DNA of 64,000 bases from Victivallis sp. Marseille-Q1083 (GTDB lineage Bacteria > Verrucomicrobiota > Lentisphaeria > Victivallales > Victivallaceae): NCBI RefSeq assembly GCF_903645315.1, contig NZ_CAHJXL010000001.1, forward strand, positions 310,001 through 374,000, written 5' to 3'. The notes below the pieces were generated by a model. That model made no database searches. It saw only the letters and a program-made list of their open reading frames with translations, and was not told where the DNA came from. Below, in pieces: positions 1 to 64,000 of this stretch. Each line of letters begins with the position of its first letter. Positions within the stretch are counted from its first letter, which is position 1. The translations under genes were made by a program, and so were the position numbers.

Positions 1-284
1 CCGAATTTCCGGAACCGCACCGACTGCTGACCGGTTTGAACCCCAAAGGCATCCTGCAGGAATATTCGCAACGGCGCTGGAACAGCGCGCCGGAATATAC
101 CGTTTTGAGCATCTCCGGCCCGGAGCACAATCCGAGCTTTGAAGTCGAAGTCAAGGTCGGCAGCATCAGCGCGCTCGGCACCGCCCACACCCGCCGACGG
201 GCGGAAAGCCAGGCGGCCCGCCATGCCATCTGGCAGATCGCCGAATGCGATCCGTCGATCAACGAGTTGAAATTGCACAATTGA
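1..284 (+). CDS. rnc: Ribonuclease III, C-terminal fragment (dsRNA-binding domain)
   Basis: The frame is open from base 3 and ends at the TGA at 282-284, so this is the 3' end of a gene that starts before the window. The visible ~93 residues form a double-stranded RNA-binding domain: NPKGILQEYSQ, then PEYTVLSISGPEH, then VEVKVGSI, and a basic RRRAESQAARHAIW helix. That order (LQE...PeY...GP-H...F-V-V...K-AE-xAA) is the classic dsRBD at the C-terminus of RNase III, the endonuclease that matures rRNA and cleaves structured mRNA. The catalytic domain lies outside the window. Another dsRBD protein is possible, but the DPK/NPK-LQE entry is typical of rnc. The next gene begins 29 bases later on the same strand. 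Confidence 0.85.
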   Translation, partial: EFPEPHRLLTGLNPKGILQEYSQRRWNSAPEYTVLSISGPEHNPSFEVEVKVGSISALGTAHTRRRAESQAARHAIWQIAECDPSINELKLHN

Positions 285-313
285 ACTTCCAAGCGGAAAG
301 GGACCGAGCCGAT

Positions 314-1429
314 ATGTATGCTTATCAGTTGAAATATCCGGAACACATCCTGTTCGGCGACGGTGTCCGATCCCGTTTGCCGGAATGGCTGCGCGCCGAA
401 GACCGGATTCTATTGTTGACCGGCAGCCTGCGCCGCCAGCCGGGCCGGCTGGCACAGTTCGAAAGCCTGCTGGCCGACCGACTGGTCGCCCACGCCGTCG
501 TCTCCGGCGGCGAACCGACCGTCCAGCGTGTCGATGAATTGCTGACCGCCGCCCGAAGCCAGCGGATCGATACCGTCGTCGCCATCGGCGGCGGCAGCGT
601 CCTCGACGCCGGCAAAACCGTCGCCGCGCTGCTGTTCGGTGACGGTCCGGCGGCCGATTATTTTTACCGGCGGCGGCCGATGCCGGCCGGCGGCGCCCGC
701 TTGTTCACGCTGCCGACCACCGCCGGCACCGGCGCGGAAATCACTTCCAACGCGGTCCTGATCGACGAATCCAACCACCTGAAGCAGTCGATCCGCCATG
801 AATCGATGTTCGCCACCGCCGCGCTGGTCGATCCGCAACTCACCTGGAGCTGCCCGCCGGACGTCACCGCCGCCAGCGGCATGGACGCCCTGACCCAGGC
901 GATCGAATCGTATCTGTCCAACAAAGCCAACCGCGCCACCCGTCCGCTGGCCGCCGAAGCGGCCAGGCTGCTGCTGAGGCGCCTGCCGCAACTGATCGCG
1001 GCGCCGGACGATGCCGACGCCCGGCGCGACACGGCGGAAGCGGCGATGCTCGGCGCCATGGCATTCAGCGCCAGCGGCCTCGGCGCCGTGCACGGCCTGG
1101 CCCATCCGATCGGCAGTCTGCTGCATTTGCCGCACGGCGTCTGCTGCGCGGTGCTGCTGCCGGCAATCATGCGCTGGAACTTGCCGCAATGCCGCGCGGA
1201 ACTGGAAGAATTGAGCCGTTACTGCCATTGCGGCGATGCCGAAGCGCTGATCGCCGCCGTCGGCCAGATGAACCGGGACTTCGGCCTGCCGGACTCCTTC
1301 CGCCCGGCCGGACTGCAAGCCGGAAATTTCGACTTCATCGTCAAAAACTGCCGGAGCGGCAGCATGAGTTGCAACCCGCGTCCGTTGACCGACGCCGATG
1401 TCCGCACATTGCTCAAGGAGCTGTCATGA
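314..1429 (+). CDS. Iron-containing alcohol dehydrogenase family protein
   Basis: A 371-residue NAD(P)-dependent group III (Fe-type) alcohol dehydrogenase. I chose the ATG at 314 because the protein then begins MYAYQLKYPEHILFGDG, matching the family's 'P..I.fG.G' entry, and a purine-rich stretch (GGAAAGGGACCGAG) precedes it. The nucleotide-binding loop GGGSVLDAGK and the signature TTAGTGAEITSNAV are present. Expected metal ligands are D191, H260 and H274. The second ligand position (residue 195, four after D191) is Gln instead of His, in GMDALTQAIE. The real substrate cannot be read from sequence. The stop codon overlaps the ATG of the next gene (ATGA), so translation is probably coupled to the PfkB kinase. 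Confidence 0.85.
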   Translation: MYAYQLKYPEHILFGDGVRSRLPEWLRAEDRILLLTGSLRRQPGRLAQFESLLADRLVAHAVVSGGEPTVQRVDELLTAARSQRIDTVVAIGGGSVLDAGKTVAALLFGDGPAADYFYRRRPMPAGGARLFTLPTTAGTGAEITSNAVLIDESNHLKQSIRHESMFATAALVDPQLTWSCPPDVTAASGMDALTQAIESYLSNKANRATRPLAAEAARLLLRRLPQLIAAPDDADARRDTAEAAMLGAMAFSASGLGAVHGLAHPIGSLLHLPHGVCCAVLLPAIMRWNLPQCRAELEELSRYCHCGDAEALIAAVGQMNRDFGLPDSFRPAGLQAGNFDFIVKNCRSGSMSCNPRPLTDADVRTLLKELS

Positions 1430-2388
1430 GCGCGCCCGTCCTGCTGGTTCTCGGCCCCAATCCGGCCTGGCAGAAAACGCTATTTTTCGACGCGTTCCGG
1501 CCCGGCCAGGTCAACCGGGCCCATCGCCTGGAGGAATTCGCCTCCGGCAAGGGCATCAACTTCTGCCGGGCGGCCGGTTGTCACGGCCGGGCGACCACCT
1601 GTCTGGTTCAATTTCTCGGCGGACGCAGCGGTCAGTCGATCTCCGAAGCACTCGAACAGGAACAATTGCCGGCCGTCAGCATCCCGCTGGCAGCGGCCAC
1701 CCGCTGCTGTACGACCTGCCTGGACGAGCCGGCCCAAAGCATGACCGAACTGATCGAACCGGCCGCCACGGCGGGGGAAGCGGCAGTCGAGGCATTTCTG
1801 GCCGCCGTGGCGGAGCGGGTTTCCGGCGCCGATGCAATGGCGCTCTGCGGAACGCTGCCGGGCGAAACGACGCCGGCGCTTTATGTCCGGGCGGCTCAAC
1901 TGGCCGCCCGGGCCGGCAAAGCGCTGCTGGTCGATTCCTGGCAGCAGATTGAACCGGTATTGGCCACCGGCGGCCTCATCCACCTGAAAATCAACCGGGA
2001 GGAGCTGGTCTCTCTCGCCGGCGACCGGCAAATTCCGGCCGCCGCCGGCTGGATGTTCGAACATTTTCCGTTGAAAAGCCTCGCCGTCACCGACGGCGCC
2101 GCCAGCGCCTGGCTGACCGACGGCGTGCTGCTTCACCAATTCCATCTGCCCCGGCTGCCGCGAATCGTCAATCCGCTGGGCAGCGGCGATACCGCCGGAG
2201 CGGTATTTTTGAGCGAACTGGTCAACCATACGCCGCTGGCCGAAGCGTTTGCGGCCGGACTGGCGGCGGCTTCGGCCAACTGCCTGAGCAGCCGGTGCGG
2301 CCGGTTCGATCCAACCGATGCCCGGATCCTGCGCCGGCAGATAACCATAGAATCAACCCAACTTCAGGAGAAAATTGATCATGAGTGA
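1426..2388 (+). CDS. PfkB-family sugar kinase (1-phosphofructokinase / tagatose-6-phosphate kinase type)
   Basis: A 320-residue PfkB (ribokinase superfamily) kinase that would transfer phosphate from ATP to a sugar or sugar phosphate. The N-terminal substrate loop ASGKGINFCRA is the form seen in 1-phosphofructokinase and tagatose-6-phosphate kinase (GKGIN/GKGVN). The C-terminal anion hole is NPLGSGDTAGAVF with D255 as the expected catalytic base; most relatives have GAGD here. The ATG overlaps the dehydrogenase stop, and its own stop overlaps the sppA start by 8 bases, so it lies in a tight operon. A phosphofructokinase-like role is the most economical reading, but the exact substrate is unproven. 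Confidence 0.8.
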   Translation: MSAPVLLVLGPNPAWQKTLFFDAFRPGQVNRAHRLEEFASGKGINFCRAAGCHGRATTCLVQFLGGRSGQSISEALEQEQLPAVSIPLAAATRCCTTCLDEPAQSMTELIEPAATAGEAAVEAFLAAVAERVSGADAMALCGTLPGETTPALYVRAAQLAARAGKALLVDSWQQIEPVLATGGLIHLKINREELVSLAGDRQIPAAAGWMFEHFPLKSLAVTDGAASAWLTDGVLLHQFHLPRLPRIVNPLGSGDTAGAVFLSELVNHTPLAEAFAAGLAAASANCLSSRCGRFDPTDARILRRQITIESTQLQEKIDHE

Positions 2389-3433
2389 ACACCTTCCTTC
2401 CCAACCGCGCAATTGGCTCGGCTATTGCGGCTGTTACACGATGGGCTGTCTTTCGCTGCCGCTATTGTTCGTCATTCTGGCAATCATCGGCGTCATGCTC
2501 GGCAAAAGCCAATTCACCCCGTCGTCGACCGCGTCGCCCTATGACAAGGAAGTCTTGTACGGCGCAGCCGACGCGCCGCGGCAGATCGCCGTCATCGACA
2601 TCGAAGGAGTCATCTACTCCGCCGGCAATTCCTCGCTCTCTTCCAGCGGTGCCGTCAGCGAGGAGATCTGCCGGCAACTGGAATATGTTGCCGGCGACCC
2701 GGCGATCGCCGCAGTCATCCTGCGCGTCAACACGCCGGGCGGCGAAGTGGTGGCCGCGGACAACATCTATCATGAGATCCTGCGCCTGAAGCAGACCTGC
2801 CCGGTCGTCGCGTCGATGGGAGCGATGGCGACCAGCGGCGGCTATTACGTCTCGGCTCCCTGCAGCAAAATCATCGCCCACGAGCTGACGATCACCGGCA
2901 GCATCGGCGTGATCATGAGCAGCTTCAAATATTATGAACTGCTGGACAAAATCGGCCTGGCGCAGGAGAATTACACCTCCGGCAATTTGAAGGATATCTT
3001 AAGCGGCGTCCGGCCGACCTCGCCGGAAGAAAAAGCGATCATCCAGAGCCACATCGATCTGGTCTACAGCCGGTTCGTCCAGATTGTCGCCGATTCCCGG
3101 CCGGATTTGACGGTCGACAAAATCAAGAATTCCATCATCGGCGACGGCCGCATTCTCAGCGCGCCGCAGGCGCTCGAACTGGGATTGATCGACGAACTCG
3201 GCTATTTCGATGCGGCGATCGCCGCCGCCGCGAAATTGGCCGATCTCGGTGAAAACGACTACAGCGTCGTCGCCATCAAACGCAATCTGACGGTAGGCGA
3301 AGCGTTGCGCTCACTGACCAATATCACGGCGGAAACCCCGGACATCAACGTCAATCTGCCGGGCGCGTCGGCCTCATCCCAAAATCAACCTTTGCCGAGC
3401 GGCCGGTTCTATTTCCTGCCGAGCGGTCAATAA
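2381..3433 (+). CDS. sppA: Signal peptide peptidase SppA, S49 family (membrane)
   Basis: A 350-residue membrane serine protease that degrades cleaved signal peptides. One transmembrane segment lies near residues 19-40 (LSLPLLFVILAIIGVMLG), and the S49 domain follows. The catalytic Ser/Lys dyad is readable: S152 in MATSGGYYVSAP and K204 in SGNLKDILS. The 52-residue spacing equals that of the short Bacillus-type SppA, and the length fits that form rather than the ~600-residue E. coli duplication. Start at ATG 2381 is supported by CAGGAG at 2365-2370; this puts the start inside the end of the kinase gene. purT follows after 27 bases. Confidence 0.9.
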   Translation: MSEHLPSQPRNWLGYCGCYTMGCLSLPLLFVILAIIGVMLGKSQFTPSSTASPYDKEVLYGAADAPRQIAVIDIEGVIYSAGNSSLSSSGAVSEEICRQLEYVAGDPAIAAVILRVNTPGGEVVAADNIYHEILRLKQTCPVVASMGAMATSGGYYVSAPCSKIIAHELTITGSIGVIMSSFKYYELLDKIGLAQENYTSGNLKDILSGVRPTSPEEKAIIQSHIDLVYSRFVQIVADSRPDLTVDKIKNSIIGDGRILSAPQALELGLIDELGYFDAAIAAAAKLADLGENDYSVVAIKRNLTVGEALRSLTNITAETPDINVNLPGASASSQNQPLPSGRFYFLPSGQ

Positions 3434-3460
3434 CCCTTTCAAACCACGGAATCAGTCAAT

Positions 3461-4642
3461 ATGACCACCATCGGTACCGCCCTGACGCCGACCGCCACCA
3501 GAGTTCTGCTCTGCGGCTCCGGCGAACTGGGCAAAGAAGTCACCCTGGAACTGCAGCGGCTCGGCGTCGAAGTCATCGCCGTCGACCGCTACGCCAACGC
3601 GCCGGCCATGCAACTGGCGCACCGTTCCCATGTCGTCAACATGCTCGACGGCGCGGCGCTCCGCCGCATCATCGAACAGGAAAAACCCGATTACATCGTT
3701 CCGGAAGTCGAAGCGATCGCCACCGCCACGCTGCTCGAGCTGGAACAGGAGGGCTACCGGGTCATCCCGACCGCCCGGGCCGCCTTCCTGACGATGAACC
3801 GCGAAGGCATCCGCCGGCTGGCCGCCGAAGAACTCGGTCTGCCGACTTCACGTTACCGTTTCGCCGCCAGCCGGGAGGAGTTCGATGCGGCGGTCGAGGC
3901 GATCGGGCTGCCCTGCGTCGTCAAGCCGATCATGAGCTCCTCCGGCCACGGCCAGAGCACGGTCAAAACGGCAGCCGATCTCGACCGGGCCTGGCAGTAC
4001 GCCCAGGAAGGCGGCCGGGCCGGGGCCGGCAAAGTCATCGTCGAAGCCTTCGTCCCGTTCGACTATGAAATCACCCAGCTGACGGTCCGGCACGCCGGCG
4101 GCACCAGCTTCCTCGAACCGATCGGCCATCACCAGGTCGACGGCGACTACCGCGAATCCTGGCAGCCGCAGGCGATGAGCCCGGCCGCCCGCGCCAAAGC
4201 GCGGGAAATCGCCGGCAAAATCACCGCCGCGCTGGGCGGATTCGGCATTTTCGGCGTCGAACTCTTCATCAAGGGCGATGAAGTGATCTTCAGCGAAGTG
4301 TCGCCGCGGCCGCATGATACCGGTATGGTCACGTTGATCTCGCAGGACCTCTCCGAATTCGCGCTGCACGCCCGGGCGATCCTGGGTTTGCCGATTCCCA
4401 ATATCGCCTTTCACGGGCCGTCGGCCTCCAAAGCGATCGTCGCGGAAGGCAACTCGAACGCGGTCCGTTTCGGCAACCTGGCCGAAGTGCTGGCCGAACC
4501 GGACACCGCCATCCGGCTGTTCGGCAAGGCGGAAGTCAGAGGACACCGCCGGGTCGGCGTCCTGCTGGCCCGGGCCGCTTCGGCCGAAGAGGCGCTGGCC
4601 AAAGCGGAACGGGCTTACGAAAAACTGGAGCTGCATTTGTAA
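3461..4642 (+). CDS. purT: Formate-dependent phosphoribosylglycinamide formyltransferase 2
   Basis: A 393-residue ATP-grasp enzyme that makes formyl-GAR from GAR, formate and ATP, an alternative to folate-dependent PurN in purine synthesis. The order fits PurT well: Rossmann-like start ([13 protein letters not shown]), adenine/ribose region ([17 protein letters not shown]), the PEVEAIAT motif, the ATP-grasp core ([14 protein letters not shown]) and the metal site region [16 protein letters not shown]. Length and motifs are full, so it is probably functional. It lies between sppA and a PD-(D/E)XK-like gene with gaps of about 20-30 bases, probably one transcript with them. Confidence 0.96.
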
Positions 4643-4663
4643 AGCAGGGAGAAATCCGCCGAA

Positions 4664-5566
4664 ATGCCGGAGCTTGTCCACCTCCAGCCGGCCTGGTCCC
4701 ACGCCAGGAGCAGGATGTTCCGGCGTTGCCGGCGGGAATATTTTCTGCACTATCACGCCGCCGCCGGCGGTTTCCGCAGCGATGCGCCGCCGGAGACCCG
4801 GTTGATCTATCAGCAGAAGCAACTGAGCGGGCTGCGGCTCTGGCTGACGCAATTGCTGCGGCAGGCGGTTTACCGCACGCTGTACCGGTATCCGGACGAT
4901 AGGCCGGAGCCGGCGGGCCGGCTGACCGCGGAATTGTGGCGGCTCTATCACCGCGACCGGCGGGCGTTGCTGCTGGAAAATTGGCGCGACGACCCGGCCG
5001 GCAGCCCGAACCTGCCGGAATTTTACTATGACTGTCAATCGCCGGAGCAACTGTTTCAGGAAGCGCAGGCTCTGCTGGAAACCGGCCTGGCCGCTTTTCA
5101 AGCCTGTGCCCGTTTCCATCGCCTGTGGGATTTGACGCTGTTTCATCTGATGCCGTTGGAACAATGGCAGCGTTTCTACCTCGGCGCCGTCGAACTGTAT
5201 CTCACCGCCGCGTTTGCCTACCAGCGGCACGGACAACTTTATTTCTGGGAAATCCAATTGCCCGGCGCCGCCGAAATCCAACGCCGTGACCTCGCCGCAC
5301 TGCATAAATTCTATGCCTTCGGCCGGCGTCATCTGTCGCCGGACAAAGTGACCACGTTCTTTTATCAGCCGGGCGCCTCACGGGCGGAAGTTCTGCCGGA
5401 TGCCGACTTGAACTGCAGCGAACTTCGCCTGCTGATCGATGCGGAGGCGGCGCAATTTCTTTCGGCCTTCCGCTCCATTCGGTCGCCGGAAGAACTGCCG
5501 GAAACCCCGGAGCATTGTCCCGGCTGCCGTTTCAGAGGATATTGCCGGCAAACGCCGCACGGTTGA
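4664..5566 (+). CDS. Stand-alone PD-(D/E)XK-superfamily protein with Fe-S-type cysteines
   Basis: A 300-residue protein resembling the nuclease domain of AddB/RecB/Cas4 proteins. Seen directly: an N-terminal SRMFRRCRREYF with C22, and a C-terminal C285-x2-C288-x5-C294 cluster (CPGCRFRGYC). One distant N-terminal Cys plus CxxCx5C is exactly the arrangement that holds the 4Fe-4S staple in AddB. The core positions look altered: where relatives have G-x-x-D and D-x-K, this protein has GAVELYL and WEIQLPG, giving E and E-x-Q. E-x-Q catalytic triads do exist (BglII), so activity is possible but not assured. No helicase is encoded nearby. It is the last gene of the rnc-purT run. Confidence 0.6.
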   Translation: MPELVHLQPAWSHARSRMFRRCRREYFLHYHAAAGGFRSDAPPETRLIYQQKQLSGLRLWLTQLLRQAVYRTLYRYPDDRPEPAGRLTAELWRLYHRDRRALLLENWRDDPAGSPNLPEFYYDCQSPEQLFQEAQALLETGLAAFQACARFHRLWDLTLFHLMPLEQWQRFYLGAVELYLTAAFAYQRHGQLYFWEIQLPGAAEIQRRDLAALHKFYAFGRRHLSPDKVTTFFYQPGASRAEVLPDADLNCSELRLLIDAEAAQFLSAFRSIRSPEELPETPEHCPGCRFRGYCRQTPHG

Positions 5567-5639
5567 TGCTTTCAAAAGAAGCACAAGCGAGGCGATTCCC
5601 GGCCAGAAGTCACCGGTTCTCTCCATCAGCCGCGTCCTC

Positions 5640-5870
5640 TCATGGCGGTTCGCCGGAATCGGCCGAAATGGCGGCAATGGCAAAATTCCAACCGCGCGTC
5701 ACCAGATTGAACCGATCAACCTTATTGCGTTTCTCGCTTTTCACCCGGACGGCGATGAGGTTCTTCAGTCCATTTTTCAATTTGGCCGCTTCGATCACCG
5801 CCGCCGGACCGAAGTCACCGGCCGCGAACAGGCGGCTGCGGTTTGAGAAAAAGCATTGCCGGCATTGTCG
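5640..5870 (-). pseudogene. Possible remnant of a coding region, unidentified
   Basis: The 598-base gap between the PD-(D/E)XK-like gene and the GntR regulator holds a 76-codon open stretch on the minus strand with no ATG, closed by in-frame stops at both ends. Its translation looks protein-like (for example LFAAGDFGPAAVIEAAKL and VDRFNLVTRGWNFAIAAIS) and uses the same GC-rich codons as real genes here. I read it as the tail of a decayed gene. It could also be chance in GC-rich DNA. Upstream of it (5890-6090) the sequence turns AT-rich and I see no gene. Confidence 0.25.
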
Positions 5871-6092
5871 TCAGAAAAGCCGCCAATGAAAAAATTTGCC
5901 CGGATCTTTTCCGGAAAAGATCCGGAGCGGTCCGGAAATTTACGCCAAAAAGGGAACAAATAATCATCAATAAGGATACAAATAGAACATGATCTATTCA
6001 ATTATTTAGATTTAATATTACTTGACATCAATATATTAAATAATATTTTGACTTCTTTTTGTAAAAAATATGTTAAAATACCGCTTTGGGGA

Positions 6093-6121
6093 TTGACTTT
6101 TGTCATTTTTTTTGCTATTAT
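6093..6121 (+). promoter_or_regulatory. Sigma-70-type promoter of the GntR regulator gene
   Basis: TTGACT at 6093-6098, a 17-base spacer, and TATTAT at 6116-6121 preceded by TGC, giving an extended -10 (TGCTATTAT). A GGGG run sits just before the -35. It lies 44 bases upstream of the regulator ATG. Confidence 0.75.
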
Positions 6122-6126
6122 ATCTC

Positions 6127-6137
6127 TTGGAAACCAA
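6127..6137. promoter_or_regulatory. Possible operator at the GntR-gene start site
   Basis: TTGGAAACCAA, a palindrome with a 3-base centre, lies just past the -10, where transcription should begin. It is a natural site for autoregulation, but it is short and could be chance. Confidence 0.35.
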
Positions 6138-6164
6138 TCATAGCGACAATCGAACGGAACGAAG

Positions 6165-7175
6165 ATGAGTTTCAAATATCAAGAGTTGGCCAATTACTAC
6201 CGGGAGAAGATTTCGGCCGGCGAATTGTCGCCCGGCGAACGGATGTGTACGGAAGCGGAACTGGTCGAACAGTTCCATATTTCGCGCAAAACCGCCCGAC
6301 AGGCGTTGGAGGAACTCAAAAAAGCCGGCCTGATCCGCAGCCGGCGCGGCGCCGGCACTTTCGTCCGTGCCGCCGACGGCGGACGGAAACGGAAAAGCAA
6401 AGCGGTACGGAATGTCATTTTGCTGTTCATCGATACCGCCAGCCTGGCCGACAGTTATGAATCGCACCTGGCTTCGGCGCTGTCCAAACTGGCCGGGCCG
6501 GAAAATTTGTCATTGTCGGTACGTTACCTGACCACCGGCGACTTCTTCGATGAACAGGCGATGAAAAACCTCCGCGGTGCCGGCGCCGATCTCTTCTGGG
6601 TGGACGGCTTCGTCACCGAAGCCCACGAGTATCTGCTGATGCAACTGGACATCCCTTATCTGTTGATCGGCGACTGGCCGCAGTTGCCGCACGGGCCGCA
6701 GATCAAATATGACTGGCAGGCGCTGGGTTCCGAAGCGGCCGAATACCTTTGCCAGGCGGCCGATTATCCGGTGGTGGCAATCAGCAAACCGCTGCAGAAC
6801 GGCGGCAATCCCTATTATTTTTACAGCGGCATCCAGCGGGCCTGCCGCCGGAACGACCGGCCGTTGCTGCTGTACATGTCCTCCAGTTTCAACGATTTCG
6901 ACGCCACTCCGCTGTTGAACGATCATTTCCGGCTGTTCGGCGACAGCAAATTCTCGCTGGTCACTTCGCCGCACTTTCTCGGCAGTGTCGAAAAAGCGCT
7001 GCTGCTGCACGCCGACCGCCGCTTCGATGCTCCGATCGCCGTCGCCGGCGCGCAGCATCTGATCACGCCGTCCAGTTACCCGAAAGTTCGTTATTTCAAT
7101 TTCAATATCGATGAATACGCGACTCAAATTCTCGCGGCACACAGGAAACTTGTCGACAGCCTGGTCCGCGACTGA
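6165..7175 (+). CDS. GntR-type transcription regulator with a large ligand-binding domain
   Basis: A 336-residue regulator. Residues 1-70 are a GntR winged helix: [16 protein letters not shown], then the recognition region [20 protein letters not shown] and the wing SRRGAGTFV. Residues ~84-336 look like a periplasmic-binding-protein-type sensor as in AraR, with NVILLFIDT starting the first strand and a probable ligand cleft around YLLIGDWP. The ligand is presumably a sugar, but nothing in the sequence names it. It has its own strong promoter, and a prepilin-like gene and a GH123-like enzyme follow on the same strand, so it probably controls that operon and itself. Confidence 0.85.
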
Positions 7176-7228
7176 AGGAGAGAAGCGGTTCTCGTGAACC
7201 TCAAACCACAATAAAGGAGTACCGGAAA

Positions 7229-7924
7229 ATGAAAAGTAGATTCACACTGATTGAATTGCTCGTCGTAATTGCGATCATAGCGATTCTCGCCAGCATGCTG
7301 CTGCCGGCGCTGGGAAAAGCGAAGGAATCGGCGGTGGCAATTTCCTGCGTCAACAACCAGAAGAATATCGGATTGGGATTGATCATGTACGCCGATGAGA
7401 ACGACGGGGAAATTCCGCCTCATTATCTGTATGACAAGAATATGACACCGGCGGAAACCACCTGGGCAGGCATGCTGATGGGCAACACGGTAAACGGCAA
7501 CTTCAAAAAATCGATCTACTGTCCGGCCGCTCCGGCGCCGAAAGATCCGGAAGCGATGGCCAATGTCTTTTTCAATACCTATGGCATTCACTATGGCCAT
7601 GATGGCGGGAATATGAAATTTTCCACCCGGCAGCCCAAAGATCGTTATAATGCTACAGCCGAAAAGTTCGCGTTCTGGGACCTGATCGACAGTCCGAGCT
7701 CTCTGCCGCTGGTCGCCGACTGCATCAATCCGAACAGCGGCAGCGTTCAGTGGTCGGCAATGTATTCGCGCGAAGCCTCCGGCGCGTTGAACCTGCAGCA
7801 CAACAACCGGGCCAACATTCTGTTCTTTGACGGCCATGTGGAGCCTCACACCGACAACCAGGCGTATGAGCTGGGCTATCTGTCCTATATAAAAAATGGC
7901 ATCAGAATCAATCGCGACAAATGA
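7229..7924 (+). CDS. Prepilin-like protein with N-terminal methylation motif and H-X9-DG domain
   Basis: A 231-residue type IV pilin/pseudopilin-like protein. It starts MKSR then [12 protein letters not shown] with Glu at +5, followed by a hydrophobic helix ending in [10 protein letters not shown]. The globular part has C40, a second Cys in YCPAAPAP, and the C-terminal [12 protein letters not shown], which is H-X9-DG. The residue before Phe is Arg, not the Gly usually needed by prepilin peptidase. Known relatives are TIGR02532/DUF1559-type proteins, abundant in Planctomycetes and Lentisphaerae; their role is unsettled. The ATG follows AAAGGAG at 7213. Its stop overlaps the start of the GH123-like gene, so the two are coupled. 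Confidence 0.85.
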
Positions 7925-10425
7925 TTGCCATGTGGAAGAACCGAATCCGCTTCAAGTTTGATGCATTCCTGCTGCTGTTACTGGCGGCAGCGGGACCGCT
8001 GCCCGGCGCCGAAGTGCTGTTCGACTTCGAGTCACCCGACGCGCTCGAGGCGTGGAAATGCAATACGCCGGACGGCGAATTGCAGCGTTCGACGGCACTG
8101 GCGGCAGCGGGGGATGCGGCGCTCTGTTTTACCACGCCGGCCTGGCGTCCCGGGGAGCATGACCAGCAATCGAGCTGGCCGTCGTTCGAAGCACGGGTAC
8201 CCCGGCCGGACTGGTCGAAATACGACCGGCTGGTCATCGAAGTATTCAACGACAGCGCCGCGACGATGCCGTTCAATGTCTTCCTCTGCGACTCGCAACG
8301 GCCGCTGCGGCAGGGAGCACGCTATCTCGATGCGATCGGCGCCTACGCCGCCAAGCAGTTGGTGCTGCCGCTGCCGGCGGCACTGGCGGACAAAGGCATC
8401 GATGGGCGGGATATCGCCGTGCTGCATTGCTACAGCGAGAACCCGCCGGCCGACCTGACCTTTTACCTTGACGCGATCACGCTGCTGGAACCGGGAGAAC
8501 CGCTGCCGGAAACATCTGCCGCCTATCGCCGGAAGACGAAAGAGTTGCTGCAGCAGCGGTTTGCCCGCCAATCGGCGGCGATCCGCGCGGAATTGACGGC
8601 TCTGGACGAGGAGCAACTGCCGCCGGCGGTGCGGAATTACTGGCTGGAACAGCGCGACGCTTATCTGGCGGAGCTGGAACTGGACGGCGATTGCGGCGAA
8701 GCTTTGATCGCCGAACTGCTCTCCGGGGTCCGCCGGCGGGCGCTTGTCCGGCAATACCGCACTTTGATGGATTTCGAAGCATACCGGACGGAATCGGGCT
8801 CGACCGCGCCCGATGTGGTGCTCGGCCGGGCCAGCTCAATGGAAAAAGTACTGCCGCAGGCGGCGAACTTCCAACCGGTGACCGGGCCACTGCGGTTGGC
8901 GGCAGCCCGCAACGAACGCGAAGCGTCGCAATTGATCGTTCTGCCGACCGGCAGCGATCTGGCCGGAGTAACGGTGACGGTATCGGCGTTGTCGGACGGC
9001 AGGCACGATTGGCCGGACGGCATCACCGTCATACCGGTCGGTTACGTGGAAACGAAGCAGACGCCGCCTTCCGGTTCGCCGTATCTCGGTTTCTGGCCGG
9101 ACGTACTGCTGCCGTTTCTGGACACGGTGCCGGTCCGCCGCGGCACGGCGCAGGCCTTCTGGCTGCGTCTCGCGGTGCCGGAAAATCAGCCGGCCGGCGA
9201 ATACCGCGGCGAGGCACGTGTCATCATCAACGGAAAAACTGCGTTCCAGGTGCCGTTGATCGTCACCGTATACGATTTCACTTTGCCGAAAGCCCTGCCG
9301 CTGGCGACGGCGATCACGTTTTTCGGCAAAGACATTCCGACGCCGGCAACGGCCGATATTCTGGCGCGCTGGCGCCAGAATCCGGATTACCCCGGCAACG
9401 CCTGGAAGCGTCACCGGCCGGAATGGGCGGCCATGCTGGCGGATTACGGCATCACCTATGACAGTCTGTATGAATACGCCGGCTGGGAACCGGACTTTGC
9501 CATTCTGGCCGAATTGAAAAAACAGGGCCGGCTCGGCAAGTTCAACCTGGGGTATTTCGGTCCGGCCAGCGACGACCCGGCCGACGACTACGGCATGCAG
9601 TCGACGCTCGAACGCCTCCGGTCGCGTTATCAACGGGCCAGGGAACTCGGCTTGCTGGACCATGCTTATTTGTACGGCTGCGACGAAGTCAAACCGGAGC
9701 TGTTCGAACGCGTCGAACGGGCGGCGGCGATCCTGAAGCGGGAATTTCCGGATGTGCCGCTGTTTACCACCGCCTACGACGAAAATTACGGACTGGACGG
9801 CCGGCTCGCTTCCTTCGACTGGTTCTGCCCTTTGACGCCGAAATACGATCCGGACAAGGCGGAGAAGGCCCGGCAGGCCGGCAAACAAGTCTGGTTTTAC
9901 ATCTGTCTGGCCCCGGTGACGCCATACGCGAACTTTTTCGTCGAATCACCGGCGATCGACGGCCGGCTGCTGCTCGGAGCGATGAGTGCCAAATACCGGC
10001 CGGACGGCTTCCTGTATTACCAGGTTTCGTTGTGGAACAATGAGAAACCGATCACCGCCGGTCCGTTCACCGACTGGGACCCGCGCAGCTTCCACGACTA
10101 TCACGGCGACGGCAGCTGGACCTGTCCGGGGCCGGACGGCACCCCGCTGGCGACGATCCGGCTGGAAAACTTCCGCGACGGATTGGAAGATTACGCCTAC
10201 GATCATTTGCTGCGCGAACGGCTGGCGGCAGTCAAGGCGGCCGGAATCGAAGCGGCGGAATGGATCGAGGCCGCCGAAACAGTCCTGGCGGTACCGGATG
10301 AAGTGGTCGCCTCGCTGACCCGCTATACCGATGATCCGGAAACGGTATACCGTTATCGCCACACCCTGGCGACGCTGATCGAACAGACTCCGCAACTCCC
10401 AACCCCGGGAAACCAATCAAAATGA
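7921..10425 (+). CDS. Secreted DUF4091 / GH123-like glycoside hydrolase
   Basis: An 834-residue protein. Residues ~14-30 form a signal peptide ([16 protein letters not shown]). A beta-sandwich, carbohydrate-binding-like region covers ~30-200, a helical linker ~200-290, and the DUF4091/GH123-type domains ~290-800. The strand [12 protein letters not shown] carries D588-E589, the acidic pair expected of GH123, whose founding members are beta-N-acetylgalactosaminidases using the substrate N-acetyl group. The DUF4091 signature [14 protein letters not shown] lies near the C-terminus. The GalNAc-type substrate is family knowledge only. ATG 7921 overlaps the prepilin stop; ATG 7930 is an alternative start. 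Its stop overlaps the next gene in the same way. Confidence 0.75.
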
Positions 10426-11192
10426 AATTCATCTCTCACAAAGGCGAATCGTTCGCGGCGCCGGACAACTCGATGGCGGCATTCCGACTGGCGATCGACG
10501 GCAACAGCGACGGCCTTGAAACCGATATCCGGATCACCGCCGACAACGAAATCATCTGCTTCCATGATGATTTTTCCGGTTATCTGACCGGTCAGAACTG
10601 GTATATTCCGGAACGGACCTATGCCGAACTGCAAACCCTGGTGCTGAACGACAAGGAACCGGGACATTACCCGGCGGAACACATTCCGCGGCTGGCGGAA
10701 GTCCTCGCCATGTTGCGCCCCGGCCAGCTATTTTTCATCGAACTCAAAGGGCGGGAGCACCGGCTGCTGCCGCACCTGAAACGACTGCTGGATCATGCGG
10801 CGGTCGATCCGCGCCAACTGCGTTTCCTCGGATTCGACGGCATATTGCTGTACAAAGCCAAACAGTGGATGCCGGAAATCAAGACCCTGTGGCTGGCCGG
10901 CGACGGCAACCTCGGGCCGGGCATGCCGGAAACCCTGGAACTTCTGCGGCTGATCCGGGCCGACGGCGTCGACGCCGGCTGCAACGAACCGGCGATCAGC
11001 CGGAAATTCATCGCCGGATTGCGAAATGCCGGGTATGAATTCCACGTCTGGACCGTCGACGACATTCCCGGCGCAGAGCATTTCGTCGAACTGGGCGTCC
11101 AGTCGATCACCAGCAACCGGGCGCTGATGCTGCGCGACTATTTCCGGCGGCGGCCGGTTCACGCCGCCGAATCGACGATGGTCGCGGTCTAA
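10422..11192 (+). CDS. Glycerophosphodiester phosphodiesterase family protein
   Basis: A 256-residue TIM-barrel GDPD protein, which hydrolyses glycerophosphodiesters to glycerol-3-phosphate and an alcohol. Visible family residues: H6 in SHKGES (usually HRG), PDNSMAAF in place of PENT, E33 and D35 in LETDIRIT, and H48-D49 in FHDD, plus FFIELKG later. There is no signal peptide, so it should act in the cytoplasm. It overlaps the GH123-like gene by ATGA, so a phosphodiester or sugar product of the secreted enzyme might be its substrate; that is inference. A stem-loop follows at 11229-11264. Confidence 0.85.
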   Translation: MKFISHKGESFAAPDNSMAAFRLAIDGNSDGLETDIRITADNEIICFHDDFSGYLTGQNWYIPERTYAELQTLVLNDKEPGHYPAEHIPRLAEVLAMLRPGQLFFIELKGREHRLLPHLKRLLDHAAVDPRQLRFLGFDGILLYKAKQWMPEIKTLWLAGDGNLGPGMPETLELLRLIRADGVDAGCNEPAISRKFIAGLRNAGYEFHVWTVDDIPGAEHFVELGVQSITSNRALMLRDYFRRRPVHAAESTMVAV

Positions 11193-11228
11193 CGATTTTC
11201 CACTGCGGCAGACCGCCGGATTGGGCAT

Positions 11229-11264
11229 TTCCGGAACCGGCAGGCTTGCGGGCCGGCTCCGGAA
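11229..11264. terminator. Stem-loop after the GDPD gene, possible terminator
   Basis: TTCCGGAACCGGC at 11229-11241 pairs with GCCGGCTCCGGAA at 11252-11264 (13 pairs, one mismatch, 10-base loop). No U-run follows, so it may be an RNA-stability hairpin instead. Confidence 0.4.
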
Positions 11265-11339
11265 GTTGTTCCGGTCGACATGTCAACCGCTCGCGCAGCT
11301 TTTGAGCAATTACAATGCATTTCATTCACAGGAAAAATC

Positions 11340-12467
11340 ATGGCAATGGAGAAAACCTACCGGATCGACTTTGAGACGCTGGAGCGTTTCATGCGTGAAG
11401 TTTTCGAAAAGAGCGGCGTCCCGGCCGCCGATGCGGCAATCTGCGCCGACGTATTGATCACGGCGGACAAGCTGGGCATCGATTCGCACGGCATCGGCCG
11501 CCTCAAACCGATCTATTACGACCGGATCAAAGCCGGCATACAGCAGCCGGTCACCCGGTTTGAAATCGTCCGCGAAAGCCCGACCACTGCAGTCATCGAC
11601 GGCCACGACGGCATGGGCCAGGTCATCGCCAGACAGGCGATGCAGTTGGCGATCGACAAAGCAAAACAGTACGGCATGGGGATGACGGCGGTGCGCAATT
11701 CGACCCATTACGGCATCGCCGGCTATTATGCATTGATGGCGGCCGAACACGGCATGATCGGCATGACCGGCACCAACGCCCGGCCGTCGATCGCCCCGAC
11801 TTTCGGCGTCGAAAACATGCTCGGCACCAACCCGTTGACCTTCGGCATGCCGACCGACGAACCGTTTCCATTCCTGCTCGACTGCGCCACCAGCATTTCG
11901 CAGCGCGGCAAGATCGAAGTGTACGCCCGCGCCGGCAGGGAACTGCCGCCCGGCTGGGTGATCGGCGAGGACGGCCGAACCCGCACCGATACCGAACAGA
12001 TCCTGATCGACCTGGTCAAGGGCAAAGCGGCGTTGACGCCGCTCGGCGGCATCGGCGAGGAACACGGCGGCTACAAGGGTTACGGTTACGCGACGGTGGT
12101 CGAAATCCTGTCGGCGGCGCTGCAGCAGGGCAGTTTCCTCAAGGGGTTGCTCGGTTTCAACGCCGACGGCGGCAAACGGCCTTATCACCTGGGACACTTC
12201 TTCCTGGCAATCAACATCGAATGCTTCACCGGCCTGGACACTTTCAAAAAGACCGCCGGCGATATTCTGCGCGAATTGCGCGCCTCGCGCCGGGCGCCCG
12301 GCCAGCCGCGCATCTACACCGCCGGAGAAAAGGAGTACCTGAATTATCAACGGCGCTTGAAAGAAGGCGTCCCGGTCAATCCGGCTTTACAGAAGAACAT
12401 CCGCACCCTGGTCGCCGAACTGGATTTGAAAGGCTACGATTTCGAGTTTCTACAAGAACAGGAATGA
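11340..12467 (+). CDS. Malate/L-lactate/ureidoglycolate dehydrogenase family oxidoreductase
   Basis: A 375-residue NAD(P)-dependent enzyme of the Ldh_2 family (malate, sulfolactate, ureidoglycolate and 2,3-diketogulonate reductases). The family blocks are clear: DKLGIDSHGIGRL near the N-terminus, VRNSTHYGIAGYYALMA, TNARPSIAPTFG, LGTNPLTFGMP and EEHGGYKGYGYATVVEIL. The 2-oxoacid substrate cannot be read from sequence. I chose ATG 11340 (AGGAAAAATC precedes it); MAMEK gives a second ATG two codons later. It is separated from the GDPD gene by 147 bases and a stem-loop, so it may have its own transcript; sugar-acid metabolism fits the region. Confidence 0.88.
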   Translation: MAMEKTYRIDFETLERFMREVFEKSGVPAADAAICADVLITADKLGIDSHGIGRLKPIYYDRIKAGIQQPVTRFEIVRESPTTAVIDGHDGMGQVIARQAMQLAIDKAKQYGMGMTAVRNSTHYGIAGYYALMAAEHGMIGMTGTNARPSIAPTFGVENMLGTNPLTFGMPTDEPFPFLLDCATSISQRGKIEVYARAGRELPPGWVIGEDGRTRTDTEQILIDLVKGKAALTPLGGIGEEHGGYKGYGYATVVEILSAALQQGSFLKGLLGFNADGGKRPYHLGHFFLAINIECFTGLDTFKKTAGDILRELRASRRAPGQPRIYTAGEKEYLNYQRRLKEGVPVNPALQKNIRTLVAELDLKGYDFEFLQEQE

Positions 12468-12561
12468 GGCATTGAAAACCGGCGGCCGCCCGACCAACCT
12501 GACGGCGAGCCGCCCCCTCCCCAAAAACCGGCAAACGGCGTTCCTGCCGCTTTCTTCCCGC

Positions 12562-12589
12562 TTGCAAAGTCTCCGGCTGCAATTATATT
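12562..12589 (+). promoter_or_regulatory. Promoter of the flavin-type oxidase gene
   Basis: TTGCAA at 12562-12567, 16-base spacer, TATATT at 12584-12589. It lies 45 bases before the ATG at 12634. Confidence 0.5.
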
Positions 12590-12633
12590 CAGGGATCCGA
12601 TCGACACAATCAACCAGACAAAGGCAATCAACG

Positions 12634-13053
12634 ATGAAAGATCCGGAACAAACCATCGGCAAATTGATCGACAGCCAGGGCGTCGCCTTCCTCTCCTCGC
12701 TCGATGAAGACGGTTTCCCCAACACCAAAGCGATGCTGCCGCCACGCAAGCGGGAAGGAATCAGGGTTTTCTACTTTTCCACCAACACCTCCTCGCTGCG
12801 CGTCTCCCAGTATCGCGCCAATCCGAAAGGCTGCCTTTACTTCTGCGACCGGCGTTTCTTTCGCGGCGTCATGCTGCGCGGCAGGGTGGAAGTGCTGACC
12901 GATGATGCCAGCAAAGCGATGATCTGGGAAGAAGGCGATACCAGGTATTATTCACAGGGAGTCGCCGACCCGGATTACTGTGTGCTGAGGTTCACCGCCG
13001 GCGACGGACGCTATTACTCGCATTTCCACTCCGAAAATTTTCCAATCCCCTGA
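12634..13053 (+). CDS. Pyridoxamine 5'-phosphate oxidase-like flavin-binding protein
   Basis: A 139-residue small split-barrel protein of the PNPOx-like/general stress protein 26 type, which binds FMN, FAD or F420. It begins with a short helix (QTIGKLIDSQGVAFLSSLDEDGFPNTKAM), followed by FYFSTNTSSLRVSQYRANPKG and CLYFCDRRFFRGVMLRGRVEV, the usual strand order. I chose ATG 12634 because it lies just downstream of a promoter and gives the family length. A specific substrate cannot be assigned; many such proteins are reductases of small molecules or redox sensors. It is monocistronic: a promoter is in front and a gene-free region is behind. Confidence 0.8.
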   Translation: MKDPEQTIGKLIDSQGVAFLSSLDEDGFPNTKAMLPPRKREGIRVFYFSTNTSSLRVSQYRANPKGCLYFCDRRFFRGVMLRGRVEVLTDDASKAMIWEEGDTRYYSQGVADPDYCVLRFTAGDGRYYSHFHSENFPIP

Positions 13054-13095
13054 GGCCTCCGGCCGAAATGTTTGACGGAATCGGCAATTCAAAGC

Positions 13096-13190
13096 AAAAA
13101 AAGAAAGCAGGTAGTATTTTCTCTACTGAAAACTTAAATTAAGGCCTTGCGGCCCCGATGCATTATTGTTCAGAGAATAACCTGCTTTCT
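13096..13190 (-). ncRNA. Candidate rod-shaped small RNA with its own promoter and U-tail
   Basis: Read on the minus strand, AGAAAGCAGGT at the 5' end (13190-13180) pairs perfectly with ACCTGCTTTCT at the 3' end (13112-13102), which runs straight into seven T. The stem continues inward with small bulges (TATT/AATA, CTCT/AGAG, GAA/TTC) and is capped by GGCC-GCAA-GGCC, a GNRA-type tetraloop. A promoter lies just upstream (13198-13225), placing the start at about 13190. The element has 5'/3' end pairing like SRP or 6S RNA but lacks their conserved motifs. The rest of the 13054-13584 gap holds no gene I can support. Confidence 0.5.
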
Positions 13191-13197
13191 ATAATTT

Positions 13198-13225
13198 ACT
13201 ATAACCAGTGCCGGGATAAATGCAA
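13198..13225 (-). promoter_or_regulatory. Promoter of the candidate small RNA
   Basis: On the minus strand: TTGCAT (13225-13220), 16-base spacer, TATAGT (13203-13198). The predicted start is 7-8 bases on, at the first base of the RNA stem. Confidence 0.45.
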
Positions 13226-13496
13226 ATTTTTTTTGATCATTTATTTTCGGTAAATTTTTCATTTTAACGGAACAAATGAAGCGAATTCCGGTCTATAAAA
13301 ACGTTACACTTTCTTCTTCTTCAAAAAGCTTCAATGACATTCCCGGGTATGCGCTCATGATTTCGACCGACTTCGCCGATGGCCGAAACCAGGCGATACC
13401 GGCGCGACGCGGGGCGGATGCTCGCCGATGCGGGCTATGTTTGATCCCTCAAAGTGGCAGTGCGCTAAAAAATTCTTAATTTCTTTCGACAGGGGA

Positions 13497-13525
13497 TTGA
13501 CATTTTTCTGAAATTTTGCTATAAT
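13497..13525 (+). promoter_or_regulatory. Perfect-consensus sigma-70 promoter of the GntR/LacI-type regulator gene
   Basis: TTGACA at 13497-13502, 17-base spacer, TATAAT at 13520-13525, with TGC before the -10 (extended -10) and GGGG two bases before the -35. The ATG is 60 bases downstream. Confidence 0.85.
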
Positions 13526-13541
13526 TCTCTTCATGGGATAT

Positions 13542-13571
13542 CGATACAGATCAATACAAAGCAATACAACC
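13542..13571. repeat. Three tandem 10-base repeats (CRATACARRN) in the regulator leader
   Basis: CGATACAGAT, CAATACAAAG and CAATACAACC follow each other without a gap, so ATACA recurs once per helical turn on the same face of the DNA. They lie between promoter and start codon. An array of sites for the downstream regulator is likely. Confidence 0.5.
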
Positions 13572-13584
13572 CGAATTTCACACT

Positions 13585-14688
13585 ATGACCATTTTGAACG
13601 AAGCCAAAACCCGATACGAAATCGTCACCGAAAAGCTGAAATCAGAGGTTCTCGCCCTCCCTCCGGCCGGCAAACTGCCGCCGATCCGTTCCTTGATGGA
13701 ACGCTTCTGCGTCAGCCAGGCCACCCTGGACCGCAGTTTGAGCCGGCTGTGTAAGCAAGGCGTGCTCGAGCGCATCAGCGGCCGGGGATACTTCCGCAGT
13801 GTCAATGCGGTCAACAAACCGTTGCGCATCGACTTTTGCTTCTTCTTGAAAAAAGACGAAATCAGCAATCCGCTGTACAGCATGATCACCAATTTTCTGC
13901 TGCAGGAGATGTACCGGCGCAATTGCTTCACCAATATCCTGGCCTACGGCGATTTCGACGGTCTTTCCGGTTTCCGGGAATTGATCATGCACAACAATCC
14001 GGATACGCTGATCCTGCTGGGCTGCACGAACGTTACCTTTCTACATCTGCTGCGCGCCCAGGGATTGCCCTTCCTGCAACTCTATCCGAATTGCCTCGAA
14101 GAGAGCGCCGCCGCCTACATCATCGACAACCACGATGCCATGCGGCAGATCGTCGGCCACCTGTTTCAACTGGGCCATCGCCGCATCGCCCTGCTGCACG
14201 GCCAGGGGTACGACGGCTGGCAGATGCTCGACCAGCAGGAGCGCATCGACTCCTATTATGCCGCTATGCTGGCGAACAATCTGCCGGTCAGCGGCCACCT
14301 GGTCCGTTTCGGCGGCTTCGCTCCGCAGAGCGGCTATCAGGCGGCCTACAAGTTGCTGCTGCCCCGCCATTCCCGTCCCACTGCGATCATCGGCAACGAT
14401 TACAACGCGCCGGGCATTTATCAGGCCGCCGCGAAGCTGGGACTGAAGATTCCGGAGGATTTGAGTGTGGTCGGCTTCGACGGCCTGCCGCAAAGTCAAC
14501 TCCTGCATCCTTGTCTGACGACGATCGACATTCGCTGGCAGGATACCATGCGGCGTATCGCCGACCATGCCATTCAAATGGCCCGGTCCGGCATGCAGGA
14601 CAGCGATATTTTTCGGACCGAGGTCGTTCTTACGCCCGGCAGTTCCACCGGACCGGCCCCAACGGATACTCAACTCAAGCAGCAATAG
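13585..14688 (+). CDS. GntR-type DNA-binding / LacI-type sensor transcription regulator
   Basis: A 367-residue regulator with a GntR winged helix at residues ~8-75 (KLPPIRSLMERFCVSQATLDRSLSRL, wing RISGRGYF) joined to a LacI/GalR-like effector domain. The latter shows GHLFQLGHRRIALLHGQG, TAIIGNDYNAPGIYQAAAKLGL and PEDLSVVGFDGLP, the last being the usual LacI-family 'vPeDisvvGFDd' block. It should bind a sugar and control the prepilin-like and glycosidase genes downstream. It is driven by a consensus promoter with tandem repeats in the leader that may be its own binding sites. It is followed by a 205-base spacer with duplicated segments. Confidence 0.85.
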   Translation: MTILNEAKTRYEIVTEKLKSEVLALPPAGKLPPIRSLMERFCVSQATLDRSLSRLCKQGVLERISGRGYFRSVNAVNKPLRIDFCFFLKKDEISNPLYSMITNFLLQEMYRRNCFTNILAYGDFDGLSGFRELIMHNNPDTLILLGCTNVTFLHLLRAQGLPFLQLYPNCLEESAAAYIIDNHDAMRQIVGHLFQLGHRRIALLHGQGYDGWQMLDQQERIDSYYAAMLANNLPVSGHLVRFGGFAPQSGYQAAYKLLLPRHSRPTAIIGNDYNAPGIYQAAAKLGLKIPEDLSVVGFDGLPQSQLLHPCLTTIDIRWQDTMRRIADHAIQMARSGMQDSDIFRTEVVLTPGSSTGPAPTDTQLKQQ

Positions 14689-14809
14689 AAAGGAGGTTGC
14701 CGCTCAAGAACGTCTTTCCAATTGTCCGGTACCGGCGGCACCACAACGCGGGTTGTCCGGTACCGGCGGCCAAGCAGCAATACCACAACACTAGAAAGGA
14801 GGTTGCCGC
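14686..14809 (+). repeat. Two interleaved direct repeats between regulator and prepilin-like gene
   Basis: TAGAAAGGAGGTTGCCGC occurs at 14686-14703 and 14792-14809. TTGTCCGGTACCGGCGGC occurs at 14722-14739 and 14753-14770. The first unit carries a strong Shine-Dalgarno sequence but no gene follows either copy closely (the prepilin ATG is at 14894). The block looks like a local duplication of the regulator's 3' end. Confidence 0.7.
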
Positions 14810-14893
14810 AACGTCTCAAGTTTCCAAGCGGGATTGGAATTTTCCGTTATTATTTTTTCGTCTCAACAACATCCAAGTGGAAAGGAAAAGAAA

Positions 14894-15595
14894 ATGAAAA
14901 GAAGTTTCACATTGATAGAACTTCTCGTTGTAATTGCTATTATTTCCATTCTTGCCAGCATGTTATTGCCGGCGCTCGGCAAGGCCAAAGCCAAGGCACA
15001 GGCCATCAAATGTGTCAGCAATCAAAAGCAATTGTGCCTGGGGATGACGATGTACAGCGGCGACAACGGCGATTGGCTCCCCGACCTGCGTGGGCCGAAA
15101 AATTCTTACGGCAATTATTGGAGCTGGGTCGGCGTCGTCGTCCCGTACCTCGGCGGCACGCCGAAAGAAGGCGGCATGCTCGGCGACGTTGTTCCGGCCG
15201 GATTGTTTTTCTGCCCATCGGCCACTCCGCAAGCGGAAAAAGTGAGTGAAGCCTGGCATTCCACCTATGGAGCACTGGCCGACCTGTTGTCCCACAAACT
15301 CTCTTCCGCAGCGCAACCGTCCCGGTTGCTGATGCTGACCGATTACGGCAAGGATGCCGCCTGGGGGACCGGCGCTAACTACAAGTGGTATCCAGCCTGG
15401 GCGCGCATTCACAGCCAGAAGGACCACCACACCGCCACCAACCCGCACGGCACCAACGGCATCTTCGGCATGACCGACGGCCATGTCGAGAGCAAAAGCT
15501 ATTTGCAGTTCGCCAGCCCCACTGTCGCCGCCGAACGCCTCTGGGACGGCACCAAGAACGATGTCTGGTATATGTGGACCTATACGACCAATTAA
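14894..15595 (+). CDS. Prepilin-like protein with N-terminal methylation motif
   Basis: A 233-residue paralogue of the other prepilin-like proteins here. MKRS precedes [12 protein letters not shown], so the -1 residue is Ser. The helix ends [14 protein letters not shown], the conserved Cys follows in IKCVSNQKQ, and a second is in FFCPSATP. Near the C-terminus HTATNPHGTNGIFGMTDGH gives His/DG residues of the H-X9-DG region (H-GTNGIFGMT-DG, nine residues between). The start is fixed by the methylation motif, with GGAAAGGAAAAG just before it. The N-terminal codons are AT-rich and differ from those of the paralogues, so the shared leader is kept by selection rather than by recent copying. A GH39-like gene follows. 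Confidence 0.83.
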   Translation: MKRSFTLIELLVVIAIISILASMLLPALGKAKAKAQAIKCVSNQKQLCLGMTMYSGDNGDWLPDLRGPKNSYGNYWSWVGVVVPYLGGTPKEGGMLGDVVPAGLFFCPSATPQAEKVSEAWHSTYGALADLLSHKLSSAAQPSRLLMLTDYGKDAAWGTGANYKWYPAWARIHSQKDHHTATNPHGTNGIFGMTDGHVESKSYLQFASPTVAAERLWDGTKNDVWYMWTYTTN

Positions 15596-15699
15596 CCGAA
15601 CTGAAATAAACGCGGGAACCGCGTCCGGCGCCCCTCCGGGAAGAAACGCCGGCACGATTCCGCCGCGCCGGATTTGCAAGCAATCAGAATGCAGGAAAA

Positions 15700-17595
15700 A
15701 TGATGATGAAATGGAAATTTTTATTGCCGATTTTGTTTTTGGCGGCAGTTTTGCCATGTACGGGAAGCGGGCCGGAGGGATTGCTGGAAGCGGAAGCGCT
15801 CTTCATCCGGGAAGCCAGATTCACCCTGCGCGACGACATCCACACCAGCGGCGGCCAATACATCGGCCGGATTTCCGGACCGGCGGCGCTGGCGGATGCC
15901 GCGACCCTCATCGCCGGTGATTTTCCCGCCGACGGCCGTACGTATGATTTGTGGATCTGCCTGCGGGCGCTCGAGGTCGCGTTGCGCTCCCCTTCCCTGA
16001 CCCGCGAAGCCACCGCAGCCAATCCAACCGCCGAATGGCGCTGGCTCCATCTCGGCCGGTTTGCGGCGGCCGAACTCGGCTCAACCTTTTCCATCCAGGC
16101 CTTGCCGGATAAAAACAATCAATTCCCGCCGCTCGCCGGCATCGACGCCCTGCTTCTCAGCGACGATCCGGATTTCGTCCCCGCCGGGGTTTACCGCGGC
16201 CATTCCCAGGCTGCCGGCGAAACCGGCAAGGCCGTTGCCGGTCAGGAATTGCCGCAAATTCAAGTAGACATTGCCACCGACCGGCAATTGGGAAAAATTT
16301 CGCCTTACATCGCGGCGGCCAACGCCCACGGACCGGCCGGTCATCTGGTCGACAGTGACGGTTGGGACGAAGGAATGAAAACACTGTTTCACGGCAGCAT
16401 TCTGGGCATTCTGCTGGCGGCGGAGCCCAATGGCGACTCGAATGAGCTGGATTGGGATTATGCGGCCATCGATGCTTTCATTCAACAGGCCCGGCAGCAA
16501 TGGCAGGTCGGCGATTTGATGTTATTCCCGCAGTGGTGGGTCGATTTTGCCGGACGGGAAACGCCGCCGGAGGCCCAGTTGGCCGCCGGCGGCGAATTGC
16601 TGATGAAACTGGTCAGGCGCTACGGCGATCCGGCCGGTGAAAATTACATCCGCAACTGGGTGGTCTGCGACGAATGGCCATGCGGCGGCTACTGGCGGGA
16701 ACAGCCGGCCGAGTTTGCCCGCTATTACGCCCGGCTGATCCGCGAGATGAAACAATTCAACCCGGAACTGGTCATCGGCGGTCCGGTCGACTGTTATCCG
16801 AATGAAACGATCATCGCCGCGCTGCTCGAAGAAGCACCGGAACTGGATTTCATCGCCTGGAATATGTTTATCACCGGCCGGGCCGACACCCCGTTGGAAG
16901 AGTTGTTCAGCCGGACCGCGGCGGTGCGCACCCAGTTGAAAGCCAGCCGCGAGCTGGGCCGGGCCATTCAAAAGCGGGATATTCCGGTCTGGCTTACCAG
17001 CCTCGGCCCCAATTTCCACGCCTGGGATCCGCTCGACCTGCGGCTGGCCGAACCGGTCATCGGCGCCTGGCACGCCCTGGCGCTGAATTATGCCGTGGAA
17101 GGCGGCGCCGAAGTCTGCATGTTTTACAACGTCCGGGCGCGCGACTGCGGTTTCCTGGGGCCCGACGACGCTTCGGCGGTACAGGCCGGCATGCGGCCGG
17201 CCAAAGATTCGGCAAAATTTGTCAACATCCGCCCGGCCGGCCGGATGATCGCTTTTTACCAGCAGCATTTCGCCGGTAAAACCCGGGTGGAGGCAAACTA
17301 TCCGGCCAACGCCCGATTCAACGCGATGGCCGCCACCGACGACGACGGCAAGCTGGCGATTTCGCTGGTCAATTACGCGGCAACGCCGCAGTCGGTCAAA
17401 TTGTCGGTCCAGCCCTTTGCGATGCCGCCCTACGGCAATTTCGAGCTGCCGGTGGAATACCTGTATTGCGACCAGCACACCGTCTGCAGCGGCAACGGCC
17501 TGCTCGTCGACGCCGACGGCAATGCCGAACTGCTGATGCCGCCTTACAGCAGCTGGTGTTTCGTTCTGACCAATGAAGCCGGGCGGGCGCGCTGA
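15700..17595 (+). CDS. Secreted GH39-like (clan A) glycosidase-fold protein, nucleophile not seen
   Basis: A 631-residue exported protein. A signal peptide covers ~1-22 (FLLPILFLAAVLPCTG); residues ~25-180 form an accessory beta domain. A TIM barrel follows from ~185, and a small beta domain from ~530. In the barrel, IRNWVVCDEWPCGGYW carries E325 in the position of the GH39 acid/base ('w-v-N-E-P'), followed by YYARLIREMKQFNPELVIGGP, the typical GH39 continuation. The expected nucleophile strand is DIPVWLTSLGPN, with S434 where relatives have Glu (TEW/TEF). It may be inactive, a binding protein, or use another residue. Three ATGs occur in a row at 15700-15708. It lies 104 bases after the prepilin-like gene; a terminator follows. 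Confidence 0.65.
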   Translation: MMMKWKFLLPILFLAAVLPCTGSGPEGLLEAEALFIREARFTLRDDIHTSGGQYIGRISGPAALADAATLIAGDFPADGRTYDLWICLRALEVALRSPSLTREATAANPTAEWRWLHLGRFAAAELGSTFSIQALPDKNNQFPPLAGIDALLLSDDPDFVPAGVYRGHSQAAGETGKAVAGQELPQIQVDIATDRQLGKISPYIAAANAHGPAGHLVDSDGWDEGMKTLFHGSILGILLAAEPNGDSNELDWDYAAIDAFIQQARQQWQVGDLMLFPQWWVDFAGRETPPEAQLAAGGELLMKLVRRYGDPAGENYIRNWVVCDEWPCGGYWREQPAEFARYYARLIREMKQFNPELVIGGPVDCYPNETIIAALLEEAPELDFIAWNMFITGRADTPLEELFSRTAAVRTQLKASRELGRAIQKRDIPVWLTSLGPNFHAWDPLDLRLAEPVIGAWHALALNYAVEGGAEVCMFYNVRARDCGFLGPDDASAVQAGMRPAKDSAKFVNIRPAGRMIAFYQQHFAGKTRVEANYPANARFNAMAATDDDGKLAISLVNYAATPQSVKLSVQPFAMPPYGNFELPVEYLYCDQHTVCSGNGLLVDADGNAELLMPPYSSWCFVLTNEAGRAR

Positions 17596-17605
17596 TATTT
17601 CGACG

Positions 17606-17645
17606 CTGGCGGCGGCGTGTTTTTTACACCGCCGCCGCTATTTTA
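17606..17645 (+). terminator. Terminator after the GH39-like gene
   Basis: A GC-rich stem (GGCGGCGGCGTG against CACCGCCGCCGC, one bulge) with a T-rich loop, followed by TATTTTAT. Confidence 0.6.
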
Positions 17646-17715
17646 TCCGGTAATATATAACAATATGTTATACCATATTTTTGTTATTTTTCATAAAATA
17701 TATCAGCAAAAAATA

Positions 17716-17744
17716 TTGATTTTTCCGGGAACTACTGCTAAACT
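17716..17744 (+). promoter_or_regulatory. Promoter of the secreted-protein gene at 17814
   Basis: TTGATT at 17716-17721, 17-base spacer, TAAACT at 17739-17744 with TGC before it. The 17596-17813 gap is otherwise AT-rich and empty. Confidence 0.5.
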
Positions 17745-17813
17745 GTCAATCGTGGAGTAACAATCAAACCAAATCATGAATCGTCCGGCAGGAGTGCCGT
17801 AATCAAAGGAAAG

Positions 17814-19364
17814 ATGCAAATGACGAAGCTGAAACGATTGACAATCCTGCTTTACAGTTTAATTCTGCCGCTGGCCGCGGCGGAACTGAAACAGTCGGAA
17901 ACGGCGGAAAAAACGGCCGATGGCTATTTCGTCCGCTTTGACCTGGCCGAAATTCCGGCCGCCGCTTTCGCCGGGCTGGAACAGGCAACTTTGAGCTGCC
18001 GCGTTCAGGCGGTGGAAAATGACGACGCCCTCCGGCCGGAAGTCGGGCCGGCCAGCGCCGCAACCGCGCCGCAACCCGGCGGAAGCCTGACGTTCGATGT
18101 CACTTCGATGGTTGACCGGATTCTTTTCTACGGCGCCGCCAACGACGGTTTCCTGCTCCGGTCCGGAACGGCGGAAGCGCCGCCGGCCGACTGGATATTG
18201 AGCGATTTTGTCCTGACGCTGACCTTGAGCGGCGAAGCGCCGACGCCGGCGCAATTGCCGGCACACACGTTGCGCAGCTTTCCGTCCGCGCTGCTGCCGC
18301 CGGTCAAGGAACCTTATATCTTTCATATCTTTGCCGGCGGACCGCCGCCCCACGCCGGCCGGCTCATCAATACCTGGCATGCCACCGACATGAAAAGTTT
18401 CGCCGCCGCCCGCCCGGAACAGGGTGCCTTGCCGCTGGCCTGGCTCTACGGACCCAACAATCCTCATCTCAACAGCGAAGAGGAGTTCATCCAATCCTAT
18501 GAGAATGCCGCCCGGCACTATCTCGGCGTCCACGTCGATGAGTGGCAGGGGACCCGGCGGGCCGGCGCCGAGATCGCCGAAACGGCAGATCCGAACCGGG
18601 CCCGCAATGACAAAATCGCCTGGTCGATCCGCGCCATCGAGGCGGTCAAAACGGCGCATCCGGAATTTTTCGTCGCCGTTTACTGGCGCGGCGAAGATTC
18701 GATCGAACCGCTGACCCGGCAAAAGCTGCCGGACCTGCTGATCATGGAAGGCCAATCGCATTTGAATAAGATTTTCCGGCCGGATTGGGGCGTTTCGCTG
18801 GAGGAAGCGATGGAGCGGCTGGCGTATGCCAAACGGCTCGGCATGATTGAGCAGACCATTCCGCTGTTCGACTTTTTCGAAAACCCGGAAAATTATCATC
18901 CGGACCGTATTCTGACCCTGCCGGAACTCGAAACGATGATCCGTACCGGCCGGGAACGTTTCCCGGAAATGCCGGGCCTTGCCTTTTACGGCAGTCCGGA
19001 AACCGACGATCCCGGCAGCGGCGCGGCGCAACTGGTGACGGAAGCGGAAGCGTTGTGCTGGAAGTATTTTATCGCGCCGGCGCCCGAGCTGCGCATTCTC
19101 GCCCCGGCTTTCCACGCCGTCATCACCGCGCCCAAGGTGGAAATCACCGCCCGGGCGCTGCCGCGCGACGGACGGACGATCCGGCGGTATGACTGGTTCG
19201 TCGACAACCGGCTGCTGGCGCAGACGCCGACGGAACATTTTCAGTTGGACACCCGGCTGCTGGAACCGGGCGATCATCTGCTGACCGTCCAAGCGATCGA
19301 TTCCGGCTGGAACCGCAGCGCGGCGCAACTGCCGATCAAAGTTGCCGGAAAAGCAGCGCCTTGA
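17814..19364 (+). CDS. Secreted protein with DNRLRE-like, TIM-barrel-like and Ig-like regions
   Basis: A 516-residue exported protein of unknown function. The signal peptide ends near LILPLAAAEL (~residue 24). Residues ~25-145 resemble a DNRLRE/CBM96-type beta-sandwich (LTFDVTSMVDRILFYGAANDGFLLRSG). Residues ~160-420 alternate strands and helices with acidic strand ends (YLGVHVDEW, LPDLLIMEGQSH), as in a TIM-barrel glycosidase. The last ~90 residues look like an Ig-like domain (YDWFVDNRLLAQ, DHLLTVQAIDSGW). I do not recognise a named family. ATG 17820 is an alternative start. It has its own promoter and may be co-transcribed with the deacetylase-fold gene 121 bases downstream. Confidence 0.55.
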   Translation: MQMTKLKRLTILLYSLILPLAAAELKQSETAEKTADGYFVRFDLAEIPAAAFAGLEQATLSCRVQAVENDDALRPEVGPASAATAPQPGGSLTFDVTSMVDRILFYGAANDGFLLRSGTAEAPPADWILSDFVLTLTLSGEAPTPAQLPAHTLRSFPSALLPPVKEPYIFHIFAGGPPPHAGRLINTWHATDMKSFAAARPEQGALPLAWLYGPNNPHLNSEEEFIQSYENAARHYLGVHVDEWQGTRRAGAEIAETADPNRARNDKIAWSIRAIEAVKTAHPEFFVAVYWRGEDSIEPLTRQKLPDLLIMEGQSHLNKIFRPDWGVSLEEAMERLAYAKRLGMIEQTIPLFDFFENPENYHPDRILTLPELETMIRTGRERFPEMPGLAFYGSPETDDPGSGAAQLVTEAEALCWKYFIAPAPELRILAPAFHAVITAPKVEITARALPRDGRTIRRYDWFVDNRLLAQTPTEHFQLDTRLLEPGDHLLTVQAIDSGWNRSAAQLPIKVAGKAAP

Positions 19365-19485
19365 CCGGCGCCGGAAAAATTTTCATTGCCTGCTTGCTTT
19401 TTCATTAAAACTCAATAAAGTTAATTTCCGGCCAAGCGTTTCCGCTCCGATTGCTCATCTAACCGAACCAAAGGAGAAGCTCTTC

Positions 19486-20580
19486 ATGCTGCAGATTCAT
19501 CATCCTTTTCATGGCGCTATCCTCAATCACCGCCACGGCCGCCAGACGGCCGACCGCCTGACCATTGAAGTGTGGGGCACCGCTCCGCTGGGGGCAGCCG
19601 TCACCGTCAACGGCATCCCGGCCCGCCGGAACGGCGAACACTTTCTCGCCGCCGTGCCGTTGATGCGGTTCGAAAACGACATCCGGGCCGTCGCCGCCGG
19701 CTTTCAGGGCAGCGCCGAACACACCGTCAAGGTCGTCTGGGACAAATATTCCTGCAAACGCTTCCGCTTCTCCATCGACGACAACATCTTTTTCCTGCGC
19801 AATCTGGCGCAGGAAAAACCGAAATCCCTTTTCGACAACCTCTATCTGCGGCAACTGAAAAAGCTTTACGACGAATTCGGGGTGAAATTCACGCTGAACC
19901 TCTTCTACCGCACCCCCGAAGACGATTTCAACCTCAGTCAGATGCCGGCCGACTGGCTGCCGCAATTCGCCGACAACAGCGACTGGCTGCGGATGACCTG
20001 GCATGCCAAAGCGGAATTTCCAGATCGCCCCTACCAGTATGCCGGAGCGGCGCAAATCGAAGCCGATTGCGAATTGATCCGGCGGGAAATCTGCCGCTTT
20101 GCCGGCGAAGCGGCCTGGTGCCCGCCGACCATCGTGCACTGGGGCGAATTGCAGCCCTCGGCGCTGCCGGCGCTCCGCCGCTGCGGCGTCACCGCGTTGA
20201 GCGGTTATTTTCAGCTTCAGGATCTGCGTTACGCGGTCAGCTACGGGCTGGACGAGGCCCGCTGCGCCTATTTGAACTGCCATGACGCGCTGATGGATTT
20301 CGACAGCGGCATCGTCTTCACCCGCAACGACATCGTCTTCAACAACACCCCGCTGGAACAGGTGGAGCCGACCCTCCGTCCGCTGCTCGACGATGCCGAC
20401 AACGGCGAATACATGGATTTACTGACCCATGAACAGTATTTCTGGCCGTTTTATCAGGCCTACGTGCCGGACCACGCCGAACGCATCGCTGCCGGCCTCC
20501 GGCTGCTGACCGACCACGGCTATACCGCAATCTGGCAGCATGAGGGGTTCCTGGGCGTCGAAAGACTGCCGGAATCCTGA
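19486..20580 (+). CDS. Glycoside hydrolase/deacetylase-fold (polysaccharide deacetylase-like) protein
   Basis: A 364-residue protein without a signal peptide. After a short beta domain (~1-85: LTIEVWGTAPLGAAVTVNG), the sequence KRFRFSIDDNIFFLRNLA resembles the first acidic strand of the polysaccharide-deacetylase barrel. Further barrel-like blocks are FTLNLFYRT, WLRMTWHAKAEFPDRPY, ADCELIRREICRFAG and LLTHEQYFWPFY. The metal-binding 'TFDD' is present as SIDD, and an HAK/HEQ pair could supply the other ligands. I infer a cytoplasmic or atypical sugar deacetylase or related hydrolase; the substrate is unknown. ATG 19486 is well supported by AAGGAG at 19471. It converges on the iclR-type gene. 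Confidence 0.55.
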   Translation: MLQIHHPFHGAILNHRHGRQTADRLTIEVWGTAPLGAAVTVNGIPARRNGEHFLAAVPLMRFENDIRAVAAGFQGSAEHTVKVVWDKYSCKRFRFSIDDNIFFLRNLAQEKPKSLFDNLYLRQLKKLYDEFGVKFTLNLFYRTPEDDFNLSQMPADWLPQFADNSDWLRMTWHAKAEFPDRPYQYAGAAQIEADCELIRREICRFAGEAAWCPPTIVHWGELQPSALPALRRCGVTALSGYFQLQDLRYAVSYGLDEARCAYLNCHDALMDFDSGIVFTRNDIVFNNTPLEQVEPTLRPLLDDADNGEYMDLLTHEQYFWPFYQAYVPDHAERIAAGLRLLTDHGYTAIWQHEGFLGVERLPES

Positions 20581-20600
20581 AACATTTCCGGCGTCCCGGT

Positions 20601-21359
20601 TCAATCGGCGGTCCCGTCAATCGCTTTTCCGATATCGCGGGCCGCCGCCCCCACCAGACCGGCCAACTCCACCGTCCGTCCGCGCAGATACAGTGCCGCG
20701 CCGGCGACGCTGACCGCGGCGACTACGCCGCCGTTCCGATTCAGGACCGGGGCCGCCACACAATAGACGCCCTCTTCATGCTCTTCGTCATCCACGGCAT
20801 AACCGCGGCAGCGGATTTCAGCCAGCTCCTGCCGCAATGCCGCTCCGGAAGTCAACGTGGCCGGCGTATAAGCGTTCAATTCCAGTGAATTCAACCGGCG
20901 CTGCCGGTCATCCTCCGGCAGGAACGCCAGCACCGCCTTGCCGATCCCGGTACAGTGCAGCGGCGAACTCCGGCCGACCAGCGAGCGCATCCGCAACGCA
21001 CGTTCGCCTTCCACTTTCGCCACATAGATCATCCGGCCGCCATCCAGCTTGGCCAGATGGACCGTCTCCAGGGTCTCGCGCGCCAGGCGCTGCAGCGCCG
21101 GCAGCGCCAACGTCCGCAGCGGATTCTGAACTTCCGCCCGCCAGCCGAGCCGCTGCACGCCGATTCCCAGCGTATAAAGCCGGCCGTTCTTCGCCGCATA
21201 TCCGGTTGCCGTCAGGAATTTCAACATCCGGAACAACGAACTCGGCGGCATTCCCAATTCCGCCGCCAGCTCCCGGCTGCCGATACCTTCCGGCGCGCTG
21301 CCGACTGCTTCGAGCAGTTGCAGCAGTTTCAGCAAACTTTTTTCGCCGTCCTTGACCAT
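20601..21359 (-). CDS. IclR-family transcription regulator
   Basis: A 252-residue IclR regulator. The winged helix spans ~1-68 (LLKLLQLLEAVG, ELAAELGMPPSSLFRMLKFL, GYAAKNGRLYTLG), and the IclR effector domain follows, with RSSPLHCTGIGKAVLAFLPE, GYAVDDEEHEEGVYCVAAPV and GGVVAAVSVAG. The 'EE-GV-C-AAPV' block is the family's signature. It is divergent from a KDG kinase and aldolase pair, the classic context of KdgR-type IclR proteins, so 2-keto-3-deoxy-sugar acids are likely effectors. The shared 93-base intergenic region carries a perfect 14-base palindrome that overlaps the promoters. Confidence 0.9.
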   Translation of the reverse strand: MVKDGEKSLLKLLQLLEAVGSAPEGIGSRELAAELGMPPSSLFRMLKFLTATGYAAKNGRLYTLGIGVQRLGWRAEVQNPLRTLALPALQRLARETLETVHLAKLDGGRMIYVAKVEGERALRMRSLVGRSSPLHCTGIGKAVLAFLPEDDRQRRLNSLELNAYTPATLTSGAALRQELAEIRCRGYAVDDEEHEEGVYCVAAPVLNRNGGVVAAVSVAGAALYLRGRTVELAGLVGAAARDIGKAIDGTAD

Positions 21360-21390
21360 CTTTTTCTTTCACTTTCGACTTGTATTTTTC

Positions 21391-21455
21391 ATATTGACAA
21401 GATACTATAATATTATAATATTTCAATACCATAATATGGGATTTTGTCAAATATG
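21391..21455. promoter_or_regulatory. Divergent promoter/operator region between iclR-type gene and kdgK
   Basis: AT-rich region with TTGACA at 21394-21399 and an AT-rich -10 about 17 bases on. AATATTATAATATT at 21409-21422 is a perfect palindrome lying over that -10. CCATAATATGG at 21429-21439 is a second palindrome. The outer arms ATATTGACAA (21391-21400) and TTGTCAAATAT (21445-21455) are inverted copies, the right arm running into the kdgK start codon. Likely IclR-protein sites. Confidence 0.55.
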
Positions 21456-22541
21456 TTACAAGGTTGCTTTGCCGGTTTCGGAGAAACCATGCTGCGCTTG
21501 AACGTCCCGGCCGGCAAACGGCTGGGAGAGGCTGTTCCGGGTTATCTGGAGACCGGTTTCGGCGGCGCGGAAGCCAATGTCTGCACGTCGCTCGCCCTGC
21601 TGGGCAATCCGGTGCGTTATCTGACCGCCTTGCCGGCGCACCCCCTCACCGATGCGCTGGAACGACAGATGCGCGGCTATGGAGTGGAAACGCAATGGCT
21701 GCGGCGGCCGGCCGGCCGTTTCGGCATCTATTATGTCGAGCCCGGCTGCGGCTGCCGCCCCTCGCAGGTCTGGTATGACCGCGCGTATTCCGCCATCGCT
21801 CTGGCCGGGCCGGAGGAATATGATTTTGCCGCGCTGCTCGACAACGTCGGCTGCCTGCACCTGACCGGCATTACGCCGGGACTGTCGGAAAATGCCTGCC
21901 GTTCGACGCTGGCGCTGGCCGGGGAAGCGCGGCGGCGCCATATCATCGTCAGTTGCGATGTCAATTACCGGTCGAAATTATGGCGCTGGCGCGACGGCAG
22001 CGCCCCACAGGAACTGGCGCGCCACTATCTGACCGAACTGGCCGGGCTGGCGGAGATATTGATCGTCAACGTCACCCAGGCCAGGGAACTGTTCGAGCTC
22101 CATCGACCATCGGAAGCCGACAACTGTTTCGACCTGGAAGCCGCCCGGTCGACGGCCCGGCAATTGATGGAACGTTTCCCGCAGCTGCAACTGCTGGCGC
22201 TGCCGATGCGGGAAACCCTCTCGGCCGAACACAACAACCTCGGCGTCATGCTCCTCGACGGCACGACCGGCGAGGAAGCCCTGGCGCCGACCGCCGGAAC
22301 CGGCTCATTCCAGCCTTACCAGCTTCGCCAGATGGCCGACCGGATCGGCGGCGGCGACGCTTTCGCGGCGGGACTCCTTCACGCCCGTTTCGGCCGCCCC
22401 AACCGGAGCTTGTCCGAAGTCGCCGGCTTCGCTATCGCCGCCGGCTGCCTCAAGCACAGCTTCACCGGCGATGTCAACCGGGCCACCGAAGCCGAAATCG
22501 AACAATTGATGAACGGCGGCAATTCCCGGGTCTGCCGCTGA
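21453..22541 (+). CDS. kdgK: 2-keto-3-deoxygluconate kinase (PfkB family)
   Basis: A 362-residue PfkB kinase predicted to phosphorylate 2-keto-3-deoxygluconate (or the galacto epimer). Typical KdgK blocks are FGETMLRLNVPAGKRL, the substrate loop GGAEANVCTSLALLG, RFGIYYVEPGC, VWYDRAYSAI, SCDVNYRSKLW and the anion hole RIGGGDAFAAGLLHA with Asp as catalytic base. Starts are TTG 21444 or ATG 21453; I chose the ATG. No clear Shine-Dalgarno sequence precedes either, and the start lies within an inverted repeat of the operator region. The aldolase gene follows after 23 bases, giving a two-step KDG to pyruvate plus glyceraldehyde-3-phosphate route. Confidence 0.88.
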   Translation: MLQGCFAGFGETMLRLNVPAGKRLGEAVPGYLETGFGGAEANVCTSLALLGNPVRYLTALPAHPLTDALERQMRGYGVETQWLRRPAGRFGIYYVEPGCGCRPSQVWYDRAYSAIALAGPEEYDFAALLDNVGCLHLTGITPGLSENACRSTLALAGEARRRHIIVSCDVNYRSKLWRWRDGSAPQELARHYLTELAGLAEILIVNVTQARELFELHRPSEADNCFDLEAARSTARQLMERFPQLQLLALPMRETLSAEHNNLGVMLLDGTTGEEALAPTAGTGSFQPYQLRQMADRIGGGDAFAAGLLHARFGRPNRSLSEVAGFAIAAGCLKHSFTGDVNRATEAEIEQLMNGGNSRVCR

Positions 22542-22564
22542 ATCGACCGGCAGGAAGGACAAAA

Positions 22565-23176
22565 ATGATTGCAGGAGAACTTGCCGAATGTCTGGCGGAA
22601 AAGCCGTTGATCGGCATTCTGCGCCACATTTCCCCCAGTGAAATCATCGCGGTCTGCCGCCTGCTGGAAGCCCGCGGGTTCCGGTTGCTGGAAATTCCGC
22701 TGAACTCACCGGCAGCGCTCCACTCGCTTTCGCTGGCGGCCGGAGAGCCGCGGCGCCGCTACCGGGTCGGCGCCGGCACGGTCCTCTCCGCTGCACAAGT
22801 CAAAGCGGCGGCCGCCGCCGGCGCCGAATTCATTCTCGCCCCCGACTGCAATCCCGAAGTCATCCGGGCCGCCCGGGCGGCGCAACTGGTGACGCTGCCG
22901 GGTTTCATGACCCCGACCGAGGCATTCACCGCCATCCGGGCCGGAGCGGATTTCCTGAAATGCTTTCCGGCCGCCCGGCTGGGCGCCGCCTACCTGCGCG
23001 ATCTGAACGCGGTGCTCGACAAGCCGGTCATCGCCGTCGGCGGAATCGGCGCCGACAATCTGACGGAATGGCTGGAAGCCGCCGCCGGCGTCGGCCTGGG
23101 CAATTCGCTGTACCGGCGCGGCATTACCCTCGACGAACTCGCTTGCCGGGCCGAAATCTTCCGGCAAAAAATTTAA
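22565..23176 (+). CDS. 2-dehydro-3-deoxy-6-phosphogalactonate/gluconate aldolase
   Basis: A 203-residue class I aldolase of the KDPG/KDPGal family that splits the product of the neighbouring kinase into pyruvate and glyceraldehyde-3-phosphate. The entry PLIGILRHISPSEI, LLEIPLNSPAALHSL, VGAGTVL, FILAPDCNPEVI, LPGFMTPTEAF and ADFLKCFPA (Schiff-base Lys) are all visible. EIPLNSP and APDCNPEVI are closer to DgoA-type KDPGal aldolases than to Eda, which suggests galactonate or galacturonate-derived substrates; this is inference. ATG 22565 is preceded by CAGGAAGGAC. A strong hairpin at 23239-23274 ends the operon. Confidence 0.9.
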   Translation: MIAGELAECLAEKPLIGILRHISPSEIIAVCRLLEARGFRLLEIPLNSPAALHSLSLAAGEPRRRYRVGAGTVLSAAQVKAAAAAGAEFILAPDCNPEVIRAARAAQLVTLPGFMTPTEAFTAIRAGADFLKCFPAARLGAAYLRDLNAVLDKPVIAVGGIGADNLTEWLEAAAGVGLGNSLYRRGITLDELACRAEIFRQKI

Positions 23177-23238
23177 ATCATTCGGTTGCCGGTTTTCCGG
23201 AAACTTCGAACCGGTTCGGCGCGTCAGATCAAACAATT

Positions 23239-23274
23239 GCCCCCGTTTCCGTTAAAAATCAAGGAAACGGGGGC
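23239..23274. terminator. Terminator hairpin between aldolase and esterase-like genes
   Basis: GCCCCCGTTTCC pairs perfectly with GGAAACGGGGGC across a 12-base loop. It lies between convergent genes; flanking T or A runs are short, so it may serve both strands weakly. Confidence 0.65.
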
Positions 23275-23308
23275 GAAAACGCTTCAAAATCCCGGCCGGG
23301 CCGCTCGT

Positions 23309-24583
23309 TTATCGGTTGTGCCGGAACGATTCCAGCATGTCCTGAATCGCCTGGTTATAAGCCTCGGCCCAATGGTGGGAGGCTTCCGGCTCGTGCACCA
23401 ACCGCTTTTCGCCGGGAATATTGTTGTAGGCAGCCATCACGCTGCCGGGATGGCAGGCGCCATCCACCCAGCCGACCAGGACGACCGTCGGACACTGGAT
23501 GCGTTTGGCAAAACTGGCGGCGTCGATATAGCCGACCGCCTCCATAACCGCCAGGTCGGCATTGAACTGATCGGCGAAAAATGGCCAGCCCGGCGTCCGG
23601 CCCTGCCGGTAGGCGCCGTGATCGCACAGCGCCGGCTGATTGGCGACCGCATAAGTGAAATGATGGTTCAAACCGGCCAGCGCCAGCGTCGAACCGCCGC
23701 CCTGGCTCCAGCCGCACACCCCGAGATTCCTGCCGTCGAACTGCGGATGCTGCAGCAGGAAGTCAACGGCCCGATCCATCCCGAGCCAGGCGCGGCGGAA
23801 GAAATTATGTTCCTTGTCCCCGGCATTGATGTATTGATAGGCATCGGTGCCGTAGGCGGTTTTCTGCACCGCATCCGACGACTGGCCAATCGGCGCCGGT
23901 TCATAGGAGTGGACGTTCAGGAAGAGCGTGATCACCCCTTCGATCAGATGCCCGCCCGGCTGATTGGCCGCCGGACTGGCCCCCGGAATGACCAATACGG
24001 CCGGAAATGGACCGTCTTGCCCTTTCGGAATGCTCAAAAAACCGTAAAGCCGGGTATCTTCAATGTTGGCGAAACTGATCCGGTACACCTCCAGCGTATC
24101 GGTCGACAATTCCGGCGCCGGAGATAATTCGGGATCGAGCTCGACGGCAGCCGCCTGCGCCTTCCCGGCCGCCCAGAAGGCATCGAAATCGGCCGGTTCC
24201 GGCTGGCCCGGCCGGATCTCGTCCGGCGAAAAGGCGGCCGCGGCCAGCGCAGTTTTGGTTTCGCCCTCGTCCGGCTTCCACTCGGCATTGCACCAGAGAA
24301 AGCCCGGCGCCAAAGCCGTAAAATCGACACGCGCTTCGCCATCCGCCAGCGGCGCCGTGCGGCAGCCGAGCAAATCCCGGCCGTCATTGGTCAATTTAAA
24401 AGTTACGACGCCTTCCGACACCGGCTGGCCGTCCACCCGGGCGCGGGCGACGAATTCCACCCGTTCGCCGGTCCGGCAGGGCTCATTCTTCCCCACCCGC
24501 TCGACCGACAACGTATATTCCGCCGCACCCAACAGCCAGCAACCGGCCAGCAACGCCGCCGCCACCCCCAGTTTTCTCAGCAT
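23309..24583 (-). CDS. Secreted acetylxylan esterase / cephalosporin-C deacetylase-like hydrolase
   Basis: A 424-residue exported alpha/beta hydrolase. The signal peptide is ~1-20 (LLAGCWLLGAAEY); a beta domain covers ~20-115, and the AXE1-type domain follows (LYGFLSIPKGQDGPFPAVLVIPG). The nucleophile elbow is GVCGWSQGGGSTLALAG, the acid is probably the Asp in VVLVGWVDGACHPGS, and the His lies in EASHHWAEAYN. In the family the acid motif is usually D-x-x-CPP; here it is CHP. It likely removes acetyl groups from plant or mucin glycans. It starts 29 bases after the EEP gene ends, so it is probably the last gene of the rsmE operon. Confidence 0.82.
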   Translation of the reverse strand: MLRKLGVAAALLAGCWLLGAAEYTLSVERVGKNEPCRTGERVEFVARARVDGQPVSEGVVTFKLTNDGRDLLGCRTAPLADGEARVDFTALAPGFLWCNAEWKPDEGETKTALAAAAFSPDEIRPGQPEPADFDAFWAAGKAQAAAVELDPELSPAPELSTDTLEVYRISFANIEDTRLYGFLSIPKGQDGPFPAVLVIPGASPAANQPGGHLIEGVITLFLNVHSYEPAPIGQSSDAVQKTAYGTDAYQYINAGDKEHNFFRRAWLGMDRAVDFLLQHPQFDGRNLGVCGWSQGGGSTLALAGLNHHFTYAVANQPALCDHGAYRQGRTPGWPFFADQFNADLAVMEAVGYIDAASFAKRIQCPTVVLVGWVDGACHPGSVMAAYNNIPGEKRLVHEPEASHHWAEAYNQAIQDMLESFRHNR

Positions 24584-24612
24584 TTGCCATCCCTTCCTTA
24601 TTGTTTAATCTC

Positions 24613-25509
24613 TCACTCGGGCAGAATCAAATCGACGGCGACTGGAAAATGATCCGAAGCAAACAGTCGCCCCTCCGCATCATCGACCGTCCGGTGCGTC
24701 AGCACTTCCACCCCATCCGAAACAAACACATGATCGATCTGTAAATTGTGTTTCCGGTCGGCCGGGTCGAAAATGAATTCATTGAAAGTGACCTCCGGGC
24801 CGGAGTGGCCGCCGCGGGAAAGTCGCGCCGCATCGTTCAATTGCGCCGCCGCCGCCGCGAACGGCGCGCTTTCCGGACCGGTATTGAAGTCGCCGGCCAG
24901 GATCACCGGCAAATCGCCGGCAATCCGCCGGATGCGCTCCAGAATGAGCTTCATGCCGTTTTGCCGCGCTTCGGCACTGACATGATCCAGATGAGTATTG
25001 AAAAAGAAAAATACCCGGCCGGCCTCCCGGTCCCAAAACTTCCCCCAGGAGCAAACCCGGTTGCAGGCGGAATCCCAGGAGCGAGTCCCTGGCTCATCCG
25101 GCGTTTCGGACAGCCAGAACGTACCGCCCTCCAGCAGCGTGAACCGGTCGCGGCGGTACAGGATACAGGAAAATTCCCCGGCTTCCCTGCCGTCGTCGCG
25201 GCCGACGCCGACACTGTCGTAATCGCCGGTGCCGCTCTCCGGGTCCAACAGGGAAATTCGCTTCAGATCGTTCAACTGGCCGACCGTCGCCTCCTGCAGC
25301 CCCAGCAGATCCCAGCGGTATTTTTGCAGCAACGTCCGGATGCGCGGCAACCGGCTGGCCCAATCGTTCGGCGGCGGATCCACCGGGCAGCGGATATTGA
25401 ATGAAGCGACGGCAATCCTCCCGCCGGCCGGCGGCGTTTCCGCCGCCGCCGAACTTACACTCCCGCTCAACAGAACAGCCGCAAGCCAACTGTAAAATTT
25501 CAATTTCAT
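24613..25509 (-). CDS. Secreted endonuclease/exonuclease/phosphatase (EEP) family protein
   Basis: A 298-residue exported EEP-fold phosphoesterase. The signal peptide is ~1-23 (WLAAVLLSGSVSSAAA). Family motifs are ASFNIRCP, WDLLGLQEA (metal Glu), FFFFNTHLDHVS, VILAGDFNTGPES (D and N), LQIDHVFVSDGV and ASDHFPVAVDL (catalytic His). The set is complete, so it is probably an active phosphodiesterase or phosphatase; nucleic acid, phospholipid or sugar phosphate are all possible substrates. The start at 25509 overlaps the stop of the lipoprotein gene upstream by 4 bases, so the two are translationally coupled. Confidence 0.85.
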   Translation of the reverse strand: MKLKFYSWLAAVLLSGSVSSAAAETPPAGGRIAVASFNIRCPVDPPPNDWASRLPRIRTLLQKYRWDLLGLQEATVGQLNDLKRISLLDPESGTGDYDSVGVGRDDGREAGEFSCILYRRDRFTLLEGGTFWLSETPDEPGTRSWDSACNRVCSWGKFWDREAGRVFFFFNTHLDHVSAEARQNGMKLILERIRRIAGDLPVILAGDFNTGPESAPFAAAAAQLNDAARLSRGGHSGPEVTFNEFIFDPADRKHNLQIDHVFVSDGVEVLTHRTVDDAEGRLFASDHFPVAVDLILPE

Positions 25510-26066
25510 TTCGCTTCCTTTTCGGCCAGCGCCGCCGGCTGTTTGATCACCTCGATCAGCGTTTGCGCCAACCGGCCGGCGCAACCATCGAACGCCGCGG
25601 CGAAAGCAGCCGGATTTTCCGCCGCAAACGGCGCCGTAAACGACAGGACGCCATTGCGTTCCTTCCCGTCTTTGATCCGGTAATCGACCGCCAGCGTCAC
25701 CTCTCCGGTCGCCAGATTGATTTCAAACTGCTGCAAATTCAGATACAGCCGGGTCCCGGCCGGCAACTCCGCCGCGGTCAGCCGGGCGGTCAGATACCGC
25801 TCCAGCATCAAATTCGGCGCCTGCACCCATTTGTTGTATTCGTCGGCGACGATTTTGCCGTCCGCCTCCCGGTACAGCATCCGCTGGCCGGCCGGCGAAC
25901 GGTTGACGACGGAAACTTTGACCGCTTCCTCGTCGAAACGATCCGGCAATTTCGGTTGTTCCCAATCGTAGTAACTCACCTCGTGATAAGGTTCCGGCCA
26001 CAGAGCACACCCTCCGCCGGCCGCCATCCCCAACACCACCGACGCCACCACGGCAGCTTGTCTCAT
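25506..26066 (-). CDS. PqiC/ABC-transport-auxiliary-like lipoprotein
   Basis: A 186-residue predicted lipoprotein: hydrophobic start and a lipobox-like AAGGGCALWPE (Cys ~20). The rest alternates strands and resembles the ABC_trans_aux/PqiC (DUF330/LptE-like) fold, with VVNRSPAGQRMLYREADGKIV, YNKWVQAPNLMLERYL (compare the family's 'W...p...l...l'), and a closing helix FDGCAGRLAQTLIEVI. Family members sit in the outer membrane and work with MlaD/PqiB-type lipid transporters. No such transporter is encoded beside it, so the assignment rests on weak motifs. It lies between the LysM lipoprotein (12-base gap) and the secreted EEP gene (overlap). Confidence 0.55.
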   Translation of the reverse strand: MRQAAVVASVVLGMAAGGGCALWPEPYHEVSYYDWEQPKLPDRFDEEAVKVSVVNRSPAGQRMLYREADGKIVADEYNKWVQAPNLMLERYLTARLTAAELPAGTRLYLNLQQFEINLATGEVTLAVDYRIKDGKERNGVLSFTAPFAAENPAAFAAAFDGCAGRLAQTLIEVIKQPAALAEKEAK

Positions 26067-26078
26067 CTGTTATTCTCC

Positions 26079-27428
26079 TCACTCCTGGGCCGGCAGCGGC
26101 GGAATGATTAATTTCTGGCCGGGCTGCAGGCTGTTTTCCGATTTCAAAACATTCCGATTGGCGGTCAGAATCAGCTTGTACCGACTGGCCGCGCCATAAT
26201 ATCGCCGGGCGATGGCGCTCAACGTATCCCCCGGCTGCACTTCATGAATCCGGACTTCCGGCTCCGCCTTTTTCACCGGCGGCGTCTTTTCAACCGGCGG
26301 GACCGCCGCCGTCTCTTCCGGCAGCCCGCCGGCAACCGGCACCGCGGTTTTGACCGGCTTGACGTTCTGCTCGTCCGGCGGCAGGGCAAACACCATCTTA
26401 TCGTCATCGAGCGGCACTGCCACACCGGCCCCCCCGGCGGATTCGCCGCCGAACGGCAGCGGCCGGTCTTCCAGCGTCGCCGTCTCGCCGCCGTCCCGGC
26501 GGCGGGTCAATTGAACCGGCTGCAAATCTTCGCCGCCGCTTGCCGGTCTTTCCTCCGCCGCCCCGGCCGGCGGCACCGTTTTTTCCGCTGCCGCATCACC
26601 AGGAACCGTTTCCGGCGCCGGCTCCGCCGCGCCGCCGGATGCTTCCGCCACCAGATCCCCGGTTTCCGCGCCGGAAACCTCCGGCGAAACACGCAAGATG
26701 CCGTCGTCCGAACGCAGCAGCTCCTGACGGGCCGCCTCCTCCAACGCTTTGGCGGCACTCTCCTGCCAGCGCCGCAATTCGGCCAACTGCTTTTCCAGGC
26801 TTTCGATCTGACGGTACAGATTGCCGCTTTCCAGTTGATTGGCGTTGCGTTCCGCCGCCAGGGTCTGGCCGATGCCGTCGCGCTCCTGCTGCAGCTTCCG
26901 CTGGGCCTGCTGCACTTTTTTCAGATCGTCGTTCTGTTTCTTCAACTGCCCTTTCAACTGTTCGATATAGCTGCGCAGCTCCCGGTTTTCGGCCGCCAGC
27001 GTTTCGCGCTCCTGATCGAACTCCGCCACCTGGTCCTGCAGCGTCGCCGCGCTGACCGGCAGAAATTTGGCCTGCAACTGGTCGAAATATTTCCGCTGCG
27101 CCGATTCCTGCCAATGCCTGACCGTCTCCGCCTGGCTGGATTGCGGCGCCAGACGCAGATACTCCTGATAGTGGTAGATCGCCTGCATCGGCATATTCAG
27201 CGATTCGTCGTACAAAGTCGCCAACTGCAGATGCCCCTCCGCCGAATCCGGCCGGCTGGCCAGGAAATTTTTGAATTCGGTGGCGGCCGGCTGGTACTTG
27301 CCGGCTTCCCGCAATTTGACCGCCTGAATGAAGATCGGATGCCGGGAGTCGGCGCCGGAATCGCAACCGCAAACGCCGGCCAACATCACCCCGCCCAGCA
27401 CCATCGCCGCCCAATTGTTTTTTTTCAT
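26079..27428 (-). CDS. Lipoprotein with TPR-like, coiled-coil and C-terminal LysM regions
   Basis: A 449-residue envelope protein. The lipobox is VMLAGVCGCDSG (Cys ~20-22). Residues ~33-115 look like two TPR-type helical pairs (AVKLREAGKYQPAATEFKNFL, AIYHYQEYLRLAPQSSQAE). A long coiled coil follows (~130-240, rich in Q, E, L, K), then a Pro/Glu-rich low-complexity stretch (~260-395), and a LysM domain at the end (HEVQPGDTLSAIARRYYG...LQPGQKLIIP), which binds peptidoglycan. The layout resembles cell-envelope anchors or division and secretion scaffolds. I chose ATG 27428; it overlaps the rsmE stop (ATGA). Confidence 0.72.
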   Translation of the reverse strand: MKKNNWAAMVLGGVMLAGVCGCDSGADSRHPIFIQAVKLREAGKYQPAATEFKNFLASRPDSAEGHLQLATLYDESLNMPMQAIYHYQEYLRLAPQSSQAETVRHWQESAQRKYFDQLQAKFLPVSAATLQDQVAEFDQERETLAAENRELRSYIEQLKGQLKKQNDDLKKVQQAQRKLQQERDGIGQTLAAERNANQLESGNLYRQIESLEKQLAELRRWQESAAKALEEAARQELLRSDDGILRVSPEVSGAETGDLVAEASGGAAEPAPETVPGDAAAEKTVPPAGAAEERPASGGEDLQPVQLTRRRDGGETATLEDRPLPFGGESAGGAGVAVPLDDDKMVFALPPDEQNVKPVKTAVPVAGGLPEETAAVPPVEKTPPVKKAEPEVRIHEVQPGDTLSAIARRYYGAASRYKLILTANRNVLKSENSLQPGQKLIIPPLPAQE

Positions 27429-28120
27429 TTCGCCATCGCCAGAAATTGCAGCAGCAGTGCGCCGCCGGCTGCCGCGGTTTCCACCCGCAAGATATGCGGC
27501 GCCAACTTGATACCGACCGCGCCGCCGTCGCGCAGCGCCGCCTCCTCCTCCCGGGTAAACCCGCCCTCGGGACCGACAAAATAGTGCAAATCGCCGGCCG
27601 CCGGCACCGCCGCCGCCTGAATATCGCCGTCGACCGCCCCGAAAAAGCAACGGTCGCCGGCCCGGGTCGCGGCGGCCAGCGCCGCCGGCAGCCGCTGCGG
27701 CGGCCGGACCGGCGGCACAAAGGGATTCCACGATTGCTTGCAGCCTTCCACCAGCAGGGCGGTCCAGCGCTCCGGCGGCTCTTCCGGCTGGGCGACCGAG
27801 CGGGCGCACAGCAACGGAACGATCTCCCAGACGCCGATTTCGGCGAGCTGTTTGAGCAATTGGTCCATCTTCTGCTTGCGCGGCACCGCACAGTAAAGGT
27901 GAATCCTCACCGCCGGACAAACGGCCGACTCGCGCCGGCTCCCCCGGCCCAGCCGGCCGGCTTCCACCCTTCCGACGGCAAAACCGCCGCGGCCGTCGAA
28001 CAACGAAATCTCCTCGCCCGGCGCCGCCCGGAGCGTCCGGAAGAGGTGCGCCGCATCACGCTCCGGCAATTCTGCCATCTGCCCGGGCGCCGGAATGTTT
28101 TCACAAAAAAAACGATGCAT
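27425..28120 (-). CDS. rsmE: 16S rRNA (uracil(1498)-N3)-methyltransferase
   Basis: A 231-residue SPOUT methyltransferase that methylates U1498 of 16S rRNA using SAM. It starts MHRFFCENI, has the PUA-like beta region (DAAHLFRTLRAAPGEEISLFDGRGG), and ends with the SPOUT knot residues HYFVGPEGGFTREEEAAL and LAPHILRVETAAAGGALLL. The motifs GPEGG and ILR-ETA are diagnostic. It is the first gene of the minus-strand operon. A likely promoter upstream on the minus strand is TTGCCG-N16-TATAAT near 28166-28193. Confidence 0.93.
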   Translation of the reverse strand: MHRFFCENIPAPGQMAELPERDAAHLFRTLRAAPGEEISLFDGRGGFAVGRVEAGRLGRGSRRESAVCPAVRIHLYCAVPRKQKMDQLLKQLAEIGVWEIVPLLCARSVAQPEEPPERWTALLVEGCKQSWNPFVPPVRPPQRLPAALAAATRAGDRCFFGAVDGDIQAAAVPAAGDLHYFVGPEGGFTREEEAALRDGGAVGIKLAPHILRVETAAAGGALLLQFLAMAK

Positions 28121-28243
28121 CGTTCACCAAATAAAAATTAGTCATGATTTTTTCGACTTCCGAAGCATTATACCATATCACAAACCATCGGCAAGAGCAA
28201 CCAAAGAAAATCGTTTTTTTGCCGCCGGAAAGGCAATTGTTAT

Positions 28244-28272
28244 TTGTCAAGCGGCCGGTTTGGCGTTATTTT
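28244..28272 (+). promoter_or_regulatory. Likely promoter of the pyrRBC-hemW operon
   Basis: TTGTCA at 28244-28249, 17-base spacer, TATTTT at 28267-28272, 40 bases before the pyrR start. I see no terminator/antiterminator pair in this short leader. Confidence 0.5.
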
Positions 28273-28298
28273 TCTATAAGAATACGGAAAATTTCAAA

Positions 28299-28310
28299 TT
28301 CAGAGAGGAA
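28299..28310 (+). promoter_or_regulatory. pyrR Shine-Dalgarno region resembling a PyrR-binding loop
   Basis: TTCAGAGAGGAA includes the pyrR ribosome-binding site and matches 9 of 12 positions of the PyrR RNA-loop consensus as I know it (UCCAGAGAGGCU type). PyrR could therefore block its own translation. No clear supporting hairpin is visible. Confidence 0.3.
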
Positions 28311-28312
28311 GT

Positions 28313-28858
28313 ATGTCGGTAAAACGGAAAATCTGCGAACCGGCCGAAATCCGGGCGGCCATCGACCGTATGGCAGCGGCGGTCATCAAGGCTTTCGAGC
28401 CGCCGGCGGCCAACTCCTTCGCACTGGTCGGCATTTACAAGCAGGGCGTCCCGCTGGCCCGGCGGCTCGGCGACGCAATCGAACAACAAAGCGGCTTCCG
28501 GCCGGAACTGGCAATGCTGGATATTTCGATGTACCGCGACGATTTCGGCATGCACAGCGCTTTGCCGCTCATCAACGAGACGATCATTCCGTTCGACATG
28601 AATGCCAGCCGCATCATCCTGGTCGACGATGTGCTCTCCTCGGGCCGAACCATCCGGGCGGCGCTGGACGCGGTGACGGATTACGGACGCCCGGAGCTGA
28701 TCCGGCTGGCCGTGCTGGTCGACCGCCGCCAGCCGGAATATCCGATCCGGGCGGATTTTGCCGGCATTGAAATCGATGCGCCGCCGGACCGCAAACTGCT
28801 GGTGGAGTTCGCCGAAACCGACGGAGCGGACGGCATTTTCGAAGTGGAATGGCGCTGA
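28313..28858 (+). CDS. pyrR: Bifunctional pyr operon regulator / uracil phosphoribosyltransferase
   Basis: A 181-residue type I phosphoribosyltransferase of the PyrR family. In relatives it binds pyr mRNA in response to UMP and also makes UMP from uracil and PRPP. Key blocks: LVGIYKQGVPLARRLGD, LDISMYRDDFGMHSALP (PyrR-specific 'D-t-YRDD') and the PRPP loop ILVDDVLSSGRTIRAALDA, then AVLVDRRQPEYPIRADFAG. It heads a pyrR-pyrB-pyrC cluster, the classic order. The leader lacks an obvious attenuator, so control may be translational. Confidence 0.94.
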   Translation: MSVKRKICEPAEIRAAIDRMAAAVIKAFEPPAANSFALVGIYKQGVPLARRLGDAIEQQSGFRPELAMLDISMYRDDFGMHSALPLINETIIPFDMNASRIILVDDVLSSGRTIRAALDAVTDYGRPELIRLAVLVDRRQPEYPIRADFAGIEIDAPPDRKLLVEFAETDGADGIFEVEWR

Positions 28859-28883
28859 AAAAGCAAGTTTGGATGAATCAATC

Positions 28884-29816
28884 ATGGAAATGAAATGGAC
28901 GAGAAAAGACCTGCTCAGTCTGTATGACTTGAGCGCCGAGGAGATCACCTTCCTTCTCGACACGGCCGAAGAATTCAAGAAGGTGTCGGAGCGCAACGTC
29001 AAAAAGGTTCCGGCACTGCGCGGCAAGACCGTCGTCAACTTTTTTGTCGAGCCGAGCACCCGCACCCGCGTCTCCTTCGAGCTGGCCGAACAACGGCTCA
29101 GCGCCGACATCATCAATATTCAAGCCAGCACCAGCAGCCTGCGCAAAGGCGAATCGCTGCTCGACACCATCAAAAATATTGAGGCGCTGCAGGTCGATTT
29201 GCTGGTGATGCGCCACTCGGCGCCCGGCGCCCACGCCTTCATCGCCAAAAACGTGCAGTGCGGCGTCGTCAACGCCGGAGACGGCGCCCACAGCCATCCG
29301 ACCCAGGCGCTGCTCGATATCTTCACCATCCGGCAAAAACGCGGCGCCATCGCCGGCCTGAACGTCACCATCGTCGGCGACATTCTCCACAGCCGGGTGG
29401 CGCGCAGCAACATGTGGGGCCTGCTGAAGCTCGGCGCCAATGTGACGCTGGCCGGCCCGGCCACGCTGGTGCCGCGCGAATTCGAAAGCATCGGCGTCCG
29501 GGTTTGCCATGACCTCAGAGACGCCTTTACCGGCGCCGACGTCGTCAACATCCTGCGCATTCAGCACGAACGCCAGAATGCCGGCTTCTTTCCGAGCACC
29601 GGCGAATACGCCCGGTTTTTCGGCTTGAACCCGGAAACGATCAAATACCTCCGGCCGGACACATTGATCATGCATCCCGGCCCGATCAACCGCGACGTCG
29701 AAATCTCCTCCGCCATCGCCGACGGCCCGCAGTCGGTCATTCTCGAACAGGTAACCAACGGTCTCGCCGTCCGCATGGCGGTGCTGTTTCTCGTAGCAGG
29801 AATGTGTAACAAATGA
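28884..29816 (+). CDS. pyrB: Aspartate carbamoyltransferase catalytic subunit
   Basis: A 310-residue ATCase that joins carbamoyl phosphate and aspartate in the first committed pyrimidine step. The carbamoyl-phosphate loop FVEPSTRTRVSFELAE, the 80s-loop LRKGESLLDT, MRHSAPGAH, the HSHPTQALLDIFTI block, VGDILHSRVARSN and MHPGPINRDVEI are all intact. I chose ATG 28884 (25 bases after pyrR). No regulatory subunit gene (pyrI) is present; pyrC follows directly with an ATGA overlap, as in the PyrB/PyrC pairs that form ATCase-DHOase complexes in some bacteria. Confidence 0.97.
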   Translation: MEMKWTRKDLLSLYDLSAEEITFLLDTAEEFKKVSERNVKKVPALRGKTVVNFFVEPSTRTRVSFELAEQRLSADIINIQASTSSLRKGESLLDTIKNIEALQVDLLVMRHSAPGAHAFIAKNVQCGVVNAGDGAHSHPTQALLDIFTIRQKRGAIAGLNVTIVGDILHSRVARSNMWGLLKLGANVTLAGPATLVPREFESIGVRVCHDLRDAFTGADVVNILRIQHERQNAGFFPSTGEYARFFGLNPETIKYLRPDTLIMHPGPINRDVEISSAIADGPQSVILEQVTNGLAVRMAVLFLVAGMCNK

Positions 29817-31096
29817 TTGACAGAACCAATTATATTCTCCGTGGCGGCCGGGTCATCGATCCGTTCCGCCAGATCGACCGGGTGATGGACATCGGCATCA
29901 TGGACGGCGTCATCGTCGAACCGGACGCGGTCCTCGACCCGACCGAACTGGATTTGACCGGTCTGGTCGTCGCGCCGGGCTTCATCGATTTGCACGTCCA
30001 CCTGCGTCAGCCGGGCAACACGGCGGCGGAGACCATCGCCACCGGCACCCGGGCTGCCGCCGCCGGCGGCTTCACCGCCATCGTCCCGATGCCCAATACC
30101 AATCCGGCCGCCGACAACTCCGGCCAGATCGAATACCTCCGCCGGCACATCGCCACCGACGCCGTGGTCAAAGTGCACCCCTGCGGCTGCATGACCAAGA
30201 GCTTCGCCGGCGAGGAGATGGCGCCGATCGGCGCGTTGAAAGCCGCCGGCGTCGCCGCCTTGAGCGATGACGGCCGCTGCATCCAGAATCACGACCTGAT
30301 GCGCCATGTCGTCGAATACGCCAGGTCGTTCCAGTTGCCGATTCTCGATCACTGCGAAGACAATTACCTCAAAGGCGACGGCGTCATGCACGAAGGCAAA
30401 TGGTCGGTCCTGCTGGGCATGAACGGCATGCCCGGCGCGGCGGAAGAATTGATGGTCAGCCGCGATGCCATCCTGGCCCGGATGACCGATTGGAAAATTC
30501 ATCTGCAGCACATCAGTACCGCCGAAAGCGTCAACATCCTGCGGACCGCCCGCCGCAACGGCATCCGCCTGACCGGCGAAGTGACGCCGCACCACATTGC
30601 GTTGACCGACGAATGCATCAAACGGTTCGACACCAATTACAAGATGAATCCGCCGCTGCGCTCGGAAGAGGACCGCCAGGCGCTGCTGGCCGGCCTGGCC
30701 GACGGGACGATCACCGTCATCGCCACCGACCACGCGCCGCACACCGCGACCGCCAAGCTGGTGGAATTCGACGATGCGCCGTTCGGCATCATCGGTTTGG
30801 AAACCGCGCTGCCGATCACGCTGACGGAGCTGTACCACACTGGCATCCTGTCGTTGTCCGAGCTGATCGCCAAATTCACCGTCGGCCCCTGCGAAGTGCT
30901 CGGCTTCGAACACAATTCGCTGGCGGTCGGCAACCCGGCCGACGTCACCATCTTCGATCCGGATTGCGAATATGAAATCGATGCGGACACCTTCCAGTCC
31001 AAATCGCGCAATACGCCGTTCCACGGCCGGAAGGTCAAAGGCAGGGCGAAAGCCACCATCGTCTGCGGCCGGCTGGTTTACAACAACCTGGCATGA
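29813..31096 (+). CDS. pyrC: Dihydroorotase (class I)
   Basis: A 427-residue amidohydrolase that closes carbamoyl-aspartate to dihydroorotate. The first metal site is GFIDLHVHLRQPGNTAAETI, followed by VPMPNTNPAADN, the substrate region LPILDHCEDNYL, and the catalytic ATDHAPHTATAKLVEFDDAPFGIIGLET. The last block is typical of the class I, multi-domain-type enzyme. The N-terminus (ILRGGRVIDP) and C-terminus (GRKVKGRAKATIVCGRLVY) form the usual composite beta domain. Start overlaps pyrB and stop overlaps hemW, so the four genes are translated together. Confidence 0.97.
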   Translation: MIDRTNYILRGGRVIDPFRQIDRVMDIGIMDGVIVEPDAVLDPTELDLTGLVVAPGFIDLHVHLRQPGNTAAETIATGTRAAAAGGFTAIVPMPNTNPAADNSGQIEYLRRHIATDAVVKVHPCGCMTKSFAGEEMAPIGALKAAGVAALSDDGRCIQNHDLMRHVVEYARSFQLPILDHCEDNYLKGDGVMHEGKWSVLLGMNGMPGAAEELMVSRDAILARMTDWKIHLQHISTAESVNILRTARRNGIRLTGEVTPHHIALTDECIKRFDTNYKMNPPLRSEEDRQALLAGLADGTITVIATDHAPHTATAKLVEFDDAPFGIIGLETALPITLTELYHTGILSLSELIAKFTVGPCEVLGFEHNSLAVGNPADVTIFDPDCEYEIDADTFQSKSRNTPFHGRKVKGRAKATIVCGRLVYNNLA

Positions 31097-32217
31097 ATTG
31101 CGCCGACGTTTACATCCATGTGCCGTTCTGCCGGAGCAAGTGCGCCTATTGCGCCTTTTATTCGACGACGGCAGTGGATGAAACGGTCATCGCCGCCTAT
31201 CTCGCCAAGCTGGAGCGGGATCTGGCCGGAAGTGAATTTTCCCGGCCGCTGCAGAGTCTGTATCTCGGCGGCGGCACCCCTTCGCTGCTCGACGACCGGC
31301 AACTGCGGCAATTGTTCCGGCTGCTGACCCGCCATTTGCCGCTGGCGGAGACGACGGAAATTTCCATCGAGTGCAATCCGGAAACGTTGACGCCGGAAAA
31401 ATGCGAACACATCGGCGCACTCTGCAACCGCATCAGTCTCGGCGTCCAATCGTTTCAACCGTGCTGGCGGCACAAACTCGGCCGGCAGGCCTCCCAGCAG
31501 AATATCTTCCGGGCCTTCGCCATGTTTCAGGCGCTCGGCATCGACAATCTGAACTGCGATCTCATTTACGGATTACGCGGCCAAACCGCCGACGCCTGGC
31601 GCCGGGATCTGGAAACCGCGCTGGCGTGCGGCGTCCGCCATCTGTCCTGCTATGCGCTGACGCCGGAAGAAAACACGTTGCTCGGCGAAGCGCCGGAAAC
31701 GGCGCTCGACCCGGAGCGCGCCGATGAACTGGCAGCCGAATTGTGGGAACAGACCGGCGAGCTGCTGCAGGCGGCCGGGCTGCCGCGTTATGAAATCTCC
31801 AATTACGCCGCTGCCGGGTTCCGCTGCCGGCACAATACCCGGGTTTGGCTCGGCCATCCCTACCGGGGTTTCGGGCCGGCCGCGGCCAGCTTCGACGGCC
31901 GTCAACGCTTTTCCCAGGTCGAATCCCTCGCCGGCTGGCTGGACGGCGCGCCGCCAATCCCGGATCCCCTGCCCCCCGCGCGGCGCTGGAACGAACTGTT
32001 CGCCATTCAACTGCGCACCACCGACGGCTGGAATCAAGAAAGTTTCGACGCAGTGCCATTGCAGGAAATTCATCCCTGCGACTGGTCGGTCATGCAGCAG
32101 AAGTGCGAAGAGTTGCTCAAGTGCTATCCCGGTACGCTGGAAATTACCGCCGACTCGATCAAATTGACCGAATTCGGACTGCAATTCTGGAACAGCATCG
32201 CCGCTGAATTACTGTAG
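31093..32217 (+). CDS. hemW: Radical SAM heme chaperone HemW (coproporphyrinogen oxidase-like)
   Basis: A 374-residue radical-SAM protein. The cluster motif is C13-x3-C17-x2-C20 in HVPFCRSKCAYCAFY. The Tyr before the last Cys and the Phe two after it mark HemW rather than HemN, which has a fourth Cys. Other blocks are LYLGGGTPSLLD, ISIECNPETL, ISLGVQSFQ, NCDLIYGLRGQT, CYALTPEENT and YEISNYAAAGFRCRHNTRVW. The HNxxYW region normal in HemW is HNTRVWLG here. HemW is a heme-transfer factor and not an enzyme of heme synthesis. It is last in the pyr operon, a link with no obvious functional logic. Confidence 0.9.
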   Translation: MNCADVYIHVPFCRSKCAYCAFYSTTAVDETVIAAYLAKLERDLAGSEFSRPLQSLYLGGGTPSLLDDRQLRQLFRLLTRHLPLAETTEISIECNPETLTPEKCEHIGALCNRISLGVQSFQPCWRHKLGRQASQQNIFRAFAMFQALGIDNLNCDLIYGLRGQTADAWRRDLETALACGVRHLSCYALTPEENTLLGEAPETALDPERADELAAELWEQTGELLQAAGLPRYEISNYAAAGFRCRHNTRVWLGHPYRGFGPAAASFDGRQRFSQVESLAGWLDGAPPIPDPLPPARRWNELFAIQLRTTDGWNQESFDAVPLQEIHPCDWSVMQQKCEELLKCYPGTLEITADSIKLTEFGLQFWNSIAAELL

Positions 32218-32270
32218 AAACGCCTTACAATCCCGCCTGGCTCCGTCACTTTTTTTTCAATTGACGATAC

Positions 32271-32307
32271 AAAAAAACTGCCGAAAGTCAGCGACAACTT
32301 CCGGCAG
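32271..32307 (-). terminator. Intrinsic terminator of the HU gene
   Basis: On the minus strand CTGCCGGAAGT pairs with ACTTTCGGCAG across an 8-base loop (one G-T pair) and runs into seven T. Confidence 0.9.
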
Positions 32308-32329
32308 CCTGCTCTGTAAATGCCCGGGA

Positions 32330-32623
32330 TTATTTGCCGAGTTTTTCCACTCTGGCTTTCAATTCCTTGCCCGCCCGGAATTTGACAATCGTCCGTTCCG
32401 GGATGATGACTTCATCCTGCGGTTTGTTCGGATTGCGGCCGACCCGGCTTTTGGTTTTCTTGATCTCGAAAACGCCGAAATTACGCAACTCGACATTGCC
32501 GCCGTTGGCCATCTCCTCGGCGATGCAATCCAGGGTGGCTTGAACCGCGGCCATCGCTTCCGGTTGGGTGATTCCGGTAGCCTTGGCAACTTCGATGGCG
32601 ATTTCCCGTTTGGTCAAAGACAT
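32330..32623 (-). CDS. HU/IHF-family DNA-binding protein
   Basis: A 97-residue histone-like protein that bends and compacts DNA as a dimer. The N-terminal helices (SLTKREIAIEVAKATGITQPEAMAAV) lead to the beta arms: VELRNFGVFEIKKTKSRVGRNPNKP with the conserved R-NP tip, then VIIPERTIVKFRAGKELKARV. The length is a few residues above the usual 90. It cannot be assigned to HU or IHF subunits from sequence alone. It is monocistronic with a strong terminator; a promoter candidate on the minus strand is TTGAGT-N16-TATATT near 32748-32775. Confidence 0.93.
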   Translation of the reverse strand: MSLTKREIAIEVAKATGITQPEAMAAVQATLDCIAEEMANGGNVELRNFGVFEIKKTKSRVGRNPNKPQDEVIIPERTIVKFRAGKELKARVEKLGK

Positions 32624-32853
32624 TTTCTTCTCCTGTGCATTATTAATTTCAAAATGAACTTGAACTGATTATTACGAATCATGCCCGAATCCGCCTTGAA
32701 CAATCTTCCGCCCGTGCCGGCACGATTGCCCATGCATTTTTACAATATATATCCTATTGCGCTAAACTCAAGGAGATTAACGATAAAAACCGGCGTAAAA
32801 GCAAGAAAAAACTCGCCGGCAACATCATTTTCCGAAAAACCGGAAACCACCCT

Positions 32854-33015
32854 TTGACTTTTGAAAATTCGGCATTTATATTCTATTTCTTTCCCTGATG
32901 ATCCGATTTTGTTTATATCCCCGACCCCCGAAGCAGTTTCGGCCCGCCGCCGGCTTGTCCGCGGAGCTCAGCCGTGAAACGGTGGTTGTTCGGCTTCTCC
33001 CGAAGGGCGTTTTTT
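32854..33015 (+). promoter_or_regulatory. Strong promoter and long structured leader or small RNA before the pirin gene
   Basis: TTGACT at 32854-32859, 17-base spacer, TATATT at 32877-32882. The pirin ATG is 266 bases downstream, far longer than other leaders here. The transcribed stretch has several small GC hairpins (CCGAA/TTCGG, CCGT/ACGG) and a TTCGG/CCGAA hairpin followed closely by six T at 33010-33015, so it may be a separate ~125-nt RNA or an attenuated leader. The 32624-33147 gap otherwise holds no gene I can support. Confidence 0.4.
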
Positions 33016-33098
33016 CCACGATCGCACAATGTTTCCCGGCCGCGTCAGAATGATTCCAGCGGAAACGATAATCAGCTCCTTGCATATTCTTAAAAATG

Positions 33099-33113
33099 TA
33101 ATAGATTCTATTA
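33099..33113. promoter_or_regulatory. Palindrome upstream of the pirin gene
   Basis: TAATAGATTCTATTA is a perfect 15-base palindrome with a 1-base centre, 34 bases before the pirin ATG. It is a possible operator. Confidence 0.35.
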
Positions 33114-33147
33114 ACGACTAAACCGCAATAGTGAAGGAGGAGTCATT

Positions 33148-34011
33148 ATGAGTGAACGAAAAGTCGCAAAAGTTGTTACCGGCATCAAAACTGAAGATGG
33201 TGCCGGCGTCAAGCTGACCCGGGTGATCGGCCATCGGGATGTGAAGGATTTCGATCCGTTTCTGATGCTGGATGCCTTCGATTCGCATGACCCGGATGAT
33301 TATATCGCCGGTTTTCCCTGGCATCCGCACCGCGGCATCGAAACGGTCACCTATCTGATCAGCGGAAAGATCGACCACGGCGACAGTCTGGGCAACCGGG
33401 GGACGATCGCCGACGGCAGTTGCCAGTGGATGACCGCCGGCGGCGGAATTCTGCATCAGGAAATGCCGCAGCCTTCGGAACACATGCTGGGCGCGCAACT
33501 GTGGATCAACCTGCCGAAGAAAGACAAAATGACCGCCCCGGCCTACAACGACATCCAAGCCCATGCCGTCGTGAAAGTCGAAGAACCCGGCGCCAAAATC
33601 GCCATCATTTCCGGCGAATACCACACCCATCGGGCGCCGATGCAGGGCAACTTCGTCCGAACCACGTATCTGGACGTCGAGCTGGTTCCTGACAAAGCCT
33701 GGCAGGTGGAGACCCCTCCTGCCAACACGGTATTCCTTTATATCGTCCAGGGCTCGCTTCTGGTCGCGGGAACGCTTTATGAAAGCAAACGGGCGCTGCT
33801 GTTCGGCCAGGGCGATTCCCTGGCGCTGACGGCGGGACCCGCCGGGGCGCGTTTCCTGTTCTTTTCCGGCAAACCGCTCGGCGAACCGATCGCCTGGGCC
33901 GGTCCGGTCGTCATGAACACCCAAAAGGAACTCGAGCAAGCCTTTCGAGAGCTCGAAGACGGCACCTTCGTCCCGAATTGCGAAAAGGCCCATCTGAACT
34001 ATTACAATTGA
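33148..34011 (+). CDS. Pirin family protein (bicupin)
   Basis: A 287-residue bicupin. The N-terminal cupin has the pirin motif FPWHPHRGIETVTYLISG, whose His residues bind iron or another metal, followed by the H-x-DS and the Glu block ILHQEMPQPSEHMLGAQLWINLP. The C-terminal pirin domain follows (VFLYIVQGSLLVAG, ARFLFFSGKPLGEPIAWAGP). Bacterial pirins include quercetinases and redox-linked regulators; the role here is open. Start ATG 33148 has a strong GAAGGAGGAG site. The gene is flanked by its own promoter and a terminator, so it is probably monocistronic. Confidence 0.93.
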   Translation: MSERKVAKVVTGIKTEDGAGVKLTRVIGHRDVKDFDPFLMLDAFDSHDPDDYIAGFPWHPHRGIETVTYLISGKIDHGDSLGNRGTIADGSCQWMTAGGGILHQEMPQPSEHMLGAQLWINLPKKDKMTAPAYNDIQAHAVVKVEEPGAKIAIISGEYHTHRAPMQGNFVRTTYLDVELVPDKAWQVETPPANTVFLYIVQGSLLVAGTLYESKRALLFGQGDSLALTAGPAGARFLFFSGKPLGEPIAWAGPVVMNTQKELEQAFRELEDGTFVPNCEKAHLNYYN

Positions 34012-34059
34012 AAGGTGCCTTCGCCGGTTGATACAGCCATCGGCAGAACGAACCTGCCG

Positions 34060-34107
34060 CCCGGCCGCTGGATCGCGGCCGGGTACGCCCCGGACCGATT
34101 GTTTTTT
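34060..34107 (+). terminator. Terminator after the pirin gene
   Basis: CCCGGCCGC pairs perfectly with GCGGCCGGG (6-base loop); a second AT-rich hairpin with seven T follows at 34101-34107. It lies between convergent genes. Confidence 0.6.
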
Positions 34108-34176
34108 TCAAGAAAAGAAAAATCGCACACGATGTCTTTCCCGCCAAAAAGTCCGTATACCATCACCATCCAGTGA

Positions 34177-35529
34177 TCAGCAGGGCAAATCCAGCGTCAG
34201 CGCCGGCAAGGCGGCAATCCGGTCGGCGACTTTCGACAGCGACCGCTCGGTGAACTCCGGCGGACAGACCCGGAAATCGTCATTGAAAACCGCAATCCAG
34301 CGCTCCGGCAGCGAACCGGGACCGAAAAAACCGCCCATGATCGAACCGGCAATCTTGCCGAAACAATCGGTATCGCACCCCTGGCTGACCTGCATGCAGA
34401 TCGCTTCTTCGGTATTCCGTGCAAATTTGGCCGTGTTGATCAACAGCGCACATTCCTGATAGAGCGCGCAGTGGCGGTATTCGCCGTATTTGGCATGGAT
34501 GCCGGCGTAGCCTTCCAGATAATCGGCGGCTTTCCCAACCAGGTCGAAAGCATCGCGCATCACCTCGGCAAAATAGCTTTGCTGCGGCACACAGGAAATC
34601 GCATATTCGAAAATCGCCATCGGATCGTCCAGCACCGGCGCCGCCGCCACCGCCGCCGCAATATACATCGACGCGTAAACGCCGGTGAAACGATGGGTCA
34701 GCGAAGCGTCGCGCCAGGCCAGCTCCGCCGCCAGCGCCGGCAGGCCCGGACAGGCATAACCATAGGAATCCACCCGGATCGCCGCACCGCAGGCTTCGTC
34801 ATTCGCCACCCAGCGCCGCCGCATCCGGTCAATCGTTTCCTCGTTCACCGGCGCGTCCGGCGACCAATTCCAGTTGAGCCCGGCATCCAGCAGAAACTTG
34901 CGTTCCGGCCCGAACGTGCAATACAACGGCAGGTTCTCCAGCCAATACTTTGCCAGGTGACAGCGGGTAAAATCGAGGCCGTGCAGTTCCAGCATCCGCA
35001 GACCGGTGACGATGTAATTCATGTCGTCGTCCAGTTCGACATAACGGATCGTTTCCCGGCAGCAGGTGGCCGCCGAATCATGACGTCGGCCGAGCGCGTC
35101 AAGTGTCCGCAGTGAAAAATAATCGCGCAACGGCCAGTCGCCGGTCGATTCGAGCGCTTTCCGCAGTTCTTCCAGCGTCGGATCGCATTCGACCGGCTTG
35201 CCGAGAATGCAGCCGGCTACCGCCCCCAGGAAAGCACTCCGCGCCCGCGCCGCCGCTTCCGCCCCGGAAAGCCGGCGGCCGATCCGCTGCCGGGTGAAAT
35301 TCGGCGGGCAGGCGGCAAATATCTCCGCCAGCGTTTCCGGTTGCTCGTAACCGAAATCATTCCGCCGCGGCAACGATTCCAACTTTTCGGCGAAAGCGGC
35401 CAGCGCATCATAGCTCTCCGGCAATTTCCGCAGCTCGTTCTGCAATCCGGCGGTGTCGTATCCCTGTTTGTAACGCTGGGCGATGACATTCTGCAAAATA
35501 CTTCTGAGGTGCTGGATCGTCGGTAACAT
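34177..35529 (-). CDS. ADP-ribosylglycohydrolase (DraG/ARH)-family protein
   Basis: A 450-residue protein with the all-helical ADP-ribosylglycohydrolase fold. The fold start is visible as AFLGAVAGCILGKPVE ('gallGaaaGdalG'), the first metal site as RYVELDDDMNYIVTGLRMLE, and the second as VSQGCDTDCFGKIAGSIMGGFFG ('GGDTDTvaaiaGailGA'). The N-terminal ~85 residues are an extra helical region. The family removes ADP-ribose from proteins, but many relatives act on other substrates or are encoded beside sugar genes. It is divergent from an AraC-type regulator (88-base spacer), so it may be under its control. Confidence 0.82.
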   Translation of the reverse strand: MLPTIQHLRSILQNVIAQRYKQGYDTAGLQNELRKLPESYDALAAFAEKLESLPRRNDFGYEQPETLAEIFAACPPNFTRQRIGRRLSGAEAAARARSAFLGAVAGCILGKPVECDPTLEELRKALESTGDWPLRDYFSLRTLDALGRRHDSAATCCRETIRYVELDDDMNYIVTGLRMLELHGLDFTRCHLAKYWLENLPLYCTFGPERKFLLDAGLNWNWSPDAPVNEETIDRMRRRWVANDEACGAAIRVDSYGYACPGLPALAAELAWRDASLTHRFTGVYASMYIAAAVAAAPVLDDPMAIFEYAISCVPQQSYFAEVMRDAFDLVGKAADYLEGYAGIHAKYGEYRHCALYQECALLINTAKFARNTEEAICMQVSQGCDTDCFGKIAGSIMGGFFGPGSLPERWIAVFNDDFRVCPPEFTERSLSKVADRIAALPALTLDLPC

Positions 35530-35617
35530 TTTTTATCCTTTCCATTGATTTTTTCGATAGCGGATGTTACTATATGGCATGATTTCTTGTTTTTCATTGT
35601 CACAACAGGATAAATTC

Positions 35618-36511
35618 ATGCGGAATCGTTCAAATTCATTTTATTCCCACCATTATGAACCGGTCCGGCTGGAGACAACCGGCATCCGGCTGGCACCGCC
35701 CTATCGGGTGCCGCTCGAAGAGATCGAAGCGCTGCACCTGCACGATACGGTGGAATTCGGTCTCTGCCTCGCCGGCCAGGGAATTTTCATCGTCGAGGAC
35801 AAGGTGATGCCGTTCAAAGCCGGCGACGTCAGCATCATCAATGAATTTGAATTCCACCGGGCGCGCAGCACCGGCGGCCAACCGTCAGTCTGGCGTTTCC
35901 TGAACTTCAATCCCCAGCAACTCAAAACCGGCGACCCGGACCAGGATTACTGTTGCGACAGCGCCAGACTGGGCGGCAGCAAATTCCGCAATCTCCTCGA
36001 CGGCGAACAGTTTCCCCGGCTGCGCGACGCGATGCGCCTGCTGATCGCCGAGCAGGAAGCGCCCCACAGCCAACCGGCCGCCACCGCCAACTTGCTCCGT
36101 TACATGCTGCTGCAATTAACCGCGCTGGCCAGGCCGGCCGAACCGGCGCTGCTGGTCCGGCGCGATGTCGAGCAACTCGCGCCGGCACTGAAAAAAATCA
36201 CCGGCAGCTATATGGAAAAACTGACCGTGGCCCGGCTGGCCAGACTCTGCCACATGAGCACCAGCAGTTTCTACCGGCTTTTCACGGCAGTTTTCGGCCG
36301 GTCGCCGCAACGCTATCTCACCCAATACCGGGTTCAGATGGGCGCTTATCTGCTGCGTCACAAAAACTGCGGCGTCGAAGCGGCTGCCGTCGCCGTCGGC
36401 TACGAAACCCAATCGGCATTTCACCGTCAATTCAAAGCCGCTTACGGCCTCTCCCCGGTCGCCTACCGACAGGGAAAGAAGCCGTCGGAAACCCCGGCAG
36501 GCAAAAGCTGA
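35618..36511 (+). CDS. AraC-family transcription regulator
   Basis: A 297-residue AraC regulator with an N-terminal cupin-like sensor (LHLHDTVEFGLCLAGQGIFIVEDKVMPFKAGDVSII) and a C-terminal pair of helix-turn-helix motifs at ~200-290. The first HTH is LTVARLARLCHMSTSSFYRLFTAVFG, followed by RSPQRYLTQYRVQ; the second is VEAAAVAVGYETQSAFHRQFKAAYGLSP. I chose ATG 35618, with ACAGGAT before it. The promoter is probably TTGATT with TACTAT about 17 bases later (35546-35574). It diverges from the ADP-ribosylglycohydrolase gene, its most likely target, and converges on a prepilin-like gene. Confidence 0.88.
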   Translation: MRNRSNSFYSHHYEPVRLETTGIRLAPPYRVPLEEIEALHLHDTVEFGLCLAGQGIFIVEDKVMPFKAGDVSIINEFEFHRARSTGGQPSVWRFLNFNPQQLKTGDPDQDYCCDSARLGGSKFRNLLDGEQFPRLRDAMRLLIAEQEAPHSQPAATANLLRYMLLQLTALARPAEPALLVRRDVEQLAPALKKITGSYMEKLTVARLARLCHMSTSSFYRLFTAVFGRSPQRYLTQYRVQMGAYLLRHKNCGVEAAAVAVGYETQSAFHRQFKAAYGLSPVAYRQGKKPSETPAGKS

Positions 36512-36534
36512 AAGCGCCGGAAATTCCGGCGCTT
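36512..36534. terminator. Hairpin between convergent AraC-type and prepilin-like genes
   Basis: AAGCGCCGG pairs perfectly with CCGGCGCTT across five bases, starting directly after the araC-type stop codon. No long U-run follows on either strand. Confidence 0.5.
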
Positions 36535-36570
36535 CCAGGTCCTGAAACGGAGAATCGGGACAGCAGCGGC

Positions 36571-37311
36571 TTACCAGCCGTATTTGCCGCTCTTGTTATT
36601 GCCGATGCCGAAACCGGGAAATGCCATGCCGTATTCGCGGAAGTCGTTGACATAACGACCGGAATAGCTCTGGCTCTCGGCATGGCCGTCGCCAAAGCCC
36701 AGATTGTGGCGCATGCCATGCTGGGCGAAAATCATCGATTCGGTCCAGCCGTCCTTGACCGCCAGGTCATAGATCGCTCCGGTCACCGCTTTCCAGACCG
36801 AATCGAAATCCATCAGCACCATCAACTCCGACGGGCTGCCCAGCGAAGTGGATTTAACCGGCACGCCTTCCGTTCCGCCAGTGACCGCCTCGGCGCCGAA
36901 CGCCTCCGAATTGTAACCGTAACTGCCGCACAATTTGCCGTTGGTCGCTCCCGGACACGCATAGACCTCGAAGGAACCGACATACGGATGGATCAGATCC
37001 ATGTAGCTTTCGTAATAATCGCCGCCTTCCCAGCAGAAAACCGCCGTCTGGAATTCATTGCCCGGCACACTCGCATTTTTATCTTCCGGTTTCGTATAAG
37101 CTGCGGGATCCGGCCGGAACAGCGGAAAATAATCGTTGTAATCCATCGTGTACATCGTCGTCGCCAACGACAACTGCTTCACATTGCCGATACATTTGAT
37201 CTCCTGCGCCTTGGCTTTGGCCTTGCCCAAAGCCGGCAGCAGCATGGAAGCGAGGATGGCGATGATCGCAATGACGACCAGCAGTTCAATCAACGTGAAT
37301 TTCTTGTTCAT
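36571..37311 (-). CDS. Prepilin-like protein with N-terminal methylation motif and H-X9-DG domain
   Basis: A 246-residue member of the same family. It starts MNKK then [12 protein letters not shown] (Lys at -1), with the helix ending [14 protein letters not shown]. The conserved Cys lie in IKCIGNVKQ and YACPGATNG, and [13 protein letters not shown] gives H-X9-DG. Tyr- and Asp-rich loops ([15 protein letters not shown]) follow the helix. The start at 37311 is fixed by the methylation motif. It lies 55 bases downstream of a LacI-type gene on the same strand, so regulator and prepilin form one operon, while a large glycosidase-like gene is divergent from the regulator. Confidence 0.85.
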
Positions 37312-37366
37312 CTTCTCGTACCCTTTCCATTGGTTGTTATGATTATTCGGACTCAATTCCGGATAT

Positions 37367-38401
37367 TCAAGCGGATTCCCGCAAAATCAACTGAGGCTTC
37401 AAGGTCAAATTCACCCGGCTTTCCTTGTGCCTGATCAAGTCCAGCAGCCCGGCGGCGGCGGCCCGGCCGACTTCCCGGCGCTGCAGGTCCACCGTGCTCA
37501 AAGCCGGGACGGTGAACTGCGACACTTCGACATTGTCGAAACCGAACACCACCACGTCCTCCGGCACCTTGAGGCCGTGGGCGTGGGCGGCGGCCAGAAA
37601 ACCGGTCGCCAGGATATCGTTGCCGCAGAACACGCAGTCGAACGAAGCGCCGGCCTGCAATAATTTCAGGCAACTGGCGAAACCGTCGGCGTAAGAATAA
37701 CCGCCGCGAATCCAGACGACCTCCTCCCGGCCGGCCTTCATGCCGTCGAGGAAACCGCGCTCCTTGCCGCGGGCCAATGGCCGTTCGATGTCATCGAGAC
37801 ATTCCCGCTTGTAATCGCCGAGCACGACGACCGGCCGCCGCCGGCCGATCCGCCGGAAATATTCGCCGACCATGCGGCCGCCGGCTTCGATGTCGACCCG
37901 AACATTGTCGGCGCCATGCGGATTGTGGTTGCCGACCAGCACGAACGGCTTCGCCCAGCAGTCGAGCCGTTTCTTCAAATCCGGATATAAATCGGTGTCG
38001 CAGCCGCAGATGATGCCGTGAATGTTGGCCGCCTTGAACACATCGTAGTAAAAATCGCCGAGCAGCGGAATATCGTTGAACAGCAGATGGGGACTGACCT
38101 GCCAGCCGACCGTCTGGAACACCGCGTTGATGCCTTCGTACATTTCGGAAAAGAAGAAATCCAACCCGAGCCGGATCCCCGGCAACGGATGGATCACCAC
38201 GATCTGCTCCCGGGCGAACGGCAGATTGTTGCTGGCCAGATGACCGTTCGGACGGTAGCCGAGCTCGGCCGCTTTCTGGAAGATGCGACGCTTGGTCTCA
38301 TGCCGGACCGGCGATTTTCCGCTGAACGCCCGGGAAACCGTCGACTCGGAAATATCCAATATTTTTGCGAATGTCCTGATGTCCATCTCGTGCCCGCTCA
38401 T
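37367..38401 (-). CDS. LacI-family transcription regulator
   Basis: A 344-residue LacI regulator. The HTH ([27 protein letters not shown]) and [15 protein letters not shown] hinge come first, and the effector domain follows, with [38 protein letters not shown] and [29 protein letters not shown]. Two starts are possible, ATG 38401 and ATG 38386; the second begins right at the HTH. Its promoter is an extended -10 type at 38434-38462. GCAAC/GTTGC palindromes in the divergent region are its probable operators. Likely targets are the prepilin-like gene downstream and the glycosidase-like gene on the other strand. Confidence 0.92.
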
Positions 38402-38433
38402 AGGTTAAGTGCCTGCAACTGGTGTTTACTATA

Positions 38434-38462
38434 AGTATAGCAAAAAACGAAAGCAATGTCAA
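38434..38462 (-). promoter_or_regulatory. Promoter of the LacI-type gene
   Basis: On the minus strand: TTGACA (38462-38457), 17-base spacer, TATACT (38439-38434), with TGC before the -10. Confidence 0.8.
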
Positions 38463-38535
38463 TAGGTTGACAAAAAAAAATTTAATCTTTTTTTATTAGC
38501 ATTAAAAATAAAGAGCTTATAAAGAAAATTTGCAT

Positions 38536-38553
38536 GCAACCAGTTGCTGCAAC
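38536..38553. promoter_or_regulatory. Overlapping GCAAC/GTTGC palindromes, probable LacI-type operator
   Basis: GCAACCAGTTGC at 38536-38547 (2-base centre) overlaps GTTGCTGCAAC at 38543-38553 (1-base centre). A further GCAAC half site followed by TGG lies at 38415-38419, beyond the LacI-gene promoter. The palindromes lie between the two divergent promoters. Confidence 0.55.
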
Positions 38554-38600
38554 AAAGATGAAACCGGCAGCATTTTTTTGAATTAATTTTTCCAGGGGGG

Positions 38601-38629
38601 TTGACTTTTTTTCCAAAATATAGTATAAA
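38601..38629 (+). promoter_or_regulatory. Promoter of the glycosidase-like gene at 38779
   Basis: TTGACT at 38601-38606, 17-base spacer, TATAAA at 38624-38629, with six G directly before the -35. The leader is about 140 bases and I see no gene in it. Confidence 0.75.
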
Positions 38630-38778
38630 TAACAAGGGGAGTCCGTCTGCCAAGGCAAACCGCCGAAGTCAGCCTCCCTGAACCCATATTTCCGGCACCG
38701 GAACGATTGGACCGGAAACTTCATTCCGCCAATCGCCGTTCCGGAGCGGTGCAAACCTTATTTATGGAGAAAATTTAT

Positions 38779-40776
38779 ATGAATCGGAAGCGCATTTGCC
38801 TGCTGGCCATCGGCTGGCTGGGGTGTTGCATGGCGGCACCCCTGCCGGCGGCCGAGACCGCCCCCGCCCGCCTGGTCACCGTGGAAAACGGCCCGGATTC
38901 GGTGACGCTGGACCTCGACACCGCCGATCTGACGGTGACCACCCCGGCGGGCACCCGGACGCTGCAATGCTACGCCTCCAACTATCTCGACTGGGGGGTT
39001 TACTGGCCGCGGCCGAAGGCCGCCGTCGCCGAAATCGCGGAGGAAGCAACCGGGAATCAGCGGTCGGTCACCGCGGTTTTTCCATTGCAGGACAACCGGG
39101 AAGTGACGGTCCGGCTGACGGTCTACGATCACCTGCCCGGCGTCCATGTGGAGAGCGCGGTGCGCAATCTGGAAGGCTTCCGGCGGGAGTTGTTCTTCTG
39201 GGGCTGGGATGAGAGTGTTTTCGACTACGCCACCCGCGACGAAACGGACGGCGTCTGGCGCGGCAAGGCGTCGGAGTACATGGCCTATCTGCCGCCAATC
39301 GAAGGCGATGTCGATGTTTACGGCTGGCTGGTCTGGGGGGAAAAGGACCAACCGCAATGGTGTCTGCTGGCACAGGCCAACTACTCGCTGGCGGTCCGCA
39401 GCTCCGAATACGTCGTACACAACGCGATGCTGGTGCCCTCGCCGCGCGATCTGCTGCTGAACAAGGATGAAAGCATGGCGGTGAATTTCTGCCTGACCTC
39501 GGTGCCGGACGAGCAGGCCGCCGAGGCACTCTATCAGCAGGTGCTGGCGGCCGGCGTCAGCGCCGCCCGGGCGCCGGAAGCGCCCTGCGACCTGGCCAAC
39601 CTGGATTACGGCACCCCGGCGCCGGACTGGCTGCTGGCACAGGACAAATGCGGCCGTTTCCCGGTGCCGAACGCCTGGCAGAAGCCGATCGAGGAGTTGA
39701 CGCCGGCAGAGGTCCAGGCGCGCTGGGGGCAGTTCTCCTTCTTCAACCATTCCCCCGCCAAGCTGCCGCCGCGCGAGGCGATGAAGGCGGGCGGCGTCCG
39801 CAGCATTCTCTATTATAACTGGATGGAAATTTACGAGTCGGACAGTGATTACGACATGGCGCACCACCCGGAATGGAAAGCGTTGAATCCGGACGGCACG
39901 CCGATGCATTCGCTGTGGTCGCTCAATCACAATCTGCCGGATTTATATTCCACCTGTGTGCACCAGAAAACGCTGCATTACCAGGCGGTCAAACAGATGC
40001 GCAACCTGATCGAAAACCTCAAGGCCGACGGCGTGTTCATCGACAACGCCTACAACCTGCCGCAATGCCGCGGCGAAGAGGCCGGAATGCACCGCCACAC
40101 CCCCGGACGCAACGACCATGATTTGTACATGGAGCTGCTGAAACACGTCTACGCCACGGTAAAGAGTTACGGCAACGATCACATCGTCATGCACAACAAC
40201 GGCAACGCGCCGCAGCAGTGGGCTTTCTGCGACACCGCGATGGCCGAAGAAACCGTCGCCAACGTCGACTGGGAAACGCTGGAATACAAGGGCATCTGCG
40301 CCGCCGACGCCTTCCGGCACGGCAAAGCGCCTACCCTGCTGAGCTACCTGAGCATTTATTACGACCGCGACAAGCAGGCTTATTCCTATCAGGCCGCCCC
40401 GCAGCAGATGGTCGAAAACTGCCTCTTCAGCGTCGTTTACGCCCGGCTGTTCGATCTGCAGTGGAACGACTGGAATACGCTGCGCGAAAATGAACAACTG
40501 CTCCCTTGGGCGGACCGCTTCTATCAGCTCGACCTGCGCCAGCCTTCCGGCGAACGGCAGGCCGACGGCGCCCTGCGTTACCGCTGGTTCGAAAAGGGGC
40601 TGGTCGTATTGAACAGTTCGCGCCGCCATCCGCTGACCGCGCAAATTCCGGTGGAAAGCGGCGAAACATTCCGTGATTTCCTCACCCCCGGGCAGGCCAT
40701 CCCGGTGCAGGCCGGCGAAACGCTCACCGTGGAGTTGAAACCCTACGAAGCCAAGATCTTCCTCCGGGAGAAATGA
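38779..40776 (+). CDS. Large secreted glycosidase-like protein (beta-sandwich plus TIM-barrel-like region)
   Basis: A 665-residue exported protein. The signal peptide is ~1-26 (LLAIGWLGCCMAAPLPAAE). Residues ~27-255 form a beta-sandwich like those of GH36/GH31-type enzymes (SVTLDLDTADLTVTTPAG, LDWGVYWPRPKA). Residues ~280-590 have alternating strands and helices with barrel-type ends: VRSILYYNWMEIYES, NLKADGVFIDNAYN (a likely catalytic or substrate-binding Asp), NDHIVMHNNG and TLLSYLSIYYD. A small beta domain ends the protein. I cannot name a CAZy family. ATG 38779 is preceded by ATGGAGAAA. Located opposite a LacI regulator and a prepilin-like gene; a terminator follows. Confidence 0.6.
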   Translation: MNRKRICLLAIGWLGCCMAAPLPAAETAPARLVTVENGPDSVTLDLDTADLTVTTPAGTRTLQCYASNYLDWGVYWPRPKAAVAEIAEEATGNQRSVTAVFPLQDNREVTVRLTVYDHLPGVHVESAVRNLEGFRRELFFWGWDESVFDYATRDETDGVWRGKASEYMAYLPPIEGDVDVYGWLVWGEKDQPQWCLLAQANYSLAVRSSEYVVHNAMLVPSPRDLLLNKDESMAVNFCLTSVPDEQAAEALYQQVLAAGVSAARAPEAPCDLANLDYGTPAPDWLLAQDKCGRFPVPNAWQKPIEELTPAEVQARWGQFSFFNHSPAKLPPREAMKAGGVRSILYYNWMEIYESDSDYDMAHHPEWKALNPDGTPMHSLWSLNHNLPDLYSTCVHQKTLHYQAVKQMRNLIENLKADGVFIDNAYNLPQCRGEEAGMHRHTPGRNDHDLYMELLKHVYATVKSYGNDHIVMHNNGNAPQQWAFCDTAMAEETVANVDWETLEYKGICAADAFRHGKAPTLLSYLSIYYDRDKQAYSYQAAPQQMVENCLFSVVYARLFDLQWNDWNTLRENEQLLPWADRFYQLDLRQPSGERQADGALRYRWFEKGLVVLNSSRRHPLTAQIPVESGETFRDFLTPGQAIPVQAGETLTVELKPYEAKIFLREK

Positions 40777-40778
40777 AC

Positions 40779-40811
40779 TAAAAAAAAACGGCGGCCCCCG
40801 CCGCCGTCTTA
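40779..40811. terminator. Bidirectional terminator
   Basis: ACGGCGGC pairs perfectly with GCCGCCGT across a 4-base loop. A run of nine A precedes it, giving an ideal U-tail on the minus strand for the oxidoreductase gene; CTTAT follows on the plus strand. Confidence 0.85.
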
Positions 40812-40863
40812 TCGACAGACAATTTCGCTCCGGGGCAACCGGAGCGATTGATTTATCATCGAT

Positions 40864-41931
40864 TCAGCATTGCACCGGCTGGCCGGTCGCCGCCGATTTA
40901 TAGATGGCATCCAGCAGCCGCATGACGCAGACGCCCTCTTCCGGCTGGACCAGGAACGGTTTGTCGTCACGCACCGCATCGACGAACATGTGGAAGGCGC
41001 TTTTCACTTCCGGCACCGGCGGATGCAGCGTGCAGTCGAACTGCTTGCGGTCGATTTCCTGGTAATATTCGACGTCGTAGGTATAGCCTTCGTTCAGGTT
41101 GTACTGGTAAAGGCCGCCTTTGTCGCCGAGCAGGCGGGTCGACATCTGCTCATTTTCCTTGATGTTCGCCGCCCAGGAGGCATCGAGCTCCAGCGTCGCG
41201 CCGTTTTTGAATTTGATCATCGCACAGGCGAGGTCTTCGACCGTATAGTTCTGGTTGTAATATTTGGCCATTTCCGGCGCCAGTTTGCAATAAGTGCTGC
41301 CCATCACCCAGTCCGGTTCCGGATAGCCCATCAGCCACAGCGCCAGGTCGAGGCGGTGCACGCCCAGATCGATCAGCGGACCGCCGCCGGACTGGCTCTT
41401 GTCGAAAAACCACGAACCGGAGGCGCCCTGCGTGTTGAAACCGGCCACAAAGCCCGGCACGCCGCGCCGGCGCAGCCAGACGCTGCGGGCGTAATAGATC
41501 TCGCCCAGCCGGCCATCTTCCACCAGGGTCTTCATCGCCCGCGACTGCGGGCTGAACCGGTAGCTGAAATCGATGCCGAGTTTGAGGTTGTGCTTTTTCG
41601 CCGCGGCCAGCATCTCCTCGGCTTCGGCGGTATTCATCGCCATCGGCTTCTCGCAAAGCACATGGGCGCCGGCTTCCAGCCCGGCAACCGTCAGTTCCTT
41701 ATGCTGGTTGTTCGGCACGGCGACCGACAGAATGTCCAGCTTTTCCTGCCGGATCATATCGATGCCCTCGGCATAAATTTTCGGCAGGTTGAATTCCTTT
41801 TTGGCCGCTTCGCGTTTCGCTTCGATCCGGTCGGCCACCGCCACCACTTCGACATCCGGGTGACTCGCATAACCGGCCAGGTGCCCCCAGCCCATCCCCA
41901 GTCCAATGACTCCGGCTTTCAATTTCGCCAT
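40864..41931 (-). CDS. Gfo/Idh/MocA-family oxidoreductase
   Basis: A 355-residue NAD(P)-dependent sugar dehydrogenase-type protein. The Rossmann start is AGVIGLGMGWGHLAGY, with VVAVADR closing the second strand. The family's catalytic-region signature is HVLCEKPMAMNTAEAEEM (EKP), and later FFDKSQSGGGPLIDLGVHRLDLALWLMG (D-x-x-x-H). The C-terminal half is the usual open beta-sheet. Substrates in this family range from inositol to many sugars and cannot be assigned. It follows the ThuA-family gene by 46 bases on the same strand, a common pairing in sugar-use loci, and ends at a strong terminator. Confidence 0.92.
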   Translation of the reverse strand: MAKLKAGVIGLGMGWGHLAGYASHPDVEVVAVADRIEAKREAAKKEFNLPKIYAEGIDMIRQEKLDILSVAVPNNQHKELTVAGLEAGAHVLCEKPMAMNTAEAEEMLAAAKKHNLKLGIDFSYRFSPQSRAMKTLVEDGRLGEIYYARSVWLRRRGVPGFVAGFNTQGASGSWFFDKSQSGGGPLIDLGVHRLDLALWLMGYPEPDWVMGSTYCKLAPEMAKYYNQNYTVEDLACAMIKFKNGATLELDASWAANIKENEQMSTRLLGDKGGLYQYNLNEGYTYDVEYYQEIDRKQFDCTLHPPVPEVKSAFHMFVDAVRDDKPFLVQPEEGVCVMRLLDAIYKSAATGQPVQC

Positions 41932-41977
41932 GATCCACTACCTTTCTAACAATTATATTTCACGCCGGCAAACCGGC

Positions 41978-42763
41978 TTATTTGTTGGTGCCGTCGGCAT
42001 TCTGAACCACGCCGGCCTTCGGCGCGCCCGGATCGACCGAACGGATCTCCTCCAGCGCCGGATAACAGGGGGCTTCCATCTCCCGGAAGAACACCGGCCT
42101 GGCCCAGCGCACCGCATTGCCGATCACCTTGAGGACGTCGGCATTGTAAAACGAACGATAGGATTCATGGCCCGGCTGGAAATAGAACACCTTGCCGTAC
42201 CCCCGTTCAAACGTCACGCCGCTGCGGAACACATTGCCGCCCTCGAACCAGGAGATGAAAATCAATTCGCCGTCTTTCGGAATGTCGAAGCGTTCGCCGT
42301 ACATCTCTTCATGCGGCAGCTCGAAATATTCGCCGATTCCCTGGGTGATCGGATGGAACGGCGCGATATTCCACAAACGCGCCTTTTCCGCCGCCTCCCG
42401 CCATTTCAGCGAGCAACTGCAGCCGGTGACCGCTTTGAAGATTTTCGAAAAATGGCCGGAATGCAGCACGATTAGTCCCATGCCTTCCAGCACCCGCTGG
42501 TGGACGCGCCGGACGACCTCATCCCGCACTTCGCCGTGCGCGCAATGCCCCCACCAGATCAACACATCCGTGGAATTGACCACCTCTTCGGTCAGACCGT
42601 GCTCCGGTTCATCCAGGGAAGCCAGGCGGATGTTCAAATCGTCGGCGGCGATCCCTCTGGCAATGGCGCTGTGAATGCCCTCCGGATAAATGGCCCGGAT
42701 CGCTTCACTCTCCTTTTCATGACGGTACTCGTTCCAGATGGTAACATTGATTTTCGCACTCAT
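41978..42763 (-). CDS. ThuA-like family protein
   Basis: A 261-residue ThuA-domain protein (class I glutamine-amidotransferase-like fold). Typical blocks: [47 protein letters not shown] and [32 protein letters not shown]. In relatives ThuA works with ThuB, a Gfo/Idh dehydrogenase, in trehalose/disaccharide oxidation, and here a Gfo/Idh gene does follow. The actual sugar is unproven. The minus-strand promoter is probably TTGCTT-N17-TATAAT near 42804-42832. It diverges from an AraC regulator, with a TTTGTGA repeat array in between. Confidence 0.9.
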
Positions 42764-42852
42764 TTTCTATCCTTTCAATCGGGTTGAAAAATTGATCTTC
42801 CTACAATTATAACCAATTTTCCGGTAAAAAGCAATATTTCCGGCATTGATAA

Positions 42853-42980
42853 TTTGTGATAAGAAAAATCGATTTGTGAGTTGGACTTTGTGAGGTTGTG
42901 ATGTTATTATATGATATCGGGAAGCATTTTCATGAGCGCATGATGGTATTTTTGAGGGAAAACATTAGACATTTTGTGAT
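42853..42980. promoter_or_regulatory. Array of TTTGTGA-type repeats before the AraC-type gene
   Basis: Direct copies of TTTGTGAT/G start at 42853, 42873, 42887 and 42973, with a variant GTTGTGAT at 42895. Two lie over the probable promoter (TTGGAC with TATTAT 18 bases on, ending near 42910). AraC-family proteins bind such direct repeats. The 42764-43007 gap holds nothing else. Confidence 0.5.
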
Positions 42981-43007
42981 ATCCATTGATTTGAGGAGAG
43001 TCCGCAC

Positions 43008-43877
43008 ATGTATGGAGGCTTTGCCTGCCGGCTCTGGCAGGTCGATTTTGAAGTTCATATGCCGCTGAAAACCCTGCCGTATCCGATGGTCGTCGTCGAA
43101 GAGGAGCAGGGCAAGCCGTCCTACCGGCTGGACGGCTACAACCGGCGGGAACGCGGCGGGCAACTGTCGGTGACGCTGCAGGGCCGCGGCAAATTCCGCC
43201 AGGGCAGGCACTATTACGATCTGACGCCCGGCATGGCTTTCCTGCACGCCCACGCCGATCCCGAAATCAGCTACCTCTACCCGCCGGACGGCACCGAAAC
43301 CTGGCGTTTCCTCTGGATCAGTTTCGGCGGCCGGATGTCGGTGCCGATGATCCGGGATATCAACCGGCGCTACGGTTATCTGTTCCGGCTGCCGCTGGAC
43401 CGCGGCATCGTCCGGCAACTCCAGAAATACCGCAACTGCCGCGGCGCACTGCAGTTGCTGACGCCGCTGGCGGCCGGCAAACTGGTGATGGATTTGTTCG
43501 CCGAGCTCGGCAACACCTATGAAAAGCAGTCGATCCAGACTCCCCAGAGCATTCTGGTGCGGCGGACTCAGGAGTATATCGTCGAGAACCTGCACCGGGC
43601 CGGGTCGGTCAACGCCATCGCCGCCGAGCTCAAGGTGTCGCGCGAACACCTGTCGCGCAGTTTCCGCGAGCAGACCGGCATGAATATCAGCGAATACATC
43701 GGCCGGCGGCGAATCAACCTGGCGCTGGATTTGCTGCTGCAAACCAACCTGAGCTGCAAGGAGATCGCCGAGCGCACCGGTTTCTCCGACAGCTCCAGTT
43801 TCTCCCGTTCGTTCAAGTCGCTGGTCGGCGTCACCCCCGGCCTGGTGCGGGAGAGCGGCTGCCGGCCGGACGTCTGA
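43008..43877 (+). CDS. AraC-family transcription regulator
   Basis: A 289-residue AraC regulator. The sensor is cupin-like (RRERGGQLSVTLQGRGKFRQGRHYYDLTPGMAFLH), with YPPDGTETWRFLWISFGG typical of AraC sensors. The DNA-binding half has AGSVNAIAAELKVSREHLSRSFREQTG followed by ISEYIGRRRINLALDLL, and CKEIAERTGFSDSSSFSRSFKSLVGVTP. It diverges from thuA and the Gfo/Idh gene and precedes a prepilin-like/LacI pair that has its own promoter. The TTTGTGA array in front is its likely binding region, so thuA and its own gene are the natural targets. Confidence 0.9.
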   Translation: MYGGFACRLWQVDFEVHMPLKTLPYPMVVVEEEQGKPSYRLDGYNRRERGGQLSVTLQGRGKFRQGRHYYDLTPGMAFLHAHADPEISYLYPPDGTETWRFLWISFGGRMSVPMIRDINRRYGYLFRLPLDRGIVRQLQKYRNCRGALQLLTPLAAGKLVMDLFAELGNTYEKQSIQTPQSILVRRTQEYIVENLHRAGSVNAIAAELKVSREHLSRSFREQTGMNISEYIGRRRINLALDLLLQTNLSCKEIAERTGFSDSSSFSRSFKSLVGVTPGLVRESGCRPDV

Positions 43878-43907
43878 AAAATTTCATGTTATTTTCGCAG
43901 CGGGGGG

Positions 43908-43936
43908 TTGACTTTTCGGTTGTTTTTTGCTATACT
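43908..43936 (+). promoter_or_regulatory. Promoter of the prepilin-like/LacI operon
   Basis: TTGACT at 43908-43913, 17-base spacer, TATACT at 43931-43936, TGC before the -10 and six G before the -35. Confidence 0.85.
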
Positions 43937-43950
43937 GTTCTACGTAGAAC
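43937..43950. promoter_or_regulatory. Perfect palindrome GTTCTACGTAGAAC over the start site, probable operator
   Basis: A 14-base perfect palindrome begins directly after the -10 and would cover the transcription start. The operon it controls ends with a LacI-type gene, the likely binding protein. Confidence 0.65.
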
Positions 43951-43985
43951 AAAATTTCCCAAAACAACCAAGGATTGTCACGATT

Positions 43986-44645
43986 ATGAACAAGAAATTC
44001 ACCCTCATCGAACTGTTGGTGGTGATCGCGATCATCGCCATCCTGGCCAGCATGCTGCTTCCGGCGTTGTCCAAGGCCAAAGCCGCCGCTCAGGCGATCA
44101 AGTGCACCAGCAACCTGAAACAGGTCGGCCTGGACTGTTTCCTCTATTCGAACGACAACAACGACGCCAGCCCGCCGGCGGAATGGGGCTGGAAGCACAT
44201 GTCGACCACGCTGGGCATGTACCTCGGCATCAAGGATGCTCAAAACGGACAAGGCTGGGGCAATTTTCTGAACACCGAATTTCAATGCCCGTCCTACAAT
44301 GCCGACGGCTACAGCGGCACCGACGGTTTCGCCTACGTTCCGAACGTTTACGTCGGCGGCGTATACAACGACGACTGGACGCCGAAATATCCGGGCGATT
44401 CCAACTGGACCGGCCGCAAACTGTCGGTCATCAAGAATCCGGCCGGCAAATATTACTGGGGCGACAACAAGGCGTTCGTCAAATACGTCTCCTACGACAC
44501 CGCCGATCCGAATTCGGAGTATTTCGCCTTCGACTACAAACATAACAAAAAGATGAACATCCTTTTCGTCGACGGTCACGTCGACAAAGGCGGCCGCGAA
44601 GTGAACTGGATCGACAATCAGGAATATTTCTATCCGCTGGATTGA
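43986..44645 (+). CDS. Prepilin-like protein with N-terminal methylation motif and H-X9-DG domain
   Basis: A 219-residue member of the prepilin-like family, the shortest here. MNKK precedes [12 protein letters not shown] (Lys at -1). The helix ends [14 protein letters not shown], with Ser where the others have Gly. The conserved Cys are in IKCTSNLKQ and FQCPSYN, and [13 protein letters not shown] supplies H-X9-DG. The rest is rich in Asn, Asp and Tyr, as expected of a secreted binding surface. It is first in an operon with a LacI regulator (10-base gap), the reverse of the usual regulator-first order, so prepilin and regulator are produced together. Confidence 0.85.
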
Positions 44646-44655
44646 ACCTGACGCC

Positions 44656-45702
44656 ATGAAACAGCGAGTCCGTCAAATCGATATTGCCCAGGCCGTCGGC
44701 GTTTCCCAGCGCGTCGTCTCCTCCGTGCTGGGAAACAATCCCGGCAGGACCTTCAAAGCCTCGCCGGCAATGCGGGAAAAAATCCTGCAGACCGCCAAGG
44801 AGATGGGGTATACCATCAACCAGAGCGCCAGCGAATTGCGCGGCGGCTCCAGCAAAATCGTCGGCGTGCTGATCAACAACTATTTCACCCAGGAGTCGCA
44901 GGATTTGCTGTTCCGCCTCGGCGAAGCCGCCCACGGCCGCGGTTACCATCTGCTGATCGGCCAGGTGATGGACACGTTGGATGATTTCACCAATTATTTC
45001 AACGAATTCGCCTCGCGGAGCGTCGAGGCGGTCATCTGCCTGCAGCACCAGCCGTTGATCGGCGGCAGCTACCCGTCGATCGAAAAGTGCATCCACCCGA
45101 ACCTGAAAGTGGTGTACCTGGGACAGCCGGCTTTTCAAACCGAAACGGCGCTCTCGGTTTCCGTCGACCACCGCACCGCCTACACCCAGGCGGTGGAATA
45201 CCTCCACCGCCACGGCGCCAGGCGGATCGGCTTCCTGTCGCCGAATAACCAGCACCCGCATATCCAGGACCGCCTGGCCGGCTATCTGGACGGTTTGCGG
45301 CGCTGCAACCTGGAACCGGAAGCGGCGCTGCAACTGGAATTCAGCCGGGGCAACGTGCCGTTGGACGAGGAGGAGTTGAGCCTGGTCATTCACGCGGCGC
45401 TGAAAGCCTGGATTCCCGGCGTGCAGCCGGATGCCATCCTGGCGACCAACGATATCCTCGCCAGTGAAATACTCCGCTTTGCGCTGCTGCACAACTACGC
45501 GGTGCCGAACGATTTCCAGGTGATCGGGTTCGGCAATCTGCTGCCGCTGGCATTGCGCATGCACCCGCAATTGAGCAGTTTCCAGGTTCAAAACGGCCGG
45601 ATGGCCGAAGCGCTGTTCAAGCTGGCGCTGGAAACGGAAACCGTCTGCCGCCGGCTCGTCATTCCGCCGGTCTTCGTGCCGCGCGGCTCCACCCGGAATT
45701 GA
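44656..45702 (+). CDS. LacI-family transcription regulator
   Basis: A 348-residue LacI regulator. The HTH is VRQIDIAQAVGVSQRVVSSVL with the second helix region REKILQTAKEMGYTINQSAS; the expected VS-x-xTVSRaL is changed to VSQRVVSSVL. The effector domain shows KIVGVLINNYFTQESQDLLF, GARRIGFLSPNN and DAILATNDILASEILRFALLH, then PNDFQVIGFGNL, where the usual GFDd reads GFGN. It is co-transcribed with the prepilin-like gene, whose promoter carries the GTTCTACGTAGAAC palindrome, so negative autoregulation is likely. The 284-base stretch after it holds no gene I can support until a promoter near 45919. Confidence 0.9.
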   Translation: MKQRVRQIDIAQAVGVSQRVVSSVLGNNPGRTFKASPAMREKILQTAKEMGYTINQSASELRGGSSKIVGVLINNYFTQESQDLLFRLGEAAHGRGYHLLIGQVMDTLDDFTNYFNEFASRSVEAVICLQHQPLIGGSYPSIEKCIHPNLKVVYLGQPAFQTETALSVSVDHRTAYTQAVEYLHRHGARRIGFLSPNNQHPHIQDRLAGYLDGLRRCNLEPEAALQLEFSRGNVPLDEEELSLVIHAALKAWIPGVQPDAILATNDILASEILRFALLHNYAVPNDFQVIGFGNLLPLALRMHPQLSSFQVQNGRMAEALFKLALETETVCRRLVIPPVFVPRGSTRN

Positions 45703-45918
45703 CGGCTTCCGCCGGGAGTCTTCCAGCGCAAACTCCAGAAAGTGCCGCGCCCGGCACAACTCCGGCGACAATTCGCCGAAAATTTCTTTGCATTCCGGGC
45801 CAGTCCGGCCTATTAAGCGAACCGGAAAAAACCGCCGGGACACTCCTGTTCCCATCCTCTCCCGTCCCGCCACTAACAGAGATTTGCCGGAAATTTCCGT
45901 ATTTTTGTTATCGGCGGC

Positions 45919-45946
45919 TTGCAAAGCGCCACCGGAAATATATTAT
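45919..45946 (+). promoter_or_regulatory. Promoter of the six-gene UbiA to AMP-ligase operon
   Basis: TTGCAA at 45919-45924, 16-base spacer, TATTAT at 45941-45946, 41 bases before the ubiA-type ATG. It is the only promoter candidate seen for the operon. Confidence 0.5.
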
Positions 45947-45986
45947 AAAATCGACGAAAAAATGTAACAATTCCGGAAACTCAGCC

Positions 45987-46937
45987 ATGACCTTCAATCA
46001 AACCGAACCGGCCCGTTCTTTCCTGGTTCGTTACTGGATTTACCAGCGGGAACGCTTTCCGTTGTTTCAAACCGGCCTGCTGATCGCGGCCTTCACCTTT
46101 TCGGCCGCCTCCTATTCCCGTATCTGCCGCGGCGCCGACGGTTTCATTCCGTGGCGTTTTTTTCTGGGCGGGACTTTTACGGCAATCGCGCTTTTTTTAT
46201 TGTTCCGGCTTTTCGACGAATTCAAAGACGCCGAGGAGGACGCCAAATACCGCCCTTACCGGGCCGTGCCGCGCGGCCTGGTTTCCCTGCGGGAAATCGG
46301 TTGGGGAATCGTCATCGCCGTCCTGGCAATGCTGGCCGTCAACCTGCTGCTGATGCCGGTCATGCTGCTGGCCTTGCTGCCGGCGCTCGGCTACCAACTG
46401 CTGATGTGGCGCGAATTTTTCATTCCGAAACTGCTGCGCCGCCATCCGGTCGCCTACCTGGTCACCCATATGGCGGTCATGCCGATGATCGACTTCTACA
46501 CGACCGGTTTGGACTGGCTGAATGCCGCCGGCATCCTGCCGCCCGGGTTGCCGTTGTTTCTGCTCGTCACCTTCCTCAACGGCTGCGTCATCGAAATCGG
46601 CCGGAAAATCCGGGCGCCGCAAGACGAGGAGCACGGCGTCGAAACTTATTCGGTGCTGTGGGGGCCGCGGCGCGCCGCGCTGGTCTGGCTGGCAATCCTG
46701 ACCGTGACCGGAGCACTCGGCCTCGCCTGCTGCCGTTTTGCCGGTTACGCGCTGCCGGCTTTGCCGTTCCTGCTGTTTTTCTGGTCGGTCGGGGCCGGCT
46801 TCGCGATTCGTTTCATCCATTCCGGCCGGGGAGCCAAATGGCTTGAAACCGCCTCCGGATTGTGGACGATTGCCATGTATTTAACAATCGGCGGCGTGCC
46901 GATGCTGATGGAATGGAGCAGCAGCTTATGGAATTGA
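45987..46937 (+). CDS. UbiA-family prenyltransferase (membrane)
   Basis: A 316-residue integral membrane protein, about eight hydrophobic segments. The first acidic motif is at ~72-100: RLFDEFKDAEEDAKYRPYRAVPRGLVS, in the position of the N-D-x-x-D-x-x-x-D site that binds prenyl diphosphate through Mg. The second is EIGRKIRAPQDEEHGVETYSVLWG, matching the family's second Asp-rich loop and 'T-s-v-lG' end. The family joins polyprenyl or phytyl groups to acceptors such as quinone rings, heme, chlorophyll or glycerol-phosphate backbones. It is the first gene of a six-gene overlapping operon with lipid-type enzymes. The next gene starts 10 bases before this one ends. Confidence 0.78.
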   Translation: MTFNQTEPARSFLVRYWIYQRERFPLFQTGLLIAAFTFSAASYSRICRGADGFIPWRFFLGGTFTAIALFLLFRLFDEFKDAEEDAKYRPYRAVPRGLVSLREIGWGIVIAVLAMLAVNLLLMPVMLLALLPALGYQLLMWREFFIPKLLRRHPVAYLVTHMAVMPMIDFYTTGLDWLNAAGILPPGLPLFLLVTFLNGCVIEIGRKIRAPQDEEHGVETYSVLWGPRRAALVWLAILTVTGALGLACCRFAGYALPALPFLLFFWSVGAGFAIRFIHSGRGAKWLETASGLWTIAMYLTIGGVPMLMEWSSSLWN

Positions 46938-49552
46938 AACCATTTCTTTTTTTACCCGGCGCGAGCGCCACGGCCGCAACCGGACTTGGCGGCAAAGCCG
47001 AAAATCTGTGGCGACTGGCTCAATGCCGGGTCGACGTGCCTCGCTGGATTGCGCTGGACGCCGCCTGTCTGGCTCAAGTGACCGCCGGCGCCCCGGATGC
47101 CGCCGCCGCCATCCGGACCTTTGCCTTTCCTCCGGAATGGCCGACCACCCTGAACGAAGCACTCGATCAAGCCGGCATCACCGCCGCATTCCTGGCGGTG
47201 CGCTCCTCCGCGGCCGGAGAAGACGGCGACCAGCACTCCTTCGCCGGGCAATTGGATTCCTGCCTCTTCGTCCGCCGCGACCGCCTGACGGAAGCGATCC
47301 GGCAGGTCTGGCTTTCGGCTTTCGGCGAACGGGCGGCAGCCTATCGCCGGCAGAACCGTTTGACCGATCAGCCGATCCGAGTGGCGGTGATTATTCAGGA
47401 AATGGTCGAAGCCGACGTTTCCGGCGTCGCCTTCGACGTCGACCTGACCACCGGGTCCCGCCGGGGCACCACCGTCTCGGCCGTCTACGGCCTCGGCGAA
47501 GGGCTGGTGTCCGGGCTGCTGAACGCCGATACCTTCTACTGTCGCGACGGCGCGGTCAGCCGCCGGGAAATCGCCGTCAAAAATCAGGCGGTCGTCTTCG
47601 CGTCGGCGCAGACCGGCGGCACCAAACTGGCCGACGTCCCGGTTGATTTGCGTCAATTACCGGCCATCGACGACGAAACCGTTAAACGAATCGCCGCCAC
47701 GGTGCGGCAGCTTTCCGCCGCATTCGGCCGGCCGCAGGATGTCGAATGGGCCTTGAAGGACGGGAGTTTGAAAATCCTGCAGACCCGGCCGATCACAACG
47801 CTGGACCGCCTCGCCGACGGCGACGGCCTCGAACTGCTGTGGGACAATTCCAACATTGTCGAGAGTTATCCCGGGGTGACGACCCCGCTGACCTTTTCTT
47901 TCATCCGCAAAGTCTACCGGGAAGTTTACCGGCAGTTCTGTCTGATGATGGGAGTCGAACCGGCACTGCTCGAAGCCAATGCCGACGCCTTCGAAATGCT
48001 CGGCCTGATTCGCGGCCGGGTCTACTATAATTTGTACAACTGGTACAAGGTGCTGATGATGCTGCCGGGCTACAGCATCAACGCCGGCTTCATGGAGCAG
48101 ATGATGGGAGTCAAGGAACCACTGTCGCGCCGGCCGGTAATCGTCGAAAGCAAGCGCTGGAAATATCGGCGGCTCGCCGCCCTCGTCACCGGCAACCTCA
48201 TCAATTTTCTCCGGCTGGACGCCAAAGTCAAACATTTTCAGCGCAATTTCGACGCGGCGGTCGCACCATTTGAAAACAATTCGCCGGCCGGGCGTTCGCC
48301 GCACGAATTGGCCGCTATTTTCAACGATCTGGAAAAACGGCTGCTCGACAGTTGGCAGCCGCCGCTGATCAACGACTTTTTTGCGATGATTTTTTACGGC
48401 ATCCTGAAAAAACTGCTGGTCAAATGGGACATCGACCGGCGCGGCACGCTTCAGAACGACTTGCTCTCCGGCGCCGGCGATATCATTTCGACCGAGCCGG
48501 TACGCCGTTTGCAGCATCTGACCGAACTGCTGGCCGCGACTCCGGAGCTCCGCAACTGCCTGCTGGCCGCGCCCCCGGCCGAATTCCTCCGCCGGCTGCC
48601 GGACTTTCCGGCGCCGCACACCGAATTTGAAGCGTATGTGAAAAAATTCGGCAAACGCTGCATCGGGGAATTGAAATTGGAAACCGTCACCTATCAGGAT
48701 GATCCCACTCAGCTGGTGGAGCTGCTGCGTTCCTACGTCAAATGCGGCAAAACCGGCCACCGTTCCGCCGGCGACCGGGAACGGCAGTTGTGCCGAGCGG
48801 CCGAAACGCTGGCCGCCGAACGGCTGCGCCGCCATCCGCTGCGCCGGCTGCTGTTCGGCTATGTGCTGAAAAATACCCGAAAGCTGGTCAGGAACCGGGA
48901 AAATCTCCGCTTCGAGCGAACCCGGCTGTTCGCCGTCGTCCGTGATATTTTCCTGGCGTTCGGCAGTCATTTTCAACGAGAAGGCATCCTCGCCGACCGG
49001 CGCGATATCTTCTACCTGACCAAGGAGGAGATTTTCGACTTTCTCCACGGCACGGCGACTTCGACCGATCTACCGGCGCTGGTGGCGCTGCGGAAACGGG
49101 AATTCGATCGATACCGGCAAAGCGCACCGGATGAGCGGTTCACCACCTCCGGTATCGTTTATCACGGCAACACCTTTCGCCAAACCAGGACAACGCCGAC
49201 AACGCAGCGCGCCCAAGCCGGGACGCTGGCCGGCATCGGCTGCTGCGGCGGAGTCGTCCGCGCACCGGTGAAAATCGTCCGCAACCCGACGCTGGCGGTC
49301 GACCTTGACGGCTTCATCCTGGCGGCGGAACGGACCGATCCCGGTTGGGCGCCGCTGTTTCCGGTCTGCCGGGGCGTCCTCGTCGAACGGGGCAGCATTC
49401 TGTCGCACGCCGCCATCGTCACCCGGGAGCTCGGCATTCCCTCCATCGTCGGCGTCCCCGATTTGCTCGCCTCGCTGCAGGACGGTGAAATGATCGAAAT
49501 GGACGGCGCCGCCGGAGTCATCCGCCGGCTCGGCAGCGAGGTACAGCCATGA
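46928..49552 (+). CDS. PEP synthase / rifampin phosphotransferase-like protein
   Basis: An 874-residue protein. Residues ~10-310 are a PPDK-type ATP-binding domain: GLGGKAENLWRLAQC, FLAVRSSAAGEDGDQHSFAGQLDS, IIQEMVEADVSGVAFDV, VYGLGEGLVSG and DVEWALKDGSLKILQTRPITTL. A ~450-residue helical middle domain follows. The end is a PEP-utilizing swivelling His domain: AAERTDPGWAPLFPVCRGVLVERGS, then ILSHAAIVTRELGIPSIVGV with the phospho-accepting His in SHAA. There is no C-terminal PEP/pyruvate barrel. This three-domain layout and length match rifampin phosphotransferase-type dikinases, which phosphorylate a small molecule with the ATP beta-phosphate. In this operon the acceptor is more likely a lipid or isoprenoid intermediate (inference). 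Confidence 0.72.
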   Translation: MELKPFLFLPGASATAATGLGGKAENLWRLAQCRVDVPRWIALDAACLAQVTAGAPDAAAAIRTFAFPPEWPTTLNEALDQAGITAAFLAVRSSAAGEDGDQHSFAGQLDSCLFVRRDRLTEAIRQVWLSAFGERAAAYRRQNRLTDQPIRVAVIIQEMVEADVSGVAFDVDLTTGSRRGTTVSAVYGLGEGLVSGLLNADTFYCRDGAVSRREIAVKNQAVVFASAQTGGTKLADVPVDLRQLPAIDDETVKRIAATVRQLSAAFGRPQDVEWALKDGSLKILQTRPITTLDRLADGDGLELLWDNSNIVESYPGVTTPLTFSFIRKVYREVYRQFCLMMGVEPALLEANADAFEMLGLIRGRVYYNLYNWYKVLMMLPGYSINAGFMEQMMGVKEPLSRRPVIVESKRWKYRRLAALVTGNLINFLRLDAKVKHFQRNFDAAVAPFENNSPAGRSPHELAAIFNDLEKRLLDSWQPPLINDFFAMIFYGILKKLLVKWDIDRRGTLQNDLLSGAGDIISTEPVRRLQHLTELLAATPELRNCLLAAPPAEFLRRLPDFPAPHTEFEAYVKKFGKRCIGELKLETVTYQDDPTQLVELLRSYVKCGKTGHRSAGDRERQLCRAAETLAAERLRRHPLRRLLFGYVLKNTRKLVRNRENLRFERTRLFAVVRDIFLAFGSHFQREGILADRRDIFYLTKEEIFDFLHGTATSTDLPALVALRKREFDRYRQSAPDERFTTSGIVYHGNTFRQTRTTPTTQRAQAGTLAGIGCCGGVVRAPVKIVRNPTLAVDLDGFILAAERTDPGWAPLFPVCRGVLVERGSILSHAAIVTRELGIPSIVGVPDLLASLQDGEMIEMDGAAGVIRRLGSEVQP

Positions 49553-50658
49553 GTCAGGAAATCCAGGAGCGTACCCGGTTCGACTTCATCCGTTATGCGA
49601 ACTGCTGGGAAGACCCCGAACTGCTGCTCGGCTGTTTCGAACTGCGCGACCGCTGTGCCCTGTCGATCGCCTCGGCCGGCGACAACTCCTTCTCTCTGCT
49701 GACGCTGGCGCCGCGCAAGGTGGTGGCCTTCGATCTCAACCCGGTCCAACTGGCCCTGGTGGAACTGAAAAAATGCGCAATCGCCCGCCTGGAATACCCG
49801 GAATTCCGGCAATTCCTCGGTTTCGACGCGTCGACGCAACGGCTCGAAGTCTACCGGCAACGGCTCCGGCAGCAGCTCTCCCCGGCGGCGCAGGCCTATT
49901 TCGACCGTCATGAAAACCTGATCGCAGACGGCATCATTCACCAGGGAAAATTCGAACATTATTTCCAATTGTTCCACCGCCGCATACTGCCGCTGATTCA
50001 CCGCCGGTCAACGGCACAGGCGCTTCTGGCCGCCAAACCGCTGGAGCAGCGCCGGGCATTTTATCGCGACTGCTGGAACAATCTGCGCTTCCGGCTGCTC
50101 TTCCGCCTTTTTTTCAACCGGTTTGTCATGGGCCGCTTCGGGCGCGATCCGGAATTTTTCAAATATGTCGACCAGACCTTCATCGCCGACCAGTTGAAGC
50201 AGCGGACCGCCTACGCCCTGACCGAATTGCCGACCGACGACAATCCCTATCTGCACTATATCCTCACCGGCAATTTCGGCCCGGCTCTGCCGCACTACGC
50301 CAGAGCGGAACATTTCCGGACCATCCGGCAGAACCTGGACGCGCTGGAGTTGTTCCACGGCACGCCCGGCGATGTCGCGGCCCATTACCGGGAAAAATTC
50401 CACGCCTTCAATCTGTCGGATATTTTCGAATACATGGATGCCGGCCTGACCAGGCAAGTGGCGGCCCAGCTCCTGCAGTGCGCCGCCCCCGGCGCCCGGC
50501 TCGCCTATTACAACATGATGGTGGAACGCCGCCTGGCGCTTGATTTCCCAACCCGGCTCGCGGAACGGCCGGAGCTGGCGGCGGCGTTGTTCCGCGGCAA
50601 CCGGGCATTCTTCTACCACCGCTTCCTCATCGACGAAGTGAAAGGATTTCCGGCATGA
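49549..50658 (+). CDS. DUF3419 / BtaA-like S-adenosylmethionine 3-amino-3-carboxypropyltransferase
   Basis: A 369-residue protein of the DUF3419 family. In BtaA this fold moves the 3-amino-3-carboxypropyl group of SAM to diacylglycerol, giving the head group of betaine lipids. Signatures: RYANCWEDPELLLGCFEL, SIASAGDNSFSLLTLAPRKVVAFDLNPVQLALVELK (SAM-binding Rossmann strand with D-x-N-P-x-Q), the middle FYRDCWNNLRFRLLFRLFFNR, PYLHYILTGNF, and FNLSDIFEYMD. The N-methylating partner BtaB is not in the operon, so the product may stay un-methylated or the acceptor may differ. Start and stop overlap both neighbours by ATGA. Confidence 0.83.
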   Translation: MSQEIQERTRFDFIRYANCWEDPELLLGCFELRDRCALSIASAGDNSFSLLTLAPRKVVAFDLNPVQLALVELKKCAIARLEYPEFRQFLGFDASTQRLEVYRQRLRQQLSPAAQAYFDRHENLIADGIIHQGKFEHYFQLFHRRILPLIHRRSTAQALLAAKPLEQRRAFYRDCWNNLRFRLLFRLFFNRFVMGRFGRDPEFFKYVDQTFIADQLKQRTAYALTELPTDDNPYLHYILTGNFGPALPHYARAEHFRTIRQNLDALELFHGTPGDVAAHYREKFHAFNLSDIFEYMDAGLTRQVAAQLLQCAAPGARLAYYNMMVERRLALDFPTRLAERPELAAALFRGNRAFFYHRFLIDEVKGFPA

Positions 50659-52043
50659 ATCTCCTGCGTGAACTGGCCGGCATCGGCCTTGTCGGCGTCC
50701 TCTTTCTGTCGCTTTTTCTGCTTGGCGAGCTGTTGCGAAAAATTTGGCACCTCGACGGGGAGCTGACCAGAAAATTCGTCCATTTCGGCGGCTGTGCGGT
50801 AGCGATGCTGTTTCCGCTGCTGCTGTCCAGCCAGTGGAGCGTGTTCCTGCTGGGCATCGTATTTTCACTGCTGATCTACCTCTCCGCCCGCCGGGGCAAG
50901 CTGCAGTCGATCCACGGCGTCGAACGCAAGACCCTCGGCGGCATTTACCACCCGATCGCCATTTATCTGTGTTTTCTCATCTGCTCGCTGCTGAACAAAA
51001 TGGTCTTTTACGAAATCGCCATCATGGTGCTGGCGCTGTCGGACAGCATGGCGGCCCTCGTCGGCAAGAGTTACGGTCAGCGCATTTACCGGGTGGAGCG
51101 TGACAGCCGGAAGAGCCTTGAGGGGTCAATCATTTTTTTCCTGCTGACGTTCCTGGTCGTTCATCTCTCTCTGCTGCTGCTGACCGGGATGGGCCGGCTC
51201 GAATCGGTGCTGACGGCATTGCTGATCGCGATTCTGGTGACGCTGTTCGAGGCTATTTCGCTCGGCGGGGCCGACAACTTGTTCGTCCCGCTGGGGACGG
51301 TGTTCCTGCTGCTGAAAAATGTTTCGCCGGCGATCGGTGAAATCGGCTTTCAGCTTCTCGCCCTGGCGCTGACCGCCCTGCTGCTCTGGCTCATCGTCCG
51401 GCCGTTTCGTAAAATCGGCTTTTCCGGCAACATCGCGCTGATCCTGGCGGCCTACACCGGCTGGGGACTGGTCGATTTTTACTGGATGCTGCCGATCCTT
51501 TACGGCGTGCTGCTGATCTGCCGAACCGGCTGGATCGTCGACACGCCGGAAGATCCGGAAGAGGTTTACCGGGTGCAGCCGGCCTTCTATCTGGTTGTGG
51601 TGCCGGTCGGCTGGGTCCTGGCGGCCAATCTCGCCGGCAAACTCTATACGCCGGCCATGCCGCCCTGGTTTTTCCCCCCTTATGCGGCAGCGCTGGTCGG
51701 TCAGTTGGCAATCCTGCGCCTGCGCAAACGTCTGGCCCACCGGCGGGATATTTCCGCCGGAAGCCTGTGGTACGACACCGTGTTGCTATGGCTGTTTCCG
51801 GCGGCGCTGTTTCCGGTGGTGTTTCAGGAGTTTTCCGTGCGAATCATTCTGCTGCAACTGGCGGCGCTGGCAACGGCACTGGCGGCGGTATTTTTCTACC
51901 GTTACGGCGTGGCCGGCAAAAGGCTGACGCCGGCGCTTTCGCTGCGGCTGCGGATGTCCCTGGTTCTGGTCAGTTCGATCGGACTGGGCGTGTTGAGTTT
52001 GTTTGCATTCTGTCCAGAAAGGTGGTGGCAAGGTGAGTTATGA
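50655..52043 (+). CDS. Phytol/dolichol-kinase-like (SEC59/VTE5) integral membrane protein with extra C-terminal membrane domain
   Basis: A 462-residue membrane protein. The first ~220 residues match the CTP-dependent polyprenol/phytol kinase family: LTRKFVHFGGCAVAM, KTLGGIYHPIAIYL, ALSDSMAALVGKSYGQRIY with RKSLEGSIIFFLLTFLV, and FEAISLGGADNLFVPLGTVF. In VTE5/SEC59 these bind CTP and the isoprenoid alcohol. The remaining ~240 residues add about six further membrane segments, including a helix pair before KRLAHRRDISAGSLWYD; I do not recognise this part. A kinase for an isoprenoid or diglyceride fits the UbiA and BtaA-like neighbours. Start overlaps the BtaA-like gene (ATGA); the next gene's GTG lies 11 bases before its end. 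Confidence 0.75.
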   Translation: MNLLRELAGIGLVGVLFLSLFLLGELLRKIWHLDGELTRKFVHFGGCAVAMLFPLLLSSQWSVFLLGIVFSLLIYLSARRGKLQSIHGVERKTLGGIYHPIAIYLCFLICSLLNKMVFYEIAIMVLALSDSMAALVGKSYGQRIYRVERDSRKSLEGSIIFFLLTFLVVHLSLLLLTGMGRLESVLTALLIAILVTLFEAISLGGADNLFVPLGTVFLLLKNVSPAIGEIGFQLLALALTALLLWLIVRPFRKIGFSGNIALILAAYTGWGLVDFYWMLPILYGVLLICRTGWIVDTPEDPEEVYRVQPAFYLVVVPVGWVLAANLAGKLYTPAMPPWFFPPYAAALVGQLAILRLRKRLAHRRDISAGSLWYDTVLLWLFPAALFPVVFQEFSVRIILLQLAALATALAAVFFYRYGVAGKRLTPALSLRLRMSLVLVSSIGLGVLSLFAFCPERWWQGEL

Positions 52044-53046
52044 AATACAGTCGTTTCCGGTCTCCGACGCCGATGCGGCCGAACAGTTCGTTTCCTTCCG
52101 GCGGCAGCTTTACGCCGACAGTCCCCACGGCCGGCCGGCGCCGGAAGTGATTCCCCCCACGGCCCGGTTGTTCATGGTCCGGCAAGCCGGGCAAATCGTC
52201 GCCCGGGCCGCCGCGCTGGTCAACGATCAATTGCGTTACCGCCGCCAAGTGCCGGGACTGCTCGGTTTTTTCGAAGCGCGCTTCGAACGGCAGGGCGCCG
52301 GCATGTTGTTTTCGGCCATCGGCGACCATTTCCGGCAAGCCGGTTTCACGACGCTGATCGGTCCGCTGAACGGCTCCACCTGGCAGGCTTACCGGGTGAC
52401 GCTGCCAAGTTCCCGGCCGCCGTTCTTTCTCGATCACGTCAATCCGCCTTATTATCAGGAATTGTTTGAATCCAACGGCTTCGCCGCCATCGGCTCCTAT
52501 CTTTCCAGCCGGGTGCGGTTGACCGGGACAAGTTTCTCCCGGCTGGAACGCTTCGAACCGTATTTCCGGCAGCGCGGTTTCCGCCTCCGCACCTTCGATG
52601 CCGGCAATGCGGTCGGGGAGTTGAAGAAGATTCACGCGCTCGCGCTGGAAAGTTTTCGTCACAATTTTCTCTATACGCCGATCTCCGAGGAAAATTTTCT
52701 GGCGCAATACCGCGCCATTCTGCCGTTTGTCAAGCCGGAGTTCGTGCTGCTGGCCGAAAAACCGGACGGCCGCCTGGCCGGTTTTCTGTTCGCCCTCGAC
52801 AACCGTTTCGCGCCGGAAAAGCGGGAACTGGTCATCAAAACGCTGGCCGCCGCCCCGGAGCCGGCTTGTCGGGGCATCGGCGCCTTTCTGGTCGAAACCG
52901 TCCAGCGGCAGGCCTTTCTGGCCGGCTATGAAGCGGTCTACCATGCGCTGATGCACAGCGACAACACGTCGGCCCGCATCGGCAAAGCCGCCGCAGAACT
53001 TTATCACGAATACCGCCTGTACGGCAAGGAGTTGACCGGATGCTGA
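52033..53046 (+). CDS. GNAT-like acyltransferase of uncharacterised type
   Basis: A 337-residue protein related to a widespread uncharacterised GNAT-fold group. The group's blocks are present: GQIVARAAALVND, GLLGFFEARFE, GFTTLIGPLNGSTWQAYRVTL, PPFFLDHVNPPYYQELFESNGF, and an acetyl-CoA-type ending CRGIGAFLVETVQRQAFLAGYEAVYHALMHSDNTSA ('G-x-G-x-x-L' and 'N-x-x-a'). Its acyl donor and acceptor are unknown. I chose the GTG at 52033, preceded by AGAAAGGTGG; no ATG is available near the expected start. It overlaps both neighbours in the six-gene operon, so an acyl or amino-acyl step in lipid assembly is plausible. Confidence 0.68.
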   Translation: MSYEIQSFPVSDADAAEQFVSFRRQLYADSPHGRPAPEVIPPTARLFMVRQAGQIVARAAALVNDQLRYRRQVPGLLGFFEARFERQGAGMLFSAIGDHFRQAGFTTLIGPLNGSTWQAYRVTLPSSRPPFFLDHVNPPYYQELFESNGFAAIGSYLSSRVRLTGTSFSRLERFEPYFRQRGFRLRTFDAGNAVGELKKIHALALESFRHNFLYTPISEENFLAQYRAILPFVKPEFVLLAEKPDGRLAGFLFALDNRFAPEKRELVIKTLAAAPEPACRGIGAFLVETVQRQAFLAGYEAVYHALMHSDNTSARIGKAAAELYHEYRLYGKELTGC

Positions 53047-54614
53047 CCAACATCGTCGAATTGCTGTTCGAACAGGAACAAAAACAGCCGGACCGTCCGG
53101 CCCTCCTGCACCGCGACCGGCGCATCACCTTCCGCGAACTGGCCGACAACGTTCGCCGCCGGGCCGGTTACCTGCGGAAACGGCAGCTCGGCGCCGGCGA
53201 CCGCATATTGATTTTCGTGCCGATGTCGATCGAGCTTTATGAAATTCTGCTGGCTGTCTTCCAAATCGGCGGCACGGCGGTGTTTCTCGATGCCTGGGCG
53301 GACCGGCGGCGAATGGAACAGGCGCTGGAAATCGCCGGCTGCCGGGGCTTTATCGGCATTCCGAAAGCCTTTTTCCTGCTGCTGCGCTCCAGCCGGCTTC
53401 GCCGGGTACCGCTCAAACTCTTCTCCTCTTTTCCCGGACCAAAGGCGGCCGATGCCGCCGCCGGAGCGGCAACGGCCGCCACCGAACCGGACGAAGCGGC
53501 GCTGATCACCTTCACCACCGGCAGCACCGGCCGGCCGAAAGCGGCGTTGCGCACCCACGCCTTTCTGCTGGAACAACACCGGGTGCTGCGGCGGGAACTG
53601 GCTCTGCCCGCCGCAGCAATCGATCTGGCCACGCTGCCGATCTTCGTCCTGAGCAACCTTGCCGCCGGTCTGACTACATTGATTCCCGATTTCGATCCGC
53701 GGCGGCCGGGTGAAATCGACGGCCGGCAAATCGCCGCCGAAGCCGCCCGGCATCAAGTGACCTCCACCGCCGGCTCCCCGGCTTTTTACGACCGGCTCGC
53801 CGCCGCGGCCGACGGCAGCGCGATTCCATCGCTGCGCCAGATTTTCCTCGGCGGCGCCGCGGTATTTCCCAATCTGGCCCAACGACTGATCCAGGCCTTC
53901 CCCGATGCCGCCATTCAAATCGTCTACGGTTCCACCGAAGCCGAACCGATCGCCGCCATCGCCGCCCGGGAAGTCGCGGCCGCCTCCGGCGAGCGCATCC
54001 TGCGTGACGGGCTGCCGGTCGGGCGGGTCTGCGACAGCATCGAACCGGCCGTCATCCCGATCACCGCCGCTCCGCTGCCGCCGTTCAGCGAAGCCGAATG
54101 GGAGCAATTCAAACTGCCGCCCGGCGAAACGGGTGAAATCTGCGTCGCCGGCAACCATGTCCTGAAACAATATCTCAACAGTCCGGAGGCGATGAAACAG
54201 AATAAAATCGCCGTCGGCCAGCGGCTGTTCCACCGCACCGGCGATGCCGGCCGACTGGATGAAAACGGCAATCTATTCCTGCTCGGCCGGGCCAAGACCA
54301 TTTTTACCCTGCAGGACGGCCGCCGCTGCTATCCGATGCCGATCGAGTATCTGCTGCAGCAGCTCCCCGGCGTCACCGCCGGCACCATCCTGCCGATCGG
54401 CGGCCGCGCCGTCTTGATCGTTGAGCCGGAAACGGACGACGAAGCCAGCCGGCAGGCCATCGCCGCACAAATCGGACAACTGGCGCTGCCCGGTGAAAAA
54501 CTTCATTTTCTCAAGCCGATTCCGCGCGATCCACGCCACCAGTCCAAGTTCGATTACGACCGGATCGCCGCCCTCTGTCTCCCGAATGCGGCCGCCGGGC
54601 CGGCTTCCCGATAG
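53040..54614 (+). CDS. AMP-dependent synthetase/ligase, OleC-like
   Basis: A 524-residue adenylate-forming enzyme that would activate a carboxylic acid with ATP. Motifs: P-loop LITFTTGSTGRPKAALRTH, the YGSTEAEPIA adenine site, hinge LFHRTGDAGRLDENGNLFLLGR, and the C-terminal Lys (K503) in PRDPRHQSKFDYDR. The P-D-x-RH-x-x-K ending and YG-TEA-P resemble OleC, which makes beta-lactones from beta-hydroxy acids, but no OleA, OleB or OleD is near. It may activate a fatty or hydroxy-fatty acid for the lipid made by the operon. Start overlaps the GNAT-like gene by 7 bases; it is the last gene and converges on a LacI-type gene. Confidence 0.82.
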   Translation: MLTNIVELLFEQEQKQPDRPALLHRDRRITFRELADNVRRRAGYLRKRQLGAGDRILIFVPMSIELYEILLAVFQIGGTAVFLDAWADRRRMEQALEIAGCRGFIGIPKAFFLLLRSSRLRRVPLKLFSSFPGPKAADAAAGAATAATEPDEAALITFTTGSTGRPKAALRTHAFLLEQHRVLRRELALPAAAIDLATLPIFVLSNLAAGLTTLIPDFDPRRPGEIDGRQIAAEAARHQVTSTAGSPAFYDRLAAAADGSAIPSLRQIFLGGAAVFPNLAQRLIQAFPDAAIQIVYGSTEAEPIAAIAAREVAAASGERILRDGLPVGRVCDSIEPAVIPITAAPLPPFSEAEWEQFKLPPGETGEICVAGNHVLKQYLNSPEAMKQNKIAVGQRLFHRTGDAGRLDENGNLFLLGRAKTIFTLQDGRRCYPMPIEYLLQQLPGVTAGTILPIGGRAVLIVEPETDDEASRQAIAAQIGQLALPGEKLHFLKPIPRDPRHQSKFDYDRIAALCLPNAAAGPASR

Positions 54615-54659
54615 GCGGCGGCGGTTCGCTCCGACGACGGCGCGGCCGCCGGCTTCTTT

Positions 54660-54675
54660 GCTTCAAGGTTGAAGC
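54660..54675. promoter_or_regulatory. Second copy of the GCTTCAA/TTGAAGC palindrome, downstream of the LacI-type gene
   Basis: GCTTCAAGGTTGAAGC is a perfect palindrome with a 2-base centre and has the same arms as the site at 55718-55735. It lies inside a longer imperfect GC-rich hairpin (about 54640-54695) between convergent genes, so it may be an operator, the tip of a terminator, or both. Confidence 0.5.
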
Positions 54676-54695
54676 GGAAGGCCGCGGCCGCCGTT

Positions 54696-55691
54696 TCAAG
54701 TGGTTTTGCGCACCACCAGCGAGACATCCAGCACTTTCGATTTGATCTTTTTGCGGTTGATCAACTGGAACAGCATCTCCGCGGCCATGATGCCGAGCTC
54801 CTCCTTCGGCTGCGCCATCGTCGTCAACGGGTAAACGAGTTGATTCGCCGCCATCTCCAGATCGTCGAAGCCGACCACCGCCAGGCTCTGCGGCACCTTG
54901 CGCCGGCAGGCCAGCGCCGCCTTGACCGCGCCCAGCGCCGCCGCATCCGACGCAGCAAAGAGCGCATTGATCTCCGGATGGGCCACCAGCAGCCGCTCGG
55001 TTTTCTCGGCAGCGTCGGCGAGATCGAATTCGCATTCGACACACCATTCGCCGCGAAACGGCAGATTCAAACTGCGCAACGCTTCCAGAAAACCGAAATA
55101 ACGCTGGTTGAGTTCGTAGGAAGAGCGGTTGTGCGTCAACATGCCGATACGGTGGTAGCCGCGTTCCTTGAGATGGGCAACCGCCAGATAGCTGGCATGA
55201 TAGTTGTCGACGACGATATAGCCGCTGCCGACCCCCGGCAACTGGCTGAGCACCTGCAGCACCGGGATGCCGGATTCGGCCAGCAGCTCGTAACATTGAC
55301 ACAACTCCGGCCGGGCGTAAAGAATGATGCCGTCGACCTGGCGCTGCAGGAAACGCTCGATGGTATTCTTTTCCACCTGAAAATCACCGTTGGAGTTGCC
55401 GAGGATGATCGAAAAATTCTCCTGGGTGGCAATTTTCTCGATGCCGGCGATCACCCGGTTGAAAAAGCTGATGTTCAAGTACGGCAGCAGCACGCCGATC
55501 AGGAAGCTCCGCCGCGTCACCAGCGAACGGGCCAGCGCGTTCGGCGTATAATTCAACTGCCGGGCCGTCTCTAGAATCTTCTGCCTGGTCTCCGGCGCCA
55601 GGCGGCCGGTGCCGTTCAGGCCGAAGGAAACCGCTTTCGGCGACAGGCCGAGCTGGCGGGCGATATCGGTGATCGTGGTGCGTTTGGTCAT
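54696..55691 (-). CDS. LacI-family transcription regulator
   Basis: A 331-residue LacI regulator with a textbook HTH and hinge: TTITDIARQLGLSPKAVSFGLN, then TRQKILETARQLNYTPNALARSLVTRRS. The effector domain has FLIGVLLPYLNISFFNRVIAG, VDGIILYARPEL, GYIVVDNYHASYLAVAHL, RGYHRIGMLTHN and PQSLAVVGFDDLEMAANQLVYPLTTMAQP. Identical palindromic arms flank the gene at 55718-55735 (promoter side) and 54660-54675 (end), so autoregulation by looping is possible. It lies downstream of an AraC-type gene on the same strand. A target among nearby glycosidase or symporter genes is likely but not shown. Confidence 0.93.
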   Translation of the reverse strand: MTKRTTITDIARQLGLSPKAVSFGLNGTGRLAPETRQKILETARQLNYTPNALARSLVTRRSFLIGVLLPYLNISFFNRVIAGIEKIATQENFSIILGNSNGDFQVEKNTIERFLQRQVDGIILYARPELCQCYELLAESGIPVLQVLSQLPGVGSGYIVVDNYHASYLAVAHLKERGYHRIGMLTHNRSSYELNQRYFGFLEALRSLNLPFRGEWCVECEFDLADAAEKTERLLVAHPEINALFAASDAAALGAVKAALACRRKVPQSLAVVGFDDLEMAANQLVYPLTTMAQPKEELGIMAAEMLFQLINRKKIKSKVLDVSLVVRKTT

Positions 55692-55717
55692 TTTTCCACC
55701 TCATGAACCATCCGGTT

Positions 55718-55735
55718 TGCTTCAACATTGAAGCA
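55718..55735. promoter_or_regulatory. LacI-type operator TGCTTCAACATTGAAGCA
   Basis: An 18-base palindrome (8-base arms, 2-base centre), 27 bases upstream of the LacI-type start codon on the minus strand. Its arms recur at 54660-54675. Confidence 0.65.
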
Positions 55736-55791
55736 TTTTGTATCGAAATTCAACAATAATCTGAACATCAAACGGTTATCCAGCGAATGAC

Positions 55792-56667
55792 TCATTTCAG
55801 GATATCCGCCAGATAAGTCATCTTCTTCATCCGCTGCCGGTATTCCCGCGGCGATTCGCCGGTGAACTGCTTGAAGGCCGCCGAAAAACTGAACTCGTCG
55901 CTGTAACCGATCTTATCGGCCAGAAAACGCAGCGGCAAGTCACTGCGCACCAACAACAGCATCGCCTGCTTCATCCGGTTTTCGACAATCAGCCGATGCG
56001 GCGATTTACCGTAGTATTTGCGGCAATAACGCTGCAACGTGGAAACCGACATCTTCAATTCCTTCGCCAGTTTCCGCTGGTCCCAGCCTTGTTCCGGATG
56101 CGCCGCCACTTCATTCCATAAATTCTGGAACGTCTCCCAGGAGTCGTTGTCGTTTCCCTTGAAAAAAACCCGCAGATAATGGACGATCAATTCGGCATAG
56201 TGCCGCGCCGCCTGGCCGTCGCGCTTCGCCTCCAGAATGAAATTGCGCATCGAAAATTCCAACTGCGGCATGAATTCCACCACCTTCAACTCCAGTGCCG
56301 AGGAGAACGCAACCTCCCACGGCGCAGCGGGATCCAGATAAAACCAGATCATCGACCAGCGCTCGCCGGCCACCCCGAAATCGGTCGCCCCGCTGCCCGC
56401 CGCATAAAAAATCGCTTCACCCGGCTGCAAATCATACTGCCGGTTGTCCGAACGCCAGTAGCCCCGGCCGGCGATCGTAAAGGTCAGCAGATGCTGGTCG
56501 TAACCGCTCGGACTGCGCATGAAATAACCGTCGACCAAGTCGCTGACGCCGGCAAATTGAATCCCGTGTGACCTCAATAATGAGGAAACCGGCAATTCCA
56601 GCGGCAAATATTCCTCCCGGCAGCCGCTCGGAATGCAATGGCTGATCTGCTGTTGACGATTTTTCAC
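55792..56667 (-). CDS. AraC-family transcription regulator
   Basis: A ~291-residue AraC regulator. The sensor half has SGYDQHLLTFTIAGRGYWRSDNRQYDLQPGEAIFYAAG and RWSMIWFYLDP; the DNA-binding half has WDQRKLAKELKMSVSTLQRYCRKYYG, SPHRLIVENRMKQAMLLL and LRFLADKIGYSDEFSFSAAFKQFTGESPREYR. No ATG suits the start. I chose GTG 56667 (GGAAGAGA lies 12 bases upstream); TTG 56724 would add 19 residues. It diverges from the fifth prepilin-like gene across 370 bases, so that operon (prepilin, DUF4434, glycosidase-like, symporter) is its likely target. Confidence 0.85.
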   Translation of the reverse strand: MKNRQQQISHCIPSGCREEYLPLELPVSSLLRSHGIQFAGVSDLVDGYFMRSPSGYDQHLLTFTIAGRGYWRSDNRQYDLQPGEAIFYAAGSGATDFGVAGERWSMIWFYLDPAAPWEVAFSSALELKVVEFMPQLEFSMRNFILEAKRDGQAARHYAELIVHYLRVFFKGNDNDSWETFQNLWNEVAAHPEQGWDQRKLAKELKMSVSTLQRYCRKYYGKSPHRLIVENRMKQAMLLLVRSDLPLRFLADKIGYSDEFSFSAAFKQFTGESPREYRQRMKKMTYLADILK

Positions 56668-56922
56668 AATATCCGTCTCTTCCGCGTTTGCCGGCCGTAC
56701 AGGCGTTCCGGCGTATTGTTGCAACTGATTTCTATGTTATTTGCCAATAAATATTAATAAAATACCTGCCAGCGCTGAAACGGAGCCGGATTCCGTTCCG
56801 CTGCCGGTTTAAAATATAGAATTGCCGGATCGGAAATACAATTTTCCGGAACGAAAAATCGCGTTTTTTTCCACTTTTTTTCAATTTGACCTTTTTTCAC
56901 ATGTTTTTGATTGTTTTTCCAA

Positions 56923-56951
56923 TTTACTTTTTCCGTTTTTTCCAGTATAAT
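56923..56951 (+). promoter_or_regulatory. Promoter of the fifth prepilin-like gene
   Basis: TTTACT at 56923-56928, 17-base spacer, TATAAT at 56946-56951, 86 bases before the ATG. Upstream (56725-56920) is AT-rich with small hairpins (for example CGGAAA/TTTCCG near 56829-56846) and no gene. Confidence 0.65.
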
Positions 56952-57037
56952 TATTACAGACGCAATTATGAACGAAAAGAAATGGCGAAATGTTCTCATT
57001 CCGTCGAATCGAAAAAACAAGCAGAAAGGGTGAAAAA

Positions 57038-57736
<699 letters not shown>

Positions 57737-57767
57737 TTGCCGCCCACCTTCCTGTCAGACAACCCTC

Positions 57768-57792
57768 GAGGGGTCCGGTTCGCCGGCCCCTC
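57768..57792 (+). terminator. Hairpin between prepilin-like and DUF4434 genes
   Basis: GAGGGG-T-CCGG pairs with CCGG-CCCCTC around a TTCG loop (one bulged T). Only TTAT follows, so it is likely a partial terminator or an mRNA-protecting hairpin. Confidence 0.55.
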
Positions 57793-57842
57793 TTATCCAC
57801 GAATTATTTTCTAACTTCTGAACTGTAAGGCTGAAAAGCAAA

Positions 57843-58874
57843 ATGCGTATCACAGGTACATTCTTGGACGAGATCAGCTTCGACATTCCCCACCACAACT
57901 GGGGTTATGCCGAATGGGACCATGATTTCTCGGCGATGAAAGCGATGGGAATCAAACGGGTTTTTCTGATCCGGGCGGCCAGCGGCAACTTTCTCACTTA
58001 CCCGTCAAAAGTCATTCCGGCTTTCGGCGGCATTTACCACACGCCGCCGGTCGACCTGATCGACCTGTTTCTGGAACTGGCGGAAAAGCATGACATGGAG
58101 TTCTACGCCGGGACCGTTCACGGCCATCCGGGCAACTGTGTCGACTGGACCGAAAAAATATTCCAGGATGAGGCGCATTTCAATGAGGAGATCATCGGAG
58201 AACTGCAGGAGCGCTACGGTCATCGCCGGGCCTTCGCCGGCTGGTATCTGACCCATGAAGTCTGCGCCAACCATCCGGGCGTCATCGAACTGTTCATCCG
58301 CCAGGGCCAATTCGCCAAAAAGATTTCCGGCAATAAACCGACGATGATCTCTCCCTATTTTGCCGGCTTCAAAGCCAAGGAAGCGGTCATGGATGACGAC
58401 ACCGTGCAATTGACGGTCGAAGAGCACGCCAGGCATTGGGACCGTATTTTCGCCGCCCTCGCCGGTTCAGTCGATTATGTCGCCTTTCAGGACGGCCATG
58501 TCGGCTATCATGAACTGGCCGACTACCTGGCGGTCACCCGCCAACTGGCAAACCGGCACGGCATCGGCTGCTGGAGCAATATCGAAAGTTTCGACCGTGA
58601 TATGCCGATCCGGTTCATGCCGATCAAATGGGAAAAATTTCTCTGGAAGATGGAATCGGCGGAAGCGGCCGGCATCACCGAAGGCATCACCTTCGAGTTC
58701 TCTCATTTCATGAGTCCCAACAGCATGTACCGTTCCGCCGCCGGCCTGTTCGATCAGTACTGCCGCCATTGCGGCTTGCCGGCCCGTTCCACCGACTTTC
58801 TGCCGGGCGGGCACAGCGAGGAACCGGCAGCAGCCAGACGGCACCGGAGCAAACGGCCGGTTTTTTACCGCTGA
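57843..58874 (+). CDS. DUF4434-like TIM-barrel protein
   Basis: A 343-residue protein resembling DUF4434, a glycosidase-like TIM-barrel family. It begins at the first barrel strand (RITGTFLDEISFDIPHHNWGYAEWDHDFSAMKAMGIKRVFLI) with no signal peptide. Later strand ends carry acidic or His residues: EFYAGTVHGH, FAGWYLTHEVCANHPG (possible acid/base Glu), VDYVAFQDGHVGYHEL, GCWSNIESFDRD and GITFEFSHFMSPNS. Only the C-terminal ~40 residues (basic, Pro-rich) fall outside the fold. A cytoplasmic sugar hydrolase is plausible. It lies between the prepilin-like gene and a secreted glycosidase-like protein. Confidence 0.65.
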   Translation: MRITGTFLDEISFDIPHHNWGYAEWDHDFSAMKAMGIKRVFLIRAASGNFLTYPSKVIPAFGGIYHTPPVDLIDLFLELAEKHDMEFYAGTVHGHPGNCVDWTEKIFQDEAHFNEEIIGELQERYGHRRAFAGWYLTHEVCANHPGVIELFIRQGQFAKKISGNKPTMISPYFAGFKAKEAVMDDDTVQLTVEEHARHWDRIFAALAGSVDYVAFQDGHVGYHELADYLAVTRQLANRHGIGCWSNIESFDRDMPIRFMPIKWEKFLWKMESAEAAGITEGITFEFSHFMSPNSMYRSAAGLFDQYCRHCGLPARSTDFLPGGHSEEPAAARRHRSKRPVFYR

Positions 58875-58917
58875 ATCATTTTCTGCTGCGATCTCAATGC
58901 CAAGAAAGAGGAAAATC

Positions 58918-60195
58918 ATGTTTCCGAAAAAGCGTTTTGTTACAATACTGCTTACGGCAGCCCTTTGGCAAACAATCTCAATGCATGCGGAGGAACGGAT
59001 AAAATTGCCGGAACCGGATTGTTTTCCGCTGATGTCATACACTTTCAACGCAGAAGCGCTGCTCGGCAACCGAACGCTGGGAAAAGAGATATTTCTGGAA
59101 ATGAAAGAGTGCGGCTTCAATATTGCCGGTTTCGCGCTCTCCAGAGCGGAACTGGATGAAATTCACGCCGCCGGAATGGTCGCCTATTATTGCGCTCCGG
59201 AACTCCGCCGCATGAATTGGGCCGATCCCGATACGGAAAATTATCCGGCCATCGTCGAAAAAATGATCGCCGAGGTCGGCGACCATCCGGCGCTCTACGG
59301 TTATTTTCTGGCAGATGAACCCAATGTGAGATTATTCGCCAACCAGGTAAAAATGCTCGAACTGATCCGCCAGGCCGCCCCGGATAAACATATCTACGTC
59401 AACCTACTGCCGAACTATGCGCCGTTGGAAGCGATCGGAACCCAGTCCTACCGTGAATATCTCGACCGTTTTATCCGGGATTACCGGCCGGAACGGGTGG
59501 GTTTGGACTATTATGCGTTGATGCAATGGAAAGACCGGCACCAATTACAGGGCGACTACTGGTTGAATCTGGAAGAAGCCCGGGAAGCGAGTCTGGCTGC
59601 CGGCATTCCGTTGGCAGTGTGCACACTGGCAATTCCTCATCTCTATTACCGGCAGCCGACCGAGGATGATCTGTATTTCGAGGTATTCTCCGCTTTGCTG
59701 TACGGGGCACGAGGGTTGGATTTTTTCACTTATTTCACGTTGGACTTGGACGCCGCCTTCCGCAACGGTCCGATCAATGAATTCGGTCGGAAGACACCGA
59801 CCTGGTACGCACTGCAGAATGTTCTGTCCACCGTTCACGTCATCGCCGACTTGTGCTCGAAACTACAATCCGTCCGGGTGTATCACATCCCGCTGGTCCC
59901 GGAAGAAAAAGGTACCCGGCCGGCCGACAAAAACGCTTTGATCGCTTCTTTCGACTGCGATCCGGAGTTTCGTTTCGCGGTCGGAGAATTCAGACACACC
60001 GAAACCGGCGACACTTATGTCATGATCATGAATAAAAATCTCGACTTCACCCACTTTTTCGGTACCGTCAACTGGAATCGGAAGCCGAGTAAAATCGAAA
60101 TATTCAATCAGCGAACCGGTAAACTGCGGCCATACCGAACCGACGAAGGTTTTCTGCCGCCCGGTAAAGCTGTCATATTGAAGTTGACTTTTTAA
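58918..60195 (+). CDS. Secreted TIM-barrel glycosidase-like protein
   Basis: A 425-residue exported protein. The signal peptide is ~1-26 (FVTILLTAALWQTISMHA). A clan-A-like barrel follows: FNIAGFALSRAELDEIHAAGM, DHPALYGYFLADEPNVRLF with E134 as likely acid/base, HIYVNLLPNYA, RVGLDYYALMQW, IPLAVCTLAIPHLY and LYGARGLDFFTYFTLD. A beta domain ends it (GDTYVMIMNKNLD, GFLPPGKAVILKLTF). The nucleophile is not obvious. Similar proteins are often annotated only as hypothetical or beta-galactosidase-like. ATG 58918 is chosen for its GAGGAAAATC site; ATG 58897 would add MPRKRKI. It probably acts in the envelope on the same glycan as its neighbours. Confidence 0.6.
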   Translation: MFPKKRFVTILLTAALWQTISMHAEERIKLPEPDCFPLMSYTFNAEALLGNRTLGKEIFLEMKECGFNIAGFALSRAELDEIHAAGMVAYYCAPELRRMNWADPDTENYPAIVEKMIAEVGDHPALYGYFLADEPNVRLFANQVKMLELIRQAAPDKHIYVNLLPNYAPLEAIGTQSYREYLDRFIRDYRPERVGLDYYALMQWKDRHQLQGDYWLNLEEAREASLAAGIPLAVCTLAIPHLYYRQPTEDDLYFEVFSALLYGARGLDFFTYFTLDLDAAFRNGPINEFGRKTPTWYALQNVLSTVHVIADLCSKLQSVRVYHIPLVPEEKGTRPADKNALIASFDCDPEFRFAVGEFRHTETGDTYVMIMNKNLDFTHFFGTVNWNRKPSKIEIFNQRTGKLRPYRTDEGFLPPGKAVILKLTF

Positions 60196-60293
60196 TTCGG
60201 GCTGGGAACCGTCCCCAAAATCCGGCATTTCAAGCGTTAAAACAATATTACCCGGTGAGTATTTCGCCTCAATCGATGTAAGGGAAATAAATT

Positions 60294-61058
60294 ATGAGTT
60301 TGATCATCAATATCCTGTTGGCAATCGTCATGATCGGCGGTCTGATCGGCATGCTCGTCTGCCAGAAAAAACAGCGGACCAACCCGCAATTGAAATCGGT
60401 GGCGCTGTTGCTGTTTGCCGCCGTGGTGATCTGCGGCGGATTTTTCCTCCACAACACCGGCATGCTGCGCCAGTGGGGACTGGACTTCGGCTTCAATGAG
60501 CGGGTATTGAACGCCGATGCGGCAATTTACGGCTCGCAGGCGGCGATACTGGCCGACACTTTGCGCTCCAACAACCTGCTGTCGGAAAAAATTCTGATCA
60601 TCTACTCGGACGGCTTTGAGGCCTCCGCGGAATTCGCCGAATTCAAAAATCAACTGCTGGCGGCCGGCGTCGCCGAAGCCAATCTGATCTGCGTACCGGC
60701 ATTCGAAACTCCGGCAGGCGGCCAGCCGCCGCGCCTGACCGCCCAGATGCTGGAAAAAGCGGCGGCCGGCAACAAGGATTGCAAAGTAATCATCTCCGCC
60801 GCCGGCGCGCCGAGTTTCGACGCCGCCCAGCTCTCCTGTTTCAAACGGCGCAGCGACCGGGCCCAGCAGTGGATCTTTCTTGAACCGCTGCCGGTTTCCA
60901 ATCTGCTGCAGCACGGCCTGCAGAACGGCAACGTTCTGGCCGCCTGCGGCTTCAACCGCAATCCGGCCGGAGAAATCGGCAGCCTGCCGGAAGACCAGAA
61001 AGAAATCTTCGAGCTGCGTTATATGCTGTACAGCCGCGACGGTCAAACCGGACGCTGA
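60294..61058 (+). CDS. Membrane protein of unknown function with a Rossmann-like domain
   Basis: A 254-residue protein I do not recognise. It has two N-terminal membrane segments (~4-22 IINILLAIVMIGGLIGMLV and ~36-54 VALLLFAAVVICGGFFL). The soluble part, starting near residue 60, alternates strands and helices: EKILIIYSDGFEASAEFAEF, ANLICVPAFETP, DCKVIISAAGAPSFDAAQLSCF and NGNVLAACGFNRNP, as in a periplasmic-binding or receiver-like fold. There are no clear catalytic motifs. It is separated by about 98 bases from the genes on each side and directly precedes an SSS symporter, so a sensory or accessory role in transport is possible. Confidence 0.6.
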   Translation: MSLIINILLAIVMIGGLIGMLVCQKKQRTNPQLKSVALLLFAAVVICGGFFLHNTGMLRQWGLDFGFNERVLNADAAIYGSQAAILADTLRSNNLLSEKILIIYSDGFEASAEFAEFKNQLLAAGVAEANLICVPAFETPAGGQPPRLTAQMLEKAAAGNKDCKVIISAAGAPSFDAAQLSCFKRRSDRAQQWIFLEPLPVSNLLQHGLQNGNVLAACGFNRNPAGEIGSLPEDQKEIFELRYMLYSRDGQTGR

Positions 61059-61135
61059 CCGCTTCCCCCTTCCCGGCAAGCAAGCCGGAAAAGCAACCGA
61101 ACACAGAATACAATCAAATTACGAATCGGGAACTT

Positions 61136-62947
61136 ATGGACACACCGACAGCACTTTGGATAGACAGCGCGATCCTGGCGGCTTATCTGCTGGCGTCGTT
61201 TCTGATCGGCATCTTCGCCAACCGGCTTTTGAAAAAAGACGTTTCGACCGAATCGGGTTATTTTCTCGGCGGTCGGAGCATGCCCGGCTATTTGACCGGC
61301 ATTTCCAACGCGGTCAACGCGATGAATTCCGACGTGATGCCGACCTACATGGGGCTGGCGCTGGCGGTCGGGCTGCCGGTCTGCTGGTTCTATTTCTCCC
61401 GGGCCGGGCTGGGCATCTTCCTGGCCGGCATGCTGTTCTACGCCCGCTGGAAACAACTCGGCGTCGCCACCGGACCGGAGTTCTTCGCCGTCCGTTTCGG
61501 TTCCGACGGCGGCCGCTTCATCCGGGTGTTCACTTCATTGTATTCGGTGCTGTTCGGCATCATCCCGTGGATGGGAGCCGGTCTGCTGGCGGCCCATCTG
61601 ATTTTCGGCTCCTTCTTCGGCTATGAAAGCAAGGCGCTGTCGCTGCTGATCCTGCTGCCGCTGATGCTGCTCTACGTCTGGTTTTCCGGTTATGCCGGCG
61701 TCCTGGTCACCAACCTGTTCCAGACCGTCATCATCGTCGTCGCCTGCGTCACCGTCTGTCTCGTCATCCTGTCCCATTTCGGCGGGCCGGCCGGTCTGAC
61801 CGCTTCCATTCAGCAGGCGATGCCGGCGGAAACCGGCACGGCGGTGCTGTCGATCTGGCCGCAGAACGGCAACGCCTATGTCAGCCCGCTGCTGGTGGCA
61901 GTCTGGATCATTCTGACCGGCGTCGGCGTCGGCGCCAATGTTTCGGTCGACGGCCAGCGGATCATCTCCTGCAAAAATGTCCGGGAAGCGGTCAAAGTCA
62001 GCATCTGGACCCAGCTGGAGCTGTTCATCATGCTGCTGCTGGTGACGCTGCCGGCCCTCGGGCTGCTGGCGCAGACGCCGGAGTTGTTCTCCGCGCCGGC
62101 GGCGGAACGCGAAGCGATGTACGGCGTGCTGGTCCGCGAATACCTGCCGGTCGGCGTCAAGGGGCTGACGCTGGCGGCGCTGGCGGCGGCGGTGATGTCG
62201 ACGGTCAGCACCCAGTTGAATTACAGCGCCCAGACCCTGACCCACGACGTGCTCGGCTCCTATCGGCATTTTTCGCCGGTCCGCGGCGTCCTCTACGGCC
62301 GGCTGGCGATGATCGTCGTCATGCTGCTGGCGATCGTCGTCGTTTACTGCGCCGGCAGCCTGATCAGGATCGCCATCTTCATCACCGGCCTGCTCGGCTC
62401 CTCGGCGCTGATCGGCTGGGGATACTGGTGGTACTGGCGGATCAACCTCTATTCCTGGTATGCCGCGATGCTCGGCGGGCCGCTGGTCTATCTGGCCTGC
62501 TTCTTCGGCCTGCCGCGGATCCCGTGGTGGGCGGCCCAGGCCGCCCTCAGCCCCAACCACGCCGACATGATGGGCATCTGCGCCGGCGTGGTCAGCATGG
62601 CGCTGACCACCGTCGTCACGCTGATCGTCACGTTTCTGACCCCGCCGGACGATATGGACGTCCTGACCGAATTCTACCGCCGGGCCCGGCCGATGGGGTA
62701 TTGGAAGCCGGTGCAGGAGGTACTGCGCCGCCGCGGCGAACTGCGCGCCGAACCGCGCGGGCTGCTGGCCGGCGGCACCGTCACCGCGTTGTGCGGCGCC
62801 GCCTGGCTCTGCCTGCTGATCATGGGGCTGTCAGAGCTGTTCGTCGGCCGCTATCTCGAAGCCGCCGGGTTCGGGACAGCTGCCGCTCTTTTCGCCGTCA
62901 TCTTCAAGAAGCTGTTCGACTGGCACTTGAAACGCCTCGAAGCCTGA
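61136..62947 (+). CDS. Sodium:solute symporter (SSS/SLC5 family)
   Basis: A 603-residue membrane transporter of the SSS family, which imports sugars, sialic acids or other solutes with Na+. Typical elements: ESGYFLGGRSMPGYLTGISNAVNAMNSDVMPTYMG (the first broken helix with the 'F.GGR.m' entry), GPEFFAVRFG, the WFSGYAGVLVTNLFQTVIIVVA block, and LTLAALAAAVMSTVSTQLNYSAQTLTHDVLG (the sodium-site helix with paired Ser/Thr). About 13-14 hydrophobic segments are visible, and the C-terminal ~110 residues form an extended tail with two more. Substrate cannot be read. It ends the prepilin/DUF4434/glycosidase-like run and is followed after 14 bases by a secreted EEP gene. Confidence 0.9.
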   Translation: MDTPTALWIDSAILAAYLLASFLIGIFANRLLKKDVSTESGYFLGGRSMPGYLTGISNAVNAMNSDVMPTYMGLALAVGLPVCWFYFSRAGLGIFLAGMLFYARWKQLGVATGPEFFAVRFGSDGGRFIRVFTSLYSVLFGIIPWMGAGLLAAHLIFGSFFGYESKALSLLILLPLMLLYVWFSGYAGVLVTNLFQTVIIVVACVTVCLVILSHFGGPAGLTASIQQAMPAETGTAVLSIWPQNGNAYVSPLLVAVWIILTGVGVGANVSVDGQRIISCKNVREAVKVSIWTQLELFIMLLLVTLPALGLLAQTPELFSAPAAEREAMYGVLVREYLPVGVKGLTLAALAAAVMSTVSTQLNYSAQTLTHDVLGSYRHFSPVRGVLYGRLAMIVVMLLAIVVVYCAGSLIRIAIFITGLLGSSALIGWGYWWYWRINLYSWYAAMLGGPLVYLACFFGLPRIPWWAAQAALSPNHADMMGICAGVVSMALTTVVTLIVTFLTPPDDMDVLTEFYRRARPMGYWKPVQEVLRRRGELRAEPRGLLAGGTVTALCGAAWLCLLIMGLSELFVGRYLEAAGFGTAAALFAVIFKKLFDWHLKRLEA

Positions 62948-62961
62948 AAGGATGTTTCCCG

Positions 62962-64000
62962 ATGAAGATGATCTGTTATTTCATCGCGTTCCTGCTGGTT
63001 TTTTCGGCCCTGCCGACAACGGCCGGACAATCGTTGAAGGTCGTTTCCTACAACGTCATGGAGGGGTTCAACCGCGGTTCGGCGGTGACGGCGGTCTCCG
63101 AATGGCTGGAAGAGGAATCGCCGGATGTGGTGCTCTTTCAGGAGATGGATACCGACAGCGCCGGGCTGGCCCAAATCGCCGCCGCCTGGAATCACCCGTA
63201 CGCCTGCGTTTTGAAGCCTTTCACGGTTTATTCGCTCGGACTGACCTCAAAATGGCCGATCGACTATCTGGAATTGCGGACCAACGACATGTTTCACGGT
63301 TACATCCTGGCCAGAATCGGCGGCGTCTATTTCATGTCGACGCACTGGTCCTCCGCCAGATACGAACAGCGCGACCACGAAAGCGACATCTATGTTTTCC
63401 GGCTGCGTCCGTTGCTGGAGGGCGGTGAAAAAATCGTCGTCATGGGAGACTTCAACAATCCGTCGCCATTCGACGCCGCCGAAGCGAACGCCGAATCAGA
63501 GCTGCTGGCCAGCCGGCGCCGGACCGACGCCGAATCGGAAATCGTCGAAAACCTCAAAGACGGGTTCTGGGATTTTCATTGCATCGAACAACTGCTGGAG
63601 CTCGGTTTGCAGGATGTCATTCATCAGCACCAGCACGAACACAGTGCCGCTTCCACCTTCTACATCTATGAACGGATCGATCAGGCGCTGCTCAGCCGCA
63701 ACCTGGCCGGCAAGGTGACGGCCGCCTATCTCGAAGTCGAAGACCGGCCGCGGTTCGCGCCGCTCTCCGACCATCTGCCGCAGGTGGTTGAACTCGACTT
63801 CCCGCTGGAACCGGCCGCGGCGGACGGCGACCGGCTGCAACAGGAATTGATCCGTCTGCAAACCGTCGCGGAACCGGATAATTTCAAGCCGCAACCGGAA
63901 CGATGGCGGGAAGCGACAGAATCAGGCGGCAGTTACCTGGACCTGGCAGTTCCGGGCGATGGCGAACGTTATTTCACGCTGACCCGGCCGGCCGGTTTCT
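62962..64000 (+). CDS. Secreted endonuclease/exonuclease/phosphatase family protein, 3' truncated by the window end
   Basis: The frame is open from ATG 62962 (or 62968) to the end of the window, 346 codons. A signal peptide is at ~1-24 (FIAFLLVFSALPTTAG). EEP motifs follow: LKVVSYNVMEGFN, SPDVVLFQEMD (metal Glu), VYFMSTHWSSA, KIVVMGDFNNPSPFD (D and N), RIDQALLSRNL and PLSDHLPQVVELD (catalytic His). After the domain (~residue 275) the sequence continues into an extra region that leaves the window. It is a distant relative of the secreted EEP protein at 24613-25509, sharing fold motifs but not neighbours. It lies 14 bases after the symporter, so both are probably on one mRNA. Confidence 0.83.
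   Translation, partial: MKMICYFIAFLLVFSALPTTAGQSLKVVSYNVMEGFNRGSAVTAVSEWLEEESPDVVLFQEMDTDSAGLAQIAAAWNHPYACVLKPFTVYSLGLTSKWPIDYLELRTNDMFHGYILARIGGVYFMSTHWSSARYEQRDHESDIYVFRLRPLLEGGEKIVVMGDFNNPSPFDAAEANAESELLASRRRTDAESEIVENLKDGFWDFHCIEQLLELGLQDVIHQHQHEHSAASTFYIYERIDQALLSRNLAGKVTAAYLEVEDRPRFAPLSDHLPQVVELDFPLEPAAADGDRLQQELIRLQTVAEPDNFKPQPERWREATESGGSYLDLAVPGDGERYFTLTRPAGF

Follow-up and report, generated by a model that had tools for sequence, protein, structure and literature searches.

Six overlapping genes and their families

What does the operon of six overlapping genes in Victivallis sp. Marseille-Q1083 make, and do its genes belong to one pathway? The genes occupy positions 45987 to 54614 on the + strand of the window, the 64,000-nucleotide stretch of DNA that we analyzed. 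The run of six consecutive overlapping genes described in the initial annotation was confirmed, and neighbors overlap by exactly 10, 4, 4, 11, and 7 bases. These figures hold with starts at ATG 45987, ATG 46928, ATG 49549, ATG 50655, GTG 52033, and ATG 53040. Two of the starts are choices: ATG 46913 or GTG 46862 would lengthen the overlap of gene 2, and TTG 52003 that of gene 5. A weak promoter-like match (45919 to 45946, + strand), which is not functional evidence, agrees with the consensus at 9 of 12 positions and lies about 40 bases before the first start codon.

We assigned the six proteins to families with Pfam and NCBIfam profiles. The first gene (45987 to 46937, + strand) encodes a UbiA-superfamily membrane protein of 316 aa that falls in its own clade (PF01040, 51.4 bits; cut-off, 34.2). 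The second (46928 to 49552, + strand) encodes a PEP-synthase/rifampin-phosphotransferase-like dikinase, 874 aa from ATG 46928, with matches to PPDK_N (PF01326, 196.9 bits) and PEP-utilizers (PF00391, 71.2 bits). Next come a DUF3419/BtaA-like 3-amino-3-carboxypropyl transferase family protein of 369 aa from a distinct subfamily (49549 to 50658, + strand; PF11899, 213.3 bits; cut-off, 28.2) and a CTP_transf_1/phytol-dolichol-DAG-kinase-like membrane protein of 462 aa (50655 to 52043, + strand). The last two genes encode a tandem GNAT acyltransferase, 337 aa from GTG 52033 (52033 to 53046, + strand; Acetyltransf_1, PF00583, 29.0 bits; cut-off, 20.7), and an AMP-forming ligase of the PRK09274/OleC-like group, 524 aa (53040 to 54614, + strand; AMP-binding, PF00501, 175.1 bits). 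The membrane protein matches CTP_transf_1 (PF01148) weakly, with 22.0 bits against a cut-off of 24. The host genome (4.82 Mb) has one PF01040 match and a DXR gene.

The six genes form a conserved unit

We compared the best 80 loci of at least 177 confirmed relatives, found in at least 588 stretches of named genomes, a sample biased to close relatives. All six genes occur together in 46 of these 80 loci, on a single strand in every case; L023 and L024, both counted among the 46, score equally and come from a single MAG as separate contigs. By record title, the 46 full loci of this sample represent about eight phyla. We take the labels in the titles to stand for Bacteroidota, Lentisphaerota/Kiritimatiellota/Verrucomicrobiota, Planctomycetota, and Desulfobacterota, with further full loci presumably from Chitinispirillum, Endomicrobia, a Melainabacteria MAG, and Clostridia MAGs. 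The full loci include named strains without a MAG mark, for instance Lentisphaerae bacterium WC36, which has a complete chromosome, Dyadobacter, Sphingobacterium, and Desulfobulbus rhabdoformis DSM 8777.

The gene order, on whose conservation the initial annotation had staked its reading in advance, is kept: 43 of the 46 full loci show one of two permutations of the blocks UbiA-PPDK and DUF3419-CTP_transf-GNAT-ligase. The commonest order (22 of 46) is HMGR-UbiA-PPDK-DUF3419-CTP_transf-GNAT-ligase, where HMGR is an HMG-CoA-reductase-like gene, and 9 loci have the same order without HMGR. The UbiA-PPDK block lies at the opposite end in 12 loci, 6 with HMGR and 6 without it, and 3 loci have other orders. 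DUF3419 and CTP_transf are consecutive in 46 of 46 full loci, as are GNAT and ligase, and UbiA and PPDK are consecutive, in either orientation of the order, in 45. Order and adjacency counts ignore reading frames outside the seven families, which intervene in a few loci, and the full-set and order counts exclude AMP-ligase matches of more than 2,700 bases (among them Aas-like proteins and one fusion).

Many of the other 34 of the best 80 loci stop at contig edges. Six of these partial loci have the ligase and UbiA genes and no GNAT gene, and one of the six also lacks PPDK. Another six lack only CTP_transf (L022, L039, L047, L048, L058, and L076). Several genomes have the genes on separate contigs, but contig breaks could cause such splits, so we do not count them as true separation. 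True separation is seen only in Leptolyngbya, where DUF3419 lies at one locus (L070) and HMGR-UbiA-PPDK at another (L101).

Pfam found DUF3419 in 6 of 41 related genomes. The divergent DUF3419 (about 210 Pfam bits) occurs among the 41 only in the window's genome, G025, and G033, and G033 has an ordinary DUF3419 beside it. Both G025 and G033 have all six genes at one place, and in G025 every gene overlaps, in the order DUF3419-CTP_transf-GNAT-ligase-UbiA-PPDK.

The initial annotation had proposed a search for co-occurrence of the six families. We searched 387 genomes drawn from the phylum with DUF3419, UbiA, and CTP_transf profiles, scoring at most 4 or 5 candidates per genome. Cluster-type DUF3419 was found in 20 of the 387, at about 355 bits or more; the next score was 127. 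The strong matches to all three profiles coincide: the same 20 genomes match the cluster UbiA profile at 285 bits or more and the CTP_transf profile at 221 bits or more. Weaker matches were to the UbiA profile in G198 (181 bits) and in a second copy in G073 (189 bits), and to the CTP_transf profile in G097 (57.7 bits). Pairwise distances of the six families correlate as well (Spearman 0.58 to 0.86 over 42 sets, uncorrected for species phylogeny). The recurrence of the six genes across phyla and the three-family match in 20 of 387 genomes indicate that the operon is more than a chance arrangement. The six genes are a conserved unit. This agrees with the single pathway proposed earlier from the overlaps, and the recurring set combines lipid or isoprenoid families with an aminocarboxypropyl-transferase family.

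A distinct UbiA clade

The cluster UbiA matches the Pfam profile of the superfamily and has its fold in common with UbiA and DGGGP synthase structures. In the window's protein, the first Asp-rich motif reads RLFDEFKDAEED, and the second is replaced by EIGRKIRAPQDE (both within 45987 to 46937, + strand). D77, E78, D81, and D85 of the first motif (D77 E78 xx D81 xxx D85) are invariant in 24 sequences; compared with NDxxDxxxD, which we take to be the canonical motif, the Asn is replaced. The usual second Asp-rich motif is absent, and cluster members have ExxRK......E. An Asp-bearing second motif is found in DGGGP synthase and in most sampled UbiA paralogs. A cluster UbiA without this motif may or may not use prenyl diphosphates.

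In a FastTree phylogeny, 29 cluster rows (27 distinct genes) were monophyletic with a support of 1.0 against 27 paralog rows from nine host genomes, L152 being counted as a paralog. The paralog rows presumably include quinone and heme types, as judged from motifs. In this tree the cluster UbiA does not group with quinone or heme enzymes; such a grouping was what the initial annotation had named as contrary to its reading. The cluster UbiA is also the only PF01040 match in the window's genome, although the same Pfam search overlooked the cluster protein of one other genome. Most host genomes searched have UbiA matches besides the cluster copy.

The ebo cluster (EboC/UbiA-297) is likewise an operon conserved in bacteria; it has a UbiA subfamily to itself, and its product is unknown according to the accessible parts of the papers on it (PMC5133447 and PMC9235831). 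It consists of other gene families. We rejected membership of our operon in it because the window's UbiA reaches 15.3 bits against an EboC cut-off of 250 and because those papers, in the same accessible parts, concern another UbiA.

The dikinase, DUF3419 protein, membrane protein, GNAT, and ligase

Several operon proteins are new subfamilies of known enzyme superfamilies. The dikinase has the domain order PPDK_N, helical middle, and phosphohistidine domain, which it shares with rifampin phosphotransferase and PigC-RedH. However, it scores far under their equivalog cut-offs, with 326.6 of 999 bits for rifampin phosphotransferase and 291.1 of 1300 and 305.6 of 1350 for PigC-RedH. Its nearest PDB sequences are 5hv2/5fbs, at about 250 bits. 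Of 59 aligned sequences, 80% or more keep the motif ErGSxLSH; the conservation table drops L009, L010, L023, and low-scoring or short matches.

We take DUF3419 to be the BtaA family, with BtaA as its known member. The cluster proteins share with BtaA the Pfam family and a conserved GDN motif, which we take to be SAM-site-like. However, the DUF3419 gene of full clusters always stands beside a CTP_transf-like gene and occurs with an amine-acylating family. The alignment gave the subfamily motifs RYANCWED, SAGDN, GKFExYF, and NLSDIFEY. A score gap separates the cluster proteins (about 355 bits or more) from ordinary BtaA-like proteins (127 bits or less), and cluster DUF3419 shares about 22% identity with a further pair of DUF3419 proteins from the same order. 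A PDB sequence search with DUF3419 returned a single chance-level match. The acceptor of this enzyme could be a non-lipid.

The CTP_transf_1 profile matched 4 of 23 members of the membrane protein family at an E value of 0.1 or less. Invariant residues in the 23 include E36, R39, K40, H43, D130, A133, G137, K153, G157, E199, G205, D207, N208, and P212, and we take the DN..P signature to be that of the SEC59/VTE5/DGK1 lipid kinases. The sub-threshold Pfam match and these motifs make the protein a candidate lipid kinase. The window's protein has a C-terminal membrane extension that most Bacteroidota forms lack; 27 of 65 aligned sequences are of the short form and 37 of the long form. The C-terminal half of the long form had no match in the loci except a copy of the same gene (L023), and the protein had no match in the PDB sequence search.

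PF00583 was found in 19 of 22 GNAT homologs at an E value of 0.1 or less. A structure model of the GNAT protein (pLDDT 93.8) retrieved mostly tandem GNATs with Foldseek, and nothing beyond generic ones and relatives. The ligase scored 334.9 bits on NF006754 (cut-off, 478). On the two OleC models it scored 224.2 and 159.9 bits, below the OleC equivalog cut-offs of 900 and 850.

A formyltransferase in clusters without GNAT

Six loci have the DUF3419, ligase, and UbiA genes and no GNAT gene (L032, L034, L035, L040, L057, and L069). A formyltransferase gene adjoins the cluster in all of these except L069, where none was seen. Pfam confirmed Formyl_trans_N in all three of the five formyltransferases that we examined. 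Among the other 74 of the best 80 loci, a formyltransferase match occurs only in L089; it is weak, and GNAT is present there. In L040 and L057 the formyltransferase gene lies immediately before the ligase gene, in the usual GNAT slot. The L034 formyltransferase gene diverges from the ligase gene, and the next gene resembles a sugar amidotransferase by eye, so this formyltransferase may belong elsewhere. The exchange suggests that these two enzymes have a common role, the acylation of an amine, which DUF3419 chemistry would supply. The adjoining formyltransferase in five of six GNAT-less clusters indicates that this step probably caps an amine.

An HMG-CoA-reductase-like gene in relatives

The HMGR-like gene is present in 43 of the best 80 loci and in 31 of the 46 full loci. 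We rejected it as a core cluster gene because it was not seen in the other 15 full loci and because genome searches found no HMG-CoA reductase match in five genomes (G000, G054, G059, G060, and G061). The window's genome likewise gave no match. The initial annotation could not have seen this gene, which its genome lacks.

The relatives' gene resembles class I HMG-CoA reductase: it retains all four catalytic residues, Glu, Lys, Asp, and His (E127, K258, D332, and H423 in 21 of 21 cluster sequences), and its profile scores 293 to 407 bits against solved structures. The differences lie in other residues, which we describe with human numbering and roles as we take them to be, K735 being the lysine that binds the HMG carboxylate. 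None of the 43 cluster sequences (40 distinct genes, since L095, L100, and L102 repeat genes) has Lys at the K735 position, and the Ser684 position holds Glu in 40 and Asp in 3. Both the Lys and the Ser are present in the second copies of two mevalonate-pathway genomes (L094 and L098). With these two residues replaced, the substrate of the cluster enzymes has probably changed; the Lys735 argument hinges on the alignment, in which Arg or Lys precedes that site by one position in 14 of 21 sequences. The cluster HMGRs also form their own clade (support 0.996) against five others, in a tree that omits truncated or fused rows (L035, L044, L088, and L091).

HMGR matches were found in 18 of 23 chosen genomes. 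Fifteen of the 23 have the HMGR family and DXR, without diphosphomevalonate decarboxylase or HMG-CoA synthase above cut-off; some have sub-cut-off matches to the decarboxylase or synthase. For these 15 genomes, we therefore rejected a role of the reductase in an ordinary mevalonate pathway. Three genomes (G044, G053, and G057) lack DXR and combine the decarboxylase with a pair of HMGRs; in G053 both HMGRs lie outside the cluster. G045 has two HMGRs plus DXR.

Other neighbors

HMGR aside, no neighbor family occurs in more than 7 of 82 loci; an ABC-type ATPase family, identified by eye, occurs in 7. By BLAST grouping, 5 loci have a CDP-alcohol phosphatidyltransferase family and 6 a CdsA-type one, mostly in Sphingobacterium and Flavobacteriales; in L065, where Pfam supports both assignments, the two stand beside UbiA. 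L063 and L014 have Aas-like acyltransferase-AMP-ligase fusion proteins close to the cluster. In L082, one fusion protein combines the dikinase with an AMP ligase and a carrier domain, and in L091 an HMGR-like protein is joined to an APH-type kinase domain. By eye, we noticed no BtaB-like N-methyltransferase among the neighbor families that recur in at least 4 loci.

A candidate lipid pathway and its rivals

The gene set most likely builds an unusual lipid with an amino-acid-derived group. Put more narrowly, the operon would be one co-inherited pathway for a membrane-lipid or isoprenoid conjugate with an aminocarboxypropyl (homoserine-ether) unit, a reading to which we give an even chance. We infer each of its reaction steps. 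UbiA and the PPDK-like protein, near-constant neighbors, would act jointly on the hydrophobic part, UbiA by intramembrane transfer from a (di)phosphate-activated donor and the dikinase by ATP-dependent phosphorylation. The DUF3419 enzyme would then transfer the 3-amino-3-carboxypropyl group of SAM to an alcohol of that lipid. GNAT, or formyltransferase in some lineages, would acyl-cap the new amine, and the product would then not be a betaine lipid. The AMP ligase, encoded beside GNAT, may activate a carboxylate, either that of the acyl donor or that of the aminocarboxypropyl group. The SEC59/VTE5-like protein would phosphorylate a lipid alcohol with CTP. In many relatives, and not in the window's genome, the HMGR-like enzyme would reduce a pathway thioester to an alcohol. 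This reading is supported by the conservation, co-occurrence, and distance correlations of the families, the UbiA fold, the formyltransferases of GNAT-less clusters, and the CdsA-type proteins, CDP-alcohol transferases, and acyltransferase-ligase fusions beside some clusters, as well as by the link of an HMGR-like gene to the cluster where no mevalonate-pathway partners were detected. Gaps in the gene set speak against it: HMGR is unseen in 15 of 46 full loci and in the window's genome, and CTP_transf in 6 otherwise rich loci. Also against it are the lost second Asp-rich motif of UbiA, the sub-threshold match of the CTP_transf protein, a possible non-lipid acceptor for DUF3419, and the exceptions to the amine-capping exchange in L069, L089, and L034.

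The product might instead be a diffusible natural product, a prenylated amino-acid conjugate like a siderophore, signal, or pigment, and not a structural membrane lipid. We regard this as rather unlikely, although several scores point that way. The best PDB matches of the ligase are NRPS adenylation domains (131 bits), it scores 155.8 bits on an amino-acid adenylation model (below the cut-off of 317.4), and the dikinase scores of 291 to 306 bits, far under the cut-offs, are on prodigiosin and undecylprodigiosin ligase models. The patchy occurrence, in 20 of 387 genomes of the phylum, would also fit. However, no exporter or megasynthase is conserved among the neighbors, none of which, HMGR aside, passes 7 of 82 loci, and the CdsA, CDP-alcohol transferase, and phospholipid-acyltransferase fusions beside some clusters favor a lipid. 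Decidedly doubtful is an isoprenoid-alcohol salvage route, in which the SEC59-like protein would make a prenyl phosphate, the dikinase a prenyl diphosphate, and UbiA would use it, the other genes being accessory. The phytol-salvage route needs two phosphorylations, which fits, as does the UbiA-PPDK adjacency, but DUF3419, GNAT/formyltransferase, and the ligase are left unexplained, some UbiA-PPDK clusters show no CTP_transf, and the second UbiA motif is altered.

A DGTS-type betaine-lipid branch would explain a DUF3419 protein of the BtaA family. We hold it very improbable, because the cluster DUF3419 is a separate subfamily and an amine-acylating enzyme is conserved instead. A betaine head group likewise looks unlikely, since no N-methyltransferase-like family was noticed by eye among the recurring neighbors and the GNAT/formyltransferase exchange suggests a capped amine. 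We give scarcely any credence to a quinone, heme, or electron-carrier side pathway around UbiA. In its favor, the cluster UbiA is the only PF01040 match of the window's genome, but most hosts searched contain additional UbiA matches, the second Asp-rich motif is not of the usual kind, and the tree rejects a quinone or heme UbiA, with the cluster proteins in a separate clade (support 1.0) from the 27 paralog rows. The archaeal ether-lipid route, with DGGGP synthase and CDP-archaeol synthase, is a near parallel. The best PDB match of the cluster UbiA profile is DGGGP synthase (E value, 3.6e-8), both systems would have a CTP-dependent membrane enzyme, and some clusters contain CdsA and CDP-alcohol transferase. 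However, the cluster UbiA lacks the second Asp-rich motif, and the archaeal route has no counterpart to the aminocarboxypropyl, GNAT, ligase, and dikinase steps.

Returning to the conjugate with an aminocarboxypropyl unit, a more specific form of it, which we consider improbable, is a glycerol-free membrane phospholipid with that unit of SAM as its backbone. DUF3419 would ether-link the unit to a prenyl or other lipid alcohol, and GNAT or formyltransferase would cap the amine. The AMP ligase and the HMGR-like enzyme would turn the carboxylate into CH2OH, which the SEC59-like kinase would phosphorylate, and CdsA and CDP-alcohol transferase, found in some clusters, would provide the head group. 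Reductase-less lineages such as the window's weaken this proposal; they would keep the acid or use another reductase.

Meaning of the operon

Among the matches listed for one open-access full-text library, we found no description of the six-gene set. This agrees with the initial annotation, which knew no named pathway with these genes. A match to a characterized pathway, which would have refuted its reading, was likewise not seen among those matches. The accessible parts of the lipocone paper (PMC12419801) describe other gene neighborhoods, and those of PMC13001223 do not mention the cluster-linked reductases.

The operon is a six-gene biosynthetic unit of about eight phyla, whole in cultured Dyadobacter and Sphingobacterium, with a product undescribed in the literature searched. 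It defines new UbiA, DUF3419, and HMG-CoA reductase subfamilies, and it may account for the HMGR-like gene of some bacteria whose isoprenoids come from the MEP pathway. The glycerol-free phospholipid, if true, would have a backbone besides glycerol or a sphingoid base, and an HMG-CoA reductase would have been repurposed to build it. Should the product be a lipid, many environmental and gut bacteria may have in their membranes a class that lipidomics has not named.

Genomic context of the operon and its relatives

A search of the whole Victivallis genome with PF01040 matched only the UbiA protein of the six-gene operon (45987-54614). Therefore, no enzyme of the MenA or COX10 type was found in this genome. 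The operon lies between two genes, 44656-45702 and 54696-55691, that we take, from inspection by eye, to encode LacI-type regulators, the latter being convergent. Prepilin-like proteins that share a common N-terminal sequence are also encoded nearby, at 43908-44645 and 56990-57736.

Ordinary BtaA-like DUF3419 proteins (340 to 352 bits) are present in other members of the order (L002-L005). At the two loci with an ordinary DUF3419 gene that were examined (L011 and L012), no further cluster genes adjoined it.

A further type of HMG-CoA-reductase-like protein is encoded away from the cluster in one Caldilineaceae genome and one Microscilla genome (L096:6147-7724 and L099:6494-8062). It scores about 495 bits against the cluster profile; as in the cluster-type proteins, the Lys and Ser that true HMG-CoA reductase carries (human Lys735 and Ser684) are both missing. 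At one relative's locus, a protein adjoining the cluster joins an APH-type phosphotransferase domain to the HMG-CoA-reductase-like protein (L091:4591-7359). In a Clostridia MAG, a fusion protein (L082:12428-16726) combines the dikinase with an AMP ligase as well as a phosphopantetheine carrier domain.
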